Positions 1 through 36,253 of a stretch of 36,253 nt of DNA are shown in pieces. Position numbers and translations under genes: made by a program. The stretch spans positions 5,088 to 41,340 of the forward strand of contig JAHDWG010000007.1 in the NCBI GenBank assembly GCA_023384495.1, written 5' to 3'. The notes under the pieces were generated by a model. It saw only the letters and a list, made by a program, of their open reading frames with translations. It was not told the DNA's origin and ran no database searches. Positions within the stretch are counted from its first letter, which is position 1. Every line of letters begins with the position of its first letter. The DNA is from Caldilineaceae bacterium. GTDB taxonomy: Bacteria; Chloroflexota; Anaerolineae; Caldilineales; Caldilineaceae.

Positions 1-144
1 ACGCCGTTTGACCTATCTGAGTTTCTCGGTGACGAGGAAGCTGAGGGCAGCATGACGACTGCGCGCGAAGCTTCTCCTGACAAACTTCAGGCGCTGCGCA
101 AGTCATGTTCAGTTGATCTTGCACTGTCAGCAAAGGCAGCTTGA
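1..144 (+). CDS. C-terminal fragment of an unidentified protein (5' end outside window)
   Basis: An open frame runs from the first base to a TGA at 142-144 and gives the last 47 residues of a protein that begins outside the window. The piece is acidic at first (DLSEFLGDEEAEG) and then mixed, with no motif I recognise and no membrane segment. It converges on the dehydrogenase gene that ends at 169, and a short CCCGA/TCGGG hairpin lies between them. The frame could be open by chance over this length, so confidence is moderate and I assign no function. Confidence 0.45.
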   Translation, partial: TPFDLSEFLGDEEAEGSMTTAREASPDKLQALRKSCSVDLALSAKAA

Positions 145-149
145 ATTAC

Positions 150-165
150 CCCGATCATGTTCGGG
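150..165. terminator. Short hairpin between convergent genes
   Basis: CCCGA at 150-154 pairs with TCGGG at 161-165 around a 6-nt loop, in the 24-nt gap between two convergent genes. There is no T-run, so termination is only suggested by position. Confidence 0.25.
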
Positions 166-168
166 TGT

Positions 169-1254
169 CTACATCTTCTCGTACCGCGAATGATCCGCTG
201 CCTCCACGATCTCTTCGCCGGTCGCCACGCCCAGTTTTGCCGCCCACTCGGCTAGTTGTTCGCGGATTGGGGCGGGGATGGGCGTACCGCCGGCCAACCG
301 TTGGCGACGGTTGCGCTGCTCAAAGTCGCCGGGGACGAGAATCTCATCCACGCCGGGGGCGGTGGGCAGCGACTTGATGCCGTCAAGAAAGGCGCGTACA
401 TGCTGCTGATACGCCGCCAGCGGTGTGAAAGCTTCGATGTTGAGGATCTGCATGTAGGCGCCGCCCAGGGCCCGGTGCTCGGCGCTGAACTGGCCCGATA
501 ACCCCGCCAGCAGGCAGAAGGCCAGCGAGAGCGCATAACCTTTGTGGTTGGCAAAGGCTCGCAGATAGCCGCCGTCGTAAAAGTCGTGCGGGTTGGTGGT
601 GGGCTGGCCCGCCTTGTCGAGGATCACCCCTTCGGGCATGGGCATCTCTTTGCTGCGCGCCACCTGCACCTTGCCCTCAGCCATCACGCTGGTGGCAAAG
701 TCGAGCACAAAGGGGGTGTCGTCGCCGGTGGGCGCGCCGATGGCGATGGGGTTGGTGCCCAGCGCGCCCGACCCCGCGCCGCCGCCAAAGGGTACGACGC
801 GGCGTAGATTCTGCGTACTGCCGCCGCCAACCGTGATCACGCCGAGACAGCCGGCTGCCGCCGCCATTTCGGCATACTCCCCCAGCCGCCCAATGTGCCC
901 CACCTGCGTGAAGCTCACCGCGCAGACGTTCTCGCGCCGCGCCTTGTCGATGCCCCACTCCATGGCCCGTTTGGCCGTGTAGTGGCCAAAACCCTGTTGC
1001 CCATCGACCATCAACAGACCCGGCGCGTCGCGCACCCGTTGCGGCTCGCCCGCGGGGCGGAGCTGGCCGGCCTCGATCTGGTGCAGATAGGCCGGGACGC
1101 GCAAGACCCCATGCGAATCATGGCCAGCCAGGTTGGAGCCGACGAGGATGCCGGCGACGGCGTCGGCAATGGCCGGCGGCGTATCGGCGGCCACAAAAAG
1201 CCGCCGCGCCAGCGCGTGCAGATAGGGTGCAGAGAGCAGTTCGTTGGTGAGCAT
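169..1254 (-). CDS. Malate/L-lactate (LDH2-family) NAD(P)-dependent dehydrogenase
   Basis: This is a 361-aa cytosolic oxidoreductase of the LDH2/MDH2 family (malate, L-lactate, ureidoglycolate and similar 2-hydroxyacid dehydrogenases), unrelated in fold to the classical Rossmann lactate dehydrogenases. The family signature HDSHG is at residues 45-49, in the usual N-terminal position. The glycine-rich VGGGS and GTNPIAIGAP blocks and an HKGYAL block follow at their normal places. I chose the ATG at 1254 because an AGAGG ribosome site lies just upstream and the family N-terminus (LTNELLSAPYL) starts there. The open frame extends 24 codons further without family similarity. The gene follows the M24 peptidase on the same strand with an 80-nt gap and is probably co-transcribed with it. 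The substrate cannot be read from the sequence. Confidence 0.9.
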   Translation of the reverse strand: MLTNELLSAPYLHALARRLFVAADTPPAIADAVAGILVGSNLAGHDSHGVLRVPAYLHQIEAGQLRPAGEPQRVRDAPGLLMVDGQQGFGHYTAKRAMEWGIDKARRENVCAVSFTQVGHIGRLGEYAEMAAAAGCLGVITVGGGSTQNLRRVVPFGGGAGSGALGTNPIAIGAPTGDDTPFVLDFATSVMAEGKVQVARSKEMPMPEGVILDKAGQPTTNPHDFYDGGYLRAFANHKGYALSLAFCLLAGLSGQFSAEHRALGGAYMQILNIEAFTPLAAYQQHVRAFLDGIKSLPTAPGVDEILVPGDFEQRNRRQRLAGGTPIPAPIREQLAEWAAKLGVATGEEIVEAADHSRYEKM

Positions 1255-1334
1255 AGCGCCTCTTGGTTGGTGATGGGTGTGGATGGATTGGGAATTGCCG
1301 GACCTTTGCCTGGTCAACATGCGCACGGTCTAGT

Positions 1335-2636
1335 TCACCGGATGAGGTGGAAGGCAGTCTGCCGGCCATGCAGCCAACGCATCTGCCCGCCGGTGAGGAC
1401 GGCGTCCTCCTCCAGCGCGATGCGCACGATCTGGTTGCCCCATTCGGGGATGGGCCGGGTGATGTTGAGCTCGATGGAGTAGCAGGTCTGGTCGAAGAGC
1501 TCGTATTCGCCCTTGCCGGGTACACCATCCTGCTGGTCCCACAGGCCGATCACCGGGCCGGCGGCATGGCCGTGGTAGCCGATGGCGTGGCTGTAGACGC
1601 TGGCCGTGATCCCTTCAGCGCGGGCCTGGTCGAGCACGGCCCGGAGCACCTCATTGCCGGACCTGCCCACCTTCATCTGCGCCAGGTGGATCTCTTGCAG
1701 GCGGTTGCCGTCGGCCAGCGCCGCTTGGAGGCCGACGGGCGCATCGCGCTCGCCCGGCTTGAGCACATAGGCGTGCTGCTGGTGGTCGGTCGCCAGCCCC
1801 AGATAATAGAAGCCCACGTCGCAATGGAGCAGATCGCCGGGTTGGATCAAGGTGCGCGGTTGCTGTTCGGCTCCACCTGCCGGCGCATCAAAGCCCTGGC
1901 CGGGCGCCTGAATCTCCACCGACGGCTGAAACCATGCCCTCAGCCCCAGATCGTGCATCTTCTGGCGCATCCACCAGACCACATCCGCGGTGGTCGTGAT
2001 GCCAGGTTGGATGGTGCGGGTGGAGAAGGCTTCGGCGATGAGGGCGTGGCCCATTTCCACGATACCGGGATAGACGGTCAGCTCCGCCTCGATGCGGTGT
2101 TCGAGCCAGCCTACGCAGAGACGTTCGGCGCTCCTCACACGCCCGGCGTACGATTCGCCCAGGGCCGCCATCACCTGGGTGTACTCGGTGTGAGTGATGC
2201 CATCACCAAAGGCAAAGTCGCCCGAAAAGTTCAGGCCGATCACCTGCGGGTCCCGTTCTTGCACCACCCGGCGCAGGGCGTCGAATTGTGCTTCTTTTTC
2301 CGGCGCCCAGCCACGGGTATAGAAATCGCCAAACCCGTAGCGATCCAACGTCAGGCGTTCGGCCTCACCATCCTCACGCAGCGAAAAGACCAGGATCGTG
2401 CGCCGCCGCGCGGCCATGGCCGGCGCCGGCAGCAGCGTCATGATCACGGGGTCTTCGTTGTATTCGCGGGCAATGACGATCCAGAGGTCGAACCCCTCGC
2501 GGCGCATGAGGGCCGGGATGACCTTGTCCAGCCGCTCCTTTAGCCAGCGATTTCGCACTTCGGCCTGAGCCTGGAGCGGTAGGATTTTGTGGCGGTAGGC
2601 GTCTATGGTGGGGATGGGTTGGGCTGTGGCGAACAT
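1335..2636 (-). CDS. M24-family metallopeptidase (Xaa-Pro aminopeptidase/creatinase-like)
   Basis: The protein has a pita-bread metallopeptidase domain in its C-terminal half. Candidate di-metal ligands are present in order: Asp in LLHCDVGF, Asp in LATDHQQ, His in GYHGHAAGP, Glu in SIELNI and Glu in LEEDAVLTG. The N-terminal half resembles the creatinase/prolidase N-domain. This predicts cleavage of Xaa-Pro bonds or a related C-N hydrolysis, but it does not settle the substrate. The frame is open to 2714, but the upstream part overlaps a strong promoter (2686-2714). The real start must therefore be the ATG at 2666 or 2636, and I prefer 2636 (433 aa, N-terminus MFATAQPIP). It is the first gene of a leftward pair with the LDH2 dehydrogenase, which hints at a shared catabolic role. 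Confidence 0.88.
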   Translation of the reverse strand: MFATAQPIPTIDAYRHKILPLQAQAEVRNRWLKERLDKVIPALMRREGFDLWIVIAREYNEDPVIMTLLPAPAMAARRRTILVFSLREDGEAERLTLDRYGFGDFYTRGWAPEKEAQFDALRRVVQERDPQVIGLNFSGDFAFGDGITHTEYTQVMAALGESYAGRVRSAERLCVGWLEHRIEAELTVYPGIVEMGHALIAEAFSTRTIQPGITTTADVVWWMRQKMHDLGLRAWFQPSVEIQAPGQGFDAPAGGAEQQPRTLIQPGDLLHCDVGFYYLGLATDHQQHAYVLKPGERDAPVGLQAALADGNRLQEIHLAQMKVGRSGNEVLRAVLDQARAEGITASVYSHAIGYHGHAAGPVIGLWDQQDGVPGKGEYELFDQTCYSIELNITRPIPEWGNQIVRIALEEDAVLTGGQMRWLHGRQTAFHLIR

Positions 2637-2685
2637 GCTCTCTGCTTTCGTATGGATGTCAAGCATGGGGGCGCGGCTGTTCACG

Positions 2686-2714
2686 AGTATACTCGGTTCG
2701 GCGGCTGGTGACAA
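2686..2714 (-). promoter_or_regulatory. Sigma-70-type promoter of the M24 peptidase operon
   Basis: On the minus strand TTGTCA (plus-strand 2709-2714) and TATACT (2686-2691) are separated by exactly 17 bp, close to the sigma-70 consensus. The -10 box lies in a perfect 12-bp palindrome, CGAGTATACTCG at 2684-2695. Transcription would start near 2679, upstream of both candidate start codons. Confidence 0.7.
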
Positions 2715-2767
2715 ATGGCTGAATTTTACTTCTGCTTGCGCCGCTATGCATTATACTGAGCTCTGTT

Positions 2768-2821
2768 TGAAAACCGGACTTTTGCGAAGGTGTTTACTCC
2801 TTCGAGTCCCTCCGGTTTTCA
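2768..2821. other. Two-tier inverted repeat in the divergent intergenic region
   Basis: An outer 11-bp perfect inverted repeat (TGAAAACCGGA 2768-2778 with TCCGGTTTTCA 2811-2821) encloses an inner 6-bp one (CGAAGG 2785-2790 with CCTTCG 2799-2804). It sits 40 nt before the methyltransferase start. It could be a leader-RNA hairpin or a protein site. A TATACT at 2752-2757 just upstream could be the gene's -10 box, though no good -35 is visible. Confidence 0.55.
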
Positions 2822-2861
2822 GGGCAACCGCAATATCACAATGGCTGGAACGGAGTGGTTC

Positions 2862-3446
2862 ATGACCGTCGATCATGAACAGCAGCTACAAAAAACACGT
2901 CAATACTGGGATGCCGCAGCGGCCACGTTTGACGATGAACCCGATCATGGGCTGCGTGACCCACTTGTCCGCCGGGCGTGGAGCGAGCATCTCACGAACT
3001 GGCTCCCACCGGCCCCGGCATCGATCCTCGATGTCGGCTGCGGAACCGGGTCCCTTACTGTTTTGCTCGCCGAACTTGGGTATGAGGTCACGGGTCTCGA
3101 CTTGTCGCCGGCGATGGTGGCGCACGCAACAGCCAAAGTGAGGGCTGCCGGGCAGCGGGTGACATTTTGGGTGATGGATGCCGCGTTTCCTCAACTTGAT
3201 GGGCAGCGCTTTGATGCGATTGTCTGCCGACATCTGTTGTGGGCATTGCCCCAACCGGCGGCTGTGCTCCGGCGTTGGGTTGAGTTGCTGGCGCCGGGCG
3301 GGCGGCTGGTGTTGATCGAAGGCTACTGGGAGACGGGCGCCGGTTTGCGTGCGCACAGGAGATCGTCGATGCGCTCCCAGCTTCCACAAATGGAGTGTTG
3401 GTGCAGCCACTCAGCGATGCGCCAACGTTGTGGGGTGGCCCGGTGA
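2862..3446 (+). CDS. Class I SAM-dependent methyltransferase, 3' end frameshifted
   Basis: The Methyltransf_11/25-type Rossmann core is intact. Motif I is ILDVGCGTGSLT, the acidic post-I strand is VTGLDLSPAM, and further blocks are FDAIVCRHLLWALPQP and LAPGGRLVLIEGYW. I chose the ATG at 2862 because GGAG lies about 7 nt upstream. After GYWETGAGLR the reading frame changes. The encoded tail to 3446 is Arg/Ser/Met/Cys-rich and does not look like the family. From about 3359 the next frame reads EIVDALPAS, then TLWGGPVTDERYAVIADLPVD, which is a natural methyltransferase C-terminus and ends at 3502. A 2-nt insertion (CACA where CA would do) or a 1-nt loss near 3354-3358 explains it. The intact gene would have spanned 2862-3502. 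The substrate is unknown. Confidence 0.8.
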   Translation: MTVDHEQQLQKTRQYWDAAAATFDDEPDHGLRDPLVRRAWSEHLTNWLPPAPASILDVGCGTGSLTVLLAELGYEVTGLDLSPAMVAHATAKVRAAGQRVTFWVMDAAFPQLDGQRFDAIVCRHLLWALPQPAAVLRRWVELLAPGGRLVLIEGYWETGAGLRAHRRSSMRSQLPQMECWCSHSAMRQRCGVAR

Positions 3447-3502
3447 CGGATGAGCGCTATGCAGTGATTGCCGATTTACCGGTGGATGCAAGCACACAAT
3501 AG
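3354..3502 (+). pseudogene. Out-of-frame 3' end of the methyltransferase gene
   Basis: Reading in the frame of position 3359 gives a plausible C-terminal segment including WGGPVTDERYAVIADLPVD and a stop at 3500-3502. It belongs to the methyltransferase that starts at 2862 but is reached only with a frame change. It has no start codon or ribosome site of its own. Confidence 0.65.
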
Positions 3503-3530
3503 CTTCCATCAAGCTAACAAAACGCAACTA

Positions 3531-3539
3531 TGGTATACT
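3531..3539 (+). promoter_or_regulatory. Extended -10 promoter element before the phosphotriesterase gene
   Basis: TGG directly followed by TATACT (3534-3539) forms an extended -10 element 58 nt before the ATG at 3598. No convincing -35 hexamer is visible at normal spacing, which is tolerated by extended -10 promoters. Confidence 0.4.
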
Positions 3540-3597
3540 GAACCGCAGCCTTGCCTCTACCGGTCCAATCCCGCGCCATCCAATCCAAGGAGCCGCC

Positions 3598-4512
3598 ATG
3601 CCACACCTGATCACCACCCTTGGCCCGCTCGCAGCCGACCAGCTTGGGCTGATCCTGCCGCATGAACACATTTTTGTTGACCTCGGCCCCATTGGCGAAA
3701 ATGCCTATCTGCATGCCGACCCGGCCGACGTGATCCGCCTGATGGCCCCCGAGATCGAGGCGATCAAGGCGCAGGGGGTCACCGCCCTGGTGGAATGCAC
3801 GCCCGAAGGGGTGGGCCGCCGCGCCGACATCGACCGCGCGGTCTCGTTGGCGACCAATTTCCCCGTGATCGTGCCCACAGGCATCTATCGCGAACCGTGG
3901 GTTCCCCAGTGGGCGCACGAGGCCGACGAGACCGAATTGCGCAACTGGATGCTCAAAGAGTTGACCGGCGCCATTGGGGACTCAGGCGTCCAGGCGGCGT
4001 GGATCAAGGTGAGCGCGGGCGACGACGGCATCACCGACTGTGAGGCTAAGATTCTGCGCGCTGCAGCCAAGGCGGGCGCGGCCACGGGCGCGATCATCGG
4101 CAGCCACACTATCCGCGGGCGTGTTGTGCGCGACCAGCTAGACATTATCGAAGCGGCCGGCTACACTGCTGAACGCTTTATCTGGATCCACACCCAGGCC
4201 GAACCCGATTTTGACCTGCACCTGGAGATGGCGCAGCGCGGCTGCTGGCTCGAATACGACGCCATCGGCAGTGGAGAAGATGAGCAGTATATCGAGCGAA
4301 TTCAACGGCTGCTCGACGCCGGTTTTGGCCACCGGCTCATGCTCAGCCATGACCGCGGCTGGTATGACCCCTCCAAGCCCGGCGGCGGCGTTCCCAAGCC
4401 GTACACCTATCTGGTCGAGCACTTTTTGCCCAAGTTGCGGGCGGCGGGGGTTAGTGATGATACGATCATCCAGCTGACCCAGACCAATCCGTTCCAAGCG
4501 TATGCACGTTAG
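3598..4512 (+). CDS. Phosphotriesterase-family metal-dependent hydrolase
   Basis: This 304-aa TIM-barrel amidohydrolase belongs to the phosphotriesterase (PTE, PHP/PLL) family. All expected metal ligands are visible: His22 and His24 in PHEHIF, the carbamylated-lysine candidate Lys137 in WIKVS, His170 in GSHT, His198 in WIHTQ and Asp252 in LSHDRG. The length is normal. The start has a strong AAGGAG site 6 nt upstream. Natural substrates of the family include lactones and phosphate or carboxylic esters, and the sequence does not decide among them. It stands alone between the damaged methyltransferase and the act operon, with its own putative extended -10 promoter. Confidence 0.9.
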
Positions 4513-4534
4513 TTTATTGACCCCTGTACGGCAA

Positions 4535-4640
4535 CTGTCACCGGATTTGGGGAACTGATTGAACGGATTGCTCTCTCCTTGAGCCGCTCTTGCACGAATG
4601 GTGTGGTGGAGCGGATTTCGCTCAATCCATCCTCAGAATC
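4535..4640 (-). repeat. ~106-bp dispersed repeat element, copy 1 (upstream of actA)
   Basis: Read on the minus strand, this begins GATTCTGAG, then GGATTGAGCG, ATCCGCTCC, and near its end AATCCGTTCAATC, GTTCCC, AAATCCG and TGACAG. The same blocks in the same order form copy 2 at 8427-8543 in the opposite orientation. In the 35-bp right-hand block 32 positions agree. The middle differs in length and sequence. The copy occupies most of the gap between the phosphotriesterase gene and actA. Confidence 0.75.
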
Positions 4641-4695
4641 TGTTGTCAACTCACTAGGCAACGAACACACTACACTACATCGCAAAGGCCAACCT

Positions 4696-5352
4696 GTGTC
4701 CCAAGTTTTCCCGCGCAGGATGAACATGATTGTCACGCTTACGCTCGTGACGCTTGTTCTCATCGTAGGTGGGGTGGCCGCGTTCGGATACTATGTCGTA
4801 CGTTCGCCGTTGATGACCGGCGTCGGCGTGGCGAGAACGCAACCGGTGCCGTTTAGCCACCAGCAACATGTGGGCGGGCTGGGGCTAGACTGTCGCTATT
4901 GTCATACGGCGGTGGAGGTGAGCAACACGGCCAACATCCCGCCCACTGCGACCTGTATGGGGTGCCATGCCCAGGTTGCCCCCGACGCCCCCACATTGGA
5001 ACTGGTGCGCGCCAGCTTTGCCGAGAACCAGCCGCTCGAGTGGATCCGTGTCCACAGCCTGCCCGACTTTGTCTATTTTAATCACGCCATCCATGTCCGC
5101 CAGGGGATTGGCTGCGAAAGCTGTCATGGCCGGGTGGATCAGATGCCGGTAGTTGGCAAGGTCGAGAGCCTGTCCATGGCCTGGTGCCTGGATTGCCACC
5201 GTGCGCCGGAGAACCATGTGCGGCCACGCGATGCGGTCTTTGTCATGGGGTGGGAGCCGCCCGCTGACCAGGCCGCGCTGGGGCCACAGTTGGTGGCTGA
5301 ACATGGCATTCAGGTCGCCGGCTTGGCGGATTGTTCGGTCTGTCACCGCTGA
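4696..5352 (+). CDS. actA: ACIII subunit ActA, pentaheme cytochrome c
   Basis: This 218-aa protein has an N-terminal membrane anchor (residues 11-34) followed by five CXXCH heme c motifs at 66-70, 87-91, 140-144, 164-168 and 213-217, the count known for ActA of alternative complex III. It relays electrons on the outer face of the membrane from the complex to a cytochrome or oxidase. I chose the GTG at 4696 because the family N-terminus (MSQVFPRRMN) begins there and AAGG lies upstream. The longer frame from 4579 runs through repeat copy 1 and has no family similarity. It is the first gene of the act operon, and actB follows after 97 nt. Confidence 0.93.
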   Translation: MSQVFPRRMNMIVTLTLVTLVLIVGGVAAFGYYVVRSPLMTGVGVARTQPVPFSHQQHVGGLGLDCRYCHTAVEVSNTANIPPTATCMGCHAQVAPDAPTLELVRASFAENQPLEWIRVHSLPDFVYFNHAIHVRQGIGCESCHGRVDQMPVVGKVESLSMAWCLDCHRAPENHVRPRDAVFVMGWEPPADQAALGPQLVAEHGIQVAGLADCSVCHR

Positions 5353-5449
5353 TGCATGAATGATGTAATGGGTGAGTTGATGGTTGGTTACACATCACGG
5401 AGCGCAGTCAAAACGCTAGACATAGCCCGCACATTTTGTGGATGGTTCG

Positions 5450-8434
5450 ATGAGCACTACCCCACTTGACATAGCAACTATTCAAGAGAAGTTGGCTGCC
5501 ACCAGCGGCCGCGACTATTGGCGTAGCCTGGAAGAATTAGCAGAGACCGAAGTCTTCCAGGAATTCCTCCAGCGCGAATTTCCCCGCCAGGCCTCAGAGT
5601 GGGCGCCCGGCATGAGCCGCCGCCATTTTCTCAAGCTCATGGGGGCGTCGCTGGGGCTGGCCGGGCTGGCAGGCTGTACAAGCCGCCCCCGCGAAACCAT
5701 CGTCCCTTACGTGCGGATGCCCGAAGAGACGATTCCCGGTCAACCGTTATTTTTTGCTACTGCCATGCAGGTGGGTGGTTATGCGCTGGGGTTGCTGGCG
5801 CAGAGCCACCTCAACCGCCCTACCAAACTGGAAGGAAACCCCGACCACCCCGCCAGCCTGGGTGCGACGGATGCCCTGGCGCAAGCGTCGATCTTGACGC
5901 TCTACGACCCCGACCGCTCAACCACCGTAACGCAGGCGGGCGCGGCCAGCGAATGGGAGGCGTTTCTTGCTGCGCTGCAACCGCACCTGGCAGGGCAACG
6001 GGCCGGCGGCGGGGCCGGGTTGCGCATCCTAACAGAGACAGTCACCTCACCCACCCTGTTCGACCAGCTCCAGACGGTCTTGAGCGAGTTTCCCAACGCC
6101 GCCTGGCATCAATACGAACCGGTCAATCGCGACAACGTCTATGCCGGGGCGCAACTGGTCTTTGGCGAAGCAGCCGAGCCGGTCTACCGGCTGGACCGGG
6201 CCGAGGTGATCATCTGCCTGGACGCCGACCTCTTCCAAACATCGCCCGGTCGTGTGCGCTATGCCCGTGACTTTGCCGACGGACGCCGGGCCGGGGCGCC
6301 GGCAGAGCGCAACCGCAACCGGCTCTACGCGATCGAAAGCACGCCGACCATCACCGGTGCGGCGGCGGATCACCGTCTGCCGCTCAAGGCCAGCCAGATT
6401 GAAACCTTCACCCGCCTGCTGGCCCAAGAGTTAGGATTGGCGGTGGCGGGCGCGCCAGCCGACCCTGCCATCCCCGCCCAGTGGGTAAGTGCGGTCGCCC
6501 AAGATCTGCAAGCGCACGGTGGAGCCGGCCTTGTCATCGCCGGTGATGGGCAACCGCCGGTGGTCCATGCGCTGGTTCATGCTATCAATGAGGCATTGGG
6601 CAACGCCGGCCAAACAGTGGTCTACACCGAACCCGTGGTGGCGAATCCCATGAATCAGACCGAATCGCTGCGCGAGTTGGTTGTGGCAATGGCGGCGGGT
6701 CAGGTTGAGGTGCTGCTGATCTTGGGTGGCAATCCAGTGTACAATGCGCCGGTCGATCTTGATTTTGGCGCTGTGTTGGAACAGGTTAGCTTTAGCGTCC
6801 ACCTGGGTCTTTACGCCGATGAGACCGCCGTGCGGTGTGACTGGCACATCCCCGAATCGCACTATCTGGAAGCATGGGGCGATGGACGAGCGTATGATGG
6901 AACGGTCACGATCCAGCAGCCGCTGATCGAACCGCTCTACGCCAGCCGCTCGGCCCCTGAACTGCTGGATGCCCTGCTCGCCGAAGAGCCCCGTTTGGAC
7001 CACGAGATCGTGCGCGGCTACTGGGCCGACCGCCAGCCGGGAGCGGACTTTCTCCAAATTTGGCAGCGATCTCTGCACGATGGCATCGTAGCTGACACTG
7101 CGTTTCCCCCCAAAGCAGTCACGGTGCAGGCCGAGGGCCTCGACCAGCAACCATCAGCAGCGACCGCTGAAGGGTTGGAAGTCTACTTCCGCCCTGACCC
7201 GACCGTTTGGGATGGCCGTTTCGCCAACAACGGCTGGCTGCAAGAGCTGCCCAAACCACTAACCAAGCTCACTTGGGAAAACGCCGCGCTCATCAATCCG
7301 CTCACCGCCGATTCCCTGGGGCTAGCGCAGGGCGATTTGGTCGAGTTGACGTACGGCGGACAAACCGTCCAGGCCCCCCTCTGGCTGCTGCCCGGCCATG
7401 CTGAGGGGGCGATCACGCTGCACCTGGGCTATGGGCGCGCCCAGAGTGGACGGGTGGGCGAAGGGGCCGGTTTTAACGCGTATGCTCTCCGCACGGCAGA
7501 TGCGCCCTGGTTTGTCGCGGGGGTAACAGTTCGCAGGGTAGGTGCGGGCTATCAATTTGCCAGCACGCAAAATCATCACAGCATGGAAGGGCGCAACCTG
7601 GTGCGCGTGGGAACGGTGGCGCAGTTTGCGGACGACCCCGAATTTGTCCAGGCCATGAATCCGCACCACCCGGCGATCTCGCTCTACCCCAAGTTTGAGT
7701 ACAACGAGAATGCCTGGGGCATGGCAGTCGATCTGACAGCGTGCATCGGCTGCAACGCCTGTGTGACCGCCTGCCAGGCCGAGAACAACATCCCTATTGT
7801 GGGCAAGGAAGAGGTCGCCAAAGGTCGCGAGATGCACTGGATCCGCATCGACACCTATTTTGAAGGCGACCTCGCCAACCCCGCCACACATCACCAGCCG
7901 GTGATGTGTATGCACTGCGAGAACGCCCCCTGTGAGGTGGTCTGCCCGGTGGCGGCGACCATGCACGACGCCGAAGGGCTCAACACGATGGTCTATAACC
8001 GCTGCATCGGCACGCGCTATTGTTCCAACAACTGTCCGTACAAGGTGCGGCGCTTTAATTTTTTGGAGTATGTGGATTTCGACTCCGAGGTCCTCAAACT
8101 CCAACGCAACCCCAATGTCACCGTGCGCGCCCGTGGGGTGATGGAGAAATGCACCTACTGCACCCAACGGATCAACACGGCGCGCATCACCGCCAAGCTG
8201 GAAGGCCGGCCCATCGCGGACGGCGAGGTCGTCACCGCCTGCCAGGCCGCCTGCCCAACCGGCGCCATCATTTTTGGCAACATCAACGACCCGGAGAGCC
8301 AGGTGGCGCAGCGCAAGGCGTCACCGCTCAACTATGGGCTGCTGACGGAACTCAACACGAACCCGCGCACGACCTATCTGGCCAGGTTGCGCAATCGGAA
8401 TCCGGCGTTGGAGGAGGCTGTCAACGGATTCTGA
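5450..8434 (+). CDS. actB: ACIII subunit ActB, TAT-exported Fe-S protein
   Basis: At 994 aa this matches full-length ActB. A twin-arginine signal (SRRHFLK, residues 56-62) precedes a hydrophobic stretch ending in Cys76. The long middle part resembles the molybdopterin-oxidoreductase fold, which in ActB proteins holds no Mo cofactor. The C-terminal ferredoxin-like domain has four cysteine clusters, beginning at residues 765 (CIGCNACVTAC), 820 (CMHCENAPCEVVC), 852 (CIGTRYCSNNC) and 901 (CTYC, completed by CQAAC). These match the three 4Fe-4S and one 3Fe-4S centres of the family. The ATG at 5450 is preferred over an in-frame GTG at 5438. The last two codons and the stop lie inside repeat copy 2, so the repeat provides the terminus. 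Confidence 0.95.
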   Translation: MSTTPLDIATIQEKLAATSGRDYWRSLEELAETEVFQEFLQREFPRQASEWAPGMSRRHFLKLMGASLGLAGLAGCTSRPRETIVPYVRMPEETIPGQPLFFATAMQVGGYALGLLAQSHLNRPTKLEGNPDHPASLGATDALAQASILTLYDPDRSTTVTQAGAASEWEAFLAALQPHLAGQRAGGGAGLRILTETVTSPTLFDQLQTVLSEFPNAAWHQYEPVNRDNVYAGAQLVFGEAAEPVYRLDRAEVIICLDADLFQTSPGRVRYARDFADGRRAGAPAERNRNRLYAIESTPTITGAAADHRLPLKASQIETFTRLLAQELGLAVAGAPADPAIPAQWVSAVAQDLQAHGGAGLVIAGDGQPPVVHALVHAINEALGNAGQTVVYTEPVVANPMNQTESLRELVVAMAAGQVEVLLILGGNPVYNAPVDLDFGAVLEQVSFSVHLGLYADETAVRCDWHIPESHYLEAWGDGRAYDGTVTIQQPLIEPLYASRSAPELLDALLAEEPRLDHEIVRGYWADRQPGADFLQIWQRSLHDGIVADTAFPPKAVTVQAEGLDQQPSAATAEGLEVYFRPDPTVWDGRFANNGWLQELPKPLTKLTWENAALINPLTADSLGLAQGDLVELTYGGQTVQAPLWLLPGHAEGAITLHLGYGRAQSGRVGEGAGFNAYALRTADAPWFVAGVTVRRVGAGYQFASTQNHHSMEGRNLVRVGTVAQFADDPEFVQAMNPHHPAISLYPKFEYNENAWGMAVDLTACIGCNACVTACQAENNIPIVGKEEVAKGREMHWIRIDTYFEGDLANPATHHQPVMCMHCENAPCEVVCPVAATMHDAEGLNTMVYNRCIGTRYCSNNCPYKVRRFNFLEYVDFDSEVLKLQRNPNVTVRARGVMEKCTYCTQRINTARITAKLEGRPIADGEVVTACQAACPTGAIIFGNINDPESQVAQRKASPLNYGLLTELNTNPRTTYLARLRNRNPALEEAVNGF

Positions 8435-8543
8435 GAGCGGATTGAGCGGAGGGTACGCCGCGCCATCCGCTCCTGGATAACTCGATTGGAACAGATTTCG
8501 TAGCACCGAATCCGTTCAATCCGTTCCCAAAATCCGCTGACAG
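8427..8543 (+). repeat. ~117-bp dispersed repeat element, copy 2 (actB end to actC leader)
   Basis: This carries the same ordered blocks as copy 1 (4535-4640) but in opposite orientation: GATTCTGAG, GGATTGAGCG, ATCCGCTCC, then AATCCGTTCAATC, GTTCCC, AAATCCG and TGACAG. Within it 8435-8450 and 8511-8526 can pair over all 16 positions (two of them G-U) with a 60-nt loop. The actB stop codon is the TGA of its first block. Confidence 0.75.
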
Positions 8544-8572
8544 TACTCTGCTACACCAATCAATACTCTTGG

Positions 8573-10525
8573 ATGCCAGCCATGCAAGAACCAGGCACTC
8601 TCATCGGGCCGGGCCATAATCTGCGGTCCATCACCGAAAAGATCAGCAACACCGTCTTGACCCGGGTGACGCCGCTCCCGTGGTTGATTGGGTTTGCGCT
8701 GGGCTTTGTCCTGCTCATGCTCTTCCTCTATGCCGTCAGCGTCCTCTTTCTGCGGGGCGTGGGCATCTGGGGCATCAACCAGCCGGTGGGGTGGGGGTAT
8801 GACATTGTCAACCTGGTCTGGTGGATTGGCATCGGCCATGCGGGAACGCTGATCTCGGCGATCCTGCTGCTCTTTCGCCAGCAATGGCGCACCTCGATCA
8901 ACCGCTTTGCCGAGGCGATGACGCTCTTTGCCGTCTCGTGTGCAGCGCTCTTTCCGCTCTTACATTTGGGGCGGCCCTGGCTGGCCTATTGGATCTTCCC
9001 CTATCCCAACACCTTTGGGCTGTGGCCGCAGTTTCGCAGCCCGCTGGTGTGGGATGCCTTCGCCATCGGCACCTACGCCACCGTCTCGCTGCTCTTTTGG
9101 TATATCGGGCTAATCCCCGACCTGGCGTCCATGCGCGATCGGGCGGGCAATCGCTGGGTGCGCTATCTGTATGGGCTGTTGGCGCTGGGGTGGCGCGGCG
9201 CGGCCCACCACTGGCAACGCTATGACACCGCCTATCTGCTGCTGGCGGCGCTGGCGACGCCGCTAGTGGTGTCGGTGCATTCGGTGGTCAGTTTTGACTT
9301 TGCCGTCTCGGTTATTCCGGGCTGGCATGCGACCGTCTTTCCGCCCTATTTTGTGGCCGGCGCGATCTTTTCGGGCTTTGCCATGGTGTTGACGCTCCTG
9401 ATCCCGCTACGCAAGATCTACCGGCTCGAAGATTTTATCACCGCCCGCCACCTGGACAACATGGCGAAAGTGATGCTGGCCACCGGCCTCTTTGTGACCT
9501 ACGGCTATCTGACCGAAGCCTTTACCGCCTGGTATTCGGGCAGTGGCGTAGAGCGCTTCTGGCTCTTCAATCGCTCGTTTGGCCCCTACTGGTGGGCCTT
9601 CTGGCTGTTGATGCTCTGCAACGTTGCCGTGCCCCAGGCACTCTGGTTGGGAGGCGTGCGCTCCAGCCCGCTCTGGCTGTTTCTCATTGCGCTGGTGGTC
9701 AACGTGGGAATGTGGCTGGAGCGCTACGTCATCATCGTGGTCAGCCTGCACCGCGACTATCTGCCCTCGTCGTGGGGCATGTACGCCGGCACCTTCTGGG
9801 ATCGGCTGACCTTTGTGGGGACGATTGGGTTGTTCCTGACCTTGATCTTCTTGTTTGTGCGCATCCTGCCCATGATCTCCATGTTCGAGATGCGCCATCT
9901 ATGGGCCGAGACCCACAAGCACGATGAGCCGGAACCGGCCGACGCCGAGGCGGCATCCACAGCCCCGGCGACAGCGCAACCAGCCAGCGCCCCAACTGCG
10001 CCGCTCTATGGTCTCATGGCCGAGTTTGGCGATGGGGAGGAGCTGCTGGCAAAAGCGCGCCAGACCTATCAGGCCGGCTACCGCAGGATTTCCGCCTATA
10101 GCCCCTTTCCCATTGCCGAACTGCCGGCGGCGATTGGGTTGCGGCCAACCCGGCTGCCCTATCTGGTGCTGTTGGGTGGCATCGTGGGAGCTATGGGCGG
10201 ATTTGCGCTCCAATATTACGCATCCGTCATCGACTACCCGTGGAACATTGGCGGGCGACCGCTCAACAGTTGGCCGTCGTTTATCATTGTCACCTTTGAG
10301 TTGACGATCCTGTGTGCGGCGGGGGCGGCGGCGCTGGGCATGTTGTTGCGCAATGGGCTGCCGCGCCCGTATCACGCCGTCTTCAATGCACCACGCTTCA
10401 AGCTGGCTTCGCAGGATCGCTTTTTCTTGTGTATCGAGGCGAATGATCCGAGGTTTGACCTGGTGGGGACGCGGCAATTTTTGGAGGGATTAGGACCGGT
10501 GGGAGTGGTGGCGGTGGAACAATAG
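8573..10525 (+). CDS. ACIII fused subunits ActC (NrfD-like) and ActD (DUF3341)
   Basis: This 650-aa polypeptide joins two subunits. Residues about 1-440 are ActC, an NrfD/PsrC-like integral membrane protein with about ten helices that forms part of the quinol site and proton path. Recognisable segments include [18 protein letters not shown] and [19 protein letters not shown]. Residues about 442-470 are a Pro/Ala/Glu linker. The rest is ActD (DUF3341), starting [19 protein letters not shown], containing SPFPI and two membrane helices. In the characterised complexes I know of, ActC and ActD are separate chains. The frame is open across the junction with no internal ribosome site evident, so the fusion looks genuine. 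The start at 8573 has a weak ribosome site, and 8582 is the alternative. Confidence 0.92.
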
Positions 10526-10544
10526 ATCCGAATCGGAGTTATCA

Positions 10545-10967
10545 ATGGCCGAACTCAAGACCAAACCGACCGATCAAAGCGTCGAGGAATTCCTCAACAA
10601 CATCCCCGATGAAAAACGCCGCCAGGAGTGTCGCACTGTCGCCCAGTTGATGCAGGCGGCAACCGGCGCGGAACCCAAGCTGTGGGGCAGCAGCATGGTC
10701 GGTTTTGGCTCCTATCACTACAAATACGCCAGCGGACACGAGGGCGACGCCTTCTTGACCGGCTTCTCGCCCCGCAAGCAGAACTTGACGCTCTACATCA
10801 TGGCCGGCTTTGAGCACTATGACGAGCTCATGCAGAAGCTGGGCAAGTATAAGACGGGCAAATCGTGCCTCTATATCAAGAAGCTCGACGACGTTGATCT
10901 AGAGACGCTCGAATCGCTGATCCGCCGATCGGTCGAACAGATGGTCAAGACGAACGACGTCCAATGA
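10545..10967 (+). CDS. DUF1801 (YdhG-like) protein inside the act operon
   Basis: This small soluble protein of 140 aa belongs to the DUF1801/YdhG-like family. The conserved core is seen in WGSSMVGFGSYHYKYASGHEGDAFLTGFSPRKQNLTLY, and the C-terminal helix-rich part contains GKSCLYIKKL. The biochemical role of the family is not established. GGAG lies 8 nt before the ATG. It starts 19 nt after actCD, and its stop overlaps the actE start as ATGA, so translation of the two genes is probably coupled. The insertion of such a gene between membrane-complex subunits is odd. It may be an accessory or assembly factor, or simply a passenger. Confidence 0.85.
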   Translation: MAELKTKPTDQSVEEFLNNIPDEKRRQECRTVAQLMQAATGAEPKLWGSSMVGFGSYHYKYASGHEGDAFLTGFSPRKQNLTLYIMAGFEHYDELMQKLGKYKTGKSCLYIKKLDDVDLETLESLIRRSVEQMVKTNDVQ

Positions 10968-11557
10968 TGCCGCTTACTGTACGCCAGGCGCTTGCGCTCA
11001 TCGGTTTAATCATTTGCGTGAGCGTTCTTGCCGCTTGCACGCTCGACATGCGCGAGCAGCCCCGCTACGACCCGTTAGAGCCGAGCGCCTTCTTTGCCGA
11101 CGGCGCATCCGCCCGCCCGCGCGTGGCGGACACGGTGGCGCGCGGGCAGCTTCGTTTGGACGATCATCTCTACACCGGGCGCATCGACAACCGCTTTGCC
11201 CAGACCTTTCCCTTTACGGTGACGCTGCAAACCCTGGCGCGCGGGCGCGAACGCTATGATATTTTCTGCGGCCCCTGTCACGGGCTGGCGGGGAATGGCG
11301 ACGGCGTCATGATCGACTACGGGATGCGAGCGCCCAACTCATTCCACGACCCCGATGTAGCCGCCCAGCCGCCCGGTTACTATTTTGCCATCATCAGCAA
11401 TGGGACGCGCATTATGCCCGATTATGCGGCGCGCATTTCCCCCGAGGATCGCTGGGCGATTGTGGCCTATATTCGCGCGCTGCAATTGAGCCAGCATGTG
11501 GATGTGTCGCAGTTGTCGTCGGAAGACCTGGCGGCGTTGGAAGAGACTGGCAATTGA
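10964..11557 (+). CDS. actE: ACIII subunit ActE, monoheme cytochrome c lipoprotein
   Basis: This 197-aa protein has a lipoprotein signal with lipobox LAAC and lipid-modified Cys25. One cytochrome c domain follows, with heme motif CGPCH at 102-106 and the likely axial Met151 in RIMPDYA. The helix SPEDRWAIVAYIRALQ near the C-terminus is typical of class I cytochromes and ActE. ActE carries electrons between ActA and outer acceptors. The gene overlaps the DUF1801 gene by 4 nt (ATGA). Confidence 0.93.
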   Translation: MMPLTVRQALALIGLIICVSVLAACTLDMREQPRYDPLEPSAFFADGASARPRVADTVARGQLRLDDHLYTGRIDNRFAQTFPFTVTLQTLARGRERYDIFCGPCHGLAGNGDGVMIDYGMRAPNSFHDPDVAAQPPGYYFAIISNGTRIMPDYAARISPEDRWAIVAYIRALQLSQHVDVSQLSSEDLAALEETGN

Positions 11558-11576
11558 GCCCGCAAGGAAAAAAGTA

Positions 11577-12053
11577 ATGGAAGTCAAGCATTTCTCCGAA
11601 ATCGAAGCTGAATTTATCGAGCGCGTCCACACCATGGTCTGGTGTAACGCGGCCACCGTCGACAGCCGGCAGCGCCCGCGTTCGCGCATCCTCCACCCGA
11701 TCTGGGAGGGTTCAACCGGCTGGGTCGGCACCCACCGTAACTCGTACAAGAGCAGGCGCCTGGAACGGAATCCGCATATTTCGCTGGCCTATATTACTGA
11801 CATCATGAAGCCGGTCTATGTGGACTGCACCGCCGAATGGGTCGATGACCTCGAACAAAAGGTGCGCATCTGGAACCTCTTCAAAGATGCGCCACCACCC
11901 CTGGGTTATGATCCTGCGCCCACCTTCGGCAGCGCCGACCATGAGGATTTTGGCCTGCTCAAGCTAACACCCTGGCGCATCGCAATTGTGACCTTCCCGG
12001 CGCCCTCGCATGAGGAAGGGCAACGTATCTGGCGCCGGCGGGAGGAGGGTTGA
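11577..12053 (+). CDS. Pyridoxamine 5'-phosphate oxidase-like (split-barrel flavin-binding) protein
   Basis: This 158-aa cytosolic protein of the FMN-binding split-barrel superfamily has the usual order: an N-terminal helix, MVWCNAATVDSRQRPRSRILHPIW (first strands), SRRLERNPHISLAY (cofactor-phosphate region), and a C-terminal TPWRIAIVTF strand. I chose the ATG at 11577, which has AAGGA upstream; the longer frame overlaps actE. Family members bind FMN or F420 and reduce or sense small molecules, so the exact function is open. Its stop overlaps the actF start by one base, and the two are almost certainly translated together. This is not a normal part of an ACIII operon. Confidence 0.85.
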   Translation: MEVKHFSEIEAEFIERVHTMVWCNAATVDSRQRPRSRILHPIWEGSTGWVGTHRNSYKSRRLERNPHISLAYITDIMKPVYVDCTAEWVDDLEQKVRIWNLFKDAPPPLGYDPAPTFGSADHEDFGLLKLTPWRIAIVTFPAPSHEEGQRIWRRREEG

Positions 12054-13225
12054 TGGAGATTAGCCGTCTGCGACGACCAGCCCTTGGGGTTACTCTGGTT
12101 GGCCTGGTGCTCGCCATCGTGGGCGCAGTGCTAAACCTGGAACAGTTCTGGCGTTCGTATCTGCTCGCCTACGTCTTTTGGTGGCACATCGCGCTGGGCT
12201 GTCTGGGATTGGTGATGTTGCACCACCTGGTGGGTGGGCGCTGGAGCGCAATGGTTCGCCGCTTGCTCGAAACTGGCGCGATGACCTTACCGCTGCTGGC
12301 GCTGCTCTTTGTTCCGCTCCTCGCTGGCTTGACCACCCTTTACCCGTGGACCATCCCGGACGTGGTCGCGCACAGCGAACTACTGCAAAACAAGACACCC
12401 TACTTGAATCTGCCCTTTTTCCTGGCGCGGACCGCGCTCTATTTTGTCGTCTGGATCACCCTCGCCTATCTCCTCAACCGCTGGTCGCTCGAACAGGACC
12501 AGACCGCCGACCCCCGCCTGGCGACGCGTATGCGCCGGTTGAGCGCCGCAGGGATGATCCTCTACATGGTCACCGCCACTTTTGCCGCCTATGATTGGCT
12601 GATGTCGCTGGAACCGGAGTGGTTTTCGTCGATCTACGGGCTGATCATCATCGCCGGGCAGGGTTTGGCCGCGCTGGCGCTGGCGATTGTCGGGTTGCGG
12701 CTGATTTCGGCCAATGTTCAGACCAACACAGAACACGCTGGCTGGACCCAATCATTCAACGACCTGGGCAATTTTTTGCTCGGTTTTGTGATGATCTGGG
12801 CCTATCTCTCCTTTTCACAGTTTCTGATTATCTGGTCCGCCAACATCCCGGAGGAGGCGGTCTGGTACTATCACCGCAGCCAGGGCGGATGGCTTGAGGT
12901 GGGCATGATCCTGGTGGCGAGCCATTTTGTGTTGCCCTTTTTTCTGCTCTTGTCGCGGCGGGTCAAACGGCGGGCGCAGTGGTTGACGGTGCTGGCCGCG
13001 CTGATCTTGTTGACTCGTTGGATCGATCTCTATTGGCTGACCATGCCGGCCTTTTACCCGCAGGGGGTGCATCTCCACTGGCTTGACATCGCCCTGCTAC
13101 TAGGGATGGGGGGTGGCTGGTTTGCCTTCTATCTCTTCCAGTGGCATGGCAAAGCCCCGCTGCCGCAACACGACCCCCACTTGGGAGAACAACATGACCG
13201 ACACGACGAGCTCGCCCCCGCCTGA
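12053..13225 (+). CDS. actF: ACIII subunit ActF, NrfD-like membrane protein
   Basis: This 390-aa polytopic membrane protein has about ten hydrophobic helices, a paralogue-like partner of ActC within ACIII. Family segments include TPYLNLPFFLARTALYF, ATFAAYDWLMSLEPEWFSSIYGL, FLLGFVMIWAYLSFSQFLIIWSANIPEE and MPAFYPQGVHLHWLDI, all characteristic of ActF. Together with ActC it surrounds the quinol and proton-pathway region of the complex. The ATG at 12053 has a strong GGAGGAGG site. The 3' end overlaps the following cytochrome gene by 32 nt. Confidence 0.94.
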   Translation: MEISRLRRPALGVTLVGLVLAIVGAVLNLEQFWRSYLLAYVFWWHIALGCLGLVMLHHLVGGRWSAMVRRLLETGAMTLPLLALLFVPLLAGLTTLYPWTIPDVVAHSELLQNKTPYLNLPFFLARTALYFVVWITLAYLLNRWSLEQDQTADPRLATRMRRLSAAGMILYMVTATFAAYDWLMSLEPEWFSSIYGLIIIAGQGLAALALAIVGLRLISANVQTNTEHAGWTQSFNDLGNFLLGFVMIWAYLSFSQFLIIWSANIPEEAVWYYHRSQGGWLEVGMILVASHFVLPFFLLLSRRVKRRAQWLTVLAALILLTRWIDLYWLTMPAFYPQGVHLHWLDIALLLGMGGGWFAFYLFQWHGKAPLPQHDPHLGEQHDRHDELAPA

Positions 13226-13955
13226 GCGAGCAGCGCCGACCCGCCGGGCGAGAGGACGTGGCTTGGGCTGTCTGCTGGTGGCGGTGGTGCTGCTGGTGGG
13301 GGGTGTCGTGGCGGCCGTGCTCTGGTTCCCGCGCCTGGTGGACCAGCTTGCCATGCAGGCAGGTGCTACGCCACTGTTATTGGCCGAGCATTCGTCCGCT
13401 GCGGAGGCTGCGGCGCGCCGCAGCCAGGAACGCGCCCAGCTTGCAAGCTTTGGCTGGGTGGATCAGGCGGCCGGCATCGCGCACATTCCCATTACCCGCG
13501 CCCTGGCGCTGGTCGCCGAACAGGGCTTGCCGGTAGCTGGGGCGCCTACAGACGCCAACCCGGTCGAGGAAGAGCTCATGCTTGACCCAGACATGGCGCA
13601 ATTCCTGGTTGAGTCGGGCGTTGGCGCAACGGATGTACTCACACAAGCGGATCAGCAGCCGACAGTCGACCTGGACAATGTCACCTACCAGGAACATGTA
13701 TTGCCGATCTTCGAGCGTCATTGCGCCGAATGCCACGGCGCCGACGACCCGGAAGAAGGGCTGGAGCTGACCCGCTACCGCACCGCCATCAACGGTTCGA
13801 TCCACGGGCCGGTCATCGTGCCAGGCGACCCCGACAACAGCTATCTGGTCGAGCAGATCGTCAGCGGGCAGATGCCAAAACGGGGCGAGCCGCTCTCACC
13901 CGCCGAAATCGAAATCGTCATTGCCTGGATCGCGGCCGGCGCGCCGGAGGAATAG
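13194..13955 (+). CDS. Membrane-anchored monoheme cytochrome c ending the act operon
   Basis: This 253-aa protein has a single N-terminal membrane helix (residues about 24-45). A segment FGWVDQAAGIAHIPITRAL (86-104) follows, of the kind seen in short proteins of respiratory oxidase/ACIII clusters. A cytochrome c domain with CAECH at 177-181, a VPGDPDNSYLVEQI block and a candidate Met ligand in GQMPKRGEPLS completes it, ending IAWIAAGAPEE. GGGAG precedes the chosen ATG, which lies inside the end of actF, so it is part of the operon. It may be the electron acceptor of ACIII or link it to a terminal oxidase; no oxidase genes are in this window. Confidence 0.88.
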   Translation: MTDTTSSPPPERAAPTRRARGRGLGCLLVAVVLLVGGVVAAVLWFPRLVDQLAMQAGATPLLLAEHSSAAEAAARRSQERAQLASFGWVDQAAGIAHIPITRALALVAEQGLPVAGAPTDANPVEEELMLDPDMAQFLVESGVGATDVLTQADQQPTVDLDNVTYQEHVLPIFERHCAECHGADDPEEGLELTRYRTAINGSIHGPVIVPGDPDNSYLVEQIVSGQMPKRGEPLSPAEIEIVIAWIAAGAPEE

Positions 13956-14029
13956 TCGCGGAACCGTGGCAAACCGCCATACAACGTGGCGCCGCAGAGC
14001 AATAAGCGATTCGCTGCAAAATCAGAACC

Positions 14030-14950
14030 ATGAACCGTATTGACCGTCTATTTGCGATGCTGCTACTGTTGCAGCGCAACTCGCGCCTACGCGCCCAAGA
14101 TCTGGCGGCCAGGCTGGAGGTTAGCAAACGGACCATTTACCGCGACATCACCGCGCTGAGCGAAATGGGCGTTCTTATCGTCTCGTTGCCGGGCGAGGGT
14201 TATGAGCTAATGGAGGGCTATTATCTGCCCCCACTCGTCTTTTCTCCGCACGAGGCGACTGCGCTCTTCTTGGGCGCTCGGCTACTGCTCCAACAAGCGA
14301 CCGGTGCGGTGACCGCCAATGCGGAACAAGCGTTGGCGAAGATCACGGTGATTTTGCCCAAAGAGACGCGGCAGCGGGTCGAGTCGCTCACCGGCATCAT
14401 CGGTTTTATTTCTCCCCCGGCGCGCTTTGACCTGGATGAGCCGCAACTCCTCACTCTGCAACAGGCGATCCAGCGTCAGCAGGTGATACACCTCCGCTAT
14501 CATAGCCATAGCCAGGATGAAACAACCGAGCGGGAGGTGGAGCCTCATCAGCTGTTCTATTCCGAGGGCGTCTGGTATGTCGCCGGCTATTGTCGCTTGC
14601 GGCAGGCGATGCGTTCCTTTCGCCTGTCGCGAATCGAGAGACTCACAGTGCGCCCTCAGCAGTTCGTCAGACAGGTTCCAGAACCAGAAAACGTCGAGCT
14701 GGTGATAGTTCAGGTAAAATTCGCCACCGAGGTAATGCGCTGGGTGCGAGAACGGCAGCATTATGCGTTTCAACATGAAGAACAAATGCCCGATGATCAG
14801 GGCGTCGTGATGACCTATCGAGTACACGATCAAACCGAGATCTTGCCCTGGCTGCGCAGTTGGGGGGTGGCGGCAGAAGTCTTGACGCCGCGGGAATTAC
14901 GGGAGGAAATCCGCCAGGAAGCGATCAGGCTGGCAGAGATGCTGACATAG
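14030..14950 (+). CDS. HTH and WYL-domain transcriptional regulator
   Basis: The protein is 306 aa. An N-terminal winged helix-turn-helix of the HTH_11/DeoR type (residues about 1-55, LAARLEVSKRTIYRDITALSEMGV) is followed by a WYL ligand-binding domain (about 140-220, with EGVWYVAGYCRLRQAMRSFRLSRI) and the WCX C-terminal extension. WYL regulators of this architecture respond to small ligands or nucleic acids and often act on a neighbouring gene. The gene begins 74 nt after the act operon and is followed 71 nt later by the ABM-like protein, its most likely partner or target. Confidence 0.9.
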   Translation: MNRIDRLFAMLLLLQRNSRLRAQDLAARLEVSKRTIYRDITALSEMGVLIVSLPGEGYELMEGYYLPPLVFSPHEATALFLGARLLLQQATGAVTANAEQALAKITVILPKETRQRVESLTGIIGFISPPARFDLDEPQLLTLQQAIQRQQVIHLRYHSHSQDETTEREVEPHQLFYSEGVWYVAGYCRLRQAMRSFRLSRIERLTVRPQQFVRQVPEPENVELVIVQVKFATEVMRWVRERQHYAFQHEEQMPDDQGVVMTYRVHDQTEILPWLRSWGVAAEVLTPRELREEIRQEAIRLAEMLT

Positions 14951-15021
14951 GGTTGTCACTCATTCCCTTTATGATAAGAACGTCAATCGTTCGAAGATGT
15001 TTATTGAAAGGATATTTCACA

Positions 15022-15363
15022 ATGAGTGGCAAACAAAACAGGAAACTGATCGTTGAGTGGGCCCCGTTCACACTGGCCGATGGGGTGGATGAGGCTGCCC
15101 TTTTGGCTGCATCAGCGGCATTGCAGACCGAGTTCGTCAACAAGCAAAGTGGGTTCATCCGCCGCGACCTGGTCAACCTCAAAGAGAATCAGTGGGCAGA
15201 TATTGTGTACTGGAACAGCCTGGAGGAAGCGGAACAGGCGGCCAGGAATGCCGCCAACAGCCCCGTCTGTTTTCGCTATTTCCAATTGATGGTAAACGAA
15301 GACCCCAATGATCCGAGCGCCGGCGTGGCTCACTTCGGAGTGATGCAAACGTATCATTCGTGA
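15022..15363 (+). CDS. Small ABM-like (dimeric alpha/beta-barrel) protein
   Basis: This 113-aa soluble protein has the size and pattern of the antibiotic-biosynthesis-monooxygenase/ferredoxin-like dimeric barrel. It shows an N-terminal strand (KLIVEWAPFTL), a helix (DEAALLAASAALQTEFV), the block SGFIRRDLVNLKENQWADIVYWNSLEEAEQA typical of this fold, and a C-terminal strand. Many such proteins are monooxygenases or degrade small aromatics, but no catalytic role is provable here. AAAGGA lies before the chosen ATG at 15022; the longer upstream frame overlaps the regulator gene. It is downstream of, and probably controlled with, the WYL regulator. Confidence 0.78.
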   Translation: MSGKQNRKLIVEWAPFTLADGVDEAALLAASAALQTEFVNKQSGFIRRDLVNLKENQWADIVYWNSLEEAEQAARNAANSPVCFRYFQLMVNEDPNDPSAGVAHFGVMQTYHS

Positions 15364-15395
15364 ACCCCGCGTTGCTTTGTTGTGCGGCGCTGAAC

Positions 15396-15441
15396 GCAAC
15401 AACCTCCCCGGCATTTGTAGAGATGCCAGGGAGGTTGTTGT
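15396..15441. terminator. Strong hairpin between convergent genes (bidirectional terminator candidate)
   Basis: 15398-15414 pairs with 15423-15439: 16 of 17 positions match around an 8-nt loop (arms AACAACCTCC and GGAGGTTGTT, inner GGCAT and ATGCC). It lies between the rightward ABM-like gene and the leftward diheme cytochrome gene. There is no T-tract, so the mechanism is uncertain, but the placement fits a shared terminator. Confidence 0.65.
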
Positions 15442-15482
15442 TGCGAACGCGTCTACACCAATCGCATCAGCCAGGACAGCGG

Positions 15483-16619
15483 CTAGCGCGTGCTGCTCAC
15501 GGCGGGGATGCTCTTCAGGTAGGCGGCAATCGCGAGCGCGTCTTCTTCGGTCAGCCGGCTGAAGCGGCGTTCGATCTGCTGCGCCATCGCGCCCACCGTC
15601 AAACTGCCGTCGGGGAACTCGCCGGTGCGCATGAAGTTGGCGATCTCTTCTTCGCTCCAACGCCCGATACCGGTCTCGTCATCCGGGGTGATGTTGGCGG
15701 CATAATCATCGCTGTTGGGCACCATCGCGCCAGCCAGGTACATCTCCATATTGGGGCTGCCATCCTCGTTGGTGGGCGTGTGGCAGGCGCCGCAACGGGC
15801 AATGGTGACCAGCATCTCGCCGCGCGCAACCGGGTCGGTGTGGGGTTCTGCCGGCGGGGCGACGGCTGGGGTGAACGCCGCCGGCTCATTTGCGAGATCG
15901 CGCTCGGACACTTCGTTGGCCACTGGCTCAAGTGAGAGTAGATAGGCGGCTACATCGAGCGCCTCTTGGTCCGAAAGGACGCTAAAGGCGCGGTAGGGCA
16001 TGATGGGGTGGAGTTGCGTTCCATCTGGGCGGACGCCAAGTTGCAGTGCAGCGGCGATCTCTTCCGCACTCCAACTGCCGATACCGGTTTCCTCGTCGGG
16101 CGTGATGTTGCGGGCAAAGACTTCACCAAACGGCCCTTCGAAGCGGTTGCCGCCGGCCATGGCGCCCAGATCGCGGTTGAAGTGACAGCCACAGCCGCCA
16201 GTGAGCACGGCAATGTATTCGCCATACGCCGCAGCGTCCGACATCGCGGCCTCTCCGGAATCGGCCTCTTCTTCAGCCGCAGGTGTGCCAGTCGCCTCGG
16301 GCTCCTCTTCGGCCACCGGGGTGCCCGTCGCGGCCGGTTCTTCTTCAGCCGCAGGCGTGCCAGTGACCTCGGGCTCCTCTTCAGCCGCCGGGGTCTCCGT
16401 GGCGACTGGTTCTTCTTCGGCTTCCGGCGTCTCCGTGGCAGCCGGTTCTTCTGCGGCCACAGGCGTATCGGTGGGGGCCGGCGCCTCCGTGGGCGCCGGT
16501 TCGGCTGCCGGCGGCGTCGACTGGCAGGCTACTAAGAGCAAACCCGCCAACAACATCAGGCCGGCTACCCAGAGCGGACGTGTCCACATACGTTGCCGCG
16601 TAACGCTTGATGAGGTCAT
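15483..16619 (-). CDS. Diheme cytochrome c lipoprotein with acidic repeat linker
   Basis: The protein is 378 aa. A lipoprotein signal ends in LVAC (Cys32), then a Pro/Ala/Thr/Glu linker with five near-identical 12-residue repeats (about 62-118), then two homologous cytochrome c domains. Both domains contain NITPD(E/D)ETGIG and a downstream helix ALxxAAYLxS. The second has canonical CGACH (276-280) and candidate Met345. The first has GGCGCH at 141-146, which is C-X-C-H, one residue shorter than CXXCH, with candidate Met207. The domains resemble cytochrome subunits of membrane alcohol or aldehyde dehydrogenases. It is anchored outside the membrane and likely shuttles electrons. The ATG at 16619 has AGGAGGG upstream. 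It is divergent from the YceI lipoprotein gene. Confidence 0.9.
   Translation of the reverse strand: MTSSSVTRQRMWTRPLWVAGLMLLAGLLLVACQSTPPAAEPAPTEAPAPTDTPVAAEEPAATETPEAEEEPVATETPAAEEEPEVTGTPAAEEEPAATGTPVAEEEPEATGTPAAEEEADSGEAAMSDAAAYGEYIAVLTGGCGCHFNRDLGAMAGGNRFEGPFGEVFARNITPDEETGIGSWSAEEIAAALQLGVRPDGTQLHPIMPYRAFSVLSDQEALDVAAYLLSLEPVANEVSERDLANEPAAFTPAVAPPAEPHTDPVARGEMLVTIARCGACHTPTNEDGSPNMEMYLAGAMVPNSDDYAANITPDDETGIGRWSEEEIANFMRTGEFPDGSLTVGAMAQQIERRFSRLTEEDALAIAAYLKSIPAVSSTR
16266..16436 (-). repeat. 36-bp tandem coding repeat (acidic linker)
   Basis: About five copies of a 36-bp unit encode the 12-residue pattern T(E/G)TP(A/V/E)AEEEP(E/V/A)(A/V) between the lipobox and the first heme domain of the diheme cytochrome. 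The unit copies differ by a few codons. Copy number changes would alter linker length without breaking the frame. Confidence 0.75.
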
Positions 16620-16755
16620 ATACACTCCCTCCTGCACTTGACTGATTGGGTCGATGGTTTGCGAAGTCTACAAACAAGGCGTGGGTCAATACGTAAACGT
16701 TGTACTCGATTGGTTTGGATTGGCGGCCTCTTGTTTCTTGTACATTTGCATCGCT

Positions 16756-16846
16756 GCGGATCGCGCTGACCACGGCAATGCAGGGGTTGGCGGCGCTTAT
16801 TATCTAGCTCTTAACTTCATCTCATCTCTTTCTAAAGCGGATCGCG
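16756..16846. promoter_or_regulatory. Divergent intergenic region with a 10-bp direct repeat
   Basis: The 298-nt gap between the diheme cytochrome and YceI genes (16620-16917) contains GCGGATCGCG twice, at 16756-16765 and 16837-16846. The spacing of 81 bp is close to eight helical turns, which would allow a regulator to bind both. No convincing promoter hexamers stand out. This is weak evidence for a shared operator. Confidence 0.25.
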
Positions 16847-16917
16847 TCAAATTGGCGCGTTCATTATCTTGGTGAACATTGTCTGTCCTGAACCGACTAG
16901 CCGAAGGATATTGCAAC

Positions 16918-17712
16918 ATGACTCGACAAGCTTTCCGTCTTTGGGGCCTGCTGTTCGTAGCATTTGTGGTGATTGGGTTGGCTGCATGTGGCTCGCCCGC
17001 CGCGACGCCGGCTGACGACTCCAGCGCACAGCCGCAACCGACGCCGACCGCTGCCCCTGCCGCCGCGCCGGCTGAAACCCCGGTGGAAACCACCGAAGCG
17101 CTGGCGGACGTGGAGCCAGCGCCCCAAGCAGAAGCTACCATTGCCCCCGCCGAAGAGATGGTGGCTGCCGAGCCGCTTGTGTTTGCCATCGACGCTGACC
17201 GTTCTGAGGCGCGCTTCTACATTGATGAAGTCTTACGCGGCGCACCCTTCACAGTGGTGGGCGTCACCAGCCTGGTGAATGGCTCGATTACCGCCAATCC
17301 CGCCGATCTAAGCCAGGCGTCGATCAGCACCATCCAGATCGACGCCAGCAGCCTTACCACCGATTCGGGCATGCGCAACAACGCCATTCGCCGTTTTGTT
17401 TTGCAGTCGGCGAACCAGGCCTATCAATATATCACCTTTGAGCCGACGGCAATCGAGGGGTTGCCGTCCCGCGCAGAACCGGGCGACCAATTCTCGTTTA
17501 CGATTACCGGCGACCTCAAGATTCGTGATATTAGCCAACCTGTCACCTTTGCGGTGAATGCAATCGCGGACTCGGCGTCGCAGATCAGCGGGCTGGCGAC
17601 GACCACCGTTACCCGCGCCGCATACCAATTGACCATCCCCAGCGTCCCCAGTGTGGCGGATGTGTCGGACGAAGTGAAACTTGAACTGGAGTTTGTGGCC
17701 GTCGCGCCCTAG
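16918..17712 (+). CDS. YceI-family lipoprotein
   Basis: This 264-aa protein has a lipobox GLAAC (Cys24) and a Pro/Ala/Thr/Glu spacer (about 25-85). A C-terminal YceI domain follows (about 90-264): FAIDADRSEARFYIDEVLRGAPFTVVGVT, SGMRNNAIRRFVLQSANQAYQYITFEP, and FTITGDLKIRDISQPVTFAVNA. YceI domains form a lipocalin-like barrel that binds isoprenoid/quinone-type lipids outside the cytoplasmic membrane. Here it would be lipid-anchored next to the respiratory cytochromes, fitting a quinone- or isoprenoid-related role, which is inference. AAGGA precedes the ATG at 16918. Confidence 0.9.
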   Translation: MTRQAFRLWGLLFVAFVVIGLAACGSPAATPADDSSAQPQPTPTAAPAAAPAETPVETTEALADVEPAPQAEATIAPAEEMVAAEPLVFAIDADRSEARFYIDEVLRGAPFTVVGVTSLVNGSITANPADLSQASISTIQIDASSLTTDSGMRNNAIRRFVLQSANQAYQYITFEPTAIEGLPSRAEPGDQFSFTITGDLKIRDISQPVTFAVNAIADSASQISGLATTTVTRAAYQLTIPSVPSVADVSDEVKLELEFVAVAP

Positions 17713-17841
17713 GGCATCGTTGCCAAAGTGACTTTGCGATCTGACAGGTAGTATAGGCGCCAATCGTCAAACAACGGGTTGTAAAAAAGTAGTGGATGAC
17801 TGGGGCGGGTAGGATGGGGCGGCTGGCGCAAAGATTTTGGC

Positions 17842-17897
17842 GAGGTGACAGGGGGAAAGACCGGAACTGCACCCCTGTCACCGTCACCTCTTTCCCT
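17842..17897. terminator. Convergent-gene hairpin region with competing stems
   Basis: GGTGACAGGGG (17844-17854) is perfectly complementary to CCCCTGTCACC (17872-17882). Alternative stems are possible: GAGGTGAC (17842-17849) with GTCACCTC (17883-17890), and GGGAAAGA (17853-17860) with TCTTTCCC (17889-17896). It lies just past the response-regulator stop and after the YceI gene, so it is probably a terminator for one or both, though without a T-run. Confidence 0.55.
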
Positions 17898-17898
17898 C

Positions 17899-18549
17899 TC
17901 ATTCGACCAGCCCGTAGCGCAGTGCAATGACAGCCGCCTGGGTGCGGTCGGTCACCTCGAGCTTGAGCAGAATGCTGCTGACATAGTTCTGTACGGTGCC
18001 GCGCGAGAGATGGATCCGTTCAGCGATCTCGCTGTTCGAGAGACCGTCGGCCAGCAACTGGAGCACCTCGCGCTCGCGGCTGCTCAGATCAACGGCAATC
18101 GTTCTCGATGTTGGTTGGGGCGTCACACCGGGCTGGGCGATCCAGTTGAAGAGTTTGCCCGCCACGCTGGGGTCGACATAGGTCGCCCCCTCCGCCGTGC
18201 CGCGGATGGCGGCGATCAGTTGCTCGCGCGGCGTTTCTTTGAGCAAATAGCCGGCCGCGCCGGCGCGGATCGCATCCACCACCCATTCGTCGTCGGCATA
18301 GGTGGTCAATACGAGCACCCGAACATTGGGAAAGCGCGTCCGGATCTGCTGCGTCGCCTGGATGCCATTGACGCTGGGCATCTTTAGGTCCATGAGCACC
18401 ACATCGGGTTGGGTCGCTTGCACCAGCTCCAGCGCTTCGATGCCGTCATGCGCCACCCCCACCACCGCGATGCCGGGCGCCGTGCTCAAGATCACTTGCA
18501 GCCCTTCGGTGACGATCTCCTGATCATCACACAGTACGATGCGGATCAT
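17899..18549 (-). CDS. NarL/LuxR-type response regulator
   Basis: This 216-aa protein has an N-terminal receiver domain with phospho-acceptor Asp54 (VVLMDLKMP), acidic pair Asp8/Asp9, switch Thr82/83 and Lys104. A C-terminal LuxR-type helix-turn-helix (about 150-213) reads LSSREREVLQLLADGLSNSEIAERIHLSRGTVQNYVSSILLKL. It would bind DNA as a dimer when phosphorylated by the histidine kinase encoded just upstream (6-nt gap, same strand). Likely targets are its own operon and the divergent ABC transporter operon, by position only. Confidence 0.93.
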   Translation of the reverse strand: MIRIVLCDDQEIVTEGLQVILSTAPGIAVVGVAHDGIEALELVQATQPDVVLMDLKMPSVNGIQATQQIRTRFPNVRVLVLTTYADDEWVVDAIRAGAAGYLLKETPREQLIAAIRGTAEGATYVDPSVAGKLFNWIAQPGVTPQPTSRTIAVDLSSREREVLQLLADGLSNSEIAERIHLSRGTVQNYVSSILLKLEVTDRTQAAVIALRYGLVE

Positions 18550-18555
18550 GGCTGT

Positions 18556-19953
18556 CTATCCCTTCCGAACGCCAGGCCACACCAGTTGCACGGTCGTGCC
18601 GTGACCAAAGTCGCTTTGTACCGTCAATGTTGCGCCTAGCAATTCAGCGCGCTCGCGCATGCCGTCGAGCCCATAGCAACCGTTGGCGACTGGCGCCTGG
18701 GCCACATCAAAGCCCCTGCCGTCGTCCGCCACGGAGAGCACTAACCCGCCGTTGGCCTGAGTCAGGTCTATGCGCACCGACCGCGCGCCGGCATGGCGAA
18801 GCACATTGGTCATCGCCTCTTGCGCAATCCGATAGAGATGTTGCTCGGTTTCGGGCGCCAACGGCTCTTTGAGATCCTCGATATCCGCCCGCAACTGCAG
18901 CCCGCCACGCTGGGCGGTGGATTCAGCCAGGTTGCGCAGCGCCAGCGTCAGCCCCAAGTCGTCCAGCGGCGAGGCGCGTAGCGCCTGCAAGGCGCGCCGC
19001 GTTTCGGTGAGGCCGCTGCGGGTTTGCGCCAGCGACTTGGTGAGTAGCTCGCGCGCCTTCGCCGGTTTTGTCTCCCAGGCGCTGTCCACCGCCTCGAGTT
19101 GCACCGAGACGGCGCTCAGGGTATGCGCCAGCGTATCGTGGAGTTCACGGGCCAGCCGGTTGCGCTCGCGGCTGACGGTCAGTTGTTCCAGCGTGGCTGC
19201 GTGCTGCGATAGCTGCGTATTGGCTTCGGCCAGCGCCTGACGTTGCTGCCGCTGACCGGCCATCATGCGCGTCACCACATAGCCGATGACGGTAAAGACC
19301 GTTGCCGGGGCCATTTCATCGCGCAGCAGGTTCGGCCAGTTGGCAAAACCTGCGACCCAGCCGGTCAGCATCACATTGAGCGCAACAATGCAGATCAGAT
19401 AGCCCACCACATGACGAAACTGGTATTGCCAGGCGATCAAGACCATTGGCAGCAACAGGCCGACCCAGAGCCGCCCGCTGCTGCCGATTGTGGCAAGATG
19501 CAACCACTGCGGGTCCGCTTGCTGCATCCAGAGCCAGAGCATGAGGGCGCGTTCGAGCAGCAGAAAGATGGTGACCGTCACCAAGGCCACAGGCAGGTAG
19601 GCGCGACCGAGTTGGCAACGTAGCCAGGGCCAAGAGAGATACCCAAGCAACAGGGCCAGCCAGGCGATGCTGACCAATGCCGCCAAGGGTTGTTCCTGTC
19701 TGAGTTGGACGATCGCGGCGCGCTCAGCGGGTTCGATAAATGGCTCTTCCGGTGGCCCTGGGTGGCGGAAACGAAACAAAATGACGCTTGGTATGATCTC
19801 TGCACCCAACACGCGCGGGATGTCGAGCCGAACCAGGGCAAAGAGCAACTGTAGCACCAACATCATGCGAAAAACCGAAAGAAGCCCCGGCTCGATTTGA
19901 GCGGGAGCGCCCGGCTGATAGGTGGACGATGGCGAGGGAAGCGGCTGGTTCAT
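18556..19953 (-). CDS. NarL-family sensor histidine kinase (HisKA_3)
   Basis: The protein is 465 aa. The N-terminal half holds about six membrane helices (near 25-43, 90-110, 118-143, 155-176, 180-200 and 213-232) with no large extracytoplasmic sensor domain; only a ~45-residue loop follows the first helix. A short coiled linker leads to the HisKA_3 dimerisation box with phospho-acceptor His272 (RLARELHDTLAHTLSAVS). The HATPase_c domain has an N-box (EAMTNVLRHA) and G-boxes (DDGRGFD and GLDGMRERAELLGA). The ATG at 19953, with GGA upstream, is preferred over the longer frame from 20004. The membrane-embedded sensor suggests it detects envelope or membrane stress, or the transporter itself. Confidence 0.92.
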   Translation of the reverse strand: MNQPLPSPSSTYQPGAPAQIEPGLLSVFRMMLVLQLLFALVRLDIPRVLGAEIIPSVILFRFRHPGPPEEPFIEPAERAAIVQLRQEQPLAALVSIAWLALLLGYLSWPWLRCQLGRAYLPVALVTVTIFLLLERALMLWLWMQQADPQWLHLATIGSSGRLWVGLLLPMVLIAWQYQFRHVVGYLICIVALNVMLTGWVAGFANWPNLLRDEMAPATVFTVIGYVVTRMMAGQRQQRQALAEANTQLSQHAATLEQLTVSRERNRLARELHDTLAHTLSAVSVQLEAVDSAWETKPAKARELLTKSLAQTRSGLTETRRALQALRASPLDDLGLTLALRNLAESTAQRGGLQLRADIEDLKEPLAPETEQHLYRIAQEAMTNVLRHAGARSVRIDLTQANGGLVLSVADDGRGFDVAQAPVANGCYGLDGMRERAELLGATLTVQSDFGHGTTVQLVWPGVRKG

Positions 19954-20384
19954 ACATTCCATCATAGCACCATTGGGTGGCATGTACATAATGAATTCAG
20001 CCATCCAACAAGGTGAGTCTGCTCATGGTGTTTTGTGAGCCGATTCACGGCTCCACATGACTCGGTTCACTGTTGATTGGTGTCGATGCCTGTTACACTG
20101 AATGCCTGGATGCCGGCGTCGTGGGCGCAAAGAGCAGATGCACATGCGGTTGCGCGCAGCGCAGAGCGGTCGCTCTTATACCATGCAGATATTCTCAACG
20201 CCAAGGCGCAGAGGAGCAAAGACGCCAAGTTGTTGGCAGAGACCCCTCTTTGCGTCTCTGCATCTTGGCGTCTTTGCGTTCAAATTGGAAACATGGGGTA
20301 GACATTCGTGGTCTTTGGTCGGGTAATTGGTATGACATGCGGTTGCGCGCAGCGCAGAGTGGGTGATAAAGACAGGAGAACAAA
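19954..20384. promoter_or_regulatory. Divergent intergenic region between histidine kinase and ABC transporter
   Basis: This 431-nt gap carries no gene. It holds a GAGCCG/CGGCTC hairpin (20037-20053), a pair of 25-bp direct repeats (20142-20166 and 20335-20359) and a 14-bp inverted repeat between them (20216-20229 with 20264-20277). I see no sigma-70 promoter with good hexamers and spacing. It presumably contains the promoters of both divergent operons. Confidence 0.5.
20142..20359. repeat. 25-bp direct repeats flanking an inverted-repeat segment
   Basis: The same 25 bases, starting ACATGCGG and ending GCGCAGAG, occur at 20142-20166 and 20335-20359; similarity continues 3 more bases with one change. 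Between them an inverted repeat (GCAAAGACGCCAAG 20216-20229, CTTGGCGTCTTTGC 20264-20277) belongs to the simple AACGCNAAG-like intergenic repeat type. The layout could reflect insertion of a small element with duplication of its target, or local duplication. Confidence 0.7.
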
Positions 20385-21206
20385 TTGCTGAAACAGTTGG
20401 TGAGTCGCATGAGTGGAGGCCACACGAATGGCGCCCAGACCGAGCAGGCAGCCAATGGCGTTGTTGTCGCGCCAGGCCAGGCCCCGGTCATCGACATTGA
20501 GAATATGACCAAAGTCTACAAAATGGGCGCGATGGAAGTGCATGCGTTGCGCGGCCTTTCATTGCGCATTGAGGCGGGCGAATATGTGGCGATCATCGGC
20601 GCGAGTGGGTCGGGCAAAAGCACGTTGATGAACATGATCGGCCTGCTTGACCGGCCTACCAGTGGGGCATACAAAATCCGCGGGCAAGCGATCGGCAACA
20701 TGAGCAAGAATCAACTGGCCGATCTGCGCAACCGAGAGATCGGTTTTGTCTTCCAGCGCTTCAATCTGTTGGCGCGCGCCAATGCCCGTCGCCAAGTGGA
20801 GTTGCCCCTCTTTTACGCCGGGGTCGCCACGCGGCAGGCCCGGCACATGGCCGAGGCGGCGTTGGCGCGCGTCGGCCTTGCCGACCGCATGCACCACCGC
20901 CCGGAGGAGCTTTCGGGCGGGCAGCAACAGCGGGTGGCCATTGCCCGCGCTCTGGTCAATAACCCCAGCCTGCTGCTGGCCGATGAGCCGACGGGCGCGC
21001 TGGACACCAAGACCAGCGCCGAAATTCTCGATCTCTTCGGCGAGCTTCACCAACAGGGCATGACGCTCATCGTCGTCACCCATGATCTGGACGTGGCCGG
21101 GCGCGCCCAGCGCGTAGTCACCCTCAGCGACGGCGTGATCGTGAGCGACAGGCCAACCGAACTAGCTCACGAGGTTGACGGACAAACACAAGGATTGATG
21201 GCATGA
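20385..21206 (+). CDS. ABC transporter ATP-binding protein (MacB/LolD type)
   Basis: This 273-aa ATPase has every expected motif: Walker A GASGSGKS (72-79), Q-loop VFQRFNL, signature LSGGQQQR, Walker [13 protein letters not shown], and the switch His in VVTHD. The first ~35 residues before the domain are an unusual polar extension. The TTG at 20385 has GGAG at good distance; an ATG at 20409 is an alternative start. The class pairs with FtsX-like permeases to move lipoproteins, peptides or drugs by mechanotransmission rather than through a channel. The stop overlaps the permease start as ATGA. Confidence 0.93.
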
Positions 21207-22429
21207 AGCTGTTGCGTTATTTTTGGGTCGCCTTTGAGAGCATCTTTGCCAACAAGCTACGTTCCACGTTGACCATGCTCGGCATCATCATCGGCGTAGC
21301 CGCGGTGCTGATCACCATGGGCATCGGCGCGGGGGCTTCGGCCTCGATTACCGCCGACATCCAAAGCCAGGGCGTCAACAAGCTAACAGTGAACGCCGGC
21401 GGCAGCGGCGGCGGCCAAGGGGGCAATACCCTGACCATGGGCGATGTGGAGGCGCTGGCCGACCCCCATCTGCACCCCGAACTGGTGATGGTCGCCCCCC
21501 AATACGGGTCGCAGGCCACCCTGGTCTTTGGCTCCAATAGCAGCCAGAATCAGGTGGTGGGCGTGACGCCACTCTATGCCCTGGTCAACAACCTGGAGGT
21601 GGTCAACGGGCGTTTCTTGACCGAAGAAGAGGTGGACCGGTGGGACAAGGTGGTGGTGCTGGGGTCGACCGTGGCGACCGACCTCTTTGGCCAGGCGGAC
21701 CCCTTGGGCCAACAGATTCGCATTGGCAGCGATCTCTTCACGGTGATCGGCGTGCTCAAGGCGAGCGGTGGGCAGGGCTTTGGCAGCAACGATAGCCAGG
21801 CCTTTGTGCCGCTCACCGTGGCGCAGGGGCGGCTCTTCAGCGCACCGCGCCATCGCGGCTCGCTCACCGTGACCGCCATCCACCTGCAAGTGAGCGACGC
21901 CGGCCTGATGAACCAGGCGCAACGGCGGGTGGAAGAGACGCTGCGTCTGCGTCATGGCCTCAAAGCCAGCGACCGCAACGACTTTACCATCTTTAACCAG
22001 GCCAGCCTGCTCGATACACTGGGCAGCATTACAGCGACGCTCACCGTCTTTTTGGGCAGCATCGGCGCGGTAAGTCTGCTGGTGGGCGGCATCGGCATTA
22101 TGAACATTATGCTCGTGTCAGTCACCGAACGCACCAAAGAGATCGGGCTGCGCAAGGCGCTCGGCGCGCATGACAGCGACATTCTGTTGCAATTTTTGAT
22201 CGAAGCGCTCGTGCTCTGTTTCTTGGGCGGGCTGATTGGCATGGGATTGAGTTTTGGCGTCGGCGCCATCGTGGCGCGCATCCCCGGCTTTGGGTTCCAG
22301 CTAATTTTCACCAATTTTGCCTTGGTGCTTGCGCTCAGCGTCTGCACCGCGTGTGGGTTTATCTTTGGGCTATATCCCGCCCTGCGCGCCACCCGGCTCG
22401 ACCCGATCGAGGCGCTTCGGTATGAGTAA
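21203..22429 (+). CDS. ABC transporter permease (MacB/FtsX-like)
   Basis: This 408-aa protein has the MacB layout. Helix 1 (about 17-45, STLTMLGIIIGVAAVLITMG) is followed by a periplasmic MacB_PCD domain (about 45-280). Three C-terminal helices come from the FtsX domain (VSLLVGGIGIMNIMLVSVTERTKEIGLRKALGA, then two more) and end in YPALRATRLDPIEALRYE, a typical terminus. It works with the ATPase encoded immediately upstream (4-nt overlap) and the adaptor downstream. Confidence 0.93.
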   Translation: MKLLRYFWVAFESIFANKLRSTLTMLGIIIGVAAVLITMGIGAGASASITADIQSQGVNKLTVNAGGSGGGQGGNTLTMGDVEALADPHLHPELVMVAPQYGSQATLVFGSNSSQNQVVGVTPLYALVNNLEVVNGRFLTEEEVDRWDKVVVLGSTVATDLFGQADPLGQQIRIGSDLFTVIGVLKASGGQGFGSNDSQAFVPLTVAQGRLFSAPRHRGSLTVTAIHLQVSDAGLMNQAQRRVEETLRLRHGLKASDRNDFTIFNQASLLDTLGSITATLTVFLGSIGAVSLLVGGIGIMNIMLVSVTERTKEIGLRKALGAHDSDILLQFLIEALVLCFLGGLIGMGLSFGVGAIVARIPGFGFQLIFTNFALVLALSVCTACGFIFGLYPALRATRLDPIEALRYE

Positions 22430-22435
22430 ATGGAT

Positions 22436-22505
22436 GACGATAGACGATGGACGATAGACGATGGACGATAGACGATAGACGATGGACGATAGACGATGGA
22501 CGATA
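22436..22505. repeat. Heptamer tandem repeat (10 units) before the adaptor gene
   Basis: Ten consecutive 7-bp units of GACGATA or GACGATG fill 22436-22505. The unit pattern is A G A G A A G A G A by last base. The repeat begins 7 nt after the permease stop and ends 48 nt before the adaptor ATG. Similar heptamer arrays are scattered between genes in some bacteria and are noncoding. Confidence 0.9.
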
Positions 22506-22553
22506 GGTGGTGGTTCTCGTCCATGGTCTGACCAATAAGCAGGAGTACACTGG

Positions 22554-24197
22554 ATGAAACGCATTCTGAAATGGGTCATTATCATCATCGTGGTCGGCGG
22601 GGCGTCGATTGCCGCGTATGCCTGGTACACGGGGCAGAGCCTGTTGCCCGCCCGCAGCGCATCGGAGCAGGGTCAGACGATGCCGCTGGGCGCGAGCGCG
22701 CAGGATGAAGCGCCCTTGTCCACCGTGGAGATTCGCCCGGCGGAGAGCGTCATTGGCCGTGTGAGCGCGGCCGGCAACATTGCCCTGAGCAGCCGCCGCT
22801 ATGTGGTGATGGAGAGTAACGGTGTGGTCACCGAAGTCCACTACCAGCCGGGCGACATGGTTGAGGTCGGCGCGCTGCTGATCGCACTGGACACAACCGA
22901 CCTCGAGCGCGCGCTGCGCCGGGCCGAGCTTCAGGTCGCCAACAGCAAGACCTCAATGGCGCAGTTGGTTGAACCAGCCGACGCCAGTGAGGTGGCCCAG
23001 GCTGAGGCCGAATTGCTCTCGGCGCAAGAGAACCTGAAGGCAGTGCAGGCCGGCGCCGGCGACGAGGAGCTTGCCGCGGCCCGCGCCAGCCGCACCGCCG
23101 CCTGGGCGCGCTACAACGAACTGACCGCGCCCATGTCCGCCGCTGAACGCACCCGGCTTGAGGCCCAACGCCGCAGCGCCGAGATCACCGTGCGCGAGGC
23201 GCAGCGCGAGTATGACAAGGTGTCGTGGCAGAATGATTCGGGCATGACGGCGCAGGCCGCCGAACTGCAACGCGCCACCATCGAATACGAACGGATCAAC
23301 GCCGAGTTTGAGATCTCAGCTGCCGGCTCCAACCAGTCGGACGTTCAATCCGCGCTGGCGAGCGCGCAGGACGCCCAACGCCAGCTCGACGAGTTGCTCG
23401 CCAAACCGACCGACGCCGAACTGGCCACTGCCGAGGCGCAGGTGGCCGCCGCCCAAACCAAACTCGACTCGCTCCAAGGCGGCCCCACCGAGTTGGAGTT
23501 GCAGGCCGCCCAGATTCAGCTCGAACAGGCGCTGGTCGACCTGGAAGAGGCGCACGCCAATCTGCAAAAGGCGCGTGTGGTTGCCCCCATCAACGGCGCC
23601 ATCATCCAGTTGGATGCGCAAGTGGGGCAGCGACTCGGCGCGGGCGAGGTGGCGGCGGTGCTGGCTGACACCAGCGCGCTCGAACTGCCCGTCCAGGTGG
23701 CGGAGGTGGACATCGATGAGGTTGCCATCGGCCAGGCGGCGGAGATCACCATCGATGCCCTGCTGGGCCGCGCATTCCGGGGTGAGGTGGCGCGCATCGC
23801 CCCTGTCAGCAGCGACACATCGGGCGTGGTCAACTATCAAGTGACGATCCGCCTCACCGATGATGACCTCGCCGGCGTGCGCCCCGACATGACCGCCGTC
23901 GCCGGATTTGTGGACAGCGAAGCCGCCGGCGGCTGGCTCGTTCCCACCACCGCCATCCGGCGCGAGAATGGCGAACCAACCGTCACCGTCATGCGGGCGG
24001 GGCAGCCAAGCACGGTGCGCGTCACGCCCGGCTCGGCGCAAGGAGAATGGACGGTCGTCCATGCCGCCGACCTGCGCGCGGGGGATCAGGTTGTGGGCAG
24101 CGTGGCCTCGTATGTGGATCAAGACAGCCCGTTCGGCGGGGCTGGCGGCGGCCCCCGTGGCGGCGGCCCGGTGATCCGTAGCGGGGGCGGCGGTTGA
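22554..24197 (+). CDS. HlyD/MacA-like efflux periplasmic adaptor
   Basis: The protein is 547 aa. An N-terminal membrane anchor (about 6-25) is followed by a split biotinyl-lipoyl-like domain (YVVMESNGVVTEVHYQPGDMVEVGALLIALD, closing near ARVVAPINGAIIQLDAQVGQRL). A long Ala/Glu/Gln-rich helical hairpin (about 120-345) is clearly longer than in MacA. Beta-barrel and membrane-proximal domains follow, and the C-terminal tail is Gly/Arg-rich. It would connect the MacB-like pump to an outer component or, in an organism lacking a conventional outer membrane, form an extended extracytoplasmic stalk. GGAG precedes the ATG, downstream of a heptamer repeat. Confidence 0.92.
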   Translation: MKRILKWVIIIIVVGGASIAAYAWYTGQSLLPARSASEQGQTMPLGASAQDEAPLSTVEIRPAESVIGRVSAAGNIALSSRRYVVMESNGVVTEVHYQPGDMVEVGALLIALDTTDLERALRRAELQVANSKTSMAQLVEPADASEVAQAEAELLSAQENLKAVQAGAGDEELAAARASRTAAWARYNELTAPMSAAERTRLEAQRRSAEITVREAQREYDKVSWQNDSGMTAQAAELQRATIEYERINAEFEISAAGSNQSDVQSALASAQDAQRQLDELLAKPTDAELATAEAQVAAAQTKLDSLQGGPTELELQAAQIQLEQALVDLEEAHANLQKARVVAPINGAIIQLDAQVGQRLGAGEVAAVLADTSALELPVQVAEVDIDEVAIGQAAEITIDALLGRAFRGEVARIAPVSSDTSGVVNYQVTIRLTDDDLAGVRPDMTAVAGFVDSEAAGGWLVPTTAIRRENGEPTVTVMRAGQPSTVRVTPGSAQGEWTVVHAADLRAGDQVVGSVASYVDQDSPFGGAGGGPRGGGPVIRSGGGG

Positions 24198-24262
24198 TGC
24201 GGGCCTTGAAACCGCTCGGTGCGTTTTGCATTGTTTACGGGTATGAAATAGGGATAGTTCGG

Positions 24263-26047
24263 ATGAGACAACAACGTATGGGCAGCGGATGGCGGCGCGT
24301 CCCTCAACTGTTCAAGGCGATAGCCGTTTGCGGATTGGCCTGCGCCGTGGCGTTAGCCGGTGGTGTTGCGCCAGCGCTGAAAGCGGCCGCGCTCCAGCCC
24401 CGAGTCGCCATTGTGGGCGCAACGGGGGCAAGGCTGGCGACCGCGCCAAACGGCCATGTGATCGGCGATCTGGCCGCCGGCGAACGGGTCGACGCCACCG
24501 CTCGCACCGAAACCGGCGACTGGCTCTTTGTACAGACCGAGCACGGCGTCGGGTGGGTTGCCACAGCGGAGTTGATCGTCTTTGGCGCGGCGACCTTGCC
24601 AGTGCAGGGCGTCGAACCGGCTGATCGGGCGGCAGGCCAGGAGACGGCTGAACCAACGGGCGGGCCTGAACCACCCCCCGCAGCCGCGGACGCCCCCCAG
24701 CCCACCACGCCGCCACCTTCCGAAGGTGCAATCTCGGAGCCGCCGCCACAGGTGGAAGCCCCCATCACCCCAGCAGTGACGGCGGAGATTCTTGCCAAAG
24801 GGCTTAACGTCCGTTCTGGCCCTGGCATGGAATATGGTATCCTAACCGAAGTCAAAGCGGGCGGGCGCTATGTCGCCCATGCGCGCAACGAGGCCGGCGA
24901 CTGGCTCCAGATCGAACTGCCCGATGGCCGCGCCGGCTGGGTTGGGGCAGGCTATGTGCAACTGAGTGTGGCCGCAACCGAGCTTTCGGTGGCCAGCGCG
25001 CCGGCAAATCGCGCTACACCGGCGGCGCCCACGCCGGAACCGACCCCGGCTGCCGTGCGCGCCGGCCCGACTGGGCTGGCGGGAACCATCGTTTTCAGCA
25101 GCGGGAACGGCGGGCTGTTCTATCGCTATGACCTGGCGACCGGCGAGCTTGCCCCGCTCACCCACGGCATCGACCCGGCCATTAGCCCCGATGGGAAGCA
25201 GGTGGTCTTTACCCGGGTGGGGGGCGAAAGCGGCATCTATCTGATCAACATTGACGGCAGTGGCGAACGGAAAATCTTTGGCGAGCGCGAGCTGCTCAGT
25301 TCACCCAAGTGGAGCCCAGACGGGCGTTGGATTGTCTTTAGCCGCCTTGATGGAACCTACAGTTGCTTTGATCTGGGGCGCAATGGCATCTGTGTTGCGG
25401 CGAGTGAGTTGGTCCCCTCACCACCCGCGGGGCTGACCGACGAACAGTTGGAACAGTTCAACGCCAGGCGTCCGAGTATTCTGAGCCGGTTTGACCGGCA
25501 GGATCGACCCAACTGGGCGCTGGCGCGCATCAATGCGGACGGTGGCGATTATCGGGATGTTGCCGCGCTCAATTCGGCCTTGGCGCCCGACTGGAACGAG
25601 GCTGGGATCGTGTACCAATCCAAAGCCGGCATCGAGCGAACGGCGGACGCGCCCGACGCCACCACCCATTCGGTATTGGCCGGGCACAATCTCTATGATC
25701 CGGCCTGGCAGCCCGCTAGCGGGGGCAACGGCGGACGGATCGTCTACCAGCAAAAGCGGAGCAGCCATTGGCAGATTTTTGCCGTCAACCCAGATGGTTC
25801 GGGCAATGTGGCGCTGACCCGGCCGGCCACCACGCTCGTCGACCAATTGCCCAGCAGCGTGGCGCCGGCGTGGAGCCCCGATGGCGGCCATATTGTCTTT
25901 CTCAGCAACCGTGAAGAGAACGGCGAGGCAGGCCAATGGCGGCTCTGGGTGATGGACGCCGATGGCGGCAACCAACGCCCCCTGCCGGTGGATGTCCCTA
26001 TCGACTATGGCTTTGTGCAGGAACAAATGGTTAGCTGGGGTCGATGA
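24263..26047 (+). CDS. Exported protein with two SH3b domains and a TolB-like beta-propeller
   Basis: The protein is 594 aa. A signal peptide (about 12-43) precedes a first SH3b domain (about 47-105). A Pro/Ala/Glu linker, a second SH3b domain (about 172-233, LNVRSGPGMEYGILTEV and GRAGWVGAGYVQL) and another linker follow. The rest is a six-bladed WD40/PD40 (TolB-like) propeller with repeats such as AISPDGKQVVFTR, SPKWSPDGRWIVFSR and APAWSPDGGHIVFLSNR. SH3b domains often bind peptidoglycan, so a wall-associated scaffold is plausible. An earlier ATG at 24197 overlaps the adaptor stop by one base; I chose 24263 because the signal peptide follows soon after. It ends the transporter operon. Confidence 0.86.
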   Translation: MRQQRMGSGWRRVPQLFKAIAVCGLACAVALAGGVAPALKAAALQPRVAIVGATGARLATAPNGHVIGDLAAGERVDATARTETGDWLFVQTEHGVGWVATAELIVFGAATLPVQGVEPADRAAGQETAEPTGGPEPPPAAADAPQPTTPPPSEGAISEPPPQVEAPITPAVTAEILAKGLNVRSGPGMEYGILTEVKAGGRYVAHARNEAGDWLQIELPDGRAGWVGAGYVQLSVAATELSVASAPANRATPAAPTPEPTPAAVRAGPTGLAGTIVFSSGNGGLFYRYDLATGELAPLTHGIDPAISPDGKQVVFTRVGGESGIYLINIDGSGERKIFGERELLSSPKWSPDGRWIVFSRLDGTYSCFDLGRNGICVAASELVPSPPAGLTDEQLEQFNARRPSILSRFDRQDRPNWALARINADGGDYRDVAALNSALAPDWNEAGIVYQSKAGIERTADAPDATTHSVLAGHNLYDPAWQPASGGNGGRIVYQQKRSSHWQIFAVNPDGSGNVALTRPATTLVDQLPSSVAPAWSPDGGHIVFLSNREENGEAGQWRLWVMDADGGNQRPLPVDVPIDYGFVQEQMVSWGR

Positions 26048-26114
26048 CGGATGCGCCGGGCGTGACGTATCACGTGGCGACGGATGTTTGCCGCCCGGCC
26101 AGTCGGAATATCGT

Positions 26115-26162
26115 TTTGATACTGTGTTTGATACTGTGTTTGATACTGTGTTTGATACTGCG
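26115..26162. repeat. 12-bp tandem repeat (4 units) abutting the glycosyltransferase start
   Basis: Four units of TTTGATACTGTG (the last ends in TGCG) occupy 26115-26162, and the ATG of the glycosyltransferase gene follows directly. No ribosome-binding purine stretch is present between repeat and start. Confidence 0.9.
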
Positions 26163-28781
26163 ATGGAAAATGACTCCCCCGTGCATCAGGCAGCGGTTCG
26201 CAGTGGGTTGCGCTTTGTAGCGGCGATAACCCTTCTTCATCTTATGCTCTGGCTGCCGCTGCCTGGGGTGGCGCAGACGCTGGCTCTGTTGGCCCTCATC
26301 GGGTTGATGCCCGGTCTGCTTTTTGTGGAGTTGCTCGTCGGGCAGAGTGAAGCGCCGCCGGACCAGTGGGAACGGTGGCTCTATGGCGCGGGCGCCGGCT
26401 ATGCGATCATGACGCTGGGCATGTTGCTGCTCAGTTATCTGCCCGGTGGGGTGACCGCATGGCAGGTGCTGGTTGGGTTTGACGCCTTGTTGTTGGCCTT
26501 GGGCGCGCTGTGGTGGCGGCGCCCAAGGCGTCTTCCTCATGTCACGGGCGAGGAGGCTGCGTCCATCTCAAGCGCAGAGCGTTGGCCGTGGCCAGCGGGG
26601 ATCGCAGTCGCTATGCTGCTGGTGATTGGGGGCGTGCTCCGTTTCCACAACCTTGGCTATGCCGAGTTTCTCACCGATGAGGCGCGGGTGGTGCTGCGCG
26701 CCGCGGCGGTGGTGCAGGGCTATGAAGATACGTTGTTTCTCCACCGCAAAGGCCCGGTGGAGATTGTGCTGCCGGCTGCCCCCTTTGCATTGCTGGGCGG
26801 CTTGAATGAGGCCACCGCCCGGCTGCCCTTTGCGGTTGCCAGCCTGGCCGCCCTGCTGGCCGTCTTTTATTTGGGGTGGAGGCTGTGGGGGACGTTGGCG
26901 GGCGCCAGCGCGGCGCTGCTGCTTGCGGTCAATGGATACCTGATCGGCTTTGCCCGCTTTGTCCAATATCAGAGTGTGGTCTTGTTGATGTCGGTGTTGG
27001 CGGTGCTGATCCTCCACCGCCTGCTGCACAGGCCGGTTGCCGTGGCGCGCTATCTGATCTTGGCCGCGCTCTTGGTCGCCACCGGGCTGCTCTCGCACTA
27101 CGATGGGCTGGTGACGCTGCTGCCGGTTGCGCTGGCCATCTTCTTTCTCTTCCAACGTCGGCGCGTGGAATGGGCGCCCCTTGCGCGCGCCGTCGGGTTG
27201 GCCGGTGTCACAGGAGGGCTGGCGCTTGCCCTTTTCTATGTTCCTTTTGTGCTGCATCCCAACTTTTCGGCTACCGCCGCCTATCTCTTCGACAACCGGC
27301 TGCGCGCCGGCGACTTCCCCTACAACAATCTGAACGAGCTTGCGCTGCGGGGCATGGTCTACGACCCGCCGCTGCTTGTCATCTTCTCCAGCGTCATGAT
27401 CACTGCGGCGTTGGCATGGGCCATAGGCCGCGCATTGGGGCGCATCTGGGGCATCTTGATTGGGCTGCTGTTGGGTTTTGTCCTCTACGTAACGCTGCGC
27501 GAGCCTGCCATGCTCGAAGTTACTTGGGTCGAGCGGCTGCTGTTGCCATTTGCCTTGGCCATTGGCCTGGCCTGGCTGGCCCCACGGTTGGGCGTTGCCG
27601 AGCGGATGCTTTGGCTCTGGTGGGGTGCGCCGCTGTTGCTGGCGTTTTTTCTTGTGGCGCAACCGGGCACCCACGTCTATGTCGTGTTGGCCCCCGGTGC
27701 GCTGCTCATTGGCTATCTCTTGCAGCGCCAGTGGCTGTTTCTGCGCAAACGGCTGGGCGCCCCGGCGGCCTGGCTCATCGAATTTGCCCCCTTGGCCGTG
27801 GTTGTGGCGGCTGTCTGTGTGCGCGCCTACTTCTTTTTTGCCTACACCGATGTCGAAGTGCTCCATGCCAAACAGGATCACGCCCAGGCGCTTGAGCCCA
27901 CAGAGGAGGCGTCGCCCTGGCAGCGATTTACCATCGATCGGCTCTATGGCTTTCCGCTGGCGAATGGATGGAAGGCAGTGGGGATGCTCTACGCCGATGG
28001 CGTACTGGTCGGTGACTATGAAACCAACCAGCGTGATGATCTGCTCCCCGATTGGTATACACGTGGCGAACATCGTTGCGCCGCTACGGCCAGCTGGTAT
28101 TTTGCCGTCAATAACCTGGAGGCTTGGTCGTTGGGCAGCCAGAATGTAGAGGAGTTGGTCTTGAGCCAGGGATACCGACCGTGGGGCGTGGTGACCGTGA
28201 ATGACCAGCCACGCATGCAGATCTACACCCGGCTGGCCGCAGGGGAAGGCGACGCCGGCCAGCTTCGCCGCTTCCCGCTAGAGGCATACGAGGCGCGCTT
28301 CGACCGGACCAGCACCCCATATCTACCGCTGAGCCACCCCACCGTGAGAGAGCCGATTGCCAACCGCCTTGATGTAAACTTTGATGGGCAGATCCGGCTG
28401 GAAGGATACAAGCTGGAGGCCAATCAGCCGCTGCGGCCAGGCGATACGCTGCGGCTGACCCTCTATTGGCAAGCGCTGCGCCCTATGGCCGAGTCGTATA
28501 AGGTTTTCAACCAGGCTTTTTATGGCAATGGCGTGATGGTGGCGCAGCGTGACGCCATACCGGTGTGCGACCGCCACCCCACCAACCTCTGGTATCCGGG
28601 CGAACGGATCGCAGACATCCATGACATTGCGATTCTCGAGGATGCGCCCGACGGTCTCTATCCGCTCTTTACTGGCCTCTATCGAGAGGCGGATTTCGCC
28701 CGCCTGCCCGTGCTCGATGACGCCGGCAACCCGATTGCCGAGCAGGTCGAAATTACACAGCTTCAGATTGGCGCGCCGTGA
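26163..28781 (+). CDS. Large membrane glycosyltransferase (GT39/ArnT-like) with C-terminal beta domain
   Basis: This 872-aa protein has many membrane helices in residues about 15-620, and the first extracytoplasmic loop carries the acidic TDE motif (171-173) of dolichyl/undecaprenyl-phosphate-sugar glycosyltransferases (PMT/ArnT superfamily). The region after about 640 is soluble and ends in a beta-rich domain (RLEGYKLEANQPLRPGDTLRLTLYWQAL and DGLYPLFTGLYREADFARLPV), as appended to such enzymes in Chloroflexota. It would transfer a sugar from a lipid carrier to a protein or glycan outside the membrane. The open frame extends upstream through a 12-bp tandem repeat encoding FDTV units, but the ATG at 26163 begins the conserved hydrophobic part. 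Confidence 0.88.
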   Translation: MENDSPVHQAAVRSGLRFVAAITLLHLMLWLPLPGVAQTLALLALIGLMPGLLFVELLVGQSEAPPDQWERWLYGAGAGYAIMTLGMLLLSYLPGGVTAWQVLVGFDALLLALGALWWRRPRRLPHVTGEEAASISSAERWPWPAGIAVAMLLVIGGVLRFHNLGYAEFLTDEARVVLRAAAVVQGYEDTLFLHRKGPVEIVLPAAPFALLGGLNEATARLPFAVASLAALLAVFYLGWRLWGTLAGASAALLLAVNGYLIGFARFVQYQSVVLLMSVLAVLILHRLLHRPVAVARYLILAALLVATGLLSHYDGLVTLLPVALAIFFLFQRRRVEWAPLARAVGLAGVTGGLALALFYVPFVLHPNFSATAAYLFDNRLRAGDFPYNNLNELALRGMVYDPPLLVIFSSVMITAALAWAIGRALGRIWGILIGLLLGFVLYVTLREPAMLEVTWVERLLLPFALAIGLAWLAPRLGVAERMLWLWWGAPLLLAFFLVAQPGTHVYVVLAPGALLIGYLLQRQWLFLRKRLGAPAAWLIEFAPLAVVVAAVCVRAYFFFAYTDVEVLHAKQDHAQALEPTEEASPWQRFTIDRLYGFPLANGWKAVGMLYADGVLVGDYETNQRDDLLPDWYTRGEHRCAATASWYFAVNNLEAWSLGSQNVEELVLSQGYRPWGVVTVNDQPRMQIYTRLAAGEGDAGQLRRFPLEAYEARFDRTSTPYLPLSHPTVREPIANRLDVNFDGQIRLEGYKLEANQPLRPGDTLRLTLYWQALRPMAESYKVFNQAFYGNGVMVAQRDAIPVCDRHPTNLWYPGERIADIHDIAILEDAPDGLYPLFTGLYREADFARLPVLDDAGNPIAEQVEITQLQIGAP

Positions 28782-28796
28782 TGGCGGTTGAACGTG

Positions 28797-28840
28797 TTGT
28801 CCCCGCTTGGCAACCATCCTGTATAATGCAGGATAGTTGC
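28797..28840 (+). promoter_or_regulatory. murJ promoter with -10 box centred in a 31-bp palindrome
   Basis: A perfect TATAAT lies at 28822-28827, with TTGTCC at 28797-28802 as a possible -35 (19-bp spacing, longer than ideal). The -10 is inside a dyad at 28810-28840: GCAAC-n-ATCCTG on the left and CAGGAT-n-GTTGC on the right. Thirteen of 15 symmetric pairs match around the centre at 28825. This looks like an operator overlapping the promoter. Confidence 0.6.
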
Positions 28841-28871
28841 AAGGGCCACACACATTGGCCACGCACATTGA

Positions 28872-29816
28872 ATGTTTGAGCCGCGCATGAACCGTACGCA
28901 GCACCTGTTACGCTCCACCCTAATTGTCATCATTTTGTTTGGCCTGAACAAAGTTACGGGCTTTGCCAAACTGTTGTTGATGACCGGCCAGTTTGGCGCC
29001 AGCGCCAAGGCGGATGCATTTACTGCGGCCAACCAATTGCCTGAACTCTTTGGCGCCATGTTGGCTGGGGGGGCATTGGCGGCGGCGCTCATCCCCGTCT
29101 ATTCGGCCTATTTGATCCGGGGCGCGCACAGCGAGGCGAGCGAGTTGGCCAGCGCCGTGGTCACGCTGACGTTGGTGATCATGGGCGTGGTGGCTGCGTT
29201 TGCCGCCTGGTTTGCGTTGCCGCTCACGCAGCGGCTGCTCGTGCCGGCATTTTCCCCCGCTCAGCAGGCGCTGACGGCGGAATTGATGCAGATTTTGTTG
29301 GTGGCGATGGCGATCTTCAGCATCAGCAGCATCTTTTCGAGCCTGCTCAACGCTCATCAGCACTTCTTCACACCGGCGCTGGGCACCGTGCTGCTCGACC
29401 TGGGGCAAATCGCCGGGCTTTATTTTTTGGCGCCCAAGTGGGGCATTCATGGGGTGGCGTGGGGCAGCGTAATCGGTGGGCTGCTGGCTTGGGGAATACA
29501 GACGCCTGTCTTTGTCCGTTTGCGCATCGCCCAACGGTTGGCGGTGCGCTGGCGCCTGACGGGCTTGCACGAGGTGGCGCGCCTGATGGGGCCGCGCATT
29601 GTAACGTTGGGCATTGTCCAGGCGGTGGATCTGATCTTCATCCGCCTGGCGTCCCCGCTGCCGTCGGGGAGTATTGCCGCCTATTATTACGCCCTTTTGA
29701 TCATGGTCTACATGCCGAAATCGCTCTTTGGCGCTGCGATCACGACGGTGATCTTCCCGACGTTGGCCGCCTATCGCACACGCTGGCGCGCGCGCTCCAG
29801 GCTGCTTGGGCGTTGA
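28872..29816 (+). CDS. murJ: MurJ/MVF lipid II flippase, N-terminal part (frameshifted gene)
   Basis: The 314-aa frame encodes the first nine or so helices of a MurJ-type flippase of the MOP superfamily: FGLNKVTGFAKLLLMTGQFGASAKADAFTAANQLPELFGAMLAGGALAAALIPVY is the hallmark start. MurJ moves lipid II across the membrane for peptidoglycan synthesis. After FPTLAAY the frame runs into RTRWRARSRLLGR and stops, whereas the expected continuation (TLARALQAAWALILPGAVGL) is encoded in another frame from about 29786. Relative to other MurJ proteins about ten residues of the cytoplasmic loop are also missing, pointing to a deletion of roughly 28-31 nt. The start may be 28872 or the ATG at 28887. A truncated product is unlikely to function alone. 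Confidence 0.82.
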   Translation: MFEPRMNRTQHLLRSTLIVIILFGLNKVTGFAKLLLMTGQFGASAKADAFTAANQLPELFGAMLAGGALAAALIPVYSAYLIRGAHSEASELASAVVTLTLVIMGVVAAFAAWFALPLTQRLLVPAFSPAQQALTAELMQILLVAMAIFSISSIFSSLLNAHQHFFTPALGTVLLDLGQIAGLYFLAPKWGIHGVAWGSVIGGLLAWGIQTPVFVRLRIAQRLAVRWRLTGLHEVARLMGPRIVTLGIVQAVDLIFIRLASPLPSGSIAAYYYALLIMVYMPKSLFGAAITTVIFPTLAAYRTRWRARSRLLGR

Positions 29817-30400
29817 TCCTGCCCGGCGCGGTGGGTTTGGTGGCGTTGGGGCCATCCGCCGTGGCCTTTTTGTTGCAGCGCGGGGCCTTTGACGGCGACG
29901 CCACGGCGTTGGTCTACACTCTGCTGGTGATCTTCGCCATACGGCTCGTGGCTGAAACGACCCAAGACATTCTCTTTCTGCCCTTCTATGCCGGCCACAA
30001 CACGCGCACGCCCATGTGGGTGGCCATTGGGTGGATGCTCGTCAATGTCACGCTCAGCTATAGGCTGGTCGGCCCCTTTGGCATTCAGGGGCTGGCGCTG
30101 GCTTCGACGCTGGCGGTGGTGCTGGCCGTTCTGGCGCTCTATGCGCTCAACCGGACGGCAGACAACCAGCTCGGCAAGGGCGCGCTGGGGTTGAGCCTGG
30201 GGCGGGCGCTACTCGCTTCCCTGGGCATGGCGACGGTGGTGCTGGCGATCCGTGGGTTGGCGCTGGCGACGCTCCCCTATTTGACACTGGCGATCGCGGC
30301 GGGCGGCGCCGCCTACATGGGCTGTTTCTTGTTGCTGGGCGGGCGGGCGGAGGTGGCGCAACTGGCCCTGGCGCTGCCCAGCCGCCGCCGGGCATCCTAA
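29784..30400 (+). pseudogene. murJ: MurJ C-terminal part, out of frame
   Basis: From about 29784 a second frame encodes the remaining helices: TLARALQAAWALILPGAVGLVALGPSAVAFLLQRGAFDGDATALV, then AIRLVAETTQDILFLPFYAGHNTRTPMWVAIGWMLVNVTLSYRLVG. The RGAFD and AGHNTRTP blocks are typical of the second half of MurJ. The upstream part of this frame (from 29438) is a shadow of the first half. No start codon with a ribosome site lies near 29784, so the segment belongs to the broken gene. Confidence 0.78.
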
Positions 30401-30501
30401 CCGCCCACCCACGGTGGCCGTCACCGACCGTCAGGGCCAGCGGCGCAATGGATGGCCGGTCTCTAACCGCTAGGCAACGACGGAAAAGACAGAGGTAATA
30501 C

Positions 30502-31395
30502 ATGGAACGATCCCGAATCAACCGCGATCCTATTGACACGCAACTGGCTGAGGCGATTTGGCGAATCTACCGCCGCCCCGAACGGCCCACGGCGTGGGAT
30601 AAAGGTGGCAACTTACCGTGGGACGAACCTGCCTTTGCCCAGCGCATGTTGCGTGAACATCTGGATGAATCGCACGGCGCAGCGTCGCGGCGAGCGGCTG
30701 AGCGTATGGCGCAGATCGATTGGCTCTGGGCCAAGTTGGCGCTGCAACCCGACATGCGGCTGCTCGACATCACATGTGGGCCGGGCCTGTACGCCGTGGA
30801 ATTTGCGCGCCGCGGCTGCATCGTCACTGGCATCGACTTTAGCCCGGCAGCCATTCCCTATGCCCGGCAGTTGGCAGACCAGGCCGGCGTCGCCGACCGC
30901 TGTGTCTTTGTGCAGCAAGATGTGCGCCAGGCGGATTGGGGTGAGCATGCCTTTGATGCGGCCATTTTTCTCTATGGGCAACTGGGGGTCTTCCCCAAGG
31001 TCGAGGCGCGGGCGTTGTTGGCAAAGGCTGCGCGGGCGCTGCGACCGGGTGGCCGGCTGGCTATCGAGCTACTCGATCAGGGGCGGGTGGACAAAAAAGA
31101 GAGCACGTGGTGGTATACCGACGACCAGGGGCTTTGGGGAGATGCGCCCTTTCTGCATTTGGGAGAGCGTTTTTGGGACGCCGAACAGCAGATGTCGATT
31201 GAGCGCTTTACCATCCTACATCTGGCGGAGGGCGCGGTCGATGAGGTCATCCTCTGCGACCAGACGTACGCGGTTGGGGAGGTCGCCGCTATGATGCAGG
31301 AGGCCGGCTTTTCGACAAGCGAGAACTTTGCAGCCTGGGGGGGGCTGCCGGTTTCTGATGCGGCCGAGTGGGTGGCCTATGTGGCTACGGTCTGA
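30502..31395 (+). CDS. Class I SAM-dependent methyltransferase
   Basis: This 297-aa cytosolic protein has a ~75-residue N-terminal helical region and then a Methyltransf_25-type Rossmann fold. Motif I is LLDITCGPGLYAVEFA (Cys and Pro replace the more common Gly-x-Gly core), the post-I strand is IVTGIDFSPAAI, then FVQQDVRQADW and FDAAIFLYGQLGVFP. A long C-terminal insertion (TWWYTDDQGLWG to ILCDQTYAVGEVAAMMQEAGF) resembles small-molecule methyltransferases. The ATG has AGAGGT upstream. The gene converges with the EEP phosphatase gene and overlaps its end by 11 nt. The substrate is unknown. Confidence 0.9.
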   Translation: MERSRINRDPIDTQLAEAIWRIYRRPERPTAWDKGGNLPWDEPAFAQRMLREHLDESHGAASRRAAERMAQIDWLWAKLALQPDMRLLDITCGPGLYAVEFARRGCIVTGIDFSPAAIPYARQLADQAGVADRCVFVQQDVRQADWGEHAFDAAIFLYGQLGVFPKVEARALLAKAARALRPGGRLAIELLDQGRVDKKESTWWYTDDQGLWGDAPFLHLGERFWDAEQQMSIERFTILHLAEGAVDEVILCDQTYAVGEVAAMMQEAGFSTSENFAAWGGLPVSDAAEWVAYVATV

Positions 31396-32437
31396 GCACC
31401 AGATCGGCTGCCACATAGTTGTGGTCCGACGGGGGCAAGCCTCCCGTCCACGCGGCTTTGGCCTGCCAATCACGGCTGATCAAGATATGGTCGATGCGAA
31501 TCAGCGGCGGAACGCGCCAGCCGCGTAAGCGGGCGTTGCTGGGGAAGGTATACCCCATCCCCCAACCGGCCTGGCCAAATGCGTCCTCCAGTTGCGTGCG
31601 CAAGCGCCGATAGTTGGGCTGCCGCTCGGTGGTATTGAAATCGCCCAGCACCACCAATGGTCCATCCACCGTTTCCATTTGCTGCAGCAGTTGGTCGAAC
31701 ACGGGGGTCTGATAGCGGTAGCTAAACTGCTGCACGCCCAAGAACGATTCTTGGAGTTCAAACTGAATCGACGGACGCCAAATGTGCACAACGATAAAGG
31801 TGGCTGTGCGGCCCTCGATGTCGGCCTCCACCACAAGACACTGACAAATGAAGGGCCGCGCCGGAGAAGGCGCGACGCGTACGGGATAACGACTCAGCAA
31901 CGCCAGCCCGCCGGTATGGCTCCCCGTGTGAAGCGCCTGGTGCGGATAGGTTTCGCGCAGCGTTTCGCCAAACCGTCGCGTCATGCGCAGGCTCAGTTCT
32001 TGTAGGGCAATCACATCGGGCTTGAGTTCGGCTACGAACGAATGGAATTCGTCGTACGGGTCCGCAGTGTAATGCATGTTCCACGTCAATACGCGCACAG
32101 GGAGGCCACTGTTGGCGTAAACCGGCATGATATGCTGATTGGGCAAAAATTGGCGTCCATACTCAACCCCGAAGAAGAGGGTAGGCGCAATCAGCGCATA
32201 GAGCGCCCAGCGACTCCGGGCTACCAAGGCCAACGCCAGCAACAACCCCAATGGCGCATAGACCCATGAACCAAAGACTTCGCTCAACTGAAGCGGCCAC
32301 CACCGCTCATAGAGGGGCGATAGCAACAGCAGCCGCCACACTACATAGATAAGCGTGTAGAGCAACGCCGTGGCGGCGGCGATAAACCGAAACGATGCAC
32401 TCAACCGGCGCCCCCTATTCTGCGGCCAGCGGGTCAT
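31385..32437 (-). CDS. Membrane-anchored endonuclease/exonuclease/phosphatase (EEP) family protein
   Basis: This 350-aa protein has three N-terminal membrane helices (about 17-40, 58-74 and 77-92), then an EEP-fold catalytic domain with all main residues: Asn120 (LTWNMHY), Glu147 (LQELS), Asp266/Asn268 (LGDFNTT), Asp316/His317 (RIDHIL) and Asp338/His339 (PSDHNY). EEP enzymes are metal-dependent phosphodiesterases or phosphatases; membrane-anchored ones may act on lipids or extracytoplasmic nucleic acids. The start overlaps the fmdB-like gene end by 23 nt, so the two form an operon. The 3' end overlaps the methyltransferase gene on the other strand. Confidence 0.9.
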   Translation of the reverse strand: MTRWPQNRGRRLSASFRFIAAATALLYTLIYVVWRLLLLSPLYERWWPLQLSEVFGSWVYAPLGLLLALALVARSRWALYALIAPTLFFGVEYGRQFLPNQHIMPVYANSGLPVRVLTWNMHYTADPYDEFHSFVAELKPDVIALQELSLRMTRRFGETLRETYPHQALHTGSHTGGLALLSRYPVRVAPSPARPFICQCLVVEADIEGRTATFIVVHIWRPSIQFELQESFLGVQQFSYRYQTPVFDQLLQQMETVDGPLVVLGDFNTTERQPNYRRLRTQLEDAFGQAGWGMGYTFPSNARLRGWRVPPLIRIDHILISRDWQAKAAWTGGLPPSDHNYVAADLVLRP

Positions 32438-32825
32438 TTGTGGTGGTGTCGTCGGGCGCGCTACCGGCCAGTTCGGGGATCGCCTGCTCGATGGCGTCGG
32501 GGCTTTCGCCCGCTTCGAGCCGCCCCAACACTTCGTTCATCTCGGCGTCCAGCGGCTCGCCCATTTCGTCGCTCATCTTGCGCATCAACTGGGCCATCGC
32601 GCGTGGGTCTTCGTTTTCCAACCCAGCCATAAACGACGGGTCCTCTAGATTTTCCATGCGCCGTTCGTCCGACTTGAGCACCGCCACCCGGCTCACCAGG
32701 CGATGGAGCCGGCGACTTGCGCAGGCTGGGCATTCTGGGGTGGCATTGTCCACCTCGGTGAAGCTGCGATAAAAGATATTTACACGTTTACGACACTCAT
32801 AACAGTAGTATTCATAGATTGGCAT
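32415..32825 (-). CDS. FmdB-type zinc-ribbon protein
   Basis: This 136-aa protein starts with the typical FmdB/CxxC_CxxC_SSSS ribbon: MPIYEYYCYEC, then Cys-X2-Cys pairs at residues 8/11 and in CPACAS, a candidate zinc site. The remainder is an acidic helical tail (MAGLENEDPRAMAQLMRKMSDEMGEPLDAEMNEVLGRLEAGE), seen in longer members of the family. Family members are regarded as possible regulators or assembly factors, without firm function. The start at MPIYEYYC is fixed by the family N-terminus. The upstream in-frame IIQG repeats come from a noncoding 12-bp tandem repeat whose last AAGGA can serve as ribosome site. Confidence 0.88.
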   Translation of the reverse strand: MPIYEYYCYECRKRVNIFYRSFTEVDNATPECPACASRRLHRLVSRVAVLKSDERRMENLEDPSFMAGLENEDPRAMAQLMRKMSDEMGEPLDAEMNEVLGRLEAGESPDAIEQAIPELAGSAPDDTTTNDPLAAE

Positions 32826-32835
32826 ACGATTGTTT

Positions 32836-32871
32836 CCTTGGATGATTCCTTGGATGATTCCTTGGATGATT
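32836..32871. repeat. 12-bp tandem repeat (3 units) before the fmdB-like gene
   Basis: Three units of CCTTGGATGATT (read on the plus strand) occupy 32836-32871. On the minus strand each unit contains CCAAGG, and the copy nearest the gene gives AAGGAA 8-9 nt before the ATG at 32825, so the repeat supplies the ribosome-binding site. Confidence 0.85.
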
Positions 32872-32900
32872 ACTCGGAGCCGATGAATTTTCACCCGCAT

Positions 32901-32939
32901 CCAATCGCGCTTATACTGGCCTCCATATGCCGCGATTGG
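32901..32939. promoter_or_regulatory. Divergent fmdB-like/gmk promoter candidate with 9-bp dyad
   Basis: CCAATCGCG (32901-32909) and CGCGATTGG (32931-32939) form a perfect 9-bp inverted repeat. Inside it are TATACT on the plus strand (32912-32917) and, overlapping, TATAAG on the minus strand (32910-32915), possible back-to-back -10 boxes for gmk and the fmdB-like gene. The -35 regions are weak. Confidence 0.35.
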
Positions 32940-33043
32940 GCGCGCCGTGGCGTCTGCGCTGTGCGAAGGGCTGCTAGGATGGGTCATCGGCGGCGCCCGG
33001 TTGTGCAGATGAATTATACCGGCCCCGCTGATGAGGAGCAAAC

Positions 33044-33694
33044 GTGACACCACTTTCTGACCGCGATCAAGAGATTGACGCACTCTATGCCCGGCTCAAC
33101 CAACCCAAGCCGTTGTTGATTGTGCTCTCCGGCCCCAGTGGTGTGGGTAAAGATGCCACCTTACAGATGATGAAGCAGGCCCGCTATCCCTTCTATTTTG
33201 TGGTCACCGCCACAACACGCCCCAAACGCGCCAATGAAAATGACGGCGAGGACTATCACTTTGTTTCGGTGGGTGAATTTGCCGAGATGATCGAAAAGGG
33301 CGAATTGCTCGAATACGCCGTCGTCTATGGCGACTACAAGGGCATCCCCAAACGGCATGTGCGCGAGGCGCTGGCCAGCGGGCAAGATGTCATCATGCGC
33401 ATTGACGTACAGGGCGCGGCCACCATTCGCCGGCTGGTGCCCAATGCGGTCACCATCTTTCTCACCGCGGAAAGTGAAGAGGAGTTGGTGCGCCGGTTAC
33501 AAGAGCGCAATACCGAAGACGAAGGCAAACTCAAGATGCGCATTGCCACCGCGCGCCAGGAACTCAAACGGATTGTCGAGTTTGACTATGTGGTGATGAA
33601 CCGTGTCGACCAGTTGGAAGAGACAGTCAATCAGGTGATGAGCATTATTACGGCTGAAAAGCGCCGCGTCGATTGGTCACCCGTGGAATTGTAA
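33044..33694 (+). CDS. gmk: Guanylate kinase
   Basis: This 216-aa protein converts GMP and ATP to GDP and ADP, an essential step of purine nucleotide supply. The P-loop LSGPSGVGKD is at residues 29-37, followed by the GMP-binding segment TATTRPKRANENDGEDYHFVS, the lid-adjacent LEYAVVYGDYKGIP, DVQGAATIRRLVP and LVRRLQERNTEDEGKLKMRI. All are standard for Gmk. The GTG start at 33044 has GAGGAG 5-9 nt upstream. It is divergent from the fmdB-like gene, and the rhomboid gene follows after 96 nt. Confidence 0.95.
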   Translation: MTPLSDRDQEIDALYARLNQPKPLLIVLSGPSGVGKDATLQMMKQARYPFYFVVTATTRPKRANENDGEDYHFVSVGEFAEMIEKGELLEYAVVYGDYKGIPKRHVREALASGQDVIMRIDVQGAATIRRLVPNAVTIFLTAESEEELVRRLQERNTEDEGKLKMRIATARQELKRIVEFDYVVMNRVDQLEETVNQVMSIITAEKRRVDWSPVEL

Positions 33695-33715
33695 TGAGTG
33701 ATGCCTTACGCAGCG

Positions 33716-33731
33716 CCTGATGGCTATCAGG
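33716..33731. terminator. Small hairpin after gmk
   Basis: CCTGAT (33716-33721) pairs with ATCAGG (33726-33731) around a 4-nt loop, 22 nt after the gmk stop. There is no T-run, so it is at most a weak terminator or RNA-stability element. Confidence 0.3.
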
Positions 33732-33790
33732 AGAGACAATCTGGTCAACGAACAAACCTTCCGTCAAGGCCTGCATAAGAGCTACGAGTG

Positions 33791-34615
33791 ATGATTGTGA
33801 ACGATCCGCAGCTTCAAGGTGACGCAGACGACACCACCAGTCAGCGCATCTTCTCGCCTCTCCGGCCACAGTTTTTTATCCCCATTGCGCCGCCAACTTG
33901 GGGACGCGTGCTGTTGGTGACCAACTTGTTGGTCTTTGTGGCCATGATCCTCTACGGCGGGCTTATGCTGGGCGATTGGGACGGCACGACCAATGGCCAG
34001 GTGCTGACGACGTTTGGCATGAAGGTCAATCAACTGGTGGCAGCCGGGCAAACGTGGCGGCTCTTTACGGCCATGTTCCTTCATATTGGCGTTTTGCATC
34101 TGCTGTCGAACCTCTATGCGCTCTATGTGCTGGGGCCAATGGTGGAGGGCTATTACGGCCATACTCGTTTTCTGGCGATCTATTTGATTGGCGGGCTGAC
34201 GGGCAGCGTCGCCAGCTACGCCTTTTCGGCGGCGTCGTCGGCTGGCGCATCGGGCGCCATCTTTGCGCTGATCGGCGCCACCACTGTCTATTTTCTCCGC
34301 TACCGTGACAATTTTGGCGAGCGCGGTCGCATGATCATCCAGAACATGTTTTTGGTCATCGCGGTCAATTTGCTCTTTGGGTTGAGCGTTCCCTTTATCG
34401 ACAACTGGGGGCATATGGGCGGGCTGTTTGGCGGCGCGCTGGTCGCTCTTGGGTTGTTGCCCCGCTATCGCCCACCCACGGTGGTTCGGCTTGGCCCGCA
34501 ACCCATCGAAGAAGAACCGCGCACTCCAATGGAAATCGGTTGGGTGCTCTTGTGCGTGGCCCTGCTTCTCTTTGCCGTGCAGTCGATCACAAACACCCGC
34601 ATGGCTGGCTTTTGA
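33791..34615 (+). CDS. Rhomboid-family intramembrane serine protease
   Basis: This 274-aa membrane protein has a ~35-residue cytoplasmic N-terminus, then the rhomboid core: WRLFTAMFLHIGVLHLLSN (His98, His103, Asn107), catalytic Ser154 in GASGAIFAL and catalytic His208 in DNWGHMGGL, giving the Ser-His dyad. A seventh helix follows near the C-terminus (about 250-268). Rhomboids cut transmembrane substrates. A GTG at 33788 directly precedes the chosen ATG. malQ follows 12 nt later, so they are probably co-transcribed. Confidence 0.93.
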   Translation: MIVNDPQLQGDADDTTSQRIFSPLRPQFFIPIAPPTWGRVLLVTNLLVFVAMILYGGLMLGDWDGTTNGQVLTTFGMKVNQLVAAGQTWRLFTAMFLHIGVLHLLSNLYALYVLGPMVEGYYGHTRFLAIYLIGGLTGSVASYAFSAASSAGASGAIFALIGATTVYFLRYRDNFGERGRMIIQNMFLVIAVNLLFGLSVPFIDNWGHMGGLFGGALVALGLLPRYRPPTVVRLGPQPIEEEPRTPMEIGWVLLCVALLLFAVQSITNTRMAGF

Positions 34616-34627
34616 TAAGGTGACCCG

Positions 34628-36202
34628 ATGGACGATACACGCCGCAGCGGCATTCTACTCCACCCCACGTCTCTGCCGGGCCGCTATGGCGTCGGCAGCT
34701 TCAACCAGGCCGCCTACGATTGGGTCGATTTCCTCGACCAGACGCGCCAGACGCTCTGGCAGGTGCTGCCATTGGGGCCAACCGGCTATGGCGACAGCCC
34801 TTACCAGAGCTTTAGCTCGTTCGCAGGCAACCCCTACCTGATCAGCCTGGAAGAACTGGTGCAGATGGGGTTGCTGGACGCCGAGCAACTAGACCAGGCG
34901 CCCCCCTTCCCCCATGATCGGGTGGACTATGGCGCGATCTATTACTGGAAGCTTCCTCTGTTGCGCCGCATGGCCGATGCGTTCGCCCGCCGCGCCACGC
35001 CCGACCAGGCCGCCGAGTTTGCGCAGTTCAGCGCCGACGAGGCTGGCTGGCTTGATGATTTTGCGCTCTTTATGGCGCTCAAAGACGCCAACGGCGGCGC
35101 CGCGTGGAATCAATGGCCCATGCCCCAGCGCAGCCGGCGGCCCGCCGCCCTGGCCACGGCCCGGCAAGAACATGCCGCCGCCATCAACGCACACAAGGTC
35201 AACCAGTGGCTCTTCTATCGCCAATGGCGCCGTCTCAAGGGCTATGCCAACGCCAAAGGCATCCAAATCATCGGCGACATCCCCATCTTTGTGGCCATGG
35301 ACAGCGCCGACGCCTGGGCCAACCCCGGCGAATTTTTGCTCGATGCCGACTTTCAACCCACGGTGGTGGCTGGCGTGCCGCCCGACTATTTTAGCGTAAC
35401 CGGCCAGCTCTGGGGCAATCCGCTTTACAACTGGCAGACCATGCGGCAGAGCGGCTATGCCTGGTGGCTCCGCCGCATCCAGGCCGCGCTGCAAATGTAT
35501 GACATCGTCCGCATTGACCACTTCCGCGGCTTTGCCGGCTACTGGGAGGTGCCCGCAGGCGAGACGACCGCGGTGAATGGGCGTTGGCTGCCCGGCCCAG
35601 GCGCAGATTTCTTTGCCACAGTGCAGGCTACTATGGGTGAATTGCCCATCATTGCGGAGGATTTGGGGGAGATTACGCCCGATGTCATCGAGTTGCGCAA
35701 CCAGTTTGGGTTGCCCGGCATGAAGGTGCTTCAGTTTGCCTTTAGCACCGACGCCAGCGACAAATTTCTACCCCACAATTTCAGCCACAATTTTGTCGTC
35801 TATACCGGCACCCACGACAATGATACGTCGGTGGGCTGGTATCGACAGAGCGCCACCGAACACGAGCGCGACCACTTCCGCCGCTATCTGCGCACCGACG
35901 GCCATGACCCTGCCTGGAGCCTGCTCGAGTGCGCCTTGCGTAGCGTGGCGACCATCGCCATTGCGCCGCTGCAGGATCTGCTTGGCCTGGATAGCCAGGC
36001 GCGCATGAACCTTCCCGGCCGCGCCGATGGCAACTGGGGCTGGCGCTATGCACCCGAACAGCTAACCGGCGCACTGCGCGCCCGGCTGCTGGAAGCCACC
36101 CTGCTTTTTGGCCGCGACCCCAAGCTCTATGAAGGCAAAGGGCCAGAGGCCGGCGGCCAATCGGGCCAGGAAGTCAAGGGGCTTGGCGGCGCCTCGCAAT
36201 AG
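34628..36202 (+). CDS. malQ: 4-alpha-glucanotransferase (amylomaltase, GH77)
   Basis: This 524-aa cytosolic enzyme moves alpha-1,4-glucan segments between maltooligosaccharides. The hallmark N-terminus (RRSGILLHPTSLPGRYGVGSFN) and LPLGPTGYGDSPYQSFSSFAGNPYLI are present. The GH77 catalytic residues fit: nucleophile Asp297 (VRIDHFRGF), acid/base Glu344 (IIAEDLG) and Asp397 (THDNDT). The length is normal, and the C-terminal ~20 residues are a Gly-rich extension. AAGGTG precedes the ATG. Confidence 0.95.
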   Translation: MDDTRRSGILLHPTSLPGRYGVGSFNQAAYDWVDFLDQTRQTLWQVLPLGPTGYGDSPYQSFSSFAGNPYLISLEELVQMGLLDAEQLDQAPPFPHDRVDYGAIYYWKLPLLRRMADAFARRATPDQAAEFAQFSADEAGWLDDFALFMALKDANGGAAWNQWPMPQRSRRPAALATARQEHAAAINAHKVNQWLFYRQWRRLKGYANAKGIQIIGDIPIFVAMDSADAWANPGEFLLDADFQPTVVAGVPPDYFSVTGQLWGNPLYNWQTMRQSGYAWWLRRIQAALQMYDIVRIDHFRGFAGYWEVPAGETTAVNGRWLPGPGADFFATVQATMGELPIIAEDLGEITPDVIELRNQFGLPGMKVLQFAFSTDASDKFLPHNFSHNFVVYTGTHDNDTSVGWYRQSATEHERDHFRRYLRTDGHDPAWSLLECALRSVATIAIAPLQDLLGLDSQARMNLPGRADGNWGWRYAPEQLTGALRARLLEATLLFGRDPKLYEGKGPEAGGQSGQEVKGLGGASQ

Positions 36203-36205
36203 CCT

Positions 36206-36240
36206 GCTGGGCGCCCCAGCATCCTTGCCGACAAGGATGC
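36206..36240 (+). terminator. Tandem hairpins after malQ
   Basis: GCTGGG (36206-36211) pairs with CCCAGC (36215-36220), and GCATCCTTG (36219-36227) pairs perfectly with CAAGGATGC (36232-36240) around CCGA. The two stems share bases 36219-36220. Their position 4 nt after the malQ stop suggests a transcription terminator, without a visible T-tract before the window ends. Confidence 0.6.
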
Positions 36241-36253
36241 CAACGCACCCAAC

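Follow-up and report, generated by a model that had tools for sequence, protein, structure and literature searches.

Heme c motifs contracted to CXCH are reportedly present in many prokaryotes, and mitochondrial cytochromes of Euglenozoa carry A/FxxCH motifs with the heme held by one thioether. A contracted CKCH motif in the tetraheme cytochrome Kuste2854 of Kuenenia stuttgartiensis was reported as a functional heme site (Ferousi et al. 2019, as cited in PMC7096707 and PMC8388095). Among annotation pipelines, at least one already includes CXCH when heme motifs are counted (PMC11218250). As to heme maturation, one review states that altered cysteine spacing in System I led to an extra sulfur between cysteine and heme (a persulfide), and calls this product aberrant (PMC3601427). 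Given this precedent, ordinary heme attachment would not be assured at a contracted motif, and the bond chemistry of such a heme is a real question.

Here, we analysed a 36,253-nucleotide stretch of DNA from a Caldilineaceae bacterium (contig JAHDWG010000007.1), hereafter the window. It encodes a class I diheme cytochrome lipoprotein whose first domain carries a CGCH motif. As in Kuste2854 according to the papers citing it, a single residue separates the two heme cysteines and the histidine directly follows the second one. The two proteins differ in other respects. Kuste2854 is described there as soluble, with four hemes and hydrazine synthase as its partner in electron exchange, whereas the window protein is a class I two-domain lipoprotein encoded beside Alternative Complex III (ACIII). 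Moreover, unlike in Kuste2854, the residue between the cysteines is small in the window family (Gly, Ser or Thr), an invariant glycine precedes the motif and the hosts possess System I. The Kuenenia CKCH site thus makes the contracted heme motif a known kind, of which the class I form seen here, present in System I hosts and conserved in several phyla, is a variant. We found no description in the open-licence literature of a class I diheme CXCH form that System I hosts of several phyla share.

A diheme cytochrome with a CGCH site

The features of the locus are collected in Table 1. The frame of the diheme cytochrome is unbroken from the ATG at 16619 to the stop at 15483. AGGAGG is found upstream at 16628-16633 and the lipobox reads LLVAC. 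Direct reading of the minus strand gives TGT GGC TGT CAC, that is Cys-Gly-Cys-His, for the motif of domain 1. The remainder of this domain (NITPD, PIMPY and the C-terminal helix) is intact. CXXCH occurs in domain 2 only, as CGACH, and no third heme domain follows, giving two heme motifs per protein. An earlier note on this DNA had described the two motifs and the intact remainder of domain 1 in the same way, and its description and coordinates are exact.

Table 1 Features of the diheme cytochrome gene and of its neighbourhood in the window
Feature	Position	Strand	Evidence
ACIII operon: ActA, ActB, fused ActC-ActD, ActE, PNPOx-like gene, ActF	4579..13222	+	ActD PF11821, NrfD, Fer4 and cytochrome matches
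Monoheme cytochrome PSCyt1 beside the ACIII operon	13191..13955	+	Pfam PF07635; adjoins the CXCH gene in L037-L044
Diheme c-type cytochrome lipoprotein, 378 aa	15483..16619	-	Open frame, AGGAGG, lipobox, Pfam PF00034 x2, 15 same-family orthologues
Canonical heme c motif CGACH, domain 2	15780..15794	-	Direct reading; CxxCHTP invariant in 16/16
PIMPY Met-Pro, with the presumed axial Met of heme 1	15996..16001	-	Invariant M88-P89; role as ligand deduced from the topology of class I cytochromes c
Contracted heme c motif CGCH, domain 1	16182..16193	-	Direct reading; 16/16 orthologues; GC[GST]CH in 33/33
Gly codon at His-4 (place of the first Cys in CXXCH relatives)	16194..16196	-	Alignment columns
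Low-complexity Pro/Glu/Thr linker from lipobox to domain 1, ~36-bp tandem units	16250..16520 (limits approximate)	-	TRF rows 16261-16466
YceI-like lipoprotein, divergent neighbour	16918..17712	+	Pfam PF04264

The Pfam family Cytochrom_C (PF00034) matches two stretches of the protein (E 7.8e-11). A search of NCBIfam with the same protein gave no match. The AlphaFold2 model has a mean pLDDT of 90 and a pTM of 0.86. Among solved structures, the best matches are the triheme cytochrome subunits of the alcohol (ADH) and fructose (FDH) dehydrogenases of Gluconobacter, with Z ~20 (for 8gy2_B, Z 20.4, 249 residues, 3.8 A), and hmmsearch against 7w2j_C gives an E-value of 2e-54. Domains 1 and 2 align with these subunits (7w2j_C, 8jej_C, 8gy2_B) over ~245 residues at ~35% identity. 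However, the Gluconobacter proteins have three heme motifs where the window protein has two, and CXXCH at the site aligned with CGCH. Furthermore, the window gene has no adjacent dehydrogenase gene. Because the window protein stops after domain 2, a triheme FDH/ADH dehydrogenase subunit proper is ruled out. With CXXCH in domain 2 only, the diheme cytochrome is a homologue of the class I FDH/ADH-subunit-like family in which one heme site is variant. The same two-domain architecture, with CXXCH in domain 1, is seen in alphaproteobacterial diheme cytochromes, including that of Sneathiella (L054, L063, L082).

By themselves, the four letters C-x-C-H are weak evidence, because a six-frame translation of the window (72,502 codons) contains them six times. 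Conservation at the same aligned position, in the family and in the whole CXCH group, lifts CGCH above chance. In the 46 genomes of the host family that were searched, 15 orthologues were found, making 16 sequences with the window's own. All 15, at 44-69% identity, have GCGCH in domain 1 and CxxCHTP in domain 2. Invariant columns of the 16-sequence alignment (A2) include G23, C24, G25, C26, H27, M88 and P89 in domain 1 and C157, C160, H161 and M226 in domain 2. The contracted motif is conserved in a cytochrome domain. The earlier note had proposed such an alignment and had regarded close homologues with CXXCH at this site as the sign of a local deletion or error. None of the 15 orthologues is of this kind, and the claim of a CGCH motif stands. 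A local deletion or a sequencing or assembly error is in practice refuted by independent genomes, since the same motif is found in seven other genera of the family and in other phyla. The uninterrupted frame also agrees with the absence of a frameshift, from which the earlier note had argued against a simple sequencing slip.

Anatomy and distribution of the motif

The genomes of 84,980 species were then scanned and gave 80 loci, with two patterns of which one held GCGCHFN, which biases it towards the short form in the nearest relatives, and the other was neutral. The records are mostly metagenome-assembled, so that an individual taxon label may be in error; the resulting distribution depends on no single record. 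Domain 1 carries CGCH, CTCH or CSCH in Caldilineaceae and other Chloroflexota, in Binatota, Nitrospinota and Myxococcota, and in one Pseudomonadota record. CXXCH is the form in all other relatives, which are Pseudomonadota for the most part, with some Chloroflexota. In all 33 proteins of the CXCH group, which spans several phyla, GC[G/S/T]CH stands in the same register. A Binatota-wide search added one further member only (L139), also with GCGCH. In a tree of 84 proteins from which the motif columns were left out, the CXCH/CXXCH label needs two changes (mean of 26 when labels are shuffled). One change is enough when a long-branch CXXCH group is omitted. On the full tree of 84 rows, placing all CXCH rows on one side of a branch is rejected (AU p 0.006). 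The number of switches between the two forms is one or two.

Position His-4 is Gly and position His-3 is Cys in 33/33 CXCH rows; His-4 is Cys in 51/51 CXXCH rows. The residue X of CXCH is one of Gly, Ser and Thr. Counted from the helix glycine, the histidine lies at a distance of 13 in every CXCH row and in 49 of the 51 CXXCH rows. Because this distance is equal in both groups, the cysteine is relocated from His-4 to His-3, with Gly in its place and without net change in length. A one-residue loop deletion is ruled out by the same distance.

Only synonymous codon variation is observed at the Gly, both Cys and the His of the domain 1 motif. Mean column identity is 0.70 in domain 1 and 0.72 in domain 2. 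In six close pairs, Ka/Ks ranges from 0.07 to 0.23 for domain 1 and from 0.03 to 0.12 for domain 2, and two of the pairs show a clearly higher value for domain 1. Purifying selection acts on both domains to a similar degree. These data bear on the idea that heme 1 was lost, so that CGCH would be a relic, a disulfide site or a site for another metal. The departure from CXXCH is in keeping with such a loss, but we regard it as very unlikely because both Cys, the His and the Met-Pro are invariant in the family, the codons vary only synonymously and Ka/Ks in domain 1 is low and near that of domain 2. In addition, the cytochrome fold is fully conserved and the CXCH form persists across phyla. Conservation of the motif and of the domain, synonymous-only codon changes and the unchanged length make both heme loss and sequencing error unlikely. 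The sequence evidence makes it very probable that CGCH works as a heme site and is neither an error nor the trace of a lost heme.

The column of the presumed axial methionine is more variable in the wider group. It is Met in 26/33 CXCH proteins and Phe in 7/33, all Phe cases being outside the Caldilineaceae clade. In two CXCH proteins with Phe at this position (L075, L079), the next candidate Met is Leu.

Heme attachment

The window genome encodes one CcmE and one CcmF, the same Ccm set as in family members without the diheme gene. ResB was sought in this genome and none was found; it was also absent from all of 14 further carriers, most of them from other phyla or classes. CcmF was found in 12 of these 14, as a single copy in most. 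The single CcmF and the lack of ResB speak against a dedicated maturation of the NrfA type with an extra CcmF/NrfE-type paralogue. The earlier note had offered a choice between a heme attached differently, by one thioether or a special maturation route, and a lost heme. A heme that is still attached is the better supported of the two; the Ccm set gives no support to a special route, and the invariant residues and the selection acting on domain 1 disfavour the loss.

It is likely, as judged from sequence, that domain 1 is a functional class I domain with covalent heme on GCGCH attached by ordinary System I, and that the lipoprotein is an electron carrier, probably from ACIII. The heme of domain 1 would be covalently bound by the host's usual Ccm machinery, with the motif His as proximal ligand and the Met of PIMPY probably as sixth ligand. 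The lipoprotein would pass electrons through its two hemes outside the cytoplasm, taking them probably from the neighbouring ACIII. The data themselves show the conservation of the motif and the selection on it, the predicted fold, the gene neighbourhood and the presence of System I genes without System II. From these we infer the heme occupancy, the number and type of thioether bonds, the axial Met and the redox partner of the diheme cytochrome. A broader proposal has about even chances: a natural family that crosses phyla, in which GC[G/S/T]CH receives its heme from general System I, through two thioethers on the relocated cysteine or through a built-in persulfide bridge.

A working heme site could also be held by a single thioether, from the Cys next to the His, the His-3 Cys being free or having another role. 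With Gly at His-4 throughout, the usual first cysteine is indeed absent relative to CXXCH. We nevertheless find this unlikely: the His-3 Cys is invariant across phyla while its neighbour X varies, a pattern that suits a bonded cysteine more than an extracytoplasmic free thiol. A persulfide as the natural state, the additional sulfur bridging the short spacing, is less probable still and has little chance of being correct. No system other than System I was found in the host, and the review cites such a product for altered cysteine spacing, but terms it aberrant (PMC3601427).

Gene neighbourhood and significance

The CXCH gene lies tail-to-tail with ACIII genes in L037-L042 and L044; in L043, only the cytochrome is seen before the contig ends. 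YceI homologues also adjoin the CXCH gene in L045, L047 and L049. Among the 46 genomes, ActD is found in 10/16 carriers vs 4/30 non-carriers (Fisher p 0.0016, relatedness ignored). ActD was not seen in the other 6/16 carriers, and in at least one of these (G024, L039) ActF adjoins the gene and the contig ends. ActF was named from position and sequence alone and has no Pfam match. In the window, ActC (NrfD) and ActD are fused into one 650-aa protein (8573-10525, +). A PNPOx-like gene (PF01243, E 2.9e-7) is unexpectedly inserted between ActE and ActF (11496-12053, +). Elsewhere in the window, perfect or near-perfect short tandem repeats are found at 22436-22506 (7 bp x 10.1), 26115-26160 (12 bp x 3.8) and 32834-32871 (12 bp x 3.2).

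Adjacency to ACIII is limited to one clade. A cytochrome c'-like gene takes this place in the members from Binatota and Nitrospinota and in most of those from Myxococcota; the label is based on PF01322, matched by both members that were scanned (L056 and L057). The alphaproteobacterial L054 and L063 resemble these CXCH members in this respect. A gene of the cytochrome c' cluster adjoins the diheme gene in CXCH and CXXCH loci alike (L055-L062, L071, L074, L079, L054, L063, L067, L088). Because the gene adjoins the ACIII operon, the neighbourhood suggests an electron-carrier role for ACIII as the best inference in the window's clade.

Both the counting of hemes and the annotation of cytochromes depend on CXXCH, and the present class I lineage consistently departs from it. 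If the broader proposal is true, System I would handle a second cysteine spacing in nature. The family offers natural substrates, together with closely related CXXCH controls, for the study of System I target recognition and of the bond made at a one-residue cysteine spacing. For Alternative Complex III in Caldilineaceae, the diheme lipoprotein is a specific candidate for the role of electron acceptor.
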